The position numbers and the translations under genes are program-made. This document shows, in pieces, positions 1 through 64,000 of a stretch of DNA of 64,000 nt. The notes below the pieces were generated by a model. That model was given only the letters and a program-made list of their open reading frames with translations. It was not told the DNA's origin and made no database searches. This stretch comes from Prasinococcaceae sp. CCMP 1430 (Eukaryota > Prasinodermophyta > Palmophyllophyceae > Prasinococcales > Prasinococcaceae), in the NCBI GenBank assembly GCA_013416795.1, contig RQSC01000858.1, forward strand, positions 38,625 to 102,624, in the 5' to 3' direction. How positions within the stretch are numbered: the first letter of the stretch is position 1; every line of letters starts with the position of its first letter.

Positions 1-2104
1 CCATCTGCGCGTGCGAAGCGCCGCTCGGCGGCGGCGCAGCGGCGGTTGCTACGCTGCGGAGCGACGCCAGCCGGCCGGGTACGTACGCGCCTCGGCAGTC
101 GACGTCAACGTCCACGTGCGCGTGCGCCCTCGCGGCGTCCCTTGCAGTCGCAGGCGGAGACATGCCGCCGATGTCCCTCGGGGACTTTGGTGGCATTTGC
201 GGTGGAGGCGTTCGCCACGCCCAGTCCCGCACGCGCAGGTGCATATCGTCCTCGGCGAGCCACTGCGCTGCCACTGGGGTGATTTCCACCAGCGCACCCT
301 TCGGCAGCACGGACAACGCCACGAATGTGGTCGCTGGCCACCACTCCCTGTGGCTGCCGTACAAGGGGGGGTGGCGGACTGCACCCACCCCGTCCCCCCA
401 CCCAAACGGACCGGGGCCCGGTCGCCTCGCCTCGGCTTCACCGAAGCACAGAGCAGCCAGCGCAGCGCCGCCCTCATCCGCGCAAGCGCGCGCGTCGTCA
501 CCCCGCGCGGCAGATACGTACACGCAACACTCGGTCATGCATCGATGCAATGGAGCGCCGACGCGCTCGGCCACCGCGCTCGCATTCGCTGCAGCGTGAC
601 GCGCCTGCAGCCTCGCCCCCTCGGCGAGCTCCATGCTGTGCGGAACGAGGCCAATCTGACCCGCAATGTGCCACAGCCCGTGCATTGCTGCTGCCTGTGC
701 GTATGGCCCAATGCACGCTGCCGCCCAGTAGCTGACACTCTGCACGTGCAGCACCTCGCGTCCCTCGCGCGCGCCCATGGCCGTGGTAACCTCTACCGCA
801 GCGAGTGCACCCTCGGGGAGTGCCTTTGCCTGCACGCACGCTCGCGCGGGCGGGTTCTTGTGATTGATGTGCTCGATGTATGCTTTGTTCGCCGTGGCAA
901 ACGCCCCCATGTCTGACAGGTACAGGTGCACATACACCGCGTCGCGCCAACCCAAGCCCTCCTTCGCGAGCGCCTCTCCGATGGCCACCAGCGCGGATCG
1001 TACCGAGTCCGCCACGTCCTCGGCAGTGTACTTCTGGACCGTGCCGCCCTCTCCACCACTGGCCAGGGCAGCGGTGGCCTCGCCGCCCGCACCCTTGCGG
1101 GGCGTGCCGCAGGCCTCAAATGAACGGAACTGTGCGTGGCCGGGCGCTCCGCGGGGCAGCGCATCAACCACAGCGACCCCGCCCACACACACCTCGGAGA
1201 GCGACACGCCGCCGAGGTGAGCCGCTGCGGCGTCCGCGGCGCTCTCCGCGCCCTCCGTCTCGGGCTCGCGCTCGTCGGCGTCGACGCACACGACGATCGC
1301 ATCGGCAGGCGCTGGCCGCGCGCTCTCCTTGGGCTCCACGCGCACCTTGGTGGGGATGAGGTGCGCGACGGGTGCAAACTTGTCCTTCTCGACGATCACG
1401 CGCTGTGTTTCGTCGAGCACCAACCTGGCGTGCGTAAAGAGCGCTGGAAGGTCGAGCGCGAGCGTCTCGTACTCGCCGCCCTCGCCGCAGGGATGACAGC
1501 CGTAGTCGCGGCCGAGCTCCTGCAGTTTGTCGCGCGCCTCGGTGAGAGTCTGACCCAGCATATCCAAAGTGATGCCGAACGCGGCGATCTTCACCAGCAC
1601 GGCATGCAGGCCGCAGGTGACCATGTCGTCGAGCAGCTGTGGCTGCGGCCTCAGCCAGAGGTAGCATAGCACCGTCAGTCCGAGGCGTCCGCAAACGTCC
1701 TCCACCCTGAGCCGTTGGTAGTCGGAGGCGACGGCGCCCACGCTGACGGCGCGGATGTCAATACCTCGCGCGGCCTCGCGCCGCACGACGCTTCTGAGCA
1801 GCAGATAGAGGTCCTCCACCTCGTCGGCGCGCGCCTCGCCCTTCGCGCGCTCGTACTGGAGCGTCGTGACGCACGAGCCGCCCACGATGCCGCGCCTGTA
1901 CATCGGCACGCCCACGCACGCGGGCAGCGCGTCGAGCGCGCCGTGCGCCACCGTCTGGTACATGTGCGAGTCAAGCTCCTGCGTTGCAGTGTTTGCTGGC
2001 CGCAGATTCGCCATGCACGCCAGCGTGTGCCCCGCGGCGGCGGCGTACGCCGCTGACAGCACCGAGTCCTTGCCGCCCGACACGAGCGCCACGAAGCGCA
2101 CCAT
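1..2104 (-). CDS. DPH6: Diphthine-ammonia ligase with C-terminal RidA-like domains (3' end cut by window)
   Basis: Catalyses the last, ATP-dependent step of diphthamide formation on elongation factor 2, amidating diphthine; acts in the cytosol. A single open frame of about 701 codons starts MVRFVALVSGGKDS; SGGKDS at residues 9-14 is the ATP-pyrophosphatase loop. The Dph6 core covers about residues 1-230, with ELDSHMYQTVAHG and GGSCVTTLQYER typical of the family. Two YjgF/RidA/UK114-type domains follow (about 365-445 and 455-610), the layout of yeast Dph6 rather than the short animal form. Yeast Dph6 is about 685 residues, so only the last few codons are likely missing past base 1. The start is chosen because the PP-loop must lie near the N-terminus; I see no intron. 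The next gene upstream (kinase) is on the same strand, 262 bp away. Confidence 0.93.
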   Translation of the reverse strand, partial: MVRFVALVSGGKDSVLSAAYAAAAGHTLACMANLRPANTATQELDSHMYQTVAHGALDALPACVGVPMYRRGIVGGSCVTTLQYERAKGEARADEVEDLYLLLRSVVRREAARGIDIRAVSVGAVASDYQRLRVEDVCGRLGLTVLCYLWLRPQPQLLDDMVTCGLHAVLVKIAAFGITLDMLGQTLTEARDKLQELGRDYGCHPCGEGGEYETLALDLPALFTHARLVLDETQRVIVEKDKFAPVAHLIPTKVRVEPKESARPAPADAIVVCVDADEREPETEGAESAADAAAAHLGGVSLSEVCVGGVAVVDALPRGAPGHAQFRSFEACGTPRKGAGGEATAALASGGEGGTVQKYTAEDVADSVRSALVAIGEALAKEGLGWRDAVYVHLYLSDMGAFATANKAYIEHINHKNPPARACVQAKALPEGALAAVEVTTAMGAREGREVLHVQSVSYWAAACIGPYAQAAAMHGLWHIAGQIGLVPHSMELAEGARLQARHAAANASAVAERVGAPLHRCMTECCVYVSAARGDDARACADEGGAALAALCFGEAEARRPGPGPFGWGDGVGAVRHPPLYGSHREWWPATTFVALSVLPKGALVEITPVAAQWLAEDDMHLRVRDWAWRTPPPQMPPKSPRDIGGMSPPATARDAARAHAHVDVDVDCRGAYVPGRLASLRSVATAAAPPPSGASHAQM

Positions 2105-2171
2105 CGTCGTCGCGGCGGCCGCCGCTGCGCCGCTCCGCCCGCGCGTTTGCGAGCGCGGTGCCGGCGGGCAG

Positions 2172-2262
2172 GGAGGCGCTGGCGCTGCTGGCGCTGGCGC
2201 TGCTGGCGCTGGCGCTGCTGGCGCTGGCGCTGCTGGCGCTGGCGCTGCTGGCGCTGGCGGCG
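2172..2262. repeat. 15-bp tandem GC repeat in the DPH6 5' region
   Basis: About six head-to-tail copies of a 15-bp unit (GCTGGCGCTGCTGGC) lie 68 bp upstream of the DPH6 start codon, between it and the kinase stop. Open frames through it (Ala/Ser or Leu/Ala repeats) are by-products of the low complexity. Confidence 0.85.
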
Positions 2263-2366
2263 GCGGCGGGGCGCGGCAGGGGTGTCGGAGACGTCAACTT
2301 GCGATTCGTTCATGCAGTGGTTGGGACTGCCGAGCCCAGGCTGTGCGCGACCAGGACCGGCCACAC

Positions 2367-3446
2367 TCAGGAGGCCATCGGAGCCGCGCCGGCGCCCGGG
2401 TCGTAGGCCGAGGCAAGCCACGGGTGGGCGAGCGCCACCTCGGCCGTCCATCGCTTGGCGGTGTCGACGTTCATCAGCCCGCGCACGACCTCCTTCGCCG
2501 CGTCGGACACATCCGCCCACTCTGGCTCGTCCATCGAGTACTCCCCTCGCCGAATGCGGCTGAACAGCACAGCATCGTTGTCGTCCTCGAAGGGCGAGAA
2601 GCCGACGAGCAGCATGTACAGGATGACGCCCGCCGACCACATGTCGACCGCGGGCGTGTACGGCTGCTGCATCCCCGCGGCGATCGCCAGGATCTCCGGC
2701 GCCACGTACTGCGGCGAGCCGCACATTGTCTCCAACTGCTCCCCGCCGCCGAAGACCTTACTTAGGCCAAAGTCACACAACTTGATTAGGCGCTGCGGGG
2801 TCTTGTCGCTGAAGAGGATATTCTCGAGCTTCAAGTCCTGCACAGGCAGCGGCGAGGCGCACGTTTAGTGGGTGCGGGGGGCACGGAGAGGTGGGTGCGC
2901 GCAGGGCGACGCAAAGGGCGTGAGCGTCAGCATGGGATGTTCATCGCACGCAGCGTCCCTCCCGCGCGGGCGCCGCCGGCGGATTCGCCACCGGGCGCGC
3001 GCTAGGGCGTCCGCGCGAGCTGCGCCAGCAGACAACGGACTCACCCTGTGCACGATGCCGCAGCTGTGGAGGTACTGCACGCCCTTGAGGATTTGCTTGG
3101 TGATGCTCGCTGCCTCCGCCTCCGGGAAGCGTCCGCGCCTCACCAGCTCGGTGTGTAGCTCGCCGCCCTCGGCAAGCTCGCTCACCACTAGCACGTGGCG
3201 CGGCGTCACGTACACCTCATCCAGCCGCATGCAATTGCTGTGCATCACCGTCTGCAGCACGGCGACCTCGCGCGCTAGCGACTGGTCCCCCGGCTGATAG
3301 CGTGTCTTGTCGACCACCTTCACTGCGTGCATCACCCCCGTCGCCTTCTTCTTGCACATCTTCACGACAGCGAACCCGCCCATGCCGAGCGTCTTGCCCA
3401 CCTCGAAGTCATCCTGGAACTCGCTGATCGACTGGCACACGCGCAT
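2367..3446 (-). CDS. CAMK-like serine/threonine protein kinase, two exons
   Basis: Compact protein kinase of about 290 residues. Exon 1 is 3045-3446 and exon 2 is 2367-2837; the 207-nt intron opens GTGAGT and splits the catalytic loop (exon 1 ends ...GIVHR, exon 2 starts DLKLEN). Visible motifs in order: glycine loop GMGGFAVV, AVKVVDK with the VAIK lysine, HRDLKLEN, DFGLS, SPQYVAPE, DMWSAGVILYMLLVGFSPF, and a C-lobe ending in HPWLA. Activation segment and loop sequence resemble the calcium/calmodulin-dependent (CAMK) group. There is no room for a calmodulin-binding tail or EF hands, so the regulator is unknown. A short upstream exon cannot be excluded because CAG stands 2 nt before the ATG. 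Confidence 0.88.
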
Positions 3447-3585
3447 CTCTGCCGGGCGGGGCGCCCGCGCGCGCTCCGATTAAGCGAATCGCGCCCCTTC
3501 CCCCCACCCCGAGTCACCCCTCCCCAGCCGCCGCGCGCAGCAGGCCCACCTTGGGATCGGCGGGCGAACAGGCCAGCAGGCGCGA

Positions 3586-3617
<32 letters not shown>

Positions 3618-4109
3618 CCTGCGCGTGTGGGCGTGGGCGGGGAAGCTCGCGTGCAGCGAGGGGCTGGAGGGGCCGCAGAGGCCGCGGCGGGATCCGAAAG
3701 GAGGGGAGGAGACGCGGTGACGCCTTGCGGGGCAGGGGAAGCGGGGCGCCCGCCCGCCCTCCCGCCCGCCCGCCGCGCCGGCAGGCGCCCGCTCCTACTC
3801 CTGCCCCTGCCCCCGCCCCGGCGGACTGGCAGGGCGAGGCCGCGCGTGCGCGCGCCGCGCGCGGGCATGGCGCACGGAGCCCACGCGGTCCCGCTCGCAG
3901 CCAGGACAGATCGGGTCGGGCTGCGGGCGCCCCCGCGCGTGTGTTGCGCGGCGTGGGAGCGCGTCCGACCCGTCCATCCTTCCCTCCCGGGCTTGGATGC
4001 CCGTGTTGAAGAGGATGCAATGCAATGACTGTGAGTTACGCGAAGAGAGTGTACAAGGCCTTCGGGCTTGGGCGGGGTGCGGGAGAGCGCGTGCGTGCGG
4101 CCAGGGCGG
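3447..4109. other. Intergenic, GC-rich, with a poly-C run
   Basis: About 660 bp between the P4-ATPase stop and the kinase start. Pyrimidine-rich on the plus strand and dominated by the C run at 3586-3614. I see no supported gene; the open frames here are Pro/Arg/Ala/Gly low-complexity artefacts. Confidence 0.6.
3586..3614. repeat. 29-base poly-C tract
   Basis: Uninterrupted run of 29 C on the plus strand about 140 bp upstream of the kinase start (G run on the coding strand). A second, 49-base C run stands upstream of the nucleoporin gene. Confidence 0.95.
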
Positions 4110-7100
4110 CTACAGCTTTACACCCCTGTCGACCATCCCCCCCATGATGTCGGTCGCGATGACGGAGCTCCTGCGCTTCGTCCTCTCCCGTCCCTCAGCT
4201 TGCGAGCTCACGATGTCGGCGGCGCTCAGGCTGGGCTTGGCGGCCCTCATTGTGTCGCCGTCTTTGCCGCCCGTGAAGAGTGTCATGGAGCCCTCGACGC
4301 CCGGCGGGTGCTCGAAGGCGTAGCCCGTGTGCCTCTTCCCCGACACGCCCACGATGCCACCCACGCACAAGCTCGAAAGGCAGGGCTTGCCATCGCCCGC
4401 CTCGGCGTCGGCGTCCGTGCCTGCCTTGCGGAGCGCGAGCATTGCGGCGGTGCCGGCGTCCTTGGCAGCTTTCCCCTTCGCACCGATCATCTCCTGGACG
4501 ATTTGGTAGTCCATGGGAGCAAGGTACCTCTGGAAAGCCTGATGGGCGATGTCAGGCAGCAGCGCGGCGGGCACGCACAGCAGCGCGCCCAGGAAGTAGC
4601 GCGGGGTGCCGAAGAGGTATTGGATGAGACCGAACACCGAAAAGGCGCCGCGCGGCGGGAAGCCGTCCACGCTTGGCGTCATGCCGTTGTACCCGAAGGC
4701 GAAGACAATCCAAAACGCGATGGAGCCCCAGATGACGATGTGGTGCCACGAGGTCAAGAAATTGACACACGTGGCCACTCGGACGTTCACGACCAGCACC
4801 ACGTACGTGTACGCGGCGGTGGCGGCCGACCATTGGCCGGACATGCGGCCGTCCGCGCTGTCCGCTCCCTCGAACATGAAGTATGCGATGAAGAATATCA
4901 CCAGCGACGCCCAAATGGAGCTCACGATCCAGCGCGCGAGCTCGGGGGCATTGAAGTACGAGTTGCGCACGCCGGCCATGTAGAGCCCCGGGTGCGCTTT
5001 TGCTGCCGTCACCTTAACATCCTGGTCGAGCAGACCCAGCGCAAATACGGGGATCGACGTGAAGAAGAGGTTGTACGTCGACTGGTACCAGTCGTCGTAA
5101 AAGCGCTGGCCCGAATAGGCGGCGAACAACGTGAACCACACTTGCGTCAAGGTGTACGTGACGTTCTCTGCAGGAAGGGAGAGAAGAGCGGCGGTGGGAC
5201 GCAACGCAGCATCAGCATGTGGTCATCGAATCTTGCGCAACCACTGCGCTGCTTGTTGTGGGGCGAGTGACGGCAGCACGCGGCCACAGGGCGCGCAGCG
5301 GCACGGCTCGCCGCATAATCCGCGCATTGCGAGGCGCGCTTGGGCACACATCGCGCTGCACGCACTGTAGAAGAAGTACCCGATGACCTTTGCGATGCGC
5401 AGGTATGCGTAACGACCGTGGTTGATGAGCAGGTCCTCGAGGAATCGAAATCGCGCGATCGCAAAGTCCGATGCCATCACTGCTTGCATGCCCTCCTCGC
5501 CCGAGATGCCAACGCCGATATGTGCCGCCTGAATCATCGAGACGTCATTCGCGCCGTCGCCGATGGCAAGCGTCACCTGCTGCGCGCCTTCCTTGACCAT
5601 ACGCAGCACGTCAGCCTTCTGCATGGGCGATACGCGGCAGCAGACCACGGCCTTGCACTGCATGCCCACATCCAAGAATTGCGACTTCAGTCCAGTCTTG
5701 GTGAGATCGGCCATGATCATCGCGAGTGCCGTGCCGTCGACAATAATTGAAACCTCGATCTTGTCACCGTGCTCCTTGAGGAAGCTTGCGGCGTCGGCGA
5801 GCGTCTTGATGGCCACAGCTCCGAGCGCCGCTTTGGGGTCGTCGCCGCGTTGCTCGGCGTCCACCACCTCGTCGGCGTCCGCGCTCACCACGTACTGTTT
5901 CTGGTGGTTGCCCAGCAGCGAACACGCATATCCGATGTTAATCGCCGTCTCGAGCTTGTCGCCGGTGAGCACCCAGATCTTGAGCCCCGCGCGCCCAAGC
6001 TTGTCGATGCACTCGGGCACGCCATCCTGCAGCTTGTCCTCGATCGCCGTGCAGCCAAGCAGCACGAGCTTGTTCTCGATGTCCTCTGCGCACGCAGCCA
6101 TTTTAGCGTCGCGATCGTCCATCGCCGCGCGGGCGGCCTCCCACTTGGCCGACCACGCATTCCATTCGCCGGCGCTCAGCTCGCGCATGGCGATGCACAG
6201 CGTGCGCAGGCCGTCGCCGCCAAATTTGATCAGGTCCTCGAAGGTCACTTGCTTGTTGGCCGCGTTGGTGGGGTGCGCCTCATCAAGGCGCTCGTAGATG
6301 ACGTTGTCGGCGCCCTTGCAATACAGCACTACTCGGCCTTCCGGCGTGCGCACGATGGTCGACGAGCGCTTGCGCGTCGAGTTGAACTCGAGAACGGCCA
6401 GAATTTCGTAGCGCTGGTCCTCGGTACGTCCCTCCTGGCGCACGTTGCGCTCTTTGACGAAGCACTCGGTGGGGCTACGATGGTAGAAGAACCAACCCAT
6501 CACCTTGGCGGCCACCACGAGCGCATTCTCGTCGGGGCTACTGGCCTGGTATTGCATGAGGCTCGGATCGTCCGAGCCACCCTCGGGCATTACCGTGTGA
6601 CAGACTGCCAAGCAGCGGAAGAACTCAGCGATTTGGCTCGCGCTGGCCTCCTTGCGCCAGTTGCCGTTCAGCAGGCGCGGATCGTCGAAGTTGAAAAATG
6701 TCTCGCGAGCGCGCTTCCCCTCGGAGATCTGTTTCACCTCTGCGATCTTGTGCCCCAGGCGGCGCGCGGCGGCGCGCTGGATCTCGGTGATGCCTTGCCC
6801 ATACGATACGCCAGCGATCGAGCATTTGAAGAACTCCATCAGGTTCCGCGTGAGCGTGCCCGTCTTGTCCGAGAAGACGTACTGGATCTGACCGAGCTCC
6901 TCATTGAGGTTGGACGTGCGCGCCAACGCAGGCGTGTCGCTCTCAGCGTGGTACATGTTGATGTCCTTGTTCATGAACTGCGTTGCTGTCGTAAACTTGA
7001 TCACTTCGACCGTCACGTACAGCGAGATTGGGATGAGCGTGGAGAAGAGCGTGAGCAGCGTGAGAAAGTTGAGCACACCCACGAGCGGTAGGCCTTCGGG

Positions 7101-8321
7101 GTCAAAGAGGGCGTCCGCCTCGTCGAGCTGGAGATACCAGTGCGACTTGTCCATGGCAACGGGCAGCCCCACTGCGCCAATCATGCAGATGACGAAGAGC
7201 AGACCAAACATAAACATGATGAGCTTGTCGAGCTGACGTTCGAGGCTTGAGCGCTTGCTCGGAGGGTCGGTCGAGTTCATCATGACCTTGGACTCGTGTC
7301 CCGTGAAGACGCTGACGCCGCACACCCAGCGGGTATTTTTGAGCACGCAGCCACGCAGCAGAATGCAAGAGGGGTCGACGGGGATGGTCTTGCCACCTAG
7401 TACAACGTTGCCGGTGAATGTGTACAAGTGCGGGTTGGGCAACTCACACTCGACGCGCCCAGACACGCCCGCCAGCAGCCGCTCGGGGTCATCCATGCAG
7501 TCCTTGGTTTCCTCGAGGCTTTTTTTGCACTTGAGGTTGGTCTCGCCGTCGAGGTTCATGGTCTCAATGAAGCACGTGCCGTCCGCCTCGCTCGAGCACA
7601 ATCCGATCATGTCCACGGGGAAGTTCTCCTTGTTACGCACGCGCACAATGTCGCCCACCTGAACCTCGCCCCACTCGACCACACTGAAGTGCCCACCGCG
7701 GAGGACCTTAGTACGATGAAGCGCCAGTACGCGCACAACCGCGTGCGTGGTGAGATGTTTGTGGTGGTGGTGGGGGGGGGGGGGCAGAGGACAGGGTATC
7801 AGGCTGTCAGCACGCCATACCAAGCCAGCGCGTGCACAATTGGGGTGGGTCGGAGAGGAGGCCAAGGTGCAGGCATCAATTCTCCCGCTCTCCCACCCGC
7901 ACAAGAAGGCGCATGAACTTGGTGATCCAGGCGGCGTGCATCCTCGATCTCGCGCGCTCACCTCAGTATAATCCTGGTTGATCTCGCGGTCCTTCACATA
8001 GCGCTTGTAGTCCTCAAATGCCTCCTTGAGTAGAGAGACGGAAAGCACGCAGACGAGCGGGAAGATGTTGGTCACCGGCGACACCGGCGATATCGGTGTC
8101 GCTGACATGGCCGCAATGAGTAGGAAGTACACGTTGGCCACACGCCGGAACTGCTCGTAGAGACCCTTCGGCAGGAACGAGTACATCGTGTACTTGGTAG
8201 TGGAGATGTTGTTGCCGCAAAACTTCTTCTCGGCATTCGCCGTGGCATTGTTGATGACGAACTCACGGTGCGCCAACGTGGCGCCATCGTCATCAGCCGC
8301 CTGAGTGAGGAGCGCGAGCAC
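4110..8321 (-). CDS. P4-type phospholipid-translocating ATPase (flippase), three exons
   Basis: Flips aminophospholipids from the outer to the inner leaflet of plasma or Golgi/endosomal membranes. Exons: 7962-8321, 5366-7706, 4110-5167, giving about 1252 residues. Joins preserve family motifs: DYTE/VLRGGHFSVVEWGEVQ and YFFYK/NVTYTLTQVWF. Motifs: CGNNISTTKY and FLPKGLYEQFRRVANVYFL (P4 N-terminus, TM1), DGETNLK (actuator loop), FSDKTGTLT with the phosphorylated Asp near residue 400, GDKLETAINIGYAC, and GDGANDVSMIQAAHIGVGISG. The C-terminal exon carries the last membrane helices and a cytosolic tail. Donors are GTGAGC and GTGCGT. The 255-nt first intron is a multiple of three without stops, so unspliced mRNA would stay open. 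The true start may lie in an upstream exon: CACTCAG precedes GCGGCTGATG just inside the frame. Confidence 0.92.
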
Positions 8322-9107
8322 GTGCAGCGGTGAGTGTGGGTTGTGGGATCGGTGGTGGTATGAGTACGCTCAAGGCGGCGCGCCCAGAGCACGCGCCAGT
8401 AGCGATGACCAATGCCGCCAGGTGCACGCACTGATGCGTCAGATCGCAGCAAGCGGCAATGGGCGCGCGCGCCAGCGCCCCACAAGGGTCGGGCCTGAGA
8501 CGGCCACAGCAAAATCCCGCCCGCGCCACGGTCCCTACGGGGCGTTGCAGCGCTGCTGCGCGGCGCGGTGCGCCAGCACGAGCTCGCACCCGGAGGTGGA
8601 TGGCGTCTGCGCGCCCTCCCCAAAGCGCATACGCCCCGACCCACGCTTCCCTGCATCCATGCGCGCACATGCCTCCCCCTTCCTAACCCCCCCGCATTCG
8701 CGCGTTGGACGCACCATCGGAACGACCTTGCCGCCGCCCTTGCTCCCCGTGTTGCCCGGTGGGTGTGGGCGGGCAGGGGCTCTCCCGCGCGCTCGCGCGC
8801 GCGCGCGCTCTGTAGGGGAGGAGCGGACAGGTGGGCGGGCGGGAGGCGGGGGAGAAGGAGGGCGACGGACCCTCTCGCGCCCCTGCGCCTCCCCTGCGCC
8901 GCGCGCCGCGACGCTGAGGAGTGGCACGTCCTCCCCGCCTCCCCCCCGCCCCCGTGCCCCCTCCCCCACCCCGCCCGCCCGTGCGCGCGCGCCCCTCCGC
9001 GATCGGCGCGAACTGGCACTCAAGGCCGGGTGGCTGTGGAGCGGACGCGCGGACTGTTGGACGGGCGAGGGACCGGTGCTCAAAACTTGCGCGGAGCGCG
9101 GTGCCAA
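8322..9107. other. 5' region of the P4-ATPase and spacer
   Basis: Very GC-rich, with GC/CG alternations and C-rich runs. It may hold a first non-coding or short coding exon of the P4-ATPase. No frame here resembles a known protein. Confidence 0.4.
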
Positions 9108-10715
9108 TTACCGCCGCTGCGAGCCGTCGCCGCCGGCGCCGCCGGCGCCCTTTTCCGCCGCCTGGCGGCGCTTCTCCGCCGCCTGCCGCGAGAGCTCCGC
9201 CAGGCGCGCCGCGGCGGTATCGCCGGCGATGGGAGTGCCGCCTCGGCCCTCCATGGCGCGGCGTTGCACCTCAGCGATGCGGCGTCGGCGCTCCACACGC
9301 TCCGTGTCGGCGCCCTCGGCGCCCTCGGCGTCCTCCGCGGCGGCGGCGGCGTGCTGCTCCGAGGCGGCTTCGCGCTGGCGCGCCTCGTCCGCGGCGCGCT
9401 CGTCCTGGCGCATGCGACGCTCACCGGCGTAGTCCTGTAGCTTGTACAACATGCGCTCGAAGTTCTCATCCGCTGTTCCGATGCGGTGCCACGCCGCGCG
9501 CGCGAGCGGGCGGCCCCCCCGCCGGCTGCGGCGGCCACGCCGCTGCGGGAGCAGCGCATCCAGCTCCGGCCCATCTGGCACAGCCACCTCGTCCTGCAGC
9601 GCGTCCTCGCCCGCACCCCCAGCGGCGTTCGGTGTCTCGGCGTCAGCCGACGCGCCCTCGCCCGCCGCGGCAGTCGCCGTCGCCTTCGTCGCAGCGACGA
9701 TCCGCTCGCGGCGGTGTGCCTTGATCACTCTGCCCAGCTTCGGATCGGACTCGTCGTACTCGGACAGCTTCACTGACAGGCCCTCGAAGCGGTCCTCGGC
9801 AGCGGCGTCATAGAGCTCGTGTGCCTCAATGGCAGTGACGCCCTCGCCCGTCGGCTTGATCCGGTCTGCGGCCGTGATGCCGCGCCACAGCTGCCTCGCC
9901 ATCGCCTTGCGGTTCTGACGCGCGAACGCGCTGACCCTCTCTGAGTGCGCGTTGAAGTATCGCACCAGCCCTGGGTCGGCGTCCTTCCAAATGTCCGCGT
10001 GCGCCACGTCGTCGATGCCGTCGAGCGCGGTCTCGCGGCGCTCGCGATCCGCCACGGTGCCCGCGGACTCCTCGGGTGTGATTCTTCGCGACGCCCTGAT
10101 GCCACGCGGCAACCCCGTGTAGTCGCGCGGCGGAGTATACAACTCCTTCCTCCCAGAGACCGGGCTCGGTAGACGGCCATCCTCGACGGCCGCCTGCATC
10201 GCAAAGGTGAACAGCTCGCCGCGGCGCTTGCTCAGCGCGGGCACGCGCTCGCCCTCCACCAGGCGCTCCATGCGCCGCGACATACGTCGCACCGTCAGCG
10301 TGGGGGGCGCGCCCGGCTCGGGCTCCACCACACCGCGCGGGAAGCGGCGCGCAGCGCGGGCGAGCACGCCGAGCGCGGCCTTGCTGTCCGAGTCAATGCT
10401 GAGCGCGGCCCGCACGATCGCGCGGCGCTGCTCGACGTCAGCAGGGTCGAACGTGCGGCCCGTCGCCGCGATCGGGAAGCTCACGCCATCGCCCTTGGCT
10501 TGCTCGAGCGCCGCCTCGAACGTCTCCTCGCCGCGCGCACTGGTGCGCTCGGCCGCTGGCGCCCACCACGCTCCGCGCGGGGCGCTGCGCGCGGCCCCGT
10601 CGCGCGCNCCCACCCGCGCCCTAACGGATGGCGCTCGGCGCGCGCGTGCCCACACTTTGGGTTTTACGTCACTTTGCATGAGGACGAGCCGCTCGCTTCG
10701 GTGCATCAAATGCAC
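9108..10715 (-). CDS. Unrecognised charged, Ala/Arg/Glu-rich protein
   Basis: Single open frame of up to 535 codons; I recognise no family. The best candidate for a folded core is the middle part, with segments such as GRKELYTPPRDYTGLPRG, ALDGIDDVAHADIWKD and GLVRYFNAHSERVSAFA. The C-terminal ~150 residues are Ala/Glu/Arg-rich and probably helical or coiled (RMRQDERAADEARQ..., AARLAELSRQAAEKRRQ). The frame crosses a single undetermined base near 10608, and the first ~60 residues (Arg/Ala low complexity, low-GC DNA upstream) may not be coding. The next in-frame Met is only about residue 145, so the start is unresolved and an upstream exon is possible. Synonymous positions are GC-rich as in neighbouring genes, which supports real coding. 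Confidence 0.5.
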   Translation of the reverse strand: MHLMHRSERLVLMQSDVKPKVWARARRAPSVRARVXARDGAARSAPRGAWWAPAAERTSARGEETFEAALEQAKGDGVSFPIAATGRTFDPADVEQRRAIVRAALSIDSDSKAALGVLARAARRFPRGVVEPEPGAPPTLTVRRMSRRMERLVEGERVPALSKRRGELFTFAMQAAVEDGRLPSPVSGRKELYTPPRDYTGLPRGIRASRRITPEESAGTVADRERRETALDGIDDVAHADIWKDADPGLVRYFNAHSERVSAFARQNRKAMARQLWRGITAADRIKPTGEGVTAIEAHELYDAAAEDRFEGLSVKLSEYDESDPKLGRVIKAHRRERIVAATKATATAAAGEGASADAETPNAAGGAGEDALQDEVAVPDGPELDALLPQRRGRRSRRGGRPLARAAWHRIGTADENFERMLYKLQDYAGERRMRQDERAADEARQREAASEQHAAAAAEDAEGAEGADTERVERRRRIAEVQRRAMEGRGGTPIAGDTAAARLAELSRQAAEKRRQAAEKGAGGAGGDGSQRR

Positions 10716-11010
10716 GCACGTGCACGTCGGATCACACCCATTTCAGGTCAATACAAAATCAGGGTTTAATTTCATCACCTATGCATTTTGATGTATTTTA
10801 TTGATTTTGATGGCCGGCGCGGCGGGCGCGTTCCGGAAGCGCGGCGGCGGCCGCCGCGGGCGCGAGGGGGAGCGAGCGGGGCGGTGCCACACGGCGCGCC
10901 TGCGGCGGGGTTGCATGTTACGCACGAGCGCACCTGCGCGGGCAGCAGCGGGGGGCGCCCGATCCTCCGCGCGCCGATCGGCCGCCGCGCGCCGCGCGCG
11001 CGCCGCCGCG
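10716..11010. other. Divergent intergenic region
   Basis: Roughly 300 bp between the minus-strand unknown gene and the plus-strand cyclophilin. It holds an AT-rich patch (10740-10810) with AGGGTTTAAT and, on the minus strand, CATCAAAATGCATAGG, which resembles the CAAAaCGCAT half of the dispersed upstream element. Probably a shared promoter. Confidence 0.4.
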
Positions 11011-12017
11011 ATGGCGCCGTTCGACAAGGAGAGCGCCGCGGGCGCGCGCTTCCAGTACGACGACGCCGAGAGCGAGGTGACGCTCTCCGTGCCGATCGGT
11101 GCGGGCGTCAAGTCCAAGGACATCGCGTACAAGCTGCGGCCGTCGCACCTCACACTGGGCATCAAGGGCGGCGAGACGCTCATCGACGAGGATCTCGGCG
11201 GCACCGTGCAGGTCGATGAGTGCTTCTGGGAGATCGATACCGTTGACGGCGAGCGCTGCGTGAACGTCGTGATGGCCAAGGCGCAGCGCTACGCCGACTG
11301 GGAGTTCTGCCTCAAGAGCGAGGACAAGCCCGCTGACATGACCATCACCGACAAGGTCTTCTTTGACATTTCCATCGGTGACAAGGACGTCGGCCGCATC
11401 GTCTTCGGCCTCTTCGGCAAGCAGGTGCCCAAGACCGTCGAGAACTTTCGCGCGCTGTGCACGGGCGAGAAGGGCGAGGGCAAGGCCGGCAAGCCGCTGC
11501 ACTACAAGGGCTGCGCGTTCCACCGCATCATCCCGGGCTTCATGTGCCAGGGTGGCGACTTCACGAACGGCAACGGCACCGGCGGCGAGTCCATCTACGG
11601 CGAGAAGTTTGACGACGAGAACTTCGGCATCAAACACACTGAGAAGGGCCTCCTGTCGATGGCCAACGCTGGTCCGGGTACGAATGGCTCGCAGTTCTTC
11701 ATCACCACGGCCATCACCGGCCATCTCGATGGCAAGCATGTCGTGTACGGCAAGGTTCTGGAGGGGTATAAGGAGGTCGTGCTGAAGGTCAGATGCGCGC
11801 ACGCGCATTGGGGTCGCGAGGCCTCGGACACGAGTGTGCGCGCGGGGCGCTCAGCGCCCGACCGCCGTGCTATCCTTACAAGCATTGCTGACTCAGCTCG
11901 CGCGCGTCGCTTTGCTCCCCGCACCCCCTGCAGATGGAGGCCGTGGGCTCCGGCGGAGGCGAGACGTCCGAGCCGGTCGTCATCAAGGACTGCGGCGTTC
12001 TGCCCGTCGACGCGTGA
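11011..12017 (+). CDS. CS-domain/cyclophilin fusion (peptidyl-prolyl isomerase), two exons
   Basis: Predicted prolyl cis-trans isomerase with an N-terminal CS (p23/NudC-like) domain, suggesting a chaperone-associated role in the cytosol. Exons 11011-11787 and 11934-12017 give 286 residues; the donor is GTCAGA and the acceptor CCCTGCAG. Residues ~8-110 match the CS fold ([33 protein letters not shown]). Residues ~115-286 are a near-canonical cyclophilin: [16 protein letters not shown] (catalytic Arg), [31 protein letters not shown]. The position of the cyclosporin-contacting Trp of human CypA (Trp121) is His here (TGHLDGKHV), which predicts weaker cyclosporin binding. The second exon encodes the usual end [20 protein letters not shown]. 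The ATG at 11011 starts right before the CS domain; an earlier in-frame ATG would add only Arg/Ala sequence. Confidence 0.92.
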
Positions 12018-12485
12018 GCGCGCACGCTCACCTGCGCCCGTGCCCGCGCCGGCGCCTGCACATACCGTAATCGCCGCCGTCCTGGTCGTCCCTCCCCCCC
12101 TCTACCGCCGCCCTCAAACGCCCCTGTCGTCTGCCTGCCGCGTGTATCTCCCTGCGCGCCTGGCTGCTCGCCTCGCCTCGCCTCGCGCCGCTCCTCGAGG
12201 CCCTGTGGGCGTCACCACTCCTGCGTGCGCACATCAGGGTTAACCCCAATAAACACCTAACCCTATCGCAGAAACGCTCTCGAGTTGACCTGCGACGAGT
12301 GTGTGTGTGTGAGCGGCGGCGCCCCACACGCCGCGCGCAGGCGCTGCCCCCACCCCCCCATCCACGGGCGGTGCCGGGTGCTCGCGGTGGAGGGAGGGGG
12401 CGAGGATCGACCGCGCTGGTGCGGGGCTGTGGCGGGCGGGCAGCGCGCCGGGTGCGGTTTGCGCGCGCGCGCGGGAGGGGGGTTG
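12018..12485. other. Spacer between two cyclophilin genes
   Basis: Same-strand intergenic DNA, C-rich in the first half. Around 12238-12268 it carries GGGTTAACCCC and CACCTAACCCTATCG, a telomere-like/telo-box-like motif. No gene seen. Confidence 0.4.
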
Positions 12486-14558
12486 ATGTCGGTGCTGCTC
12501 GAGACGACGCGCGGCGACGTGGTCGTGGACGTCGCGGCGGCGCGAGCGCCGCTGTGCGCGGCGAGCTTCTGCGCGCTGGCCGAGCTCGGGCGGTACGACG
12601 GCGCGCTCTTCCACGGCGTGCAGCGCGGATTTGTGGCGCGCTGCGGCGAACGCGACGCGGCCTCGGGCGAGGCGGCGCTCTTCGGCGGCGCCCGGCGCCA
12701 CTGCTCCGCCTACGGCGTGCTGCGCGGCGACCCCGACCGCTGCCGCTGCGTCGAGGACGAGGCCGGGCTCAGTCATGCGGCCAAGTACTCGGTGGCGTTC
12801 GACAAGGCCGAGGCGGGTGGCAACGCTGCCAACTTCTACATAACGCTGCGCGAGGGCCTCGACTACCTCGATGAGGGCGCGACGGTGTTTGGCGTCGTTG
12901 CCGAGGGCGGCGATATCGTGGACTCGCTGGGCGAGCTGCCTATCGACGCTGAAGGGCGGCCGCGCGTGAATGTGCGCGTGTTGCGCGCGCACGTGCTGGA
13001 GCGCGCACCGCTGGCGGAACAGCCCGATCGCGACGCGCTCGAGCGGCTGCTGCGCGAGCGCGGCAGCGAGCGCGAGCGTGCGCGTGCCGCCGCGACCGCG
13101 GCCGATGCGCGGGGGCGCGCCGACTTTGACGGGCGGCTAGAGGACGGGTTCGTGCCGAAGGCAGGCGGCGAGGGGCTTGATGCGGAGGCGCTGCGCAAGA
13201 AGGAGGCGCGCTCGCATGTTGAAGTGCTCGAGATGCTAGGCGATCTGCCCACTGCGGACGCTCGTCCGCCTGAGAACGCGCTCTTCGTGTGCAAGCTCAA
13301 TCCAGTGACGCGTGACGAGGACCTGGAGATCATATTCGGTCGCTTCGGTCCGGTGTCGAGCTGCGAGGTCGTGCGCGATGCGGCGACAGGCGACTCGCTG
13401 TGCTACGCCTTCGTGTGGTATCAGGAGCGGTCGGCCGCCGAGGTGCGCGCAAGCGCAGCCGAGCGCGTACTGCGCGCGCGCAAGGCGCAGAATGCAACCG
13501 CTCTCGCGCGCTGACACTCGAAGCGCCAATGCCTCCTCACGCGTCGACACCCGCAACCCCTCGTGCACCACGCGCGTCGCCAGGCGGCCTACCTGAAGAT
13601 GGACAACGCGTTGGTCGACGATCGCCGCATTCGTGTGGACTTTTCGCAGAGCGTCAAGCGGCTCTTCGGTAAGTATCGCTCTGGCGGCGCTCGTGCCGAC
13701 CGTGCGAGCGGGCTCGAGGCGGAGGAATTCGGAGGCGCCGGCGGTGGTCGCAGTGGTGGCGGCCGTGGACGTGGCAGAGGAGGGCGCTTTGGATCTGGTG
13801 GCAGAGGTGGAAGGGGGGCGTCTGGCGGGCGCTTTGGCTCGCACGGGCAGCGTGAGGGCGCCCCGCAGCTGCAACTGCGTGCGAGCGCGGCGCGCGGGCT
13901 CAGTGGGCCGCTACTGCTCCCGGCTCGCCCGCGGCCCGCGGATGCGGAGCAGCGGCAATCGCAGGCGCAGGTGCCACCGCAACCGGGGGAACAGCAGCAG
14001 CGGCAGCAGCAGCAGCAGGAGCAGGAACAGCACCAACGGCAAAGCAGGCGCGAAGAGGATCGCCCTGATCATGGACGTGGTGACAGAGAAAGGGATGACG
14101 AAACTCATAGGCGCCATCATCATCACGAGAAGCGCCACAAGCACCACAAGGAGCGACATCACTCCAGCCACCGCAGGCGCCACGACAGTGACGATGAGGA
14201 TGCTCGGGGTAGGGACGACGGGGAGCGGCGCGATACGCACCGAGAGCATGGTGAGCGCAGGCATCACTCCAGCAGGTCAGATCGCGAGCGGGGGCGTGAG
14301 AGCGAGCGCAGCAGGAGCAGGCACCACTCGCACAAGGCGGAGCGCAAACACTCCCATCGCGATCATCACGATCGTGACCGCGACCGCGATCGTGACCGCG
14401 ACCGCGATCGTGACCGCGACCGCGATCGTGACCGCGACCGCGATCGTGACCGCGACCGCGATCGTGACCGCGACCGCGACAGGCGCCGCGACCGCGACCG
14501 CGATCGTGATAAGAAGCACAGGCGAGAGCGCGAGAGAGATCACAGGGATCGGGAGTAA
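12486..14558 (+). CDS. PPIL4: PPIL4/CYP59-type nuclear cyclophilin with RRM and RD-rich tail, two exons
   Basis: Nuclear cyclophilin-RRM protein of the PPIL4 (plant CYP59) family, associated with transcription and pre-mRNA processing. Exons 12486-13442 and 13584-14558 give about 643 residues; the intron opens GTGCGC and interrupts the RRM (...SAAE/AAYLKMDNALVDDRRIRVDFSQ). Residues 1-~170 are a cyclophilin domain beginning SVLLETTRGDVVVDV with LFHGVQRGFVARCG; several isomerase-site residues differ from CypA, as is usual for this family. The RRM lies at ~270-355 (ALFVCKLNPVT = RNP2, LCYAFVWY = RNP1). A Gly/Arg-rich stretch, a Gln-rich stretch and then His/Arg/Asp-rich and (RD)n repeats resemble RS-like splicing tails. 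The plant zinc knuckle is not evident. The same-strand neighbour upstream is another cyclophilin, but the two are too different to be a recent duplication. Confidence 0.92.
14361..14485 (+). repeat. (RD)n-coding tandem repeat in the PPIL4 tail
   Basis: Near-perfect 18-bp repeats (CGTGACCGCGACCGCGAT) encode alternating Arg-Asp. Antisense Val/Ala frames over this stretch are shadows. Confidence 0.9.
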
Positions 14559-14737
14559 TCACATGCGTTTGTGTACTCGAATGGCGTTGGGTAAGGGTGC
14601 CATCGCGCGCCATGGCAGAGAGCTCCCCCTGATTTCGCGCGCCACCAATTTTCTTCAATGCATCATCTGTAAGTCGTGCCCCTCCGGGAACGCTAGCTCG
14701 CGATTGCTGCGTGCAAGACGTTTGAATGCCCACGGAG

Positions 14738-15175
14738 TCATGAGCTTGCCAGGACGTTGTCTGCGAGCCATCCGCGTAAGGCGTCTGGTGCGGCTACCGC
14801 GCGCTGGCGAACGTCACGCTCGAGCACGAGCAGCTCCGCAGCGAGCATGAGCGCCTCCTCGCGCGGCGGTAGGCCCGAGCCGCACATGCTGTGAAACGCC
14901 GCCTCGGCACCCTCGGCCCTTTCTTGTCCATCAACACCTCGGTTTGCGCCCTCGAGCGACCGCCGGTCGCTGCCGGCCACTGGCACGCGCACAGCGCTCC
15001 CGATGGTGGGCTCATCATTCTCTGAGCTCGCGGCACCCGAACCGCCCCGCGGCTCGCCTCCCGCGCCCGTCTGGGCGCGCATCTCTGTCGCTGCCTGCAG
15101 CAGCTCCTCGCGCCGCGCGGCGAGGCTCGCCGCACCGCCGCCGCCACCGTTGCCTTGCATCTCCGCCTCGCTCAT
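14738..15175 (-). CDS. Small unrecognised protein
   Basis: Candidate 145-residue protein starting MSEAEMQGNGGG. After an Ala/Gly/Glu-rich N-terminal half, the C-terminal ~50 residues look ordered and amphipathic (LPPREEALMLAAELLVLERDVRQRAVAAPDALRG split over two helices, ending GWLADNVLASS). I recognise no family. The start is chosen because the longer upstream frame is pure Arg/Gly low complexity. Tail-to-tail with the PPIL4-like gene (179 bp). Confidence 0.45.
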   Translation of the reverse strand: MSEAEMQGNGGGGGAASLAARREELLQAATEMRAQTGAGGEPRGGSGAASSENDEPTIGSAVRVPVAGSDRRSLEGANRGVDGQERAEGAEAAFHSMCGSGLPPREEALMLAAELLVLERDVRQRAVAAPDALRGWLADNVLASS

Positions 15176-15524
15176 GCGCACGGCCTCTCTCCCTCCTCCC
15201 TGCGCCTCCGCTCCTCCGTGGCGCCACGAGCGTCCGCGAGAGCGCTCGCTCCCAACGCGCCCTGCGCCGACAAACCCCTCCCACCCCCTTCCCGAACCCG
15301 ACGCCGCGCGCGCTCGCGAGCTCTTTGGGCAGGATCTCGTGCGCCTGAGCCTCTGCGGGGAGCGGTGGCGAAGGGCACCGCCGCGCCAACACCCCCCTCC
15401 CCACAACCACGGCGCGCGCGCCCTGTGGCGCGCACACGCGCCGCTGCCACTCCGCCCGCGCCAATGCAGAATTTTTGTTTTTGAATCGCTGCGCGTGTTT
15501 GGTACGCCCCCGCACCCTTCTATA

Positions 15525-15899
15525 ATTCAATCGAAGGAATAATTTAACCACGGGAATGTACATCATGCCAGTGGCTATATCAAAGCGCATGCCGTATGGG
15601 CTGGCGTTTTTTTGGGGAATCGCGGCGCGCGTTCCTGCGCACATCTCGAATCCAATCGAAGGAATGATGTAACCACGGGACTCTATTACAACTGAGTGTC
15701 AGTGTCTATATCAAATCGCATGGGCTGATCTGAATCTGCTCGCGTTTTTTTTTTTTGAATCCGATCGCGCCACATCGCACGCACATCGCACGTAGGAAGT
15801 AGTAGGAACTTCCTCCGCTTCCCACCCGCGCACTGCGCCTATTCAATCGAAGGAATAATGTAACCACGGGAATGTAATGGCGGCTCTATCAAAGCGCAG
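15525..15899 (+). repeat. Three direct copies of a ~60-75-bp upstream element
   Basis: Copies at 15525-15591, 15649-15722 and 15841-15899. Each reads ATTCAATCGAAGGAATAATG (15649 copy: AATCCAATCGAAGGAATGATG), then TAACCACGGG (15525 copy: TTAACCACGGG), a variable 14-30 nt, then CTATATCAAAGCGCA (CTATCAAAGCGCA in the third). The ends are conserved and the middle varies. The block is not coding. It lies 185-560 bp upstream of the nucleoporin start and in the same orientation. Confidence 0.9.
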
Positions 15900-15955
15900 G
15901 GGCGCACGGCTGCGAGGGCGCCAGAGCGCGCGCGCGCGGAGCTTCCTCCCGCTCC

Positions 15956-15956
<1 letters not shown>

Positions 15957-16005
<49 letters not shown>
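15957..16005. repeat. 49-base poly-C tract
   Basis: Pure C run on the plus strand followed directly by AGGCGC. It resembles an extreme polypyrimidine tract plus AG acceptor 79 bp before the nucleoporin ATG, but no upstream exon is evident. Confidence 0.95.
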
Positions 16006-16083
16006 AGGCGCTTGCGGCAGCCCTACGCGCGCGGCGGGCGACGAGGGGGCTTCGGGTAGGGCGGCGCGGCCGCGAGGGCGCAG

Positions 16084-19000
16084 ATGGCGGAGCCCGTGGA
16101 GGTGGCGACGGTGGCCCCGAGCGAGGAGGTTGAGACCGATGCGTTCTTCTTTCGCCTGCGTGCCAAGCTGCGGCTGCCGGCCGGCTCGGGCGGCGCGGCG
16201 CGTAGCGCGCGGCTGCTCGCCGGAGCGCAGCGCGCGGGCGTCGCGGCGGCGGCGTGCGACAGCGGCGTGGCGCTCGTGAGGACTGACGCGCTGATCGCCG
16301 GTGGGCGGGATGGGTCCAACCTGAGAACGCTCCCTGGGGTCGCCTTCGTGGAAATGCGTGCCCTCCTGGCGGTGTCGCTCTCTGCCGATGGCTCGCTGCT
16401 CGCTTGTGCGACGCCGCGCTCGCTGTACATATACGGGAGCGCCGCTCTGCTCGCGGACGGCGCCGCGGCCACGGCCCCTCGTGAGATCTTCACGCTTGGG
16501 ATGGATGAGGGTGAGATCGTGCAGGCAGAGTTCTCGACCCACGCGCCGCATCGACTGCTGCTGGTCACGTCGACAGGCATGGCATATGTGCTCCAGATCG
16601 ATGCGAACGGTGCCTCCGGAGCAAAGCTCGCGCTCGAGGGTTCGGGCGATGCTGTCGCTGCAGCTTGGGCGCCTGCGGGCGACGTTGTGGCGATTGCCCG
16701 GAGCGATGACATCATATGCGTCGGCGCCGACGATGCCAAGGTCCGGTGGAGCGTGCGACTAGGAGAGGGGGCCATGGAGGAGAGCATGGCTGGATTGGAG
16801 GGGGCGCTCTTCGTTGAAGCTCTGCGGTGGCCAACGGACGCCACGCTGCTTTGCACGGTGGGCTCCGCGGACGAGGGCGATGAGACGTCGGCTCTGGTTG
16901 CACTCGATGTGCGCAGTGGAAGCGCCGAGGTGGCGGCGTGCGACGTTGAAATGGGACTGGGTATTTTTGAGGATGACCTAACGAGCGGGTCGCGCCAAAG
17001 AGCGCTGACGCATTGCGCTGCCGTCGAGCAGTGGGGCGTGGCCGTCGTGGCGGACAGGCGTGCCTCCGATGATCACCTCAACCTTGTGTCATGCGCATGG
17101 GATCGCAGCGCCGAGCAGCCCTCGCCGTGCTTGCTGCGGATCGCTGAGGACATCGCGCTCGCCCGCGTCGAAATGGTCGATGGCAACGACGACTTCGTCG
17201 TGGGCTTGTGCATGGACCTCACGCGTGCCTCGGACGCTGTCGACGATCCGCGTGATGACGAGGCGCCCGCCGTGCCCTGTGCGCCTCTTCTGCTGGCGCT
17301 CACATCAGCGGGTGTACTGTGGTGCTACGCTCTCGCCGCTGCGGACAGCGATGTGCCCGTGCCTGCTCGGGATGTCATCTCCGCGCCCGCCGCGATTCCC
17401 GAATTGGAGGCTTCCCAAGCGGAGGCTGCAGCGCCTGAGCAGCCGCCTGCCGAGGGGGGCTCCTCGAATGACACGGCCGAGGCAGAAGGGGAGAGCAGTC
17501 AGGGACTGGGTGCACTTGGCGCTGCGCTCGGCGCTGCGCTGCCTGATAGCGACGACGACGAGGAAAGTGGTGCGAGTGCAGAGGAGAGTGTCGGCGAAGT
17601 AGGCGCGGGATCGGTCGCACCTGCTGCGGTGCAGTCAGCGCTACCGGATGGCGAAACTGAAGACTCTACGCAGGCGGGTGGAGGGCGGGCTGGTACGTCC
17701 GATGATGACACGGATGAGAGCGAGGTCGAGTCACCGTTCAGGCAAGAGGGGGCAACAGAGGAGGAGCCATTCTCGTTCCGCCCATCGACGGCAGCCCAGC
17801 CTGGGGCAACTTTTTCGTTCAGTCAGCCTGCAACGCCTGCTCCGGGGAGTGCGACAAAGCCCATGACAGTGAACCCGCTTTTCAGCGCTACCGCATCGGG
17901 CGCGGGGATCTTCGGTGCTCCAACCACGCCGCCTGAGTCTGCTACCGCCACCCCGCTTTTCGGCGCCACGAAGCCTCCGCTGTTCGGCACCCCATCCTCC
18001 GGAAAGCCTGCATTCGGTGCTCTACCCGGTGGGAAAGAAAGCGACTCGGAGCCTCCCAAAGAAGCAAAGCCTCCAGTGGCAGCCTTCCCGCCCGCTGCTG
18101 CGGCCATGCCCGCCTTCGGTGCGGCGGCCGAAACCAAGGAATCGAAGCCTGCGGCGGCCGGTGCGTTCCCGGCCGCAGCTGCCGCTGTGCCTGTCTTCGG
18201 CGCCTCGGCTGTGCCTGCGGCAGCGGGCGCTTTCCCTCCTGCGGCTGCAGCCGTTCCCGCATTTGGGGCTGCACCTGCCAAGGACACAAAGTCTTCGGCG
18301 GCCGCAGCTTTTCCGCCTGCGGCTGCAGCCGTTCCCGCATTTGGGGCTACACCTACGAAGGAAGACAAGAAGACGTCGGCGGCGGCCGCGTTCCCGCCTG
18401 CGTCTGTTCCCGTGCCCGCTTTCGGCGCGCCAGCCAAGAAAGAGGACAAGAAGGCTCCGGCGGCGGGTGCTTTCCCACCCGCAACTGCTGCTGTCCCCGC
18501 CTTTGGGGCTGCGCCTACCAAGGACAAGAAGCCTGCGGCGGCCGCGGCATTTCCGCCTGCGGCTGCCGCCGTGCCCGCGTTTGGCGCCCCGGCCAAGAAG
18601 GAAGAGAAGAAGCCTGCGGCGGCCGCGGCATTCCCGCCTGCGGCTGCCGCCGTGCCCGCGTTTGGCGCTCCGGCCAAGAAGGAAGAGAAGAAGCCTGCGG
18701 CGGCCGCGGCATTCCCGCCTGCGGCTGCCGCCGTGCCCGCGTTTGGCGCTCCGGCCAAGAAGGAAGAGAAGAAGCCTGCGGCGGCCGCGGCATTCCCGCC
18801 TGCGGCTGCCGCCGTGCCCGCGTTTGGCGCTCCGGCCAAGAAGGAAGAGAAGAAGCCTGCGGCGGCCGCGGCATTCCCAGGCCGGTTCTTCCTTCTCTTC
18901 TTCGGACGCCGCCGGCGCCGTAAGGGCGGACGCCGACGTCGGCACGGGCGCAAACCGCGAGGCCGGTTCTTCCTTCTCTTCTTCGGACGCCGCCCCGCGG

Positions 19001-22000
19001 CATTCCCTCCCGCAACTGCTGCAGTACCCCCTTTTGGAACCCCGGCAAAATCTCCCACGGATTCTGAGGCTGCATCTGTCGAACCTTCTCCAGCAGCTGG
19101 CGACAAGAAGACGGCGACTCCTCCGCGGCCAGTCCCGACACCTTACACGCCACCAGCGCCGAAGTTTGGGCAAGTTGACAATGCGCAGTCGGTAGAGGCG
19201 GCATTCTCGACAGAAATTGATTCGGTGAAGTCTGCAGGCGAAGGTCTGGCTGAGGTTATCAAGGCGATTCAGATAGGTGCACCCACGGCACCCTTTCAGG
19301 GCGTGGTCGCATCGCACACACTCCCGGAGCGCACGGCTGCGCTGGCTGATCGCGTGGCGGCACTGCGCGAGCGGGCTGATGGCGTGCGTCCTCGCATGTG
19401 CGTGCTCAAGGACCGGCTCATCGACGTGAAGGTCGGCATTGCTGAAGCAGAAGCTTCGTCGGCAGTCACGCTTGCCAGCGACGGTGTTGTTGCTGAGCTC
19501 GCCGACGAGCGCCCCCTCCCGCCCCCCGCGGCGGCGAGGCGCGATCAGTTACGCCGGCATTATGAGATCATCGTGGGCAGACTTGCTGAGGTGATGGATG
19601 ACTTGGAGGCGCGTGAGCGCGCTGTTGAAAGTGCCGCGGCGGCTGGCGCTCCCAGAAAGTCGCCGGCGGCGTCGCGTGAGCCGCCGCCCAGCCAGCTCTA
19701 CGGCACGATTGAAACGCAGCGTGCTATCTCGCGGGCCCATGCGCGACGTTTCGATGCCATCGAAAAGCGCATGGTCGTGCTCGGCATGCTGAGCAGCAGC
19801 CACGCAGCAGCCAACGGGACATCGCCGGTGCGAGGCTCACCCATGCCGTTGATATCTGCTTCGCCCAGTGTTCTGCGTTCGGTAGGCAACCTATCGAGCG
19901 CCGGCGGAGGTGCCAGCTCGATCAGGCAGCGCCTGGCTGGCCGCCTCGCACAGGATCGCTCACCACGAGTGACCTCTGCGAAGAAGTCCACGCCGGACAG
20001 CCAGTTGAGGGCGAAGGGCAGCGTGCCGCTTGCTCTTGCGTTCGACGCCACTGATGCTAGCACAGCGTCGCCTGCGGCGTCCTCGATGAGCATCTCACAA
20101 GCTGTGCGGGAGGAATCATCGGCGTCGATGAGCGTGTCGTCAGCACCATCGCAAAAGACCGTTATGGGCACGTCGTCGGTCTCGGGCCTCGGCGCCTTCG
20201 GGAAGAAGCCCGCTGCAAGTAAACGCTCAGCACAGCCTGCTGATAGTGCTGCTTCGAGCGCCAAGTCTGTTAGCGGCAAGCCCAATGGAAAGACTTCGTC
20301 TGAAAAGCCTGCGTCAACATCTACAATCCCACCGGCGACAGCTGCCGTTCCCGCCTTCGGCGTCCCGGCCAAGAAGGACGGCAAGTCTGCGGCGGCCGCC
20401 GCGTTCCCGCCCGCTGCTGCTGCCGTGCCCGCTTTTGGGGCTGCACCAGCCAAGGAAACGAAGCCCGCGGCGTCGGCCACATACCCTCCCTCAACAGCCT
20501 CCGTTCCAGCATTTGGGGCGGCCCCTAAGAAGGCTGACAAGAGACCTGCTGCGGCGGCCGCGGCATTCCCGCCTGCGGCTGCCGCCGTGCCCGCGTTTGG
20601 CGCCCCGGCCAAGAAGGAAGAGAAGAAGCCTGCGGCGGCCGCGGCATTCCCGCCTGCGGCTGCCGCCGTGCCCGCGTTTGGCGCCCCGGCCAAGAAGGAA
20701 GAGAAGAAGCCTGCGGCGGCCGCGGCATTCCCGCCTGCGGCTGCCGCCGTGCCCGCGTTTGGCGCCCCGGCCAAGAAGGAAGAGAAGAAGCCTGCGGCGG
20801 CCGCGGCATTCCCGCCTGCGGCTGCCGCCGTGCCCGCGTTTGGCGCTCCGGCCAAGAAGGAAGAGAAGAAGCCTGCGGCGGCCGCGGCATTCCCGCCTGC
20901 GGCTGCAGCCGTGCCCGCGTTTGGCGCCCCGGCCAAGAAGGAAGAGAAGAAGCCTGCGGCATTCCCGCCTGCGGCTGCCGCCGTGCCCGCCTTCGGCGCC
21001 CCTGCGAAGGAGAAGTCAACGCCGGCGGGTGCGTTTCCGCCTACGACTGGTGCTGTGCCGGTCTTTGGCTCGTCGGCCAAGGAGGACAAGCCAGCAGCAG
21101 TGAGCGCGCTCCCGCCCACAACTGCTGCTGTACCTGCCTTCAGTGCCCCGGCTGCGAAGGAGGACAAGAGCCAAGCGGCGGTGGGTGCTTTCTCGCCCGC
21201 GGCTGCTGCTGCGCCTGCGTTTGGATCTGTGGCAAAATCTGCCGAGGCACCGCTGGCTGGGTTTGGCTCCACGGTAGCGCTTGGATCAGGGTCCACTGCT
21301 GCGCCAGCGCTTGCATTCGGCTCGTCGGGCGCAAAACCCGCGTCCGATGCGCCGACGACTCCGCCTGCTTTCGGGACCTCGACACCTGCGCCTGCGTTTG
21401 GAAAGCCTCCTTCGACGCCAGCGCCCAGCACTGCAGGGGCATCAGGCCCTGTTTTTGGGGGGGCAGCGTCCACTCCTGCCAGCGCAGCGGCATCGACGCC
21501 TGCGTTCGGTGCAGCAAGCTCAACCACGCCTGCCTTCAATCTCAGCCTTGGAAGCGGTTCCGCAACAACGCCCGCAGGAGCTACGCCTTCGCCGCAAAAC
21601 GTGTTTGGGAAGGGAATGACAACCTCCCTGGGTGCCGCATCTCCGTCGGCAGGCGGATTTGGCCAGGCGCCGAGCTTTGGCAGTTCAATGGGTGGGCCGG
21701 TGCAGTCCACCCCGTCGCCCTTTGGCGCCGCGGCTGCGGCAAAAACCAGCCAGCCATCATTTGGAACACCTTCGACGATGGGTGGAGCAGCAGGCAGCAC
21801 CGGTGCCGCGGCCTTCGGTGCGCCTGCCGCTATGGGCTCATCAGCGGCAGCGACCGGAGCAGCGACCATGACGGGGGTCCCCGCATTCGGTCAAAGCAGT
21901 GCATTTGGCGGCGGCGCTGCATCTCCCAGCCCTAGCGCTGCTGGTAGCTTCGGAACCTTCGGCAAGCCCGCTGGTGGTGGCTTCGCTGCATCCGCAGTTC

Positions 22001-22395
22001 AGTCACCTGCGGCTGGCTTCGGCACCCCGAGCGGGTTCGGCCAACCCACCAGTGGCGCATCGCCGGGCGCTGCTAGCCCGGGTTTTGGCGCGGCGGCGGG
22101 AAGCGGCAACGCCTTCGCCTCGGCTAAAGCGGGGGGCAACATCTTTGGCGGAGGAGCCAGCCCCGCCGGCAACGCGTTCGGCGCGGCGGCCGCAAGCAGC
22201 GGAACACCCTTCGGCGCAGCGGCCGCAGGCGGCGGCAATCCCTTTGGCGCAGCGGCAACGGGAGGCGGCAACGCCTTTGGCACAGCGACTGCTGGAGGTG
22301 GCGGCGTTTTCGGCGCACAACCTGGCGGCGCCTTCGGCGCGGGAGCCTCGCCCGGAGGCCCACCTGGCGGCGCCTTTTCGCAAATGCGAAAATAG
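16084..22395 (+). CDS. NUP214/Nup159-like FG-repeat nucleoporin, single exon
   Basis: Predicted cytoplasmic-side nuclear pore subunit involved in mRNA and protein export; 2103 residues without an intron. Residues ~20-435 look like a seven-bladed beta-propeller of the NUP214 type (short WD-like blades such as LLAVSLSADGSLLACA and VAAAWAPAGDVVAIARSDD). An acidic Ser/Glu linker follows (~440-570). FG block 1 (~580-1000) is rich in PAFGA repeats spaced by Lys/Glu linkers. Residues ~1035-1250 are predicted helical (TERTAALADRVAALRERAD..., RDQLRRHYEIIVGRLAEVMDDLEARERAVE), the expected coiled coil of the NUP214-NUP88-NUP62 complex. FG block 2 runs from ~1420 to the end and finishes in SFG/AFG/GFG repeats. 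The ordinary NUP214 order (propeller, coil, FG) is modified here by an extra FG block before the coil. Bases 18879-18994 in block 1 are aberrant (separate entry). Confidence 0.88.
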   Translation: MAEPVEVATVAPSEEVETDAFFFRLRAKLRLPAGSGGAARSARLLAGAQRAGVAAAACDSGVALVRTDALIAGGRDGSNLRTLPGVAFVEMRALLAVSLSADGSLLACATPRSLYIYGSAALLADGAAATAPREIFTLGMDEGEIVQAEFSTHAPHRLLLVTSTGMAYVLQIDANGASGAKLALEGSGDAVAAAWAPAGDVVAIARSDDIICVGADDAKVRWSVRLGEGAMEESMAGLEGALFVEALRWPTDATLLCTVGSADEGDETSALVALDVRSGSAEVAACDVEMGLGIFEDDLTSGSRQRALTHCAAVEQWGVAVVADRRASDDHLNLVSCAWDRSAEQPSPCLLRIAEDIALARVEMVDGNDDFVVGLCMDLTRASDAVDDPRDDEAPAVPCAPLLLALTSAGVLWCYALAAADSDVPVPARDVISAPAAIPELEASQAEAAAPEQPPAEGGSSNDTAEAEGESSQGLGALGAALGAALPDSDDDEESGASAEESVGEVGAGSVAPAAVQSALPDGETEDSTQAGGGRAGTSDDDTDESEVESPFRQEGATEEEPFSFRPSTAAQPGATFSFSQPATPAPGSATKPMTVNPLFSATASGAGIFGAPTTPPESATATPLFGATKPPLFGTPSSGKPAFGALPGGKESDSEPPKEAKPPVAAFPPAAAAMPAFGAAAETKESKPAAAGAFPAAAAAVPVFGASAVPAAAGAFPPAAAAVPAFGAAPAKDTKSSAAAAFPPAAAAVPAFGATPTKEDKKTSAAAAFPPASVPVPAFGAPAKKEDKKAPAAGAFPPATAAVPAFGAAPTKDKKPAAAAAFPPAAAAVPAFGAPAKKEEKKPAAAAAFPPAAAAVPAFGAPAKKEEKKPAAAAAFPPAAAAVPAFGAPAKKEEKKPAAAAAFPPAAAAVPAFGAPAKKEEKKPAAAAAFPGRFFLLFFGRRRRRKGGRRRRHGRKPRGRFFLLFFGRRPAAFPPATAAVPPFGTPAKSPTDSEAASVEPSPAAGDKKTATPPRPVPTPYTPPAPKFGQVDNAQSVEAAFSTEIDSVKSAGEGLAEVIKAIQIGAPTAPFQGVVASHTLPERTAALADRVAALRERADGVRPRMCVLKDRLIDVKVGIAEAEASSAVTLASDGVVAELADERPLPPPAAARRDQLRRHYEIIVGRLAEVMDDLEARERAVESAAAAGAPRKSPAASREPPPSQLYGTIETQRAISRAHARRFDAIEKRMVVLGMLSSSHAAANGTSPVRGSPMPLISASPSVLRSVGNLSSAGGGASSIRQRLAGRLAQDRSPRVTSAKKSTPDSQLRAKGSVPLALAFDATDASTASPAASSMSISQAVREESSASMSVSSAPSQKTVMGTSSVSGLGAFGKKPAASKRSAQPADSAASSAKSVSGKPNGKTSSEKPASTSTIPPATAAVPAFGVPAKKDGKSAAAAAFPPAAAAVPAFGAAPAKETKPAASATYPPSTASVPAFGAAPKKADKRPAAAAAAFPPAAAAVPAFGAPAKKEEKKPAAAAAFPPAAAAVPAFGAPAKKEEKKPAAAAAFPPAAAAVPAFGAPAKKEEKKPAAAAAFPPAAAAVPAFGAPAKKEEKKPAAAAAFPPAAAAVPAFGAPAKKEEKKPAAFPPAAAAVPAFGAPAKEKSTPAGAFPPTTGAVPVFGSSAKEDKPAAVSALPPTTAAVPAFSAPAAKEDKSQAAVGAFSPAAAAAPAFGSVAKSAEAPLAGFGSTVALGSGSTAAPALAFGSSGAKPASDAPTTPPAFGTSTPAPAFGKPPSTPAPSTAGASGPVFGGAASTPASAAASTPAFGAASSTTPAFNLSLGSGSATTPAGATPSPQNVFGKGMTTSLGAASPSAGGFGQAPSFGSSMGGPVQSTPSPFGAAAAAKTSQPSFGTPSTMGGAAGSTGAAAFGAPAAMGSSAAATGAATMTGVPAFGQSSAFGGGAASPSPSAAGSFGTFGKPAGGGFAASAVQSPAAGFGTPSGFGQPTSGASPGAASPGFGAAAGSGNAFASAKAGGNIFGGGASPAGNAFGAAAASSGTPFGAAAAGGGNPFGAAATGGGNAFGTATAGGGGVFGAQPGGAFGAGASPGGPPGGAFSQMRK
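18531..18878 (+). repeat. 81-bp FG-repeat array 1
   Basis: Four-plus tandem units of exactly 81 bp (27 codons), unit starts at 18531, 18612, 18693, 18774 and 18855, encoding KKPAAAAAFPPAAAAVPAFG then APAKKEE. Units differ by only one or two bases. The array ends abruptly at the aberrant segment. Confidence 0.93.
18879..18994 (+). other. Complemented-but-not-reversed segment in the FG array
   Basis: Replacing each base of 18879-18994 by its complement, keeping the order, gives the array sequence at 18669-18784 with one mismatch in 116 (18939 versus 18729). The sequence after it (CCGCGGCATTCCC) continues the array in perfect register; before it 33 bp (11 codons) of the expected unit are missing. 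As written it encodes an alien basic/hydrophobic stretch (GRFFLLFFGRR twice) inside an Ala/Pro/Lys repeat. Complementing it in place would restore an in-frame FG unit. An ordinary inversion would give the reverse complement, which this is not. Confidence 0.93.
20556..20962 (+). repeat. 81-bp FG-repeat array 2
   Basis: About five further tandem copies of the same 81-bp unit as array 1, 2 kb downstream in the same frame. They are nearly identical to array 1 although the intervening sequence is unique, so the arrays have been homogenised or recently duplicated. Confidence 0.92.
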
Positions 22396-22539
22396 CCGCT
22401 GGTGGGTTTCGTTGGCCTAGTCTAATACAGCAGCACCCCCAGCGTGTGCAGGAGGGGCGCGCTCCTCGAGGAGTTCGTGCGGCGTGCTGCGCATGTAAGA
22501 TACATCACTCTATAATTATCGACGTTGACTCGCCAGGGA

Positions 22540-23856
22540 CTACTCGGTTGCGGCGTATTCCACGTCCTCCTTGAGGCGCTGCCCCCCCGCGAGCGTCGCG
22601 AAAGCCGCAAGACCGATGACGTAATGCGCGGCGCACAGCGTGAAGGCCGTGGTCCAGCCCTCAGAGGTGCCATCTGCGGCGCCTAGCACTGCGCCAGTCA
22701 ACGGTACTGCGACTAAACCAGCCATTGTCGCGGCAGTGTTTCCTGCAGCAAAGAGCTGCCCCGCGCCCGCCGGCGCAACATCGAGGGCATTCGCGCTCAC
22801 ACCTGCCAACGTGAGCGCGTTTGCGGCGGAGCCTGCAATGACGAGCGCAACAGCAGTGTCGGGCTCCGTCCCAGGGCGCACAGCCAGCATCAGACACAGT
22901 GCGGGCGCGAGCATGCCGACAGATTGGGCAGCTACGCGAACTGCTCGTCGCTCGGAGCCCCGTCCGATCGCCGCGTCCGCTGCCAAGCCTGCAAACACGC
23001 CAACGGCGGCCTGCAGAAGGTAGGGCGCCGCCGCAGCGGTGCCTAACGCCTCGGCGGACTGCCGCCCTCCCTGCTCCTCCAGCCAAGTAGGCAGCCAACT
23101 CACGAGTCCGTACATGCCATACGAGTTGAAGTACTGGGCAGCCATGATCGCCACCGCCTGCGGAGTCCTCAGCAGAGGCCAATTCACGCTACCGAGCATC
23201 GAGTCAAGCTTCGTAGCGAGGCTGTCACGTTTTCGACCCGTCACCGACGCCTGCGCGGTCGAAGGTGTGGCCATCGACGAGTATTCGTCGGTGCGCCCGG
23301 CCGCACGGGCGCCGCGGGCGGGCAGTAACGTCGCGAGTGGCAACCACAGCAGGGCCAGCGCTCCAAAGAGGTAAAATGCGTACGGCCAGCCGAGCTCCTC
23401 GCTGTCAACAAGGAAGGGCACAACCTTGAAAGCAGCTGCCACCCCCAGGTAGCTCGCGGCGGTGGCGACGCCTACCGCAGCCGACTGCTGCCGCGGAGGC
23501 ACGCTCGCGGAGATGAGGCTGTGGCAAGCTGGGAAGCACAGTCCCTCTGCTGCACCCAGCGCCGCGCGCACCAGCAGCAGCGGCGCGGCGCCCAGGCGCG
23601 CCGCCGAGGGCGTTGCCAGCGTCGCCAGCCCCCACGCGAGCACGCCGACGGCGAGCACTTCGCGCCCGCCATTCCGGTCAGCCACCGACCCGGCCGCAAT
23701 TTGTGTGGCGCCGTAGCCCAGAAAGAATGCGCCGAGCACCTCGCCCGTCTCGGCATAGCCCAACCCTAGCTCCTTCGCGAGCGCGGGCGCGGCGACAGCG
23801 GCGACAGAGCGGTCGGCGTACGATACGGCCACGGCAGCGGCGCAGATGAGCGTCAC
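22540..23856 (-). CDS. Major facilitator transporter, SLC17/PHT4-like (5' end incomplete)
   Basis: Predicted 12-TM anion/phosphate symporter of the major facilitator superfamily; relatives include plastid-envelope PHT4 and animal SLC17 carriers. The visible 438 codons begin VTLICAAAVAVSYADRSVAA (TM1 with the YADR motif) and include GAFFLGYGATQIAAGSVADR (TM2 and the loop 2-3 motif), GAAEGLCFPACHSLI (TM4) and SYGMYGLVSWLPTWL (TM7). A Ser/Arg-rich loop at about 190-220 separates the two six-helix halves. There is no ATG in frame: a stop lies 12 codons upstream, and a plausible acceptor (GGCGCAG) directly precedes TGACGCTC. One or more 5' exons, perhaps with a targeting peptide, must lie in 23857-24530. 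Tail-to-tail with the nucleoporin (144 bp). Confidence 0.85.
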   Translation of the reverse strand: MTLICAAAVAVSYADRSVAAVAAPALAKELGLGYAETGEVLGAFFLGYGATQIAAGSVADRNGGREVLAVGVLAWGLATLATPSAARLGAAPLLLVRAALGAAEGLCFPACHSLISASVPPRQQSAAVGVATAASYLGVAAAFKVVPFLVDSEELGWPYAFYLFGALALLWLPLATLLPARGARAAGRTDEYSSMATPSTAQASVTGRKRDSLATKLDSMLGSVNWPLLRTPQAVAIMAAQYFNSYGMYGLVSWLPTWLEEQGGRQSAEALGTAAAAPYLLQAAVGVFAGLAADAAIGRGSERRAVRVAAQSVGMLAPALCLMLAVRPGTEPDTAVALVIAGSAANALTLAGVSANALDVAPAGAGQLFAAGNTAATMAGLVAVPLTGAVLGAADGTSEGWTTAFTLCAAHYVIGLAAFATLAGGQRLKEDVEYAATE

Positions 23857-24530
23857 TGCGCCGCGCCACGGCGTGGCAGGACCGCACGCTCATGTCAGAG
23901 CTTCGCCAAGCGGATGTCTCGCCTTTGCGGGTGGGCGCAAGCGCACGCACACACTCTTGCGCAGCTAGCGCAGCAGCGACCCGCGGCACTGACCTCCGAG
24001 GCCGTCCATGACGCCACTGGGCGGCATTTCGGCCGCTCGTTGCTCGGCCCTGCTCCTGCTGTCGTTGCCCTGCGAGCGTTGCGCACTGCCCGATCGCGGG
24101 CGCTGCCTGCGCACCCGCGGCGAGTCCCTCGAGCTACCGCTCGCGCGCCGGGGGTGGCACTGCGGGGCGCGGGCGCAGGGGAGGACACACATACAGCGCG
24201 CGGGCGTACGGCACCAGAGGGGGAGGGGAGGAGGGGTCGCGCCTGACGACACGCAGGGAGGCCGCCCGCGCGATCGCGCCCGCGCTTGCGCGCGGTTGCG
24301 CGCGCCCGCGGGCCTCCGCCGTGACAGGCTGCAGGGACCAACACGGCGCTCGATGGCCTCGGAGCTTGCGCGCGCGGCCCACGCGATGGAGCCCGCGTGC
24401 GCCGTGTCCGTGCAGCGCAGACGCCTTCCGCGGCGACGCGACTCGGCGGTCTGCCGAGCGTGCGCTGAGTGGCACCGCTTGACATGCGCACATGTACCAA
24501 AGGATTATACACAAGGCACACGCGGGCGCG
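23857..24530. other. Region expected to hold the 5' exon(s) of the MFS transporter
   Basis: GC-rich DNA between the transporter core exon and the next gene's stop. Several Arg/Ser/Ala-rich minus frames could encode a transit peptide, but I could not choose a start and donor with confidence. Confidence 0.35.
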
Positions 24531-26119
24531 TCAGAAGCCCCAGTCGCGTCCGGCGCTGCCGACGCCCTCGTCCCCAGCTTGGCCCGCGCGCGCGTCCGCG
24601 CTCGCGCGCGCCTCCGAGCGCCGCAACTCCTCGAGCCGCTCCTCCTCCGCCGCCGCCTCCGCCTTCTCCCGCTCCTCTAGCTCGAGCTGCTGCTGCTGCT
24701 GCCGCGCGCGCTTGGCGCGCTTTGCTGCGTTGGGCTGGCTCTTCTGGCCCGCGAGGTACACCTCGTTCTTGAGCGCGTGCCGCAGGTAGGCCGCCTGCGC
24801 GGGCGGCGGGAGGCGCACGCCGCGCGCGTCGGTGGTCAGCGCCGCGCAACCGCGGTCTCGCACGCGTGGCCCGTAGTCCGCTTGCGCGCGCGCGCACGCA
24901 CCTTTTCGGCCTCGCCGCCGCAGGCCTCCCACTCCTTGTATCCCAGGCTCAGCGTGTGCCATCCGTCGCGGCGCAGCGCGTGGAGCTTCTTGCGGGTCAT
25001 GCCGTTGAGCCTGCCGCCCGCGTCGAAGTGCGTGGGGCCCTGCACCTCGATGGCGAGCATGTGGTTGGCGGTGACCACGCCGATGTCAGCGACGAGCCCG
25101 CTCTCGGTGACCACCTCGTTCTCGTGCTCGATGCCCATCGCAGCGAGCGCCGCGCTCACGTCGCGGTGCAGCGCTGAGCTCGCGCCGAGCTCGGCCGCGC
25201 GGCGTGGGCGCTCGCGCTCGCGCCAGTCGGCGGCCACGCCGGCAAGCTCGGGCGGTAGCACGTCGGGCTCCGCGCGCAGCTGCAGCAGCGCGCGCGCTCG
25301 CAGCGCCGCCCGCCGCTGGGCGACGTCCGCGACGGCCTGCTGCGTGCGTCGCGGGAAGCCGCGAATCTCGCCGCGGTCAGCGGCGGCGAACACGCCCTCG
25401 AGCGCGCCGAATTGGCGCACGAGCGCGCGTGCCTGGCGCGCGCCCACGCCCTTCATGCCAGGCACGCCGTCGTCTGCCTTGCCCAGCGCGCCCAGGTAGT
25501 CCGAGTAGAGCTCGGGGGGCAGGCCCCACTCGGCGAGGAAGCTCTCGGCGGTCACGAGCTCCCACTGCTGCGGCCGCTGGCGCGTGGCGAACTCGTGCGT
25601 GCGCAGCCAGGCAACGTTGGGGTAGGCGAGCAGCGCGGAGTAGTCCTCGTCGGCGCCGCAAACGAGCACGCGCTCGGGCGCGCCGCCGCCCGGCTTGGAT
25701 AGCAGCGCGCAGAGCGTGGCAGCCAGGTCGTCGCCCTCGTGCAGCGGGTGCGCGATGACCGCGTCCCAGCCCGCGTCGCGCGCCCACTGCGCTGGCGCCA
25801 GCGCGCCACGGGGCCGCAGCGTGGCGCCGCCTGAGCGGCGCGCAACCGCGGCGGCCGCGCGCTCGCGCGCCGAGGCCGTGGGGTCGGAGCGCGAGCGGTC
25901 GCGCTTGGCGTTGTACGCGCCGCCGCTCGACGAGTAGCGGAGCGTCGTCGCCTTGCCGTGCCCCGAGTCGAAGACGGCGAACGCCGCACGTGGCCGCGCG
26001 TGCGCGACAAGCCGCGCGAGGTACTCCTCGAAGAAGTCGCGCGCCAGGCGCGCGTGCGCCGAGCGCGCGCCGTCTGCGCCCGCGCCGCCCGCCGAGGCCG
26101 CCGCTGACGAGGCCGCCAT
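24531..26119 (-). CDS. 5'-3' exonuclease-like (PIN/H3TH) protein fused to a RAP domain, two exons
   Basis: Exons 24902-26119 and 24531-24794 (107-nt intron, donor GTGCGT, acceptor CCGCGCAG). Residues ~20-270 resemble the 5'-3' exonuclease/FEN domain: RPRAAFAVFDSGHGKATTLRY, GAYNAKR (compare YKANR), HPLHEGDDLAATL (E-DD metal ligands), VLVCGADEDYSALL, and the helix-hairpin-helix GKADDGVPGMKGVGARQARA. In the usual GDSSDN motif the first Asp is Lys (GKADDG), and the N-terminal DG strand is not evident, so activity is uncertain. Residues ~355-440 match a RAP domain, found in organelle RNA-binding proteins: DIGVVTANHMLAIEVQGPTHF, RLNGMTRKKLHALRRDGWHT, LSLGYKEWE, completed by exon 2 (AAYLRHALKNEVYLAG). 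A charged Gln/Glu/Lys coil ends the protein. The combination suggests organelle nucleic-acid processing (inference). Start: Met before AASSAAAS; another lies 15 codons upstream. Confidence 0.82.
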
Positions 26120-26941
26120 CTTCCAACACCCTCCCGCCCACACGCGCCTCCAACTCCCCCCCAACTTTCGCGAGGCACCCGCCGGCCGCGCCGGAGGGCG
26201 AGGCAGGCGCCGCCCGCCCCGCGCGCGCGCTGTGGCGCGCGCAAAAAAAAAACATTTTAAAACAAAATCATAATCAAAATTAAAATTAAAAACGCATGAA
26301 AAACGCCGTGTTGCTGTGTCTCATCACACGCACGCCTCCAGGCGCCCGCCCGCTGAAGAGTCTCCCGTGGGTAATTTGATCGGATCGATCAGATCAGATC
26401 GCAACGCCGACGGATTCCGAATCGGGGTTAGGGTTGGGTGTTTTGGTGCTAGGGTTTGCGTCGAAGAAAAAATTGGAGAGAAAAAAGTGCAGCGCGGTTA
26501 GGGTCGAGTGTTTGTTATTAGGGTTTGCGTCGAAGCACAAAGCTTCACGTAAAAGCTTCAAAGGAAGAGAAAGCCGACGGATTCCGAATCGGGGTTAGGG
26601 TTGAGTGTTTGGTATTAGGGTTTGCGTCGAAGCACAAAGCAAAGCTTTACGTACAGTAAAAGCCTCAAAGGCAGAGGGAAAAAGTGCAGCGCGGGCGGTG
26701 CCACGTGTGCCGCGGGCGAGGCGGGGGAAACCGTGCTTTTTTGCCTTTCGGGCGGTGCTGCGACTTGACCCGAAACCCCCGGGCGCGCCGCAACCAGCAC
26801 AGCGCCGTCAAAAAGCGTTCGATCGGAGAATGAGATCAAACCCTAAATGTGTGTATACCTTAAATGTTTTTTGAGTCGTGGGGGCGATGGCGGCCCGCCT
26901 CGGCGGTCGGCGCGGCCGGAGCGCCCCCTCGCGCGCGCGCC
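26120..26941. other. AT-richer intergenic region with TTAGGG-like repeats
   Basis: Markedly lower GC than its surroundings. Holds an A-rich patch (26245-26300), AAAACGCATG (half of the dispersed element, plus orientation) at 26288-26297, GATC-rich sequence at 26378-26400, the repeat block 26406-26694 and AAACCCTAAATG near 26839. No coding frame supported. Confidence 0.6.
26406..26694 (+). repeat. Three ~60-85-bp repeats carrying TTAGGG/TAGGGTTT motifs
   Basis: Units begin at about 26406, 26487 and 26573. Shared core: GGTTAGGGTTGAGTGTTTGG, then TATTAGGGTTTGCGTCGAAG and usually CACAAAGC, with a following ACGTAAAAGCTTCAAAGG-type segment in units 2 and 3. Leaders alternate between GCCGACGGATTCCGAATCGG (units 1 and 3) and AAAAAGTGCAGCGCGG (unit 2 and after unit 3). 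Each unit has two telomere-like hexamers in the same direction. Confidence 0.88.
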
Positions 26942-27352
26942 NNNNNNNNNNNNNNNNNNNNNNNNNNNNNNNNNNNNNNNNNNNNNNNNNNNNNNNNNNN
27001 NNNNNNNNNNNNNNNNNNNNNNNNNNNNNNNNNNNNNNNNNNNNNNNNNNNNNNNNNNNNNNNNNNNNNNNNNNNNNNNNNNNNNNNNNNNNNNNNNNNN
27101 NNNNNNNNNNNNNNNNNNNNNNNNNNNNNNNNNNNNNNNNNNNNNNNNNNNNNNNNNNNNNNNNNNNNNNNNNNNNNNNNNNNNNNNNNNNNNNNNNNNN
27201 NNNNNNNNNNNNNNNNNNNNNNNNNNNNNNNNNNNNNNNNNNNNNNNNNNNNNNNNNNNNNNNNNNNNNNNNNNNNNNNNNNNNNNNNNNNNNNNNNNNN
27301 NNNNNNNNNNNNNNNNNNNNNNNNNNNNNNNNNNNNNNNNNNNNNNNNNNNN
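26942..27352. other. Assembly gap (411 N)
   Basis: Run of undetermined bases that removes the 5' end of the next plus-strand gene and its promoter. Open frames reading through it are meaningless. Confidence 0.99.
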
Positions 27353-29751
27353 TGCCAGCGCGCGTGCGCTCGCACCGCGCGCGCGGCGCGCCGCTGCGCG
27401 CCGCGTCGGTCACGCCCGACTCGGCGATCGACTTTGAGGACGACGACGAGGATGAGGACGGCCCGCCGCCGACGTGGGAGACGCCCGCGCGGCCCGAGTA
27501 CTTCCCGCCGGGCGTGCCCAAGCCGTCGGACGGCCTCGCCGCCGGCGGCTACGACATCGAGGAGTGGTCGCCGGAGCCCACACCCGCGGTAGAGCGCGGC
27601 ATGTTCGACTCGTGGGGGCAGCAGTACGACGAGCTCAAGGACGTGTGGGTGTACAAAGGCGCCAGCGTGGCCGATCCGGAGGCACCCACGCTGCCCATTG
27701 ACACGCGCTCGACGGTGGAGGACGTCTCCATGGGCTGGACGACGCCCTTCGTGCCCGTGGGGCGCACGGAGTACGAGGACGGGGCGCGCGCGACGGCGCG
27801 CTACAGGGCGGTGCACGAGTACACGTCGATGATGCAGTTGCGCTCCGCGGAGGCGAAAGTTGCGCGCTGGGCGCAGGAGGTGGACTTCTGGGAGTACGAG
27901 TTCAAAAAGATAAACCGCGTCATCAACGCGCAGGTGCTCGACGCGTGGCAGACCGAGCGGGTCAGCGAAGAGCAGGCGGGCGGCGCCGCCGAGGCCGCCG
28001 GAGACGAGGCGGGCGACGCGGGCGACGCGCCCGCCGCCGGGCGGGGGTCTGAGGCGGCGCGGACGCCCGCGTTCCTGCGCGGTGGCGCGCCCGACCCCTC
28101 CGACTTCCGCGCCCAGTCGCAGCGCGGCGCGTGGCTGTACGCGGCGGCGCTCTCCCTGGGCGAGTGGTGCGAGGACGGCCAGCCCGTGCCGCCCGCGGTG
28201 GAGATCCGCGCGCGCGAGATGGAGGCGGCGTTCCACGCGCCGCGCTACGAGCACTGCTGGGAGGGCGACGATGACATGCGCGCCGCGCTCGTGTTCGGCG
28301 CATGCGAGTCGCTCGAGGAGGAGCGCTACGAGCGCGTCGCGCACGAGGGGCTGGCCGCGCGCGGCGTGTACGACGAGGTGCAGGGGAGGGCAGCCTTTGA
28401 GGAGGGCATCGACTGGCGCCACGTGCTGCAGCGCGCCAACGATCTGTGCTTCGCGTGGGCCGACCGCACGCAGCAGCGGGTGGAGAAGGACGCGTGGTTT
28501 GACCGCTACGACCGCGGCGAGATCCTGGACATGTGTGGCACCGACGAGGAGCCATGGTTCCTCAAGGAGGACGGCCGCCGCCCCGCCAAGGGGCCCTTCG
28601 ACTGGATCGGTCGCCGCGCGCCCGAGGCCAAGTTCGGCGCGCTCGCGCCGCCCGATGAGCGGGAGGTACCCGAGCCTGCCTTCGACGTCGCCGAGGACGT
28701 GTCGGGCATGGAGACGGCCCCGGTTGGCGAGTACGAGGTGATCGAGCTCGATCAGCCCACGCCCATTCACAAGCCCTTCCCGACGGTTGCCGCGCTGCAG
28801 AAGGACACGTCGTACGCCGATGCGGTGGACTCGACCATTGACTGGGACCAGGCGCGCTTCGCGGAGGGCCAGCCGCTTGATCCGGACGCATGGGAGCGCC
28901 TCACGGGCGAGCGCCCCGCGTGGGCGGACATTGTGAAGGACGTGGACACGATCGTCGACAGCGAGCTGGTGCGCTCCATTGAGCCCGGCCGCACGGTCGA
29001 CGGCGACGCCGGTGGGCCCGGCGTGAGAGGGGCGGCCGCGGGGGGCGCGCTCGGCGCGGGGGGCGGCGCAGACGAGTTGAGCAAGGACGACGACGCGCTC
29101 GTGTCTGACCTCCTTGCCGACATGCCGCTGGACCTCGACGGGGCCGATGCTGAAGCGGCCGCGGCGAGCACTGCGCAACTCGCGAGCCGGCTGCCATACG
29201 GCTACGGGGCGGAGGGCCTCCCGGCGGACGGTGCCGGGGGCATGAGCCGCTCTCTGGCCCCCGAGGCGCTGGCGGTGCTGCGTGAGGCGCTCGATGGGCC
29301 TCCGGCCATGACCTCGACGCCCAGTGGGGACGAGCTCATGCAGCTGGTGCACCGCTCGGGCCTCTCGCCCAAGCAGGTGCGCTCCTGGTTCTATAGGCAG
29401 TTCGCGCAACGGCGGAAGGAGCGCGCGTCCGCGGCCGAGGCGGCGGCGGCCGCCGCCGCCGAGAACGAGCTGGGCGAGACAGCCAGGCCGGGCGAGGCCG
29501 CGCAGGCCACCCAGCAGCAAGCGCAGCAGCAGCAGGAGGAGCAAGAGGCGCGGGGGGAGGGCGGCTGGAGCCGCGCGCTGCCACCGCAGGCCGTGGCAAT
29601 GCTCGAGGACACCATCCCTGGGCTGCTCGAGAGGGGGCTCACCAAGCCCAGCCGCGATGAAGCCGAGATGCTCGCCAGCCAGACTGGGCTCACCCTGCAG
29701 CAGATCCAGGACTGGTACTACCGCTGCCGCGCCCTGCGTGGCGGCAACTGA
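27353..29751 (+). CDS. Large acidic protein with two C-terminal homeobox-like segments (5' end in gap)
   Basis: About 799 codons visible, open from the gap to a stop at 29751. The N-terminal half is acidic and aromatic with conserved-looking segments (PEYFPPGVPKPSDG, GMFDSWGQQYDELKDVWVYKG, DGARATARYRAVHEY, EDDDEDEDGP) that do not match a family I can name with confidence. The C-terminal 180 residues contain two similar three-helix segments: LAPEALAVLREALDG ... SPKQVRSWFYRQFAQRRKER and LPPQAVAMLEDTIPG ... LTLQQIQDWYYRCRALRGG. Both end in a WF/WY...R helix like the recognition helix of homeodomains. The canonical Asn of WFQNRR is not conserved in either, and a polyQ/Glu linker joins them. Possibly a nucleus- or organelle-acting DNA-binding protein. 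The true start is lost in the gap. Confidence 0.7.
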
Positions 29752-30027
29752 GCGGCTCGCGACGCTGCCGATGCTGCATGCCGATTCCTAACATTTGGTT
29801 ACAAACACTTCATCAACCGACCGCGCCTCTCGCCGCCGCCATCGCTGCGAGCGACGCGTCGCGCCTGTGACCCGTCCGTGCAACACGCTCACCTCGAACG
29901 CGCCGCTGCAAAAATGAGGGCCACTGCTGCTATCCCTGGCTAGCTGAAAGAGGGCACAGTCATCGCTGTCACCGTCCTCATTCCATGTAGCGCCCCGTTC
30001 GCCGTCGTTCGTACTGCGTCGCTGCCA

Positions 30028-32208
30028 TCAGGCACGTCGCACGCCGCTTTCGTGATGCAACTCGCATAGCACATGCGCCGCGTCGGACTCGTCCGACATC
30101 TCCGCCGCGTGAATGGGCGTGTTCTTGTCTCCTCTGGCGGGCGCGGCGACGGCCTTGTTGCTCGCTCCGCCCGCGCCGCTGACACGGCGACCGCTGCCAG
30201 CGCGCGGCGTGTGCTCTTTCTTGGAACGCGCGCCTCCAGCGCCGCCGGTGCCGCCGCCGCCTGTGGCGGTGGCGCTCGTCTGCAAGCTCGTGTTCGCGTC
30301 CGAATTGCGCATGGCATCGGCTCTCTTTGCTTTTGTGTTGTCGTCGGTGGCGCCGCGGCCGGGCGCTCCCTGACGTGCTGCGGCTACTCCGTCGCAGCGG
30401 GCGATGGGCGGATGCGATGTCGGCGGCGAATGCTGCGGCACATCCGACGGCTTTCCTCCGCCACGATGCTGCGGCTTCGGCTGCGCCTGATGTGCGCGAT
30501 GTGCCGCTGCGGCGGCGTCACCAGCGGCTGGGCCGGGGGCAGTCCCAGCGTCGGTGACCGACGTAGGGCCGACGCCACATTGCTGTTCGTGCTGCCGCAC
30601 CACAGATGTAGATGCGTACTCGTTTGCGCCCAGCCAATGGTCCCAGGACACCCAACCGGCGTCTTTGTAGGCCTTGTGCGGCTGGCGCGGCATGTCATCT
30701 GGCCGCTTGTTCTGCCGGCACCACGCCTGCCAGTCTTGCTGTCGTGTGAAGCGCAGCGCGCGTGCCTTGCTCAGCGCGGCGTCGAAGCTGAGCATAGGCC
30801 CCGCTTCGCTTGACTTGCGCTTCGGAGCGGCGCCTGGGACGGTCCCGAGCCAGTCGCGCCATGAGATCCAGCCGTACATCCGGTACACTTGGTGCGGGTT
30901 CGAGGGTATGTCGGCGGGCTTCTCGCCGCTCTGAACCCACTTCCAGTACTCGCGCTGCGAGAGGATGCCCTTCGCGCGCACGGCGTTGCGCGCCTGCTCG
31001 AAGAGCAAGTAGCGGGTCCCCACTCCGGATTTGCGCCGCCGGTTGGTGGTCGAGTCGTCGACCGTGCCATCGAGCCGCTGCGCGCCCGATGCAGTGGCGT
31101 CCTTGCTCATGTCGCCACCGGCGCCACCCTTCTCGTCGTTCGTCTCGGCGGCAGCGGGGCGCTGGGCCCCAGACGCCCCGTCTGCACCAGTGCCATGCCC
31201 ATCGAGGAGCGCCGGTGGCACGCGCGCGCTGCCCGGGGGCAGCGCTGCCAGCGTGCGCTTCGTTGATGACTTCCTCCTCTTCTGCGGAGGGTGCGCTGCG
31301 TCCTCCCCTGTTCCCCCGCTCTTCTTATCGTCGCTTGCAAGGTCGGCGACCGCCACTGAGGACCGCTTCCTGGGCTTGCCGGACCTGCCTCGAGGTGACG
31401 CCAGAGACCTCTTGTTGGGCGGCCTCTTCTCTTGGGATGTCGCCCCCTGCGACGCATCGTCGCCGCCCTGCTTCCTCCGCCGCTGCCTCTTGGCGCCTGC
31501 GGCCGCCGCGGCGACGGGCTTGGCATGCAGCGCCTTGGGCGCTGCCGCCCCTCGGGCCGCGGGCACGGAGGAGAGGCCGCCCCTGCTGGCCACGCCGCCC
31601 TGCGGCGCCAGCTGCTCGAGAGATGCTCGCTGGAAGAACGGCGACTGCTGCGGCGGGCGCTGCGCGTTTGTGTGGGGCCGACTGTCGGCCGCCTGCTGCT
31701 GCTGCTGCGTGTGGGGCGGGAGCATGCCGCCGCCCGAGTCGAGCGGCTGCTGGTACATTGCCGACATGGGCCCCATGCCAAGCGACGAGAAGCCCGGAAG
31801 CGAGAGCGACTGCGAGGGCAGCCCGTGGCCGAAGAGCCGCGACGGCGCGGGGGGGAGGGTCACCGAGTGCGTGCCCGGGCCAAAGTCATCGATCTGCGTC
31901 ATGAGGTCTCCCAGCGTCTGCACGCGCTCGTGCTGTTGCGCGCCGCTCTGCATCTGCCACGGCGCGACGGCGAACTGCGACGGGTGGCTCGCCGGCTGCG
32001 GCGCCTGCGGCGGGCGCGCGGGGGGCGGGCAGTGCCCGGCAATGTCTGGTGGCCGCTGCACGCGCGGGGCGAGCATTGACGCTCCCACCAATTGTGACGT
32101 TTTGCCCAATTGTGACGCTCCCAACTGCTCCTGCAGCGGCGGCGGCTGGCCGGCGGCGGTGGCGCCGGGCTCGCGCGGCAGACCCCCTCCCGCGAACATG
32201 AACTGCGC

Positions 32209-32263
<55 letters not shown>

Positions 32264-32430
32264 TGCTGGTAATTGTGTTGTTGCTGCGGCGGCTGTGGCT
32301 GATGCTCTCGCTCCGCAAGCGCCCTCTGCTGCTCGCGCTGCTGCAGGATGGCCGACGCGTGCACGTGCTCGCGCCTCCCGCCGCTGGAAGCTGCCAGCGC
32401 GCCGGGTTCGGGGGGCGGCACTGACGTCAT
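30028..32430 (-). CDS. Gln-rich protein with two phage-integrase-repeat (INT_rpt-like) units
   Basis: About 800 residues in one exon, starting MTSVPPPEPG (an ATG 35 codons upstream adds only Arg-rich sequence). The N-terminal half is low complexity: about 16 consecutive Gln, then Pro/Gln/Ser-rich segments resembling activation or coactivator tails, followed by basic Lys/Arg clusters suited to nuclear import. At ~510-630 are two ~55-residue repeats: LLFEQARNAVRAKGILSQRE ending IPSNPHQVYRMYGWISWRDW, and FDAALSKARALRFTRQQDWQ ending PRQPHKAYKDAGWVSWDHWL. Their shape (helix, P-x-x-P/H, Y-x-x-x-GW-x-SW-x-x-WLG) matches the integrase repeat unit that is expanded in algal and some bacterial/viral proteins. 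No integrase catalytic domain is present. The function is unknown; nuclear regulation is a guess from the basic and Gln-rich tracts. Confidence 0.8.
32211..32260. repeat. CTG/CAG run coding polyglutamine
   Basis: Pure (CTG)n on plus, read as about 16 CAG glutamine codons in the minus-strand integrase-repeat gene. A similar run occurs in the ENTH gene at 44157-44203. Confidence 0.95.
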
Positions 32431-32932
32431 AGTGGGCGCGCGCGCGATGGAGGTTGGCGCGTGCTCCCCTCCTCCACAAAGCCCTCGGCCCGCACGCGCG
32501 CGATCGCGCCCGCACGCGCGCCGGCGCCGAGCCACTGTGAAATGTCGCGCACGAGAGAGGCGCGCGCGCGCGGTCCCGGCCCGCAGCGGAGTGGCACACC
32601 GCTACCTCCCTGCTTGCTGCACACGCCTGCCCTCGCCTCGCCCCCTGCTGTCGGTGCGCGTGGGTGCGCCGGCTGGGCTCCCCCAATCCCCCACCCCACG
32701 CAAAAGTGCGCGCCCGCCGCCCGCGGCCGCCGCGCAGCGGTGCGTGGTGCGCGGTGCGCGGTACGCACCGCTGCGTAGCGCTGCGCCGTGCTGGCCACGT
32801 GACCACGGCGAATGCGCGAATTGCCCAAATCTAAATCTCCTCGCTCACGGCTCGCCCAGCGCCGCCTCGGTGTGCGCGTTAACCAGAGCACCCCACACGC
32901 TCTCTCACGCACGCGCGCACGCACACACACAC

Positions 32933-32992
<60 letters not shown>

Positions 32993-33479
32993 GCGAGGGC
33001 CCTCTCGCGCGCGCGCGCGCGCGCGCGCCCGCCCTTGCGCCGGCGTTTTTCGCATGCGTTTTGATGGCGAATGCGCGCGCGGCGGGCCCGGGGATCGGTG
33101 TGTGTGGCCCTGAGCGGCCCTATCCGCGCCGCGCCGCCGCGCCGCTTTTTTTTGGTGGTTGCGCGCGCGCCAACCCGAACCGGCGACGGGCGGAAGGGGA
33201 GGCCAAAACGAACGGAGGCGGGGCGGGGGTGGAAACCCTCGAGGCGGTGCGAACCTCAACTCGCGCGCGCCGGCGACCGCACGCCCTCGACGCGCGGCGC
33301 GCGGCGGGGCGGCGCGGACGTTGCCGCGCGGGAATTCGATCCCGATCCGGAGCACGCACCGTGCGCGCGCGGCCGCGGGTGGCGCGAGCGCGGGATTTGG
33401 CGATTTGAACGCAATGCGGGAAAATCAATTGTGCCGACTTTGCTCCGGTTTGCGGCAAATTTTCTGCGGCCTTTGAATA
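32431..33479. other. Divergent intergenic region with CA and GC dinucleotide tracts
   Basis: About 1 kb. Contains the CA microsatellite 32921-32990, a GC alternating run 33007-33028, and CGCATGCGTTTTGATGG (33051-33067), a minus-orientation match to the CAAAACGCAT half of the dispersed element, upstream of the minus-strand integrase-repeat gene. The remainder is GC-rich and without a supported gene; a first exon of the following plus gene may be hidden here. Confidence 0.5.
32921..32990. repeat. (CA)n microsatellite
   Basis: About 70 bp of CA dinucleotides with one CG interruption near 32937. All frames across it are repeats of Thr/His or Val/Cys and not genes. Confidence 0.97.
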
Positions 33480-33480
33480 G

Positions 33481-34373
33481 ATGTGTCAAAACACTTGGAG
33501 CTGGCGCCGGCGCATCTTGCGCCGCGCACGGCGGCGCCGTACGAAATCGTCCTCGAAGGCGATGAGGAGGCGGTGCAGGATGGCGCCATGCCGGGGGATG
33601 AGTGCGCGCAGAAGAGTTGTGGGCACTCGTAGTGCGTTGCACGCTTGCGCGCGTCAGGAAGCTCACCAGTGGAAGTGCGCCATGGAGAGACTCTGCTCGT
33701 TTGCATGGTGCTCTGGACGTCAAGCAGTACGTGCAGCGCGGGTCGGCGGCAGTGAGTTGCCCCGTGGTGATCGAGTGGCCGGACGGGGAGTCCTACGCCG
33801 GGCAAGTTGTGCGGGTGATCTACGATTGTGCACCGTACACAGTCGAGAATAGGGTCGGTGGCAAGGACGGGTCGTCTAAGCGTGTTAGTTGTGTGCACAC
33901 ATACATACACCCACACCACCCACCCTCCGTCCCTGTCCCGCATCTCCCTGACCCCCCTCCTCGTCACCACCGTTCACCATCCTCATACCCCTCCCCCTCA
34001 CCACCCTTCCCCCGACCACCCCCCTCAACCCTCTCTCCCCTCACCCCCCTTGCTCACCCCCCTCCCTTACCCCCCTCCTCCTCTGGCCTCGAAGGACGCC
34101 GAGAGATACGAGTTCATCGAGCGCACATGGCGCACGCTTGCCCGCGCGGCCGCGCTACGAAACGCCACCGCGAGGAGCCTTCGCCCCCCGCCGCGCGCCC
34201 GAAACGCCGCGACGACCGGACCTCCTCCTTCAAATCACCAAATGATATATAATCTACCCACGGGCGACTACTTCCGTGTTTTTTTTTTGCTTGTCACCAA
34301 TACGCGATTTCGCCTTGTGCAGAGTACTAACGAAAAGAAAAGGAAAAGGAAAAAGAAAAAGATCAAAAAATGA
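33481..34373 (+). CDS. Candidate small unrecognised gene, three exons
   Basis: I infer exons 33481-33601, 33658-33883 and 34095-34373 because protein-like blocks join in phase at GT-AG borders: ...AAPYEIVLEGDEEAVQDGAM/ PGDE, then KLTSGSAPWRDSARLHGALD and CPVVIEWPDGESYAGQVVRV, then DAERYEFIERTWRTLARAAA. Donors are GTGCGC and GTTAGT; the first intron would be only 56 nt. The middle block has the feel of a small beta-barrel (Tudor/agenet-like), but I do not recognise it. The 5' end is unresolved (a stop lies two codons upstream of 33480, where TAG could be an acceptor). The last 35 codons run into the dispersed promoter-like element and Lys-rich A tracts, so the real stop may be earlier or another exon is used. 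Confidence 0.4.
33897..34083 (+). repeat. C/T-rich strand-asymmetric tract
   Basis: Nearly 190 nt composed mostly of C and T on plus (CACCACCC and CCCCCTC motifs), located inside the inferred second intron of the small gene and ending just before its acceptor CTCGAAG. It would act as a very long polypyrimidine tract. Confidence 0.7.
34241..34270 (+). promoter_or_regulatory. TATA-like plus ACCCACGGGCG element
   Basis: ATATATAAT is followed by CTACCCACGGGCG, the same pairing seen at 53231-53257, about 205 bp upstream of the beta-helix receptor frame and in its orientation. Probably a promoter element (inference). Confidence 0.45.
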
Positions 34374-34472
34374 AGCAGACGACCGGAGACGAAGGGGAGA
34401 CGAAGGGGCACGCTGCTGCGGCGCGGCGCTGCTGCGGCGCGGCGCGGCGTCCGGCACGGGCGAGGCAAGGGG

Positions 34473-37400
34473 GTGGGCGGTGGGGGAGCGGGCGGCGAAG
34501 GGCGCGAGAGGGAGAAACGAGGGCAGCTGCGACGTTCGCTCAGATCGAACGGAGCGAGCGGGCGCTNGGCGCTCGGCGACGACGCGCCCGGCTGCGGCGC
34601 CAACTCCGGCGTGGCAGCGTGTCGGAGCGCGTCCGCCGCGCTCGCTGCCGCGCGCGCCGCCGCAGCGGTCAACGCGCGCTCGCACGTCGTGCTGAAGGTC
34701 ATCCTCGCGGCAGGCACGTACTCTGGGGCCGCCAACGCCGACATCGTCGTGCACGAGGATGCCACCTTCGAGGCGGAGGGCTACGACGCGGCGGAGTCCG
34801 CGCGCGCAAGTAGCTCGCCAAGGGTGACGTTTGCGCTGGCCGGCTCGGCCAGGGCCTTCGCCGTGCATCCGCCTCCAGACGCGCCCGCCGCGTTGCATCC
34901 GTTCGACTGCCCGCAAGCGGCGTTGCGCCTGCGCGGCATCGCCATCGCGGGCGGCTACGCGCTCGGCTCGGGCGGCGCGGTCCACTGCACGCGCGCGGCC
35001 GTCGATGCCGAGGACACGCATTTCTACGCCAATGTGGCGATGGGCGCTGGCGGTGCGATTCACGCCGAGGGTTGCAGCGTGAGCCTCTCGCGCGTCGTGC
35101 TCTCGGGCAACGTAGCGGCAGTGGCGGGAGGCGCGCTCTCGCTGCGGCCGCTGTACGGCTCGCGCCTTGTGCGCGCGGTCGACGCGCGCGTGGCCAACAA
35201 CAGCGCGGCGATGGGCGGAGGGTTCGCAATTACCGACCCCGACTGCATGCACGCCAGCACGCGGCTGCGCAAGGCCGAAGAAGCGGCGATGCTCGCGGCG
35301 CGCGGTGCCGGTGCTCCTGCCGACGCACTGTCGGCCCTCGCAGGCCTCTACAGCGGAGCGCACACGCGCTGCGCCCAGGTGGTTGGAGGCACCGACGAGG
35401 GCACGATGCACCCGCAGATGCTCGTACGCGGGGGTGAGGATAGCGGTGTGTGGCTCGGCTCTGTGCCCGGATGGGGTCCTGGCGCGCCCGCCGCCAACGT
35501 GAGCATCGCCCTCACACCGATCGGCGAGTGTGCCATTTCACCCTCGACCGCCGTTGAGCAAGGCAGCCACAGCGTCGCGCCCTCCTCCGCCGCGGGCGAG
35601 CTTGAGGGCCATGGCAGTGCCGATGCTGCCGCCACCACTGTCGGCAATGCGAGCGATGCCATCGCCGCCGAGAGTGCAATGTACGACTTTGAAATTATGC
35701 GCACGACCTTCGACGGCAACGCCGCGGCAGTTGCCGGCGGCGCCATATTCATGCCACTCTTCGCGAGCGTGGCGGCGCTGCGACTGACGCCCTCTGTGAC
35801 CGGCGCGACATTCGTGCGTAACGTCGTGGCAAGCGCTGCAAAGGGTGGCTCGCTCGAGCAAAAGCTGCGCGAGAGCCTCGAGGTCGCACGCGCCCACGCC
35901 AACGCCAGCGGCAACTCCGACGACGACGCGATGGTGCTCGCGATTGCACACACGGCTTTGCGAGCGGCGGTTCGAGTCGTACTCAAGGCGGATGGCTCGA
36001 GCAGCGAAGAGAGGTGCGCACGCGCATGCGCTCTGCACGCACTCGTACAAACGCGCACGCGCCACTGCTGACGCGCCACTGCTCTCCTGACGCCACACGC
36101 ACACGCGGACGCATCGGGCGTCGAGGAGCAGCGGAGCGGCAACCGCCAACAGTATCATCGGTGGCGACGCCGAAAGCGCAGGCGGCGAAGAGGGCATCGA
36201 CGCGTCGCCTTGCGAGGGCCTTCCAGCAGGTGGCGGTGCAGTGGCTGCGGCGTACACCTCTCGCTTGCGTTTCGAGTCGTGCGCCTTCGATGCCAACGCG
36301 ATCGCGCCCGACTGGGAGGATGGCGCATCGATGCTTGCACGCGTGAGTGACCCCCGCGAGCGCTTCGCACCAGGCCTGGAGGAGGTCACAGGCGCTTTGG
36401 CGGCTGCGTACGCTGGCGGTGGCGCCATCGCGATCGGGGAGGGGAGGCGCATTCCTGCGGCGTGGGAGAACAGCCTGGCGTGTGCGGAGTGGGATCCCAC
36501 AGAATATAGGTGAGCGCGATGACAGGAGCAATCGCGCGCAGCACGCACTGACCGCATGCTGCACTCCTCGCTCGAGTGCTTGCGCGCACGCGCTTCTGAC
36601 GCACACCCGCGTTCCCACCCACGTCCGCCGTGCCTGCTCTTCCCCCCGACCCCATCGTTTCGTGCGTCTGACTGGTGTGCCATGGCACGCGCTGCAGGGT
36701 CGAAGTCGTCGGCTGCGCGCTGGCGAACAACGACGGCGGTGCTCGAGGCGGCGCCATACACCTCATGAGCGCGCGAGCGGCCATCCGCGAGTGCTACGTG
36801 GCAACTAATGCTGCTCGTTGGGGGGCGGGAATCTTCGTCGGAGCACGTGCGCGGCACGGCGCGCCCGAGCTCGCGCGCACGGCCTTCGTGGCAAACCATG
36901 CGCCCAGCGGCGGCCACGCTGCATTTTGGCTCGCGGGACTCTCCCGACACTCGTCATCCGCATTTGAGGACGCGCCAGGAGGACACATCCATCCGCACGA
37001 ACCGGTGGAATACGACCTCGCGCGCGAGGCGCGTGCTGCTGGCTGCTTCGCGCGTGCCACGCTCGGGGGTGACCTGCTCGATATTGGCGCGCACATCTCC
37101 ACCGAGGCACTGAGCGTGGCGCTGTCTGTGGAGACAGGCGGTGCCTCGGCCCCAGGTGACGATGGGTCTACGGGGGTCGATGACGTCCCTAGCACCAGTG
37201 TAGTCATCGTCGCGGAGGCCCCTGTGCGCGAGCCCGCGCGTGGAGCTGGGGCGAGCCCTGGGACCGCGGCCACCGATGCGAGCAGCTCAAGCGACGCGGG
37301 CGACGCGCTGGTCATACACGCGCGTGTGCGAATCCACTTTCTGGATGCCTACGGCGCGCGCAAGCCAGCGCCGGCGAGCGCGCGATGTCACATCGGCGTG

Positions 37401-40400
37401 TACGAACGGGACAGCGTGGGCCTGCATAGCGGCGCGACAGGCTGCGCGCTCGCATCTGACGGCGCGGCGTTTGCCGCACCAGGATGGGCGTACGCGTCTG
37501 GCGAGGCGCCCGCGCATACGGTGCCATCGACGGCCGAGGCCACGCACGTGGTACTCGCCGGTGGTGACATCTACCCTGCGACCTCCACGCGGCCCCTCGG
37601 TGCCAATGACAGCGCCGCAGTTCTCGGCGGAGGTGCACTGCTGATTGGAGGGTGGGCGCTCGGCGCTTCTCTGCCTTTCGGTGTGAGTTGCTACGAGGAG
37701 GCGACGCTATCTGCATGCAAGTGGGGGCGTCCAGGTCTGTACGCGCGGCGTGGGTGCTGCTTCCGCTGCGCGGCGAGCCAGGGCGCCTGCGCCGAGCTCG
37801 AGGTGTCACAGAGTCTACCGCCCGCGCGGCTGGAGGTGCAGATCCCCCCACGCTGCCCTCCTGGATCCGCGCCCGCGCATGGGGGTTGCACGGCGTGCGC
37901 AGCGGGCACATATTCGTGGCACGGCGAAGAGTGCCTGCCGTGCCCCGGGACCTACGAGGACGGCGTGTTATGCCCAGGCGGCCAGAATCTGGTGCACACG
38001 CGCGGGTACTGGCGCGCATCGGACCTGTCAGCGCATGTAGTGCGCTGCCCACTGCGTGCCGCGTGCCGCGGCTGCAATGCCTCTGTGCCGTGCAGCGCAG
38101 ACGATGCGGTGCTGCTCGCACGGCAACCGTGCGAGGATGGTTACGAGGGGCCAGTGTGCGGTATCTGCGCCGCCGGCTACTACCGCGCTTCGGGTGCGTG
38201 CTTACGCTGCCCCGGGAGCGCGGGGGCGCGGCGCCTGTTCGTAGCTGCCGTTGTGTTGGGCGTGCTGGGGGCCAGCGGGGTGTGCTTCGTGCTGCCGCTC
38301 ACGCCCACGCCAGGGGAGGGGTACCCCACTGTGAAGCTCAAGATCCTGCTCAGCCTGCTGCAGGTCGCCGCACAGCTCGCAGCGTATGACGTGCCGTGGC
38401 CTGCCAATGTGCTGCGCAGCCTCGAGGCCTTCACGGTCGCGAATCTGGACATCGAGGTCGCCCGTCCGGGTTGCCTCCGGGATGACGGTTCCACAGAGAG
38501 GGGGAGCATATTCCTGTCGATGTACCGCACCACTATGGCACTGCCCGTTGGCGTCGTGCTCCCGCTCTTGGCAGTGGTCGCGCTGAACAGGCGTCGCGCG
38601 CGCGGGCGCGCGCGCGAAGCACCGGAGCTGCAAAGCACGCACGATGATCGCGAGCTCGAGTATCCCGTGCACGGGCGCGTGCTCGAACAGCCGCTGCCGC
38701 AGGAGGGAGCTTGTGCACACGCTCCCGGCCCAAACTGCGACTTGGGCGAGCTCCCGGCGTGCAAGGACACGGAGCAGCGCGCCACCGTCGCATGCGCGGG
38801 CGTTGAGCTAAGCGAGCGGGCGCGCGAGCGGGCACTCAAGATGCGCGCTGGCATGCGTGCCCTGTACCTCAGCATGGCGCCCACGGCGGATGATGAGCGC
38901 GTCACGGAACCGGACGAGAGCATGTCCGGTCACGAGCACGCGAACTCGGGGGCGCGCGCCCAGCCGGCGGCCATAACTGTCTCGGTGAGCGTTCCTCGTG
39001 CGATGCCTTCGGGTGACAACGCTCCCACGCCCCACGCTAGCGCACAAGCGCAGGCCAAGCAAACTTCGCCGACTGAGCATTGCCCCACGAGGGCAAAGGC
39101 CGAGGCCTTGGCTGCAGAGGTGGATCCGAGCGAGCCTGTCAATGTCGCTGTCGAGTCTGAGTGCACATCCATGCATGCCTTTGGCAGCAGCGAAAATGAG
39201 GCAGGGAGCAGCGGCTGCGCCTCGGAAGGAGGCGGTGCTGGGAGCGACAGCAGAGGCAGCGGCAGCGACATCGGGGACGAACAATTGGCGCGCAACAGCG
39301 CAGACGGACATGCGCCATGCTGCAGCGAGGATGCATCTCTCGCTCCAACGGAGCCTTTGAGCGACCTCGAGGTGCGCTGCTGGCGCCTTGCTTTCCAAGC
39401 GATTTCCATGCTCTACATGACTACTTGCCGGCGTGCCCTGATGCTGTACAGCTACCACACGCTCGAGGTGGGCACCTTCTTGCGGGCGGACTACAGCGTG
39501 ATGGTTGCTAAGGCGGAGGCGGCGGCAGGCACTCTCGCAGCGGAGGCGCTCAATCGGGGCACAGCAGGCGCGCCATCGCTCCCAGCGCTTGACGCGGTCC
39601 GCACCGCTCCCGACCAGTACGCGCCGTACTTCGCCGCAGGCTTCGTGATTCTGCCCTTTTACGCCTTTGGCATTCCCGCGCTCTTTGCAGGCGTCCTTTA
39701 CTACCACAGGCACGAGCTTGACGCGCTGCACGTGCAGCAGCGCTACGGCTTCCTCATTCAGGGCTATCACCTGGAGGGCGGCTCCCAGTACTGGGAGGTC
39801 GTGGAAATGCTGCGCAAGCTGCTGATGGCCACGCTGGCAGTGGTGCCGATGACGGGCACCATGCAGTGCTTCGCCGGCGAGCTGGTCACCATCGTATTCC
39901 TCACGGTGCACGCGCTGCGCCAGCCCTTCGTCACCCGCATGGACAACAATCTGCAGACGTGCGCACTGGCGCTGGTCGGGCTCTACCTGCTCATCGGCCT
40001 CGTGCAGTGCTCGCAAAATTCTGAAGGCACGCTGACGGCGCGTTCGATGGGGATGGTCATGCTCATCACCATCGGCAGCTTCATGGCGCTGCTGGCGACC
40101 ATTGTGTTCCATCTGGTCAGGCACAAGCTCGTGCGCGGCGTGGCGAGTGCCGCCACCGCCGCCACCAGGCGCGTGCGCGACGTGACCAAGCGCGTGAGCC
40201 TCGGCGCGCTCGGCGCGGCTGCCGGCCGCGGCGGGCGCGCGCGCACGTCGCACGGGGAATGCGGCAGGCCCGGTAGCCGGCAACGCGCACGCCGCCGCGC
40301 CACACGCGCGTGCTCTGCCGCGCACACATGCGCACACGCTGGACGCACACCTGCGTGCAGGCCAGGCAGCTCGCACTCACGCACCGGGCGACGTGCGGGT

Positions 40401-40549
40401 GCTGCGTGAGGTGATCCGCGAGGCGCGCGTGTCCTCACGCGAGGTGGCGCTCGAGAGGACCGTCGCGCGTGGTCAGGTGCCCGGGTTCGCACACGACGAG
40501 ATGGGGGCAGCGCGCCAGGTGCTGCCGGCCATCGACATCAGAGGAACAG
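34473..40549 (+). CDS. Large beta-helix / Cys-rich / multi-TM receptor-like membrane protein
   Basis: Inferred exons 34473-36013, 36132-36509, 36698-40193 and 40366-40549 (donors GTGCGC, GTGAGC, GTGAGC); reading on without the last intron gives a stop at 40409. The first ~700 residues are right-handed beta-helix repeats (GGAVH, GGAIHAEGC, VAGGALS, MGGGFAI, VAGGAIFM, RGGAIHL) as in protist Pmp-like surface proteins. A Cys-rich module follows (PRCPPGSAPAHGGC, CAAGTYSWHGEECLPCPGTY, GYEGPVCGICAAGYYRASGAC), like EGF/ephrin-receptor-like repeats. Then come about eight hydrophobic helices, split by a ~280-residue Ser/Glu-rich cytosolic loop. The architecture is common, functionally obscure, in algae and oomycetes; sensing or adhesion at the cell surface is a guess. 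No signal peptide is visible; an N near 34567 and a missing 5' exon may hide it. The terminal coding exon is unresolved, and the same frame continues toward the kinase. Confidence 0.75.
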
Positions 40550-40773
40550 GTATGCATGCGCAGACACGCACTCGCCTGCGCCTGCGCACATCATGGTGCG
40601 CAAATGCGCGCTGTGTGCTCCGTGCGAGCAAGCGGGGCGAATTCGACTCTCCAGCTGACACGCCCGCACGCGCCCACACGGCACGCGCACGCGCGTTCGT
40701 GCTCCCAGCCCTCGGCATCCCTGTGAAGGACTGCGCCACTGTCCACTCTTCAAGCACATTCGCTTCGAGACTG

Positions 40774-42502
40774 ATGCCACCGATATCATCAAACCCACAG
40801 CAGCAGCGGCACAGCACCACGTCCCCCATGATGTGCCTGCCCTTCATGGCCGACTGGGACGACGAGCATTGCCTCGAGAAGGGCCCTTCGCACGTCGTGA
40901 CCACCGCCTGTCCGCAGCGCATGAGACGCGCGGGGGCGTGGACCGCCACCGACTTCGAGCTGGGGCGCTCCATTGGCAGCGGAAAGGCGTCCAACGTCTA
41001 CAAGGCGACTTGCCTTCTGTCGGGCTGCGTAGTCGCCGTCAAGGTGTACCACAAGGTCCGGGCTGGCACGTGCATACGCGTCGCTGTGTCCGCATGAGTG
41101 CATGCATGGGCCTGCGCGTGTGCGTGACCTTGCGTGTTGATTTCGTGTGTGCTTCACATGTTGCTGACGGAGTCGGACGGTCGCTCTCAACTTTGTCCTG
41201 GCGCAACCAGGCACGTCTGAGCTTAATGAACGAGCAGCAGATCCAGCGCGAGGTGCGCATTCACAGCTCGCTCCGCCACCCCAACATCGTCAAGTTGTAT
41301 GCGGCTTTCGAGGACGCGGTCGGCGTTTACTTGGTGCTCGAGTACTGCCCTCGCGGCGACTGGTTCCAGGAGATGCGTCGCATGCCTGGCGGCCGCCTCT
41401 CCGAGCAGAAGGCGGCCACAGAGGTGGTCGAGCCCATCCTGCGCGCCCTACAATACCTGCACTCGCGCGGCGTGTGCCACCGAGACGTCAAGCCTGAAAA
41501 CATTCTCATCGGCCAAGGCGGCGTGCCGCTCCTTGCAGACTTTGGGCTGAGCATCGATGTCACCGCTGAGAGGCCCTGCACGCGCCTGGGAACCCTCGAC
41601 TACATGTGCGTGCGATGCGCTGGAGCAGCGCGGGAGCGCGCACAATCTCGCGCTCGTGCAGCCGTTGGCGCTGACCGACCTCGCCTTCATTCGCTCGTGT
41701 GCGCACGCGCGGGGGCAGGGCGCCAGAAACGCTTTGCTGCCCCGACAAGCTGCTTGTTGAAGACGAGCGCGGTGTGACGAGCGTGCGCACGGCGCCCAAT
41801 GTGGTGCCTTACACAAATGCGGTCGACGCGTGGGCAATGGCAGTGCTCACATACGAGCTGGTGGTGGGCCGCCCGCCCTTCAACGGCGGAAACAAGCAAG
41901 CCACCGTGCGCCTCATCGTCGACAGCCGCTACAACGTGCCGCCATGCGTCAGCCAATGCTGCGCCAACCTCATCGAGACAGGCCTCGAGCAGGGCGCGGA
42001 GCGCCGTGCGAGCATCGACTGGTTCCTGCAACACCCGTGGGTCACACGCCGCGCTGGACAGCCCTGCATGGAACCTGATGCTGCCGCCACAAAGAGGACT
42101 ATCGGGGCTGGACTGTCGCCCGTGCGCCCCGCATTCGCCGCGAAGAAGCGCGAGGGCTCCAACGGCAGCGACTCGGTTTCGCGCGCCTCGGACGACTACT
42201 GCGCCGATAGCCCCAAGTCGACACTTTCGAGCATCTCACTGCGCACCGTTCAGTGTGACCTCAAGAGCGGCGGTGACAAGGCGGGCGGCACTCGGTCGCC
42301 GACGTCCGTGCCGAGCTCGCCCAACAAGAGCTCGCCGAGACGCACGCGCTCGCTGCGAACGGCGCTCTTCGGCACTCGCCAGCCGCTCGCACAGACGACG
42401 ACGTACGACAGAGAGGCGCTCGCGTCGCCCAAGGCGACCTCGGCGTCAGTCCCCGGGTGCGGCATCTGCACGTCGCAGCCGAGGACGCTGTCACCTCGCT
42501 AA
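40774..42502 (+). CDS. Aurora-like serine/threonine kinase, three exons
   Basis: Exons 40774-41055, 41211-41605 and 41719-42502 give about 486 residues. Joins restore the kinase fold: AVKVYHK/ARLSLMNEQQIQREV and GTLDYM/APETLCC. Motifs: DFELGRSIGSGKASNVYKA, VAVKVYHK, QREVRIHSSLRHPNIVKLY, HRDVKPENIL, LADFGLS, TRLGTLDYMAPE and VDAWAMAVLTYELVVGRPPF. The RxLGTLDY activation segment and EVRIHSSLRHPNI helix point to the Aurora group rather than PLK or NEK. About 55 residues precede the kinase domain, and a Ser/Pro-rich ~130-residue tail (SPRRTRSLRTALFG) follows. A ~22-residue insert (PDKLLVEDERGVTSVRTAPN) sits after APE. Likely roles are mitosis or cilium length control as for algal Aurora-like kinases (inference). 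The first donor is the unusual GTCCGG. Start chosen at MPPISSNPQQQ; later Mets are possible. Confidence 0.85.
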
Positions 42503-42850
42503 GCAAGCGAGAACGATTGGTTTGTAAACTCTGTTGATTGATACAACCAGATGCAAGCGACAAACAAGGCAGCTTTCTCTTACGGCAACGGTCGCAACTG
42601 GAGCGCGCTGACGCTGTGTGGGCTTGTCTGGAGACTATCATGAGCTGCGCTGCAGCGGTGGGCGAGGCGATGCGTGTCGCGGTAAAGCACTTTCCTTGCT
42701 CGCCCGCGCGTGCGCGAGTCGGGTCCTGAATGCAGTCGTGTTGTCTTGAACGCCGCTGCATGCCAACGATATACAGTATCTTTTCATCCTTCTCGAGTCG
42801 CCTCTCCCGCGCGTGTGAGTCTTCACCAGATCCTTGGCTCGGCGATGTCG
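42503..42850. other. Tail-to-tail spacer
   Basis: About 350 bp between the kinase stop and the ENTH stop, lower GC than the coding DNA; presumably both 3' UTRs. No gene or clear terminator motif seen. Confidence 0.4.
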
Positions 42851-44157
42851 TCACAGGAAGCTCCCAGTGAAAGGATCGGACGATGCGCTGGCGGTAGTGC
42901 TCTGCTGAGCATATGGCACCTGCTGTGGAGACTGCGACTGCTGCGGGGCCTGCGGGTATACAGGCGAGGTTGGACCGAATGGCCGCGGGTCCGGCGGTGA
43001 CCTCTGTGCTTGTCCCATCACCGCAAGTGGGTCGACACCCTTGCTGTCGGGGGCGAAGAGGTGCTTCTGTCCGGCCGTCATGCCAGGCTTCATTGCGCGC
43101 CGCCCCATCATCCCCGAGCTCTTTTCTGGGCTACGGCCACTCCCGTCAAAAGTTGTGCCGAGATCAAGGCGCACAAGACTGGCCGACGCGTCGTCGAGCC
43201 CGATGTGCTTTTTCAACATGTCTTTTGACGACTCACTAGCCTCCATCTCCGACAGGCCCGGGAAACTTGAAATTGATCCCTTCTGAATCACGGGTGTCTC
43301 TACCTGCAAACCGCCGAAAGGATCGTTCTCCATGAGCGCCTGCTGAGGTGCTGGGGGGGCTTGCAGGCCTCCAAGGTTGGCGACGCCCGTGCTGGCGCCA
43401 GCGGGTGCCGGTGCCCCCCCTCTTGCCTCGAGTGACGCGATGACCGGCACAGCGGAGCCGCCTGCGGGGGGAAATGGAGCGATTCCGGCTGCCGGCATCG
43501 CTGCTGCTGCAGCTGGAGCCGGGGGCGCCTGGTTGAATCCGAATGGGTCGGGCGACGGTGTCGATCCTGGTGCGGGCGGTGGGGCCAACACTCCGGCGAG
43601 CTCGGCCAGGGCCGGGTCAGACGCAGGCTTGCGCGGCGTGCGCGATTTAGGGGCGGCGAGGGGCTTGATCTCCACTTTAGGAAAGTTTCGCTTGCGCTGG
43701 GGAATTGCAGCGAAGGGGTCCATCTGTTGCGACTGATCCAGCGACGCGTCCTCCTCCGGCTCACCAAAGGGGTTGGTGCCCGTCCTCATTCCAGCGCCTC
43801 CAAGGGAGGAATCGTGCGCGGCCGAGCTCGGGTGCGAGCCAGCTGCGCTGCCGAAGTCGCCGCTGGATATGGCGGCGCCCGGGTCACTCGGACGCGATGC
43901 AGACGTCCCAAAGGTGTCGGCTCCGAAGCCAACAGCCGTGGTCGCCGGTCCGTTGGGCTCAAACGGTTGCTCCCCCCCGAAGCCGCCGCCACCGTATCCT
44001 TCGGTGGTGTTGAAGGCTGCAGCGCCGGCATTGAAAGAGTCGCCTGCTCCGAAGCCTTGGGTGGATGTGGTAGCATCGCCAGCTGAGGGGTTGAAGGCTG
44101 AGTCACCGAAAGCGTGCTCGTGCTGGTCGAATGCCGCTGCCGGCGCACCAAAGCCTA

Positions 44158-44204
<47 letters not shown>

Positions 44205-44764
44205 GCATCCCCAGTCGACGCGCTGCCCATTGAGGCAGCCGAGGTCTCGAAGTTGCGCGCGGTCGCCGCAACCTTGGCGCGTTCCGCGTGCAGTAGCTGC
44301 TCGTCGGTCACAAGATCGGCGACGCGTTGGGCTCTGGTGCGCACTACACGTCCCTCGTCCTTAAGGGTGATCGGATCCACGAAGGCAAAATTCGCTGCCA
44401 GGTCCTTGAACTTGAAGGAACGACGCTGCACGTCTGCGGCCAGCTGGAGGGGCGCGCGCAAAAGGCAGTACTCGAGCACGATGAGCGCCTTGTGGACCTT
44501 CCGAAAGTTTTCCGGCACGTCGTCGAGGCGCGTCCACAGCGTGTCCATTACCTGGGCGTATGCCTCCTGCACCTCTGGGGCGGCGTGCTGCAGGCCCTGA
44601 GGCCCATGCTGCGGCCCGATGCATTCGGAGATCGCCGCGCAGATCTCCGCCATCGCCGCGCCGTGCGGCCCCCATGGCTGCGAGCCCGTCGCTTCCTTGA
44701 CCTTGGTGACGAGTGCGGGCTCCTTGGTGGCGGTCCGCTTGAAGCTCTTGTACGCGCTCTTCAT
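42851..44764 (-). CDS. ENTH-domain epsin-like clathrin adaptor
   Basis: 637 residues in one exon. Residues 1-~145 form an ENTH domain: MKSAYKSFKRTATKEPALVT, ATGSQPWGPHGAAMAEICAA, WTRLDDVPENFRKVHKALIV, LEYCLLRAPLQLAADVQRRS and the DEGRVVRTRAQRVADLVTDE helix. ENTH domains bind phosphoinositides and bend membranes during clathrin-coated vesicle formation. The long disordered remainder has a polyGln run, Phe-Gly/Gly-Ala stretches and short adaptor-binding motifs: NPF (NPFGEPEED), and several DPF (MDPFAAIP, NDPFGG, SDPFTGSFL at the C-terminus) that would engage EH domains and AP-2 or GGA ears. No ubiquitin-interacting motif is evident. The start ATG is immediately followed by the conserved ENTH N-terminus, so it is secure. 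The plus-strand SNARE gene begins within ~120 bp, a shared promoter for two trafficking genes. Confidence 0.9.
44157..44203. repeat. CTG/CAG run coding polyglutamine in the ENTH gene
   Basis: About 15 uninterrupted CTG units on plus, read as CAG (Gln) on minus within the disordered region of the epsin-like protein. Confidence 0.95.
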
Positions 44765-44887
44765 GGCGTCGCGCGGGCGAGAGCGGCGGCGGTCCTTGCA
44801 CGGGGCACGCAGGCGGCCGTAGTACGCACGACCTGCTCACAAAGAACCCTAACACGAACAGCCCCAACACCACGCCCAATCGAACAG

Positions 44888-45636
44888 ACCTGGCCGGCGC
44901 GCGCGCCGCCGCCGCGGCTGGCGTCGAAGGACACCTCGCAGGCGCTCCGCAATGCCAAGCGCGCCGCTGCTGAGTCCGAGGCCATCGGCGCGGCCACGCT
45001 GCAGGCGCTGCAGGAGCAGGGCGAGACGCTCCGGCGCGCACATGGTCAGCTCGATGAGGTGCGACAAACAAGCCGCTGCCGCGCGCGCCCGGGCTGGCGG
45101 CTCTGCGGTGCGCTCGCGGCGCGCGTTGGATCGGGAGGAGGCTGACGCGTGCGCGGTGACACCCCGCGCAGGCTGGCGAGAACCTGTCGGCGTCGGAGAA
45201 GATACTCAAAAAGATGGGCGGCTGGTTCGCGTGCTGGAAGCCGGAGGCCTTGAGCACGAAAGGCGTGGGCGCGCGCAAGCGCTCGTACGTCACTCCGGGC
45301 GTGAGCGCCGAGGCCAAGCGCACGGCGGAGGCCAAGGCCGCAGGCGACGCGGCAGTGAAGGCAGACGGCGGTGCCGTCAAGGCGAGCGAGGCCACGGCGA
45401 AAATGAGCAACCAAGAGTTCTTCCAGGGCGGCGGCTACGAGGCCGAACGCGCACGCCAGGACAAAGACCTGGACGAGCTGTCGTCGATGGTGGGGAACTT
45501 GAAGAACCTCTCCACCGCGCTCGGCGCTGAGCTCGAGGCGCAGGACGCGCAGATCGAGGACCTGGGCTACGATGTGGAGGTCACTGGCACGCGCATAAAG
45601 GGCGCTGCGAGGCGCGCGGGGAAGCTCGCCAAGTAG
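44888..45636 (+). CDS. SNAP-25-like Qb,Qc-SNARE (5' end unresolved)
   Basis: Exons ~44888-45058 and 45172-45636 (donor GTGCGA). The Qb-SNARE helix spans the join: SQALRNAKRAAAESEAIGAA, TLQALQEQGETLRRAHGQLD, E/AGENLSASEKILKKMGGWF. A Lys/Ala-rich linker follows, then the Qc helix: ERARQDKDLDELSSMVGNLK, NLSTALGAELEAQDAQIEDL, GYDVEVTGTRIKGAARRAGK, ending LAK. Both zero-layer glutamines are visible (ALQEQGETL and AELEAQDAQI). There is no Cys palmitoylation cluster in the linker, so membrane attachment is through SNARE partners. It acts in exocytic or endosomal fusion. No ATG lies in frame before the Qb helix; ACAG at 44884-44887 is a plausible acceptor, so a short first exon near 44765-44880, next to or overlapping the ENTH start, remains to be found. 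Confidence 0.82.
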
Positions 45637-45727
45637 CACGCCCAAGAGTGTGGCCGGACGACTTGGGGCATATACAGTGACATTTTGTACATTCAGATTA
45701 GTCGTACTCCTCAGGAACCCCTCGCGG

Positions 45728-46904
45728 TCAGAGCCCATGGCGGCGTCGGAGCCATGCGACCGTGTCTGCCACCGTGTCCTCCGGCGCGCGCGGCGCGAAG
45801 TCGAGCTCGCGTCGCGCGCGGGACGCGTCGACGCCCCAAAAGCACTGGGCCATCTCCACCACCACGGGGTCGAGGCTCGGGTCACGCCGGCCGAGCACCG
45901 CGAGCGCGTAGGTCGCAGCACGCGCGCCTGCGATGGCCAGCGGGGCTGGCAAGCGCAGCTTGGGGGCGGGCACGCCGCTCGCGGCCTCGACCATGCCGAA
46001 GTATTCGCCCAGGCTGCAGTTCTTGGCGGTGAGCAGGTACGTGCGGCTGTAGCTGGCGCCGCCGTTGCGTGCACGCAAGTCGACGTCGGCGGCAGAGAGG
46101 GCAGCGTCGGCAACGTCGCGCGCATCGACGAAACTGATGCCTCCGCCGGGCACGAACGGCACCGCACGGCGCATGAGGTCAAGCACCGAGCGGCACGAGC
46201 TGAGTCGCGCATCGCCCGGCCCGAGCAACAGGCTGGGGCGCAGGCAGGCGAGCTCCACTCGCAACTCGTCCGCGAGCTTGCGAGCGCGGCACTCCGCCGC
46301 GATTTTGGTGTCGTAGTACGGCCAGCGCCGCGCCAACGCCGTCGCGTAGGCGTCGTCACGGGCGGGAGCGTCTGTGTCGACCGCCCGGTCGGATGCGCCC
46401 GTGAAGATGCCCGACACACCACTGGTGGACGCGTACACCACTCGTCGCACGCTGCCGGATGCTGCTGCTGCGCGCATCACCTGAGCGCCGTGGGCGGCGT
46501 CAGACTCCGCGCCACGGCAGCATCGATCGCTCATGCCAGCGCTGCGCGTCCCACCGCTGGTGCGCGCGAACACGAACCTTGTCAGTGCCGCCCACGTTGA
46601 CATCTTCGCACGAGCGGCGCGCGGCGCGCGAGCGGGAGTGCTCGACGACGCCCGCGAGGTGGTATACGACGTCTGCCCCATCGACGAGCGCGGCCACCGC
46701 TTCCTCGTCGCACACATCGCCCACCACAACCTCCGCGCCGAGAGCCGAGAGCTCCGCGTCGGGCGCGCGGCTGAGCACGCGCACGCGACCGCGACCGCGC
46801 CCACGCGCCGAGCGCCGGCAGAGCGCGCGAGTGACATATCCACCGAGGAAGCCCGTGCCGCCAGTCACCGCCACCACCTCGCCGCCCCCGCCGCCCCGCG
46901 CCAT
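45728..46904 (-). CDS. Extended SDR NAD(P)-dependent epimerase / 3beta-HSD-like, two exons
   Basis: Exons 46578-46904 and 45728-46480 (97-nt intron, donor GTTCGT, acceptor GCGCTCAG) give 359 residues. The N-terminus is a Rossmann fold (VVAVTGGTGFLGGYVTRALC, TGxxGxxG), then VLSRAPDAELSALGAEVVVG DVCDEEAV split over two strands, ADVVYHLAGVVEHS, and NVGGTDK/VMRAAAASGSVRRVVYASTS across the intron. The catalytic YxxxK is YYDTK. The family acts on sugar nucleotides, dihydroflavonols or 3beta-hydroxysteroids; substrate cannot be read from sequence. The N-terminus is short, with no obvious transit peptide. Tail-to-tail with the SNARE gene (91 bp). Confidence 0.88.
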
Positions 46905-47346
46905 CGGCCACCACCCAATCGCGCTCGCGACCGCCTAGGCCGCCAGCGGCAGGGCGCTCGTCGGCTGCGCCGCCGCCGCGCCCCCGCGCACCTCGCCTCC
47001 CCCTTCCCCTTCCCCCCACCCTCCCTCTCGCCTCGCCTCGCAGCAGGAGGGAGACGCCGCGCAGGCGGCCCAGCAGGCGGCCACAGTCGCGGCCGTCGCC
47101 GCCGCCACCCCCTTGTGGTGCGTCGCGCCGCGCGACGCCATGCCTCACCCTCACCAGCCGCCGCGCCCCCGCGCCCAGCGCCGCGCGCCCGCTCTGTGGC
47201 GCCGGCGGCTGGCTGGCATGTGCCGCATTACCAATTGGGCGCTCGCTCCAGCACAGCCACGCTAGCACCGGCCGCTGGCGTGCGTCGAGGTCAAAAATGT
47301 CGTTACAGGCTGAGCTGCTCCCGAGGCATGGGCCGGGCGGGCCGTC
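46905..47346. other. Spacer upstream of the epimerase
   Basis: C-rich, about 440 bp, between the epimerase start and the COX6A stop on the same strand. No supported gene. Confidence 0.4.
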
Positions 47347-47543
47347 CTACTCGTCGTCGCCCGGGGTCATCCAGTACTCGAAGAGGCCCTTCTCGCCCCA
47401 GGGGAACTCCTTGGTGCGCACGCGCAGGTACTCGTACTTGGGCTGCTCCTGGGGGGTAGGCGGGTGCTCGATGGCGAACATGTAGAACAGAATGCAGCCC
47501 ATGACGCCCGCGCGGGAGACGTGCTTCCACTTGAGCGACTCGG
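47347..47543 (-). CDS. COX6A: Cytochrome c oxidase subunit 6A-like, last exon
   Basis: Small nuclear-encoded, single-TM subunit of mitochondrial complex IV. The exon encodes ESLKWKHVSRAGVMGCILFY (TM helix), MFAIEHPPTPQEQP, then the family signature KYEYLRVRTKEFPWGEKGLF and the end EYWMTPGDDE. The usual NHTLFHNPHVNPLP ending is replaced by a shorter one. The acceptor is CCCGGCAG, entered in phase 1. A good candidate upstream donor is GTGAGT near 47888-47893, whose upstream frame (RGSLEQRRQPAL) is in the matching phase and Arg-rich like a mitochondrial presequence. I found no ATG for it, so the 5' exon is left open. Confidence 0.82.
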
Positions 47544-48767
47544 CTGCCGGGCGTAGCAGGCGCGCATCAGGACAAAGGTGGGTGCCAAATGCCAAATGGA
47601 TGGAGTCGGGACGAGCGCGCGTGGGATGGGGTTGAGATGGGGTACATGTCAGACAGGAGCGTCAAGCAGCTGCCAGGGGGCACGCGTTGCTGCACGCGGC
47701 AGCCGCAGGCACAACGTGCGCAACGCCGCATGAGCATGAGCGCTATTCCTGCCCTGTAGCGCCAACGCCCAGCACGCGCGTTCCACGCCCACTTGTCCCC
47801 GAGCGAGCGCGCACGCTGTTGCACCCGCCAGCTGCCCTCGCGGGTGTTTTAGGGTTGGGCGTGGGAAAAAGGCGCTCCGGAGACGACTCACGGAGCGCCG
47901 GCTGGCGGCGCTGCTCAAGGCTCCCGCGCCGCCACCGCTCTGCGCGCGCGCGCTCCCTCAGCACCACCGAGCGCGAAGTTTCATCGCGAGGGCGCGGCAA
48001 TAGCGCGGCGCGCCCGCGACCGACGCTCCCTTCCCACCACCACCCGACCACTACCCTTCCCCCCTAAAGCGTGCGCCGCGCGCAACGGACCGAAGTCGTC
48101 GACGCCGGGCGCCGACGCCATGCCGCGGCTCTGCTGCGCGTTGCCCGCGGGCGCGCGCAGCTGCGCGGCGCGGCACGCGGAACGCCTGCATGGCCTGCAT
48201 GCTGCAGCGCGACGGGCGCCGCCGCAAACGAAGGGGGGGGGGGAAGGGGCGAGCGCCGCGCGCGCGCTCTGTGCCGCGCGGGCGCTCGCCCCGGCGCCCC
48301 CGAGCACGAAAAAAAAATCCTCCGGAGAGCCGCAACAACCATCCGCGCGTCCCGCGCGGCATCCATTGCGCTTTGTCTATTTCCGCTGCAGCGGCGGCGG
48401 GCGCGCGCACCCGAAATGCATTCCGGGAATACGTTCTGAACTTTTTCGGATTTTCCGCCTCGAAATCGTTTTTGATTTTGTTTGCGTGTCCGCGTCAATT
48501 GCAGGCTTTTGTGTGTTGATGGGGGGGAACGATGCTGGTGCTGCAGGCGCATGACCGCGGCGGCGCCGCGAGAGCCACAGCGCGCGCGCCTCGAGGAGGG
48601 GGCGCCGGGCGGACGCGGCGGGGCGCGAGAGGAGGGATCCGCCGCCGCCTGCTCGCGCGCGCGCACCTGCGCGCGCGCGCGCGCAAGGCAAGGCAAGGCA
48701 AGGCGCACGCGCGGCGGGCGCGTATTTTAGGTTTACGGCGTGAAGGCGCCGACGCCGGGCCGTAGCG
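47544..48767. other. Divergent region between two respiratory-chain genes, including the COX6A 5' exon
   Basis: About 1.2 kb. The COX6A-proximal part should contain its first exon (around 47890-48050, minus). TTTTAGGGTTGGGC at 47847 is a telo-box-like motif. 48420-48490 is AT-rich and 48722-48735 has TATTTTAGGTTTACGG just before the NDUFB7 start. No other gene supported. Confidence 0.45.
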
Positions 48768-49177
48768 ATGACGCAGGCCACGGCGAGCCTCGAGGAGATG
48801 AAGGCGGCGCGCATCCCTCTCGAGGAGCGCGACGGGTGCGCGGGCCTGCTCATTCCGCTCAATGAGTGCCGCTACAAGTCGTCGTTCCTGACTTACAAGT
48901 GCGAGCACGAGAGGCTCGAGTATGAATTTGTACGTGGCGTCTGTCGCGTGCGCTCGCCGCTGCAGCCGCGCTTGCCCTCCGCACGCGAGTGCTGGCGCCG
49001 CGCCGCCCAGCGGCCACCTCACGTGTTGGGCGCTGACGGGAGCTGGTCGCGCGCCGCCCATTGCGCGTGCAGTGCCTGTACAGGGACTATCTCAAGCGCG
49101 TCGAGAAGTGCGACGAGATTCGCAAGGCAGGGGGCAGCTGCACGGCCAAGGCGTACAGGCGCGACGCCACTGACTAG
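48768..49177 (+). CDS. NDUFB7: NADH dehydrogenase (complex I) subunit NDUFB7/B18, two exons
   Basis: Accessory subunit of mitochondrial complex I, on the intermembrane-space face, with a twin CX9C fold. Exons 48768-48929 and 49073-49177 (donor GTACGT, acceptor CGTGCAG) give 88 residues. Signature: MKAARIPLEERDGCAGLLIP, LNECRYKSSFLTYKCEHERL, EYEF/CLYRDYLKRVEKCDEI. Cysteines are spaced C-x9-C (CRYKSSFLTYKC), with the second pair completed by exon 2 as in B18. Length and order match the family (plant and animal forms are 100-140 residues). No presequence is expected, since B18 uses the Mia40 pathway. Head-to-head with COX6A. Confidence 0.9.
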
Positions 49178-49259
49178 AGGCGCGCCTGCCCACCCAGCTC
49201 GAGCGCTCGTGTGAACGAAGGAAGGCGGGACTCGCGCATTCATTTTTGCATCGACATGC

Positions 49260-52200
49260 TCATCCCGCTCCTCGCGCGGCGACGTAGGGCTCGCCGCCAC
49301 TCCCTTCCCTCCTGCACGCGCGACGCGCGCGGGCGCGCTTCGGTGGGAGCTCCCACTCCACGCGCGTGCTCTGTGCGTCCGGGACTGCTGGTCTTATGTA
49401 GCTGCTGCGCATCAGCGCCAGGGCGGCGACCGCGCCTCTTCCATGTCCTTCCTGAGGGCGAACGCCCTGCGTGCCGGGAGTCGCACTGAGCGTGAGCTCA
49501 CCATGTCACGCGCTGTGAGCGCGGCCGACACAGCATCGAAGCGGAGGGAAAGGTCTGCATCGCTGGCTTCGACCCCTGCGGCATCGAAATTCTGCGGTCG
49601 CTCGCCGCACACGCGCGCACGCGCGGGTCAGTGTCGACATCTGAATGCGCACGCCGCAGAGCCGCGCCCCGAGCGTGCGCGCCACCAAGGGCGATCCCGC
49701 TGGCTCGGCGCGACGCACCGCCCAGTGCGCCCTCGCGCTGGCAATGTCGCGGTCCATGAGCGCGAGCTCCACCGGTGCATCGCGCTCGAGGTACCTCTGC
49801 AGATCGTCGCAATCGGCGAGAGATGCCACAGGCATCGCGCTGCGCGCAACCACCGCATGCGCTCGGGAGAGCCCAGCCTTGTACGCCGAGCGTGCCGATG
49901 CCGCCGCGATGCGCTGCAGTGCGTCTATGCGCGCCTCGATGACGCGCACGATGCGGTCCTTGAGCGCGCGACAGTGCACACGACAGAGCGTGAAGTCTAT
50001 GACGTCCGGGGTCACCCACTCCACTTCAGCGGCCTGCTCCCTCAACGTGCTGATCGCACCGGCGACGGCTAGCGAGCTCGCGCCATCGAGAGTTGCCGCC
50101 CATGTGCTCGCGTCGCTGAGGAGTGGCTCGAAACGAGCGTACAGGGCAGCCACCGCTTCGAGGCTCGGCACCACTGCTTTGGCCGCCGCCTCGGCACGAG
50201 CCACCGCGGCGCGCAGGCGCTCATCGGTGCGAGCAATTTCAGCCGCTTCCCCCAGGGATGGCACACACTCACACATCCCCTCGAGTAGCTCAGGAATCAT
50301 GCCCGCAAGCGCTCGCCGCACGGCCTGCAGCGGAGGTAGGAAGCATATCACATCCGTCCCCGTTGCGTTGAGAGACGTCTCGAGCAGCGGCGGGCCCACG
50401 CGCACGCGCAGAGTCTCCGAGCGCAACGACAGTCTTTGGGGCGACAGCGCGCCGCCTTCACACTCGGAAGATGCAAGCGCTGCGAGGTCATCGAGGGCCG
50501 CAGCCATGTCGGTAGCGAGCGATGCGAGGGCGACGCGAAGGTGCGACCGCACCTGCTCGCGCACGGCACGGCGCAGGCCACCGGTGGCCACGAAGTTGCC
50601 ATGCCTGGAGCTCGCCGTCTCCGTTGCCGTTAGCTCTGCCCGACTCACATCGTCGAACGTTGGCTCAGCGTACGCTCCGATGAGCGTGCGCGCGAACTGG
50701 CGCGCGCTCTCGGCGTGCCGCGACACAAACTCGCGCACCGGCATCGGCAGTGCGGTGGCGTGGGTAGCGCTGCCCGTCAGGAGCGCGCCGCGCAACAGTG
50801 GCGTGGCACAGCCGTCAATGTGCGCGAGCGGATGATCTAGGTGCAGCTTTGCAGATACGTCCAGCCAACGTCCATGCGCCGCAGCGAGCACGTCGCGCGC
50901 CGAGGGGTCCACAATCGGCAGCTCACGTCGCGCGCGCTCGATGGCCGGTAGCAGAGGCCGCTCGTATCGCGCTGTCTTTCGGTCCCCATCGACGTCCGTC
51001 TTGATCGCTTCCGGCGGCAGTGACCCAAGGGGGCGCGGGCGCACAGCGAAATCCTCCGCGAGCGCGTCTGCTTGGCCCAATCGCGCGTGCGCGAGCAGCC
51101 CACCGCCGGGCGCGAGCATGTGATACTTTAGGAACGACCACCGCATGGCGAGCGCGTATCCCGCGGCGCACTCCTCGAGCAGCTCCTCGCGCACGGTGGT
51201 TATTTGCGCGGCCTGCGGATAGAGCGGGCGATTCCGAGCGTGCGGGGGGTCGTCGGCATTTGCAGGTGGCAACGGCGGCCGCGCGGTCCGCGCTGCGGCT
51301 TGCGGAGCGTAGATACGAGCGAACATCTCCGGCGCAGGTGCGGTCACGTGTTTGAGTGGCACGCTCTCCGCTGCTCTTTGTCGCCTGATGGCGACCTCAG
51401 CCTCCGCGCGGTAAGCGAACGCTTGTGTGCGCCGGCGCTCGAACGCATGCACATCCTCAGTGCCGAGCACGACATCCAGCCGTCCCGCCTCGACTGGCTC
51501 GAGGCCGGAGTGTCCCTCGAATCGGAGCACAAAGGTTGCGGAAGCCTCTGAGTACGATGCGACCGTGCAGTCGATGAGCGACTCGGCGAGAAAAGCGGCG
51601 CCCGGCGGGCAGTAGCGTGCGTAGCCTCCAACAGCGCCACGACACACGCCGAGGGGCTCCGTTGCTCCCTGCGGATCGAAAAATTCCAGCCGCAATGCGT
51701 TGGAGGCGTCGCTCGACGACTCCGCGTCCATCGCTAGCGCCACGGCGGCCGCCCGCTGGAGGACGGTCGCAACCGCCTTTGGCGGCTGCAGCACCTTCAT
51801 GCTCGCGTCTCTGGAAGTACCTGTGTTCCCGAATGCAGCAGACTGCTCGCTCCTGGACGCGCGTGCTCGCTCCACACCTGCAAACGGCCGCGGCGGGCGG
51901 GCTCGCTGGCCTCTCCTGGTGATCGGGGTGGGAGCGCGCATGTCGTGCACGCCGAAAACGCCGCGGCTCATACGGAGGTGCGCAGCTTGGGGTGACCGCA
52001 GCGACGCGATGCGTTCCGACAGCGAACGCGCGCTCTGCGAGTGTTTGACGGCCTCGTGCCCGTCCCTCTTCCGATGGCCTACGCCCTTTGGCGCTGGTCT
52101 ACCGCCCACGCGCGCAGAGGCGCTCGCCGGCCGCATGGCCATTGACATCGCTTTCGCCTTCAGCCCTAAGAGGCTGGAGCGCATGAACGCTAGGTGCGTC

Positions 52201-53057
52201 TCGCGCTCGTGCGACACCATTGCGCGTGCGCGCCGCGCCGAACCGCCGCGCGATGTGCGCGCGTGCGCCACCGAGCGCTCGCTCAGCACACTCTGCAGCG
52301 AGGACTCGGCTTGCAGCAGCGAGGTGCTCGCGCCCAAATCTTGGTAGCTGCGTATCTCCCTGAGCGCGTTTTCGCCATCCTCGTCGAGCAGCCAGCCCGG
52401 TTGGTCGCTCGTGTCACTCCCTTCCTCATCGGAGCTCCCACCCGGCCCACGCGAGCGAGCACCGGGCGTGCGCTTCTGCGTGCTTGCCCAGGCGTGGATG
52501 TCAGACTCACTGGACGATGCTAAGAAGTCGGGCGCGAAGGACGGTGCTGGCGGCAACCGCGCGGCGTTCGGCGACTCGTACGGCGGGGCTGGTGGCAACC
52601 ACGCGGCGTTCGGCGACTCGTACGGCGGGGCTGGCGGCAACCACGCGAGGTGTGGCGACTCCTCTGGGCTGTAATAGTCGACGCTCGCTCGCGCCGCGGG
52701 GCTGCAGATGCGCGGCGGCGGCCGTCAGCAGCGCTCCAGAGAGGGGCACAGACACGCGCGGCGAGGTCGCGCGCGCGCGCGGTGCTCGCACCTGCGGAAC
52801 TTATTTCCTGTCGGCGTTGGCGTCTCGCTTTGCCCGCTGGCCCGAGCATCCGTGCTGGCGCGCTCGAGCGGCCCCGGCGGCACCACAACTCTGAGATGGC
52901 CGTAGCCGCGCACGCCTTTGCCGGGGGCAATGGCAAGGGGAGAACGTTCCACGCCCACGCCCAGCATCCCCTGGCCCGGTCCGTGTGGCTTGCCTCTGTC
53001 GTCGCCGCCGCCCGCGCCGCCGCCTCTGCCGCCCGAGGCCGCGCGGCGCGGCGGCAT
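49260..53057 (-). CDS. Large protein resembling an axonemal dynein heavy-chain tail, motor absent; four inferred exons
   Basis: Inferred exons 52792-53057, 49653-52701, 49502-49591 and 49260-49451, about 1198 residues. The phases agree at each join (donors GTGCGA, GTGCGC, GTGAGC), though the 61- and 50-nt introns are short. N-terminal half disordered: Pro/Ala/Tyr-Glu-Ser repeats (LPPAPPYESPNAA, nearly identical tandem) and Ser/Arg-rich stretches. Residues ~430-520 (YARYCPPGAAFLAESLIDCT, TFVLRFEGHSGLEPVEAGRL, DVVLGTEDVHAFERRRTQAF) recall the small beta module of some inner-arm dynein heavy chains. The helical second half, with DVICFLPPLQAVRRALAGMI and TPDVIDFTLCRVHCRALKDR, also recalls the DHC tail. 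No AAA+ P-loop, stalk or linker follows. The dynein assignment is from memory of family patterns and uncertain; otherwise an uncharacterised protein. Confidence 0.55.
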
Positions 53058-53721
53058 CGCTCCACCTGCTCCACCTGCTCCACCCGTCACCGCCGGCCCG
53101 CCCCGCCGCCGGCCATGGGCGGGCACTGACGCGGCGCGCGCCGCAGCAGCAGGACGCGCGCGCGCGCGCGCGCGCTCGCGGTCGGGGAACGCAACGAACG
53201 AAACCGCCAAACGGTATGCGTCCAAACCTACATGTATATATCGTTTACCCACGGGCGCGGCGCTTTCATACCTGCTTCTGCGAATCAAAACGCATCCGAA
53301 AACGCGCGAGGCTCCCGCCGGGCGGCGCGCGCGCTTCGCTCCTCGAAGGATCGGCGTGAGCGGGGCTCGAGCGATGCCGAGCGCATTTGGGGTAAAATTT
53401 AGGGTTCATTTTCGTATGTCGAGATCGAGGAGTGAGGTCTTTGGGCCAGCCCGTGGGGGCGCGGCGGCACAGGGCGGGCAAGAGGCGGCGGCCTGGCGAG
53501 CGCTCCCCGTCGTCCCGACGGGCGCGCGCTGCTGCCCCGCTGGCGTTCTGCCGCTCACGCTGCCGCCGCCGGCGCCGCCCCAGCCGGGGCACCCCCTGAG
53601 GTGGCGGCGACGACAGTGGCGGCCCCGGCCCACCGCCTCTAGACGAGCTCCCGCTGCTAGCTAGCTGCAGTAGTCAGCCAGCGGCGCTGCCCATCCCACC
53701 CTCTCGCTTCGGAGCGCGCGC
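53058..53721. other. Divergent promoter region
   Basis: Between the start codons of the dynein-tail-like gene (minus) and the ARM gene (plus). It contains the dispersed element at 53231-53295 and GGGGTAAAATTTAGGGTTCA near 53390. The remainder is GC-rich. Confidence 0.5.
53231..53295 (+). promoter_or_regulatory. Dispersed upstream element copy
   Basis: CATGTATATATCGTTTACCC then ACGGGCG, 28 nt spacer containing TCATACCTG, then AATCAAAACGCATCC. The order matches the 15.5-kb copies and, in mirror orientation, 63881-63920. It lies about 430 bp upstream of the ARM gene start in the same orientation. Confidence 0.55.
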
Positions 53722-55331
53722 ATGAGCTCCGTTACTCTCAAACGTTGCACGCTCGCAGACAGCGCGCGCGCACAGCGCGAGCGTGCGTGCCACACACCGC
53801 GCCGGCGGCGCCCGCCAGCGCCGCGAATGCGCCCGGGGCGGAACGTGAGGCTGGGAGCGGCAGCGCGCGCGGGGCCGCCGCGGACGCTGCGCGGCGCGCG
53901 GCGGAGGGTGAAGGTGCGTGACCTGGCGCAGCGCGGCGCTCGGCGTGCTCGTGCGCGCTGGCGCGTACTCCTTTGTGTTGACGCTTTGGCGCGCGCCCCT
54001 CACCCCCTCACACAACAGCGACTGCGCCTTCCCGCGCGCTCGCAGCTCTGTCCCTGGCCCACCAGGCCTCCCGCGCTGCCACGCCGGTGCCTGTGCGCAA
54101 TGCAGCGATGGCGAATGCGCTGCGCGCTCTCGCCGACGCGCTTGGCGACGACGGCGACGACGGCGCTGCGGCCAACGCCATCGTCGACGGCGCCGATGGC
54201 GGGAGTGGCGCGCTGCCCCATCTGCTGCGCACTGCGCTGCGGAGCGACGCGGCGCCCGCGCACGCAGCGGCACGGGTACTGACCAACCTCGCCGCGAGCA
54301 ACTCCCGCGCGGCAAATGCCGCCGCTGCTGAGTGTGCGCACGCTCTCGTCGCGCTGGTGGCTGCGCCACCAGACAGCGCATGCGCCGGTCAGGCGGCGTG
54401 GGCGCTGGGGAACCTCGCAGCCTCAGACGCGGTGGCGGTGTGGCGGCTTGGCGCGCTTCCTGCGCTCGTTGCGATCGCTGCCGGCAGCGACGACGGGGCC
54501 GCCGCGGAAACTGCGCTGTGGGCGCTCGCAAACGTCCTGCGCGCCCCCGAGGCGGCATTGCGCGCAGCTCGTGATACCGAGCTCGTGCGAGCGCTGAGCG
54601 CGCGCGTGGCGCACGCGCCACCGACTGTCGCCGCCGAGGCCGCGTGGGCGGCGTGCGAGCTCGCGTGCTCCGCCCGCACGGGGCTAGCGGCGGCATTTTC
54701 GGGTGCAGACGGCCCTGTCACGCTCTCGGCATGGGAGGCGCTCGTGTCGGCGCTCACGGACAGGTTCGTGTTGGCGTGTGCCACAGTCGTCGACGCTCGT
54801 CTCGCCGTGCCGCTAGCGCGTTCGCTCGCGCACGCGGCGTGCGCTTGCGGCGACAACGAGAGGGAGATCGGCGCGCCGCTGGCGCGCGCGGCGCTCGCGG
54901 GCCGCTCGGCATCGCTCGGCGCGGTGCTCGGCAGAGCCGTGCACGCGGGTGCGTCACATGCGGGCATGGGCCTCGGCGCGATGGCACGTGAGGTGGCATG
55001 GGCAGCTGCCAATCTGGCCGCGGCCTGCACGCCCCAGCAGCGCGAAGAGCTTCGTATGTGCAAACCGCTCGTGCGCGCGCTGTGCGACGCGCTCGCCGCA
55101 GGCAGCAGCACGCCGGCAGCGTGCGGGGGCGGCGTGAGCAGCGCGTCGCTCTCGGCAGAGGCCGCGCGGGCGCTCTATGCGCTAGTCCGCGCGCCGCCGC
55201 TCACACCGGCGACCGTGGTCGTGGCGCGCGCCGTCACCGCTGCCGGCGGTGGCGCAGTGGCTTTGGAAGGCGCAGACGCCGAAGAGGCCGCGCTGCGCAC
55301 CGCGCTCGCCACCGCCGTGGGCGCTCTGTGA
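53722..55331 (+). CDS. Armadillo-repeat protein, importin-alpha-like, two exons
   Basis: Exons 53722-53913 and 54066-55331 (donor GTGCGT, acceptor CCCACCAG) give about 485 residues. The first 64 residues are very Arg-rich (PRRRRPPAPRMRPGRNVRLG, RGARRRVK) and could act like an importin-beta-binding segment. The rest is a stack of ARM/HEAT-like helices. The clearest repeats are SDAAPAHAAARVLTNLAASN, CAGQAAWALGNLAASDAVAV, AETALWALANVLRAPEAALR, AAEAAWAACELACSARTGLA and AREVAWAAANLAAACTPQQR. The W-A-L-G/N-N-L-A pattern with conserved Asn is that of importin-alpha's NLS-binding groove, but the protein is slightly short and repeats 5-8 are degenerate. It may be a divergent importin-alpha or a related ARM adaptor. 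Tail-to-tail with RRP5 (114 bp). Confidence 0.72.
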
Positions 55332-55445
55332 CACTACCTGTACCGCTATTCAACATTCACATTACACAAGCCCCTCTACTTTACACGCGGGTGTGCGCCC
55401 TCACGCCAGGGGTCCGGCGAGCACCCATCGCCGCCGTTCGCCAGC

Positions 55446-58400
55446 TCACATGTTGCGGCTCGTCCATTCCATCGCGCAGGCCTTGACGTGCTCCACCCCC
55501 GCTTCGTCGCCCTCCTTGCGCTCGTACTCAAGGTACCGCTTGAAGAGGAACTTGGCTTGGCGTGCCGAGAGGTGCTCCGAGCGCGTGGCGCGCTCGAAGA
55601 GCGCGCGGACGCTCTCCTTTCCATCGCCATGCTTGATCTCAGCGTCGATGTACACGCTCATGATATCCGTGCGCTTGGGGTAGCTCTTGAGCACGCCCTC
55701 GAGCATCACGCGCGCGCGCTCGGCCGAGCCGTGGCGGAACTCGAGCAGCGAGGCCGCGGTGATGGCCTTGATGTGCTTGCGGCGCGGCAGCGACTGCAGC
55801 GCGCGGTCGAGCGTGGCGCGAGCTTTTGAGCCCTTGCCCGAGCGCAGGAAGTGCTCGATAGCGCGCAGCCAAATCTTGCAGCTCGTCTTGAAGCTGCGGC
55901 ACATGCCCTGCACGAGCTTGTCGGCGGCTGCGGTGCGGTCGTCAGCCGAGCGCTCGTAGATGTCGAGCAGCACCACGTGCAGCTTCTTGGCGTCCGTGCG
56001 AGCGCACGCCTTGGCAAAGAGCGCCGCGGTCGCCTCTTCGGGGTCGGGCTCGCCGTGCAGGTTCTCCAGGTTGAGCCAGGCGGTCCATACTGCCAGCTTG
56101 TCGGCCTCGTTGCGCCAGGGGATGGCATCGAGCGCGCGCCCGGCCACCTTGCGCGCAGCAGGCGCGTCACCCGTTGCGAGGTGCAGCGCCATGTACTTGA
56201 CCCAAGTGTAGGCGCTGCCCGGAGAAGCCAGCAGCAACCGCTCGAAGTCTTCGGCGCTCGCGGGGCTCTCGGCGCCCGCCACGCGCGCGGCCTCAGCGCG
56301 GCGCAGCTCGGCCTCCTTGGCGGCAGCCGCCTTCGCCTTGCGGCGGCGGCCGCGGCGCTCGGCCTCGTCCTCGGCAGGCTCCCCGGCGCCCTCCTCCCCG
56401 GCATCATCGGCGTCGCTGTCGTCGTCGCCGTGACCGTCGCCGCCGCCCATGTCGACGTCAAGGGGCGCCACCGCCGCCATGCGTGCGCCGAGCGCGCCGC
56501 CGGCGGCGGCGCCGTCCTCCTCCATCGCCTCCAGATCGTCGTCGCTCTCGTCATCATCGCTGTCGTCCTCGCTCTCATCCTCGTCGCTCCCCTCCTCGTC
56601 GCCCTCGTCCTCGCTTTCACCCTCCTCCTCCCCATCGAAGGCGGCCTGCTCGAACTCAGCGCCTCCGGCCTCGTCCTCGCTCTCGTCCTCGCCGTCCGCC
56701 TCGAGCATGGCGGCCACGCGCGCGTCGGTCTCCATCGCATCGAGCTCCTCGCCGTCGCTGTCAGAGTCACCATCGTCCGAGTCCATCGCGTCGCCACCGT
56801 CGCCCGGCGTTCCCTTCGTGCCCTGCTTCTTGGCGAGGGCCTTGGCCTTGGCCGTCAACCGTTTCTTCTCCGCAGGTGTCATCGCGAGGCTCAAACGCTT
56901 CCGCTCGAGGTCCACGGCTACCACGTCGCACTCGACGCGGTCGCCCGGTGCCAGCAGCGCGGCGACGCTCTCCACCTTGCACTCAGCGAGTGCTGACACG
57001 TGTACCAGCCCGCTGAGCAGTGCGCGGCCGCCATCCTCGGCGGCGTCGAGCCGCACAAACGCGCCGTAGTCCTCAACGCGTCGCACGGCGCCTTGCACAC
57101 GCTGACCCTCCTTGAGAGCCGCCAGCGCCTCGCCGATGCTCTCCTGCGTGGGGCGCTCAGGGCGTGCGCTGGGGTCGACCACGCCGGCCGACTGCGTGTG
57201 CGAGGGCTTCAGGCTCACCTCAACGCGGGCCATCTGTGCGTTAACGCTCAGCACCTTGCAACGCACGAGCGCGCCCGGCGGGAAGGCCTCGTCGGGCTTG
57301 GACACGAAGGCGTCCGCCAGGTTCTTGAGCACACAACGCGCCTCCAAGTGCGCACCAAGGCTGACGAAGCAGCCCTTCGACGTGGTGGCCTTGACGTATC
57401 CAGGCAGAAGGTCGCCGGCGGATACGTCCGTGGCCTCCGTCAGACGCGCCTCAGACGCCAGCGCACCCGCAACGTCCTTGCCGGCGGCCGCACCGCTGCC
57501 GCCCAGCGAATGGCGCAGCGAGAGGTCGACGGGGGATGATTTGTCATCGCCAGTGCCCGAGTTTGAGATGCCCCTCTTCTTGCTCTTGCCAGCGGCGGCG
57601 CCCACGCGAGTGACGGCTGCAGTCACCACATCGCCCACCTCGAACGCCGCTAGCGGCTCGGGCACGAAGGTGTCGCCGATCTCGGTGATGTGCACGCGTC
57701 CCGTTGCGCTCGCGCCCAGCTGCACCAGCAGGCCCGCACCCGGAAGCACGCGCCCCACGCGGCCGCGCACCACGTCGCCCTCACTCAGGTCGAGCTCGGC
57801 AGAGCGCGCCGATGCGCCCGCGGCCTTCGACGACAGGTTGAGCGTGAGATCCACCCGACGCCTGCCGTCAGTGGCGGCAAGCACGCGGCAGAGCACATGC
57901 ATGCCCTCGGTGAGACCCTCGCCCACGTCCTTCACGTTTGCGGCAGCCGCGGGGTCGGCGAGATCGAAGGCGTCCACCGCCGCCAGCCGCCCACGCAGCG
58001 TCGGCGAGAGAGACACCATCGCGTAGCCCACCTCGTCGACGGCGTCCACGTAGCCATGCACGAGGTCGCCGGCGGTGACAGACGAGGGCGCGCGCGCACC
58101 GTCAGCGGAAGCGGCGCGTGCCGACACCAGTACTTCGCCCGCCTTGCTCGCTCCCACCGCCTTCACGGACAGCTCGTCGCCCTTCTTGAGCGACGCCAGC
58201 GGGCTCGCGTGTGCGCCCGGCGCATACCACGCGGCCTTGCGCTCCTTGGGCTTCACGGTTGGCGGCGAGAGCTCGGTCACGTGCAAGCGCGCGCTCACGT
58301 CACCCTTAGCAGTTTTGACGGTGAGCTGCGCCCAAGCGCTCTCAACGCTCACCACTGTGGCCGTGAGGATGTTGCCAGCCGAGACCAGCGCCATCGCGGC

Positions 58401-61400
58401 CGCGCGCTTGGCGGAGCTGTCCGCCTTTGCGGCGTCTTTCACATCATGTAGAAGTACGGCGAGCGCGCGATGGCCATTGGAAGAAGAAGCTGCCTCGGTG
58501 ACCACACAGCGCACGGCATCGCCCGGTGCGTGTGCCTTGGCGTAGTGCGTCTCGTTAGGGTGCGCGGGCGCCGCCCACGCGAGCGGTGCGCCCGCGCCTG
58601 GCAGGCGCAGCACTAGGTAGTGCGTGCGCGCAACCACGACGGTTGCCTCGAGCTCCTCGCCGATTGGAACGGATGCGACCTGCGCGCGTGCGGGCGCGTG
58701 AGATAGAGAGAGAGAGAGAGAGGGAGAGGGAGAGAGAGAGAGAGAGAGAGAGAGGTGCGGTGAGTTCCTCGCACTGCAGCGCGTTGCGCGTTGCGCGGCT
58801 GCGGCTGCCTGGCACATCCCTCTCCCACACGGCGCGCAAAAATATAACACTCTCATTGGCGCATCGCATGCACGCCGACCCACCCGCGCAAGCGCGCGGC
58901 GATACAAAGGTGGTGATGATGGGCGGGAAGGAGGGGGGTGGTGGGGGGGTGACTCTGGAGGCACTTGTGCCACTGCACGTCTTTTCCCCCCTCTCCATTT
59001 GTCTGGTTGGTGTTTGAATTGTTTGCTGTGGGTTGTCGTTGTGCGGACGCGGCCCTTGTGGGCTGGTCGCGCGTGCCCTGAGGGGTCCCTCGAGAGCATT
59101 GATGTCTGAATGGTTTGGGGTGTGTTTGTTCTCTTCGTCTGACCGACGGTCGATGGATGTTCGATTCTCGATTTGGCTGGGGGCACTCGGGGCGCAAGCA
59201 CCGCACACGAACACTAAACTCTCTGCACCATATCCCCAGACCTCTCCCCCGCCCCTGACACACACACCCAGCGTGCGCATCCTTACCTTCTTGGATTTTT
59301 TGGTGGGCATGGCCGCCTTTGCACATGTGACATCCACGATGCCGTCAGCCACGTTGGCGTCGATGACGCGCACGTCCACGGTCTTGCCCTTATCGGGCAC
59401 GCCCTCGCCGCCTGTGGCATCCGCGCCGAGGAAGAACAGGACCTCCTTGGCCGCTGCGATCTTAACGACGACTCCGTAGTCGAGCTCGTCCAGAACCTCG
59501 CCGGAGAAGGCCTTGCCAAGTGGGAAGCGCGCGCAGTAGCGCTCCTCGAGGTTGCAGCACTCGCTCAGGGTGACCTTCGTGCCTCCCGCCGCCGCGCCGC
59601 GCGTGGCTTCCTCCTTCTCGCGCAGCGCGAGCGCCTGCGAGCGGCGCGCCCACGCCACACCGGACGCCAGCGCCGTGGCGGCGCGCGAGGGCGCCGCCTC
59701 AGCCACTGCCGCCCGCAGCAGGCTGCCAGAGAAGCGGTTGGTGTCGGCTTCGGCCTCGATCACGCGCACGAGCACACTCTGGTCGCGCGCGTACGCCTCG
59801 GTGAGCTCCAAGCGCTCGCTCATGCGCACGTCCCCCTGGGCGAGCGCGCGCGAACTCTTCACGTAGCCGGTAGTGCGCTCGCCGCAGCGCACGAAGACGG
59901 CCGTGGGCGTCACAGACGCCACATACGCGTCCAGCACGGTGCCCTCCGACAGAGCAGCGAGCTCTTCGCCGCTGGCAGGGAGCTCGCCCCTGCGCGCTGC
60001 GCCGACGAGGCTTGCCTTGGCCGAGACGCGCAGCACGCCGCGCGCGGGATCGCTCGCGAGTACCACGCACGGGGCGCCAAGCGCGTCGCCGGCGCGCAGC
60101 AGCTCAAGTGCCGGCGCGCTGATCTCCTCCACGTCGCACGCATGCGCGCAAGACAGCGTCGCACGCGCCACGCTTGCGTCGCCATCGGTAGCGCCCTCGT
60201 GGCGCACGTCGAGAGCGATCGTTGCCGCCGCCGAGCGGCTGAGGGGTGCGCGCACCGTGGCATCCACGATGTCGCCCACCTCGAAGTCCTCGAGGCCGGA
60301 TGCCGCCTCGCTGGCCGCGACCGCGCTCCTCTTGGTAGTGGACAGGCTGATGGACAGCTGGCGCTTATCGAAGTCCACGCCGGTCACCTCGGCGCGCACG
60401 GGCGCACCGCGCTCAAAGACCTCGGCGGGCTCCTGCGAAGGAAGCAAGCCGAGCTGCGAGCGGTGTGCCAATCCGCGCACGCCGCCGAAGAACTCGACGA
60501 AGACGCCGAAGGGCTGCACGTTAGCCACCACGCCCGCGTAGCGCGTCCCCACCACCGCGCCCTCCAGCGAAACCAGCGCCTCCACCGCATCGCCCATCAG
60601 CGAGCGGCGCGCGGTGAGCACGAGCTTGTTGGTGGCGGCGTCCGACACGAGCACGCGCCACGACATCCTCTTGCCCTCGGGAAACTTGCGCGCGCGCGAG
60701 GCCGCGCCGGTCTCGTTCGGCGCGTCCGAGGTGTGGAGCAGTGGGCAGAAGCCCGTAATGGAGTCGGTGACTCGCACGACCACGCCTCGCTCCTGGACGG
60801 CCTCCACGGTGCCCTCGACTGCCATACCGGCAGCACAGTCGCGTACGGAGAGGAGCGCCTGCGAGACCACGCCCTCACGCAGCGAGAGCGACGCCAGGCC
60901 GTCAGCGGCACGTTGCGCGAGCACGCGCGCCTTGACGCGCTGACCCACGCTGAAGGCCTTCTCGAGCTTGTCGATGTGCTTATCCGAGCAGTTGGACACG
61001 TGCACGTACCCAGGCGCCCGCGCATCGGCGCCGTCCTCCCCCGCGCCGAGGTCGAGCAGCAAGCCCATTCCCGGATCCACGCGCGCCACGCGCGCCTCTG
61101 CAAAGAGCGCACCCGGCCGCGGCAGGTCGCCCAGCTCGACGCGTCCGGTGCCCCGTGCGCCCCACGAGACCAGCTCCTTGCGCAGCGTCAGCCCCACTGT
61201 CTTCTTCAGCGGGTCGATGAACCTGGAGCGAGCGCGGGCGGCGAGCGAGCGTTCGAAAGTGTGCGCAATTTCGGGGAGGCGCCGCGGCAAATGCGAGGCT
61301 GGGGTCAGCACGCGGCCAAGCTCGCGCCCCGCACGCAGCAGGCGACGGCACAGCCGCCGTGCGTGCATCAGAACAGATCTTGGAGTTGAGGTTTGTCCGC

Positions 61401-62707
61401 ATGGGCCACTCTCGTGTCCAGCTCGGAATTAGCATGGAATGTTGTTCATCACGCACACGCACACGCGCGTCACACGCACACACGCGCGCGCACACGCACG
61501 CGCTCATGCGCGCGCTCGGGTTGGCGCGCGCGCCAGCGCGCCGGACGCACAACACCCTCGCCGTGACCGTGTCGCCCTTGCGGTGCTCGCCCTCGCCAAT
61601 GTGGAACCTGTCGACCGTGCCGGAGAAGTACGTCATGAAGCCCACGTGCAGCCCGTCGGGCAGCACCGCCTTGACGGTGGCCTCAACCAAGTCTCCCGGC
61701 TGCAGCGCCTGTAGCGTCACACCGGCGTACTCCTCGGCAGCGCGCTCCGCCTCGTCTGCGCCGTGAGCCGCCGCGAGCGCCGCGAGCTCAACTACGCGCG
61801 CGCCCTTCTTGGCGCCGCGCGCGACGGTCACGCGCAGCGGCGCGCCCACGCGGAGGCCGGCGGGGGCGGCCTTGCGCTTGAGGAAGCCCTGGAGCAGGCG
61901 GTCGCCGAGGTCAACACTGCGCGTGTGCGGGAGGGCGAGCGAGCGTGTGTCAGCGCTCGGCGGCGACGCAAGGCGCCCCGTCCGTACGCTCACGCGCGCG
62001 TGCGCGTGTGTGCGCGTGCGCGTGGCATCTACCCGACCTCGAATTCCCGCGGCCCACGATGGGCGGAGGGATGTACGGAAGGGATCGCACGGCGCGCGCG
62101 AGCAGACGTACCTGAAGCCGTGGTCCTCCTCGCTGGCTACCACGCCCACAAGTGACGCGCCCTTGGGCGGCGCCGCGCGCGAGAGCGCACCCCCACCTCC
62201 GCCGGCGCCTCCGGTTGCCGCACCGTTGCAGAACGCCGGCAACAGGCCCAGCGCGACGCGCCTGCCGCCCTTGGCACCCTTCGACGCGTCCGCCGACTTG
62301 ACAGCCGCGCATACGAGGTCGCCCGGCGCAAAGAGCTCCGTGAGCGGCGGCGCACCGGCGCCTGCGGCGTCGACGGCGGCAGCGAAGCCGCGGAGGCCGT
62401 GCGGCAGCGCCACCGTGACGTCCCTGTCGCCTCCCACCGCGACGACCACGCCGAGCAGCCGCGTGCCGTTGCCGAGGGTGCCGCCGCCGCCGCCATGCGC
62501 GCGCAGGTCTGCGGCGCGCAGCATGGCGGCGCGCGCCGGCGCCGCGGCCGACACGACGCCCTCGGCGAATGCGGCCGCCTCGGCGTCAATGGCGCGCATC
62601 TCCGCCTGCTCGGCGGTGAGCCCCTTGTCCCCCTTGCCTCCATCTCGCCTCGCACGCTTGGCCGCGCGAAGGCCTCGTACGTCGCGTACATTTTGCCCAG
62701 CTCCCAC
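55446..62707 (-). CDS. RRP5: RRP5/PDCD11 ribosome-biogenesis protein (S1 repeats + HAT repeats), four exons, start unresolved
   Basis: Nucleolar factor needed for both 18S and 5.8S rRNA maturation. Exons 62112-62707, 61551-61916, 59287-61222 and 55446-58679; donors GTACGT, GTGCGT, GTAAGG. About 2040 residues (yeast Rrp5 1729, human 1871). Many S1 RNA-binding modules are visible, e.g. PGDLVEATVKAVLPDGLHVG F, GVVANVQPFGVFVEFFGGVR, EGTVLDAYVASVTPTAVFVR, GDVVRGRVGRVLPGAGLLVQ, GQRVQGAVRRVEDYGAFVRL. A highly acidic Asp/Glu/Ser stretch follows. The C-terminus has HAT (half-a-TPR) repeats: DFERLLLASPGSAYTWVKYM, WTAWLNLENLHG, SCKIWLRAIEHFLRSGKGSK, RARVMLEGVLKSYPKRTDIM. The join VTARVL/FIDPLKKTVGLTL restores the S1 linker. 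The first exon has no ATG upstream of LTAEQAEM; an earlier exon is likely. The 607-nt last intron carries a GA microsatellite. Confidence 0.92.
58701..58754. repeat. (GA)n microsatellite in an RRP5 intron
   Basis: About 50 bp of GA with two GG interruptions, about 20 nt from the 3' splice site of the last RRP5 intron. On the transcribed strand it reads CTCTCT and so extends the polypyrimidine tract. Confidence 0.93.
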
Positions 62708-62899
62708 TCGTAGCCAAGCGCGCGCCCAGCCGCCGCGCCAGCCGCCGCCGCCGGCCGCCGCGGAAATCGCGGAATGTCATGCAAACGCCGCGCGAATTTG
62801 TGGCGCTCCGCAGAAACATGGGGGGGGCTCAAGAGTCTCCCGTCGGAGAACATGACATCAAAACGAACATATGGCGCGCGTTTGAGAGAGAAAAAGAAT

Positions 62900-63552
62900 T
62901 TAGAGCCTCACCCAGCACCTGTTGCACTCGCCGGCGCAGGCACCCGAGCCGATCGCCGTGCAGTCGAGGTTGTAGCCCAGGCACTCGGGCTTGCGCTTGA
63001 GCGTCTTCACCAGGAACTTGCCCTTCGGAATGAAGTACGACTTGGCGAGCGTGTCCACGGCGACCTGCAGCTGGTCGTCAACGCTGCAGCCGAGCACCTC
63101 CGGAAACTTCTCGACGAACGCGGGCAGGTCGGCCTCCGTGAGGCCGCACCCGTCCAGCAGGAAGTCAATTGCCGCGTTGACGGTCCCCACATCGGGAGGC
63201 ATGTCCACCCGCTCCTTGCGCCAGAACGCCTGGGACTGTTGTTTGTGCCGCGCGCAAAAGAGAGGAGGGGGGCGGCAGCAGTCAGTCAGCCGTGTGCCGC
63301 ATGTTCAGCGCACTGAACCTGCCTGGCACGCTGATCCGTGGCGCGCAACGCGCGCGCCAGCCTGCGCACCTTCTTCCCCCAGCCGAACGACCTTGCGACC
63401 GCCTCCTCCGCGACGGCAACTTCCACTCCGCAGCGCTCCGCAGCGACCGCTGCGCACTCCCCCAGCGCGGTCGCATGCTCCTCGGCGACGGCGGCTGCCG
63501 CGGCCGCCCCCGATTTTGACCTCGTTTTCGCCTGCGTTTCGGCGACGTCCAT
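62900..63552 (-). CDS. mTERF-like domain protein with Cys-rich end, two exons
   Basis: Exons 63319-63552 and 62900-63235 (83-nt intron, donor GTTCAG, acceptor AACAACAG) give 189 residues. N-terminal half: Ala-rich and helical (MDVAETQAKTRSKSGAAAAA...). The second exon has two helix-turn-helix blocks like mTERF motifs (DFLLDGCGLTEADLPAFVEK, FPEVLGCSVDDQLQVAVDTL, then KGKFLVKTLKRKPECLGYNL). It ends in a Cys-rich tail, GACAGECNRCWVRL, that mTERF proteins proper lack and that could bind metal. mTERF family members act in mitochondrial or plastid nucleic-acid metabolism; here localisation is not clear because the N-terminus is not a typical transit peptide. The upstream copy of its first 14 codons is listed separately. 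Confidence 0.72.
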
Positions 63553-63606
63553 ACCCTAAAACCCCAAAGTCAACCCAAACTCCAAGCCCCGAGTAGCTAC
63601 ACATCA

Positions 63607-63702
63607 CATTGCACGTACAGCGCGCAATACCATCAAATGGTACAGCCCCGTCCGGCCAACCAATTTTGACCTCGCTTTCGCGTGCGTTTCGGAATCGTTC
63701 AT
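63607..63702 (-). pseudogene. Partial duplicate of the mTERF-like gene's start region
   Basis: Reads MNDSETHAKARSKLVGRTGL and then stops after 32 codons. It parallels MDVAETQAKTRSKSG of the downstream gene. The DNA similarity spans the start codon, about 35 coding bases and the preceding CCCT(A/G)AAA; the start codons are exactly 150 bp apart. It may be a truncated duplicate or an alternative first exon; no clear donor follows. Confidence 0.5.
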
Positions 63703-63880
63703 ACCCTGAAAGTAAACCCTAAACAGGAACCAAAACCTAAACTCCTCGCCCCGCGGCGTGCGGCGCAGACGGTCCGGCCGGCCATTTTTTTTTGGCGACG
63801 GCATTTTTCTACAAAATTTGAAAATAAATAAAAACAAAAAGGTGGGCGGGAAGCGCGCGCTCGAAAGCGCGCTTTCGAGC

Positions 63881-63920
63881 GCATGCGTTTTGACGTCAGG
63901 TATGAGATCGCCCGTGGGTG
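63881..63920 (-). promoter_or_regulatory. Dispersed upstream element copy, minus orientation
   Basis: On the minus strand it reads CACCCACGGGCGATCTCATA, then CCTGACGTCAAAACGCATGC, the same order as at 53247-53295 with a shorter spacer. It lies about 330 bp upstream of the minus-strand mTERF-like start. Confidence 0.5.
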
Positions 63921-64000
63921 TGTGACAGGCGGAAACGAAGGCCGGATGGGGTGGGCGTTCGCGCGCGCGCGCGCCCGGCCCCGCCACAGCGCGCGCGCGC

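Follow-up and report, generated by a model that had tools for sequence, protein, structure and literature searches.

A 116-bp block that is the plain complement of its neighbouring repeat in a nucleoporin-like gene of Prasinococcaceae sp. CCMP 1430, and very probably an artefact of sequence construction

Computational work on repeats recognises a complementary, or “everted”, class, as for example in ImtRDB (PMC6614062). In these repeats the second arm is the complement of the first in the same direction. The same relation holds for a 116-bp block described here. The repeats of ImtRDB are taken from 10 bp upwards, come from mitochondrial genomes and are described as short (PMC6614062). The block is long, matches at 99%, lies near its source and follows the register of the array around it. 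It was found inside a repetitive, nuclear-pore-type gene in a window of 64,000 nucleotides (the whole stretch of DNA analysed) from contig RQSC01000858.1.

The second group of known cases consists of errors in draft assemblies. Gap-closing and repeat-collapse errors usually lose or duplicate units, or produce reverse-complement joins. The block resembles them in its setting: it lies in a tandem repeat, shows a register shift at one junction, and belongs to an assembly that contains runs of N as well as single Ns. It differs in that the polarity itself is wrong. Among titles and abstract openings in the open-licence literature retrievable by exact phrases, no description of plain-complement assembly errors was found. 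A related slip is known from programming, where “reverse” used in list context in a Perl reverse-complement routine leaves a sequence complemented and unreversed, as in the block; nothing ties this slip to the program used here.

The third comparison concerns the host gene. Like FG nucleoporins, it has FG-rich repeats in a long low-complexity region, with 56 FG dipeptides among 2103 residues, all between residues 610 and 2084. It differs from them in that no Pfam nucleoporin model matched, and in that the block encodes an Arg/Phe-rich segment unlike the surrounding FG repeat. In a Pfam search of the 2103-residue protein no family scored above the cutoff, and the one match below it was PQQ_2 (E 0.0078, residues 171-279). 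A search of PDB sequences with residues 1-449 gave 19 matches, all metalloelastase (best E 0.52), and yielded no name for the N-terminal domain. Because no Pfam family passed the cutoff, the name “nucleoporin-like” is drawn from FG composition, and the gene is putatively of this type. The features of the locus are as follows.

16084-22395, + strand: open reading frame of 2103 amino acids, FG-repeat nucleoporin-like, containing two 81-bp arrays and, in frame, the block (open reading frame listing)
18526-18878, + strand: array 1, 81-bp unit, 4.4 copies, 99% matches, extending up to the block (TRF)
18831-18878, + strand: left overlap of 48 bp, exact plain complement of 18879-18926 (sequence comparison)
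18879-18994, + strand: plain-complement, polarity-violating block of 116 bp (115/116 after plain complementation)
18995-19040, + strand: right flank, last partial unit of the array (sequence)
20549-21002, + strand: array 2, same 81-bp unit as array 1, 5.7 copies, without such a block (TRF)
20847-20927, + strand: unit of array 2 equal to the first 81 complemented bases of the block (81/81)

When 18879-18994 is complemented and left unreversed, it equals 18669-18784 at 115 of 116 positions, and it scores equally against 18750-18865. This is the relation claimed in the original prediction, and the lone mismatch falls where it had been placed, at block base 61 (18939 against 18729). No insertion or deletion interrupts the relation over the 116 bp, and the match to 18669-18784 breaks at the first base outside each end of the block. 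Further plain-complement partners start at 18588 and 20766 (114/116 each) and at 20847, 20685 and 20604 (113/116 each). Every base of the block is ordinary array sequence with its polarity wrong.

An ordinary inversion might resemble a plain complement if the repeat unit were nearly palindromic or mirror-symmetric, and the unit does have a high GC content and some simple sequence. Over all offsets in the window, however, the best reverse complement reaches only 66/116, which rules this explanation out as virtually impossible. Reversed sequence reaches at most 63/116 and direct sequence at most 60/116, the block itself excluded. The claim of a plain complement would have been refuted by a poor alignment of the complement or by a reverse-complement source of equal quality, and neither was found in the window. 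Chance likeness of unrelated sequence can be dismissed outright: when the letters of the complemented block were shuffled in 200 trials, the mean match was 54.7 and the maximum 62, as against 115.

The mismatch is informative about the origin of the block. Bases 1-81 of the complemented block are identical to the array 2 unit at 20847-20927, the variant at the mismatch included, and the suggestion that the mismatch is a natural variant of array 2 is thereby borne out. Upstream of array 1, where the units have diverged further, the variant word CTGCAGCC recurs at 18245 and 18323. None of the three complete array 1 units that were compared is this unit. An unknown source of the mismatch is ruled out, since unit 20847-20927 carries the variant; a linked pair of variants in the block is found in this unit. 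Because the mismatch is part of a whole array 2 unit, the block is not simply the adjoining unit mis-written. From the comparison of units, it looks like a genuine piece of sequence in an impossible orientation, with a haplotype of its own.

The two junctions of the block behave differently. At the right, the complemented block runs into the flank 18995-19040 in perfect register, so that the array resumes downstream as predicted. At the left, the register is shifted by 48 or -33 bp. Bases 18831-18878 are the exact plain complement of bases 18879-18926, and the junction can be read equally as 33 bp missing or as an overlap of 48 bp present twice. Since the array is periodic, the choice between them shifts the count by a single 81-bp unit. 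The original prediction had spoken of 33 missing bp, which stands as one possible reading and not as the unique one. When the junction is read as an overlap, 414 bases can be aligned between the two arrays free of gaps, 408 of them identical; the alignment is made up of array 1 (343/346) and complemented block bases 49-116 (65/68), both against array 2. Such a gap-free alignment would mean that the two arrays have equal numbers of units up to that point and carry the variant unit at matching positions, and it lends slight support to an overlap left untrimmed. The exact 48-bp plain complement in tandem at this junction was dropped as independent evidence, since any starting phase in an 81-bp periodic array yields some overlap.

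The junctions also bear on the idea that the letters were changed after assembly, by file handling, manual editing, masking or a planted test. The exact ends of the block, the clean transformation and the single event seen so far are what such a change would leave behind. An edit made letter for letter would leave the register intact at either junction, yet the left one is off by 33 or 48 bp, and the block has its own unit haplotype. Together, the left shift and the haplotype point to a separately built piece and not to an edit of a finished stretch. The block is also present in the assembly itself (G000 C133:57503-57618), and so was not introduced into the window only. A change after assembly is very unlikely.

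As had been noted beforehand, the block stays in frame with residues of the GRFFLLFFGRR type. Residues 933-970, encoded by its 38 whole codons, are rich in Arg and Phe; codons 932 and 971 each take a single base from it. The longest run of R, F, L, G, K, H and P residues in the protein, 41 residues, lies at the block; the next longest is 7. The open frame was rejected as a sign of function. The source frame contains no ATT, ATC or ACT codons, which are the plain-complement precursors of stops, and for this reason the block cannot contain a stop codon in that frame; retention of the frame by chance is 1 in 3.

Homologous proteins were searched for the same segment. The homologue P0001 (1257 amino acids, E 8.1e-234), which covers 39% of the query at 43% identity, can be aligned to the left and right of array 1. 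In between it carries no Arg/Phe-rich segment, although its repeat region is short and loosely aligned. It ends before array 2. A protein search with residues 915-1010 gave 644 candidates, none at E<=0.001, and no protein of the same species covering the block appeared in the protein searches. The published protein of Prasinoderma coloniale, the likely species, for the nucleoporin-like gene is absent from both nucleoporin protein searches, possibly through limits on search length or a split gene model. A repeat word had 0 matches in viral contigs.

Other instances were sought in the same assembly, which comprises 145 contigs and 24.5 Mb. A query with the block returned one match, the block itself, and a query with the array unit returned at least 18, all within the nucleoporin-like gene and all on the + strand (match counts of this kind of search being lower bounds). 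A scan for local matches, at most 3 kb apart, used 14-base seeds and excluded words of very low complexity. It covered the window and 22 further stretches of the assembly, in all 194,516 non-N bases (63,587 of them in the window), or less than 1% of the assembly; four stretches were all N. There were 27 plain-complement local matches. Among the best 25, the block takes part in 19 and the remaining 6 measure 14-16 bp, so that the sampled bases showed none longer than 16 bp outside the block. The longest other local matches in the sample are 20 bp (reverse-complement) and 17 bp (reversed). In the window alone, 18-base seeds at any distance gave 32 plain-complement runs, and the best 12 of the 32 all involve the block. 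Apart from array 1, the sample contains a single comparable array, array 2.

Runs of N were considered as possible sites of the same error. The 23 sequences examined hold 25 such runs, 9 of them single Ns, and some may not be true gaps. The window has one run of 411 N and no N gap at the block. Eleven runs have 300 clean bases on each side, and across these no plain-complement fill was found beside the N; the longest words, at three of the runs, are simple, GC-rich and 14, 16 and 17 bases long, 39-257 bases from the N. Those of 16 and 17 bases occur across two of the 11 runs (L010:3568 and L022:8034). Among random sites, 0.3% of 600 and 0.4% of 500 reach 16, and the excess at N runs is small and noted after the fact. 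The two words contain four different dinucleotides only and stand 39-255 bases away from the N; for L022 the reverse complement scores equally (17). They were not counted as a second case. Being simple and not beside the N, they are probably due to composition.

Single Ns are a mark that some scaffolders leave at unresolved contig joins. In the window they occur at 10608 and 34567, where the flanks, compared in all four orientations, have no exact word longer than 10 bases in common. Among 14 contigs of which the first 10 kb were viewed, 9 open with long runs of N, 1.7 kb in the shortest case and 10 kb or more in the longest, which may not be true gaps (L002 with L003, L006, L009, L011, L013, L015, L016, L018 and L019).

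Could the block be real chromosomal DNA, copied or joined with parallel polarity? It is in frame and free of stops, with normal array sequence on either side. The open frame is trivial given the codons of the source, however, the block has a single match in the assembly, and the sampled bases hold nothing similar above 16 bp. The known polymerases, template switches, inversions, recombination and repair reactions and end joinings all keep to antiparallel polarity. If the block were real, this antiparallel rule would be broken. Such an origin is extremely unlikely.

The block is very probably an artefact of sequence construction, that is, of assembly or gap closing, and not a real feature of the genome. 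An error of this kind had been proposed as the simplest explanation. It is supported by the lack of a good reverse-complement source, by the + strand orientation of all array-unit matches, by the absence of a similar event above 16 bp in the sample, and by a programming slip that gives the same transformation. Long near-exact direct repeats are typical sites of assembly failure. The longest in the window is 346 bp and ends at 18878, at the site of the block; with arrays of 4.4 and 5.7 copies, a repeat of such length and similarity is hard to assemble.

The process could have started when the two near-identical 81-bp arrays were not resolved and a program put a bridging piece some 116 bases long into the resulting hole. 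Most simply, this piece would have been extended on the minus strand from the right edge towards the left, until it ran 48 bases into the left edge. The leftward extension is a detail that could equally well be right or wrong. Returning such a piece to the plus strand requires both reversal and complementation, and the program would have performed one of the two. A leftward minus-strand piece that is reversed without being complemented fits the block, with the register kept at the right and an overlap at the left edge. An orientation that cannot occur in DNA would have hidden this overlap from recognition and trimming, and the piece would have been inserted whole. When the Perl statement “return reverse $s” was run in list context, its output was the plain complement. 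The real DNA at this site is most probably a normal array, encoding a protein without the Arg/Phe-rich segment.

Some points stand against an artefact. A single instance was seen in a sample of less than 1% of the assembly, and a systematic bug is only a candidate cause. The block has no N gap beside it, the flanks of the N runs show no fills of its type, and the frame is kept, at the 1 in 3 chance given above. The published P. coloniale assembly was made from PacBio data with NextDenovo, Arrow and NextPolish and has 22 chromosomes, and its methods section names no gap filling (PMC7455551). The 145-contig assembly analysed here may be another version than the published one.

As an artefact, the 38-residue Arg/Phe-rich segment is of practical concern, since in an open frame it could pass for biology. 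Long local matches of plain-complement or reversed type are not expected in real DNA outside simple sequence. Scanning assemblies for them is suggested as a cheap check of quality.

Several other features of the window were recorded. The two arrays share 343 of 346 bases (18533-18878 against 20549-20894), a likeness which suggests recent duplication or gene conversion between them. A perfect 18-bp tandem repeat (14369-14479, 6.2 copies, 100% match) lies downstream of frames that, judged by eye, are cyclophilin-like and RNA-recognition-like. The GC content of the window is 68.5%; the published P. coloniale genome has 25.3 Mb and a GC content of 69.8% (PMC7455551).

An epsin-like protein is encoded at 42854-44764 on the minus strand. 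Its EukProt match is PRCOL_00002820-RA (BLASTP, 93% over the whole query), in which the prefix PRCOL probably stands for Prasinoderma coloniale. In a multiple alignment the two agree at 100% (rounded) outside one internal gap in the EukProt sequence, with one differing residue at the edge of the gap. The open frame holds an internal segment, poly-Gln tract included, which is missing from the EukProt model, and the discrepancy is probably a difference between gene models. An ENA protein matches the epsin-like protein at 97-98%.
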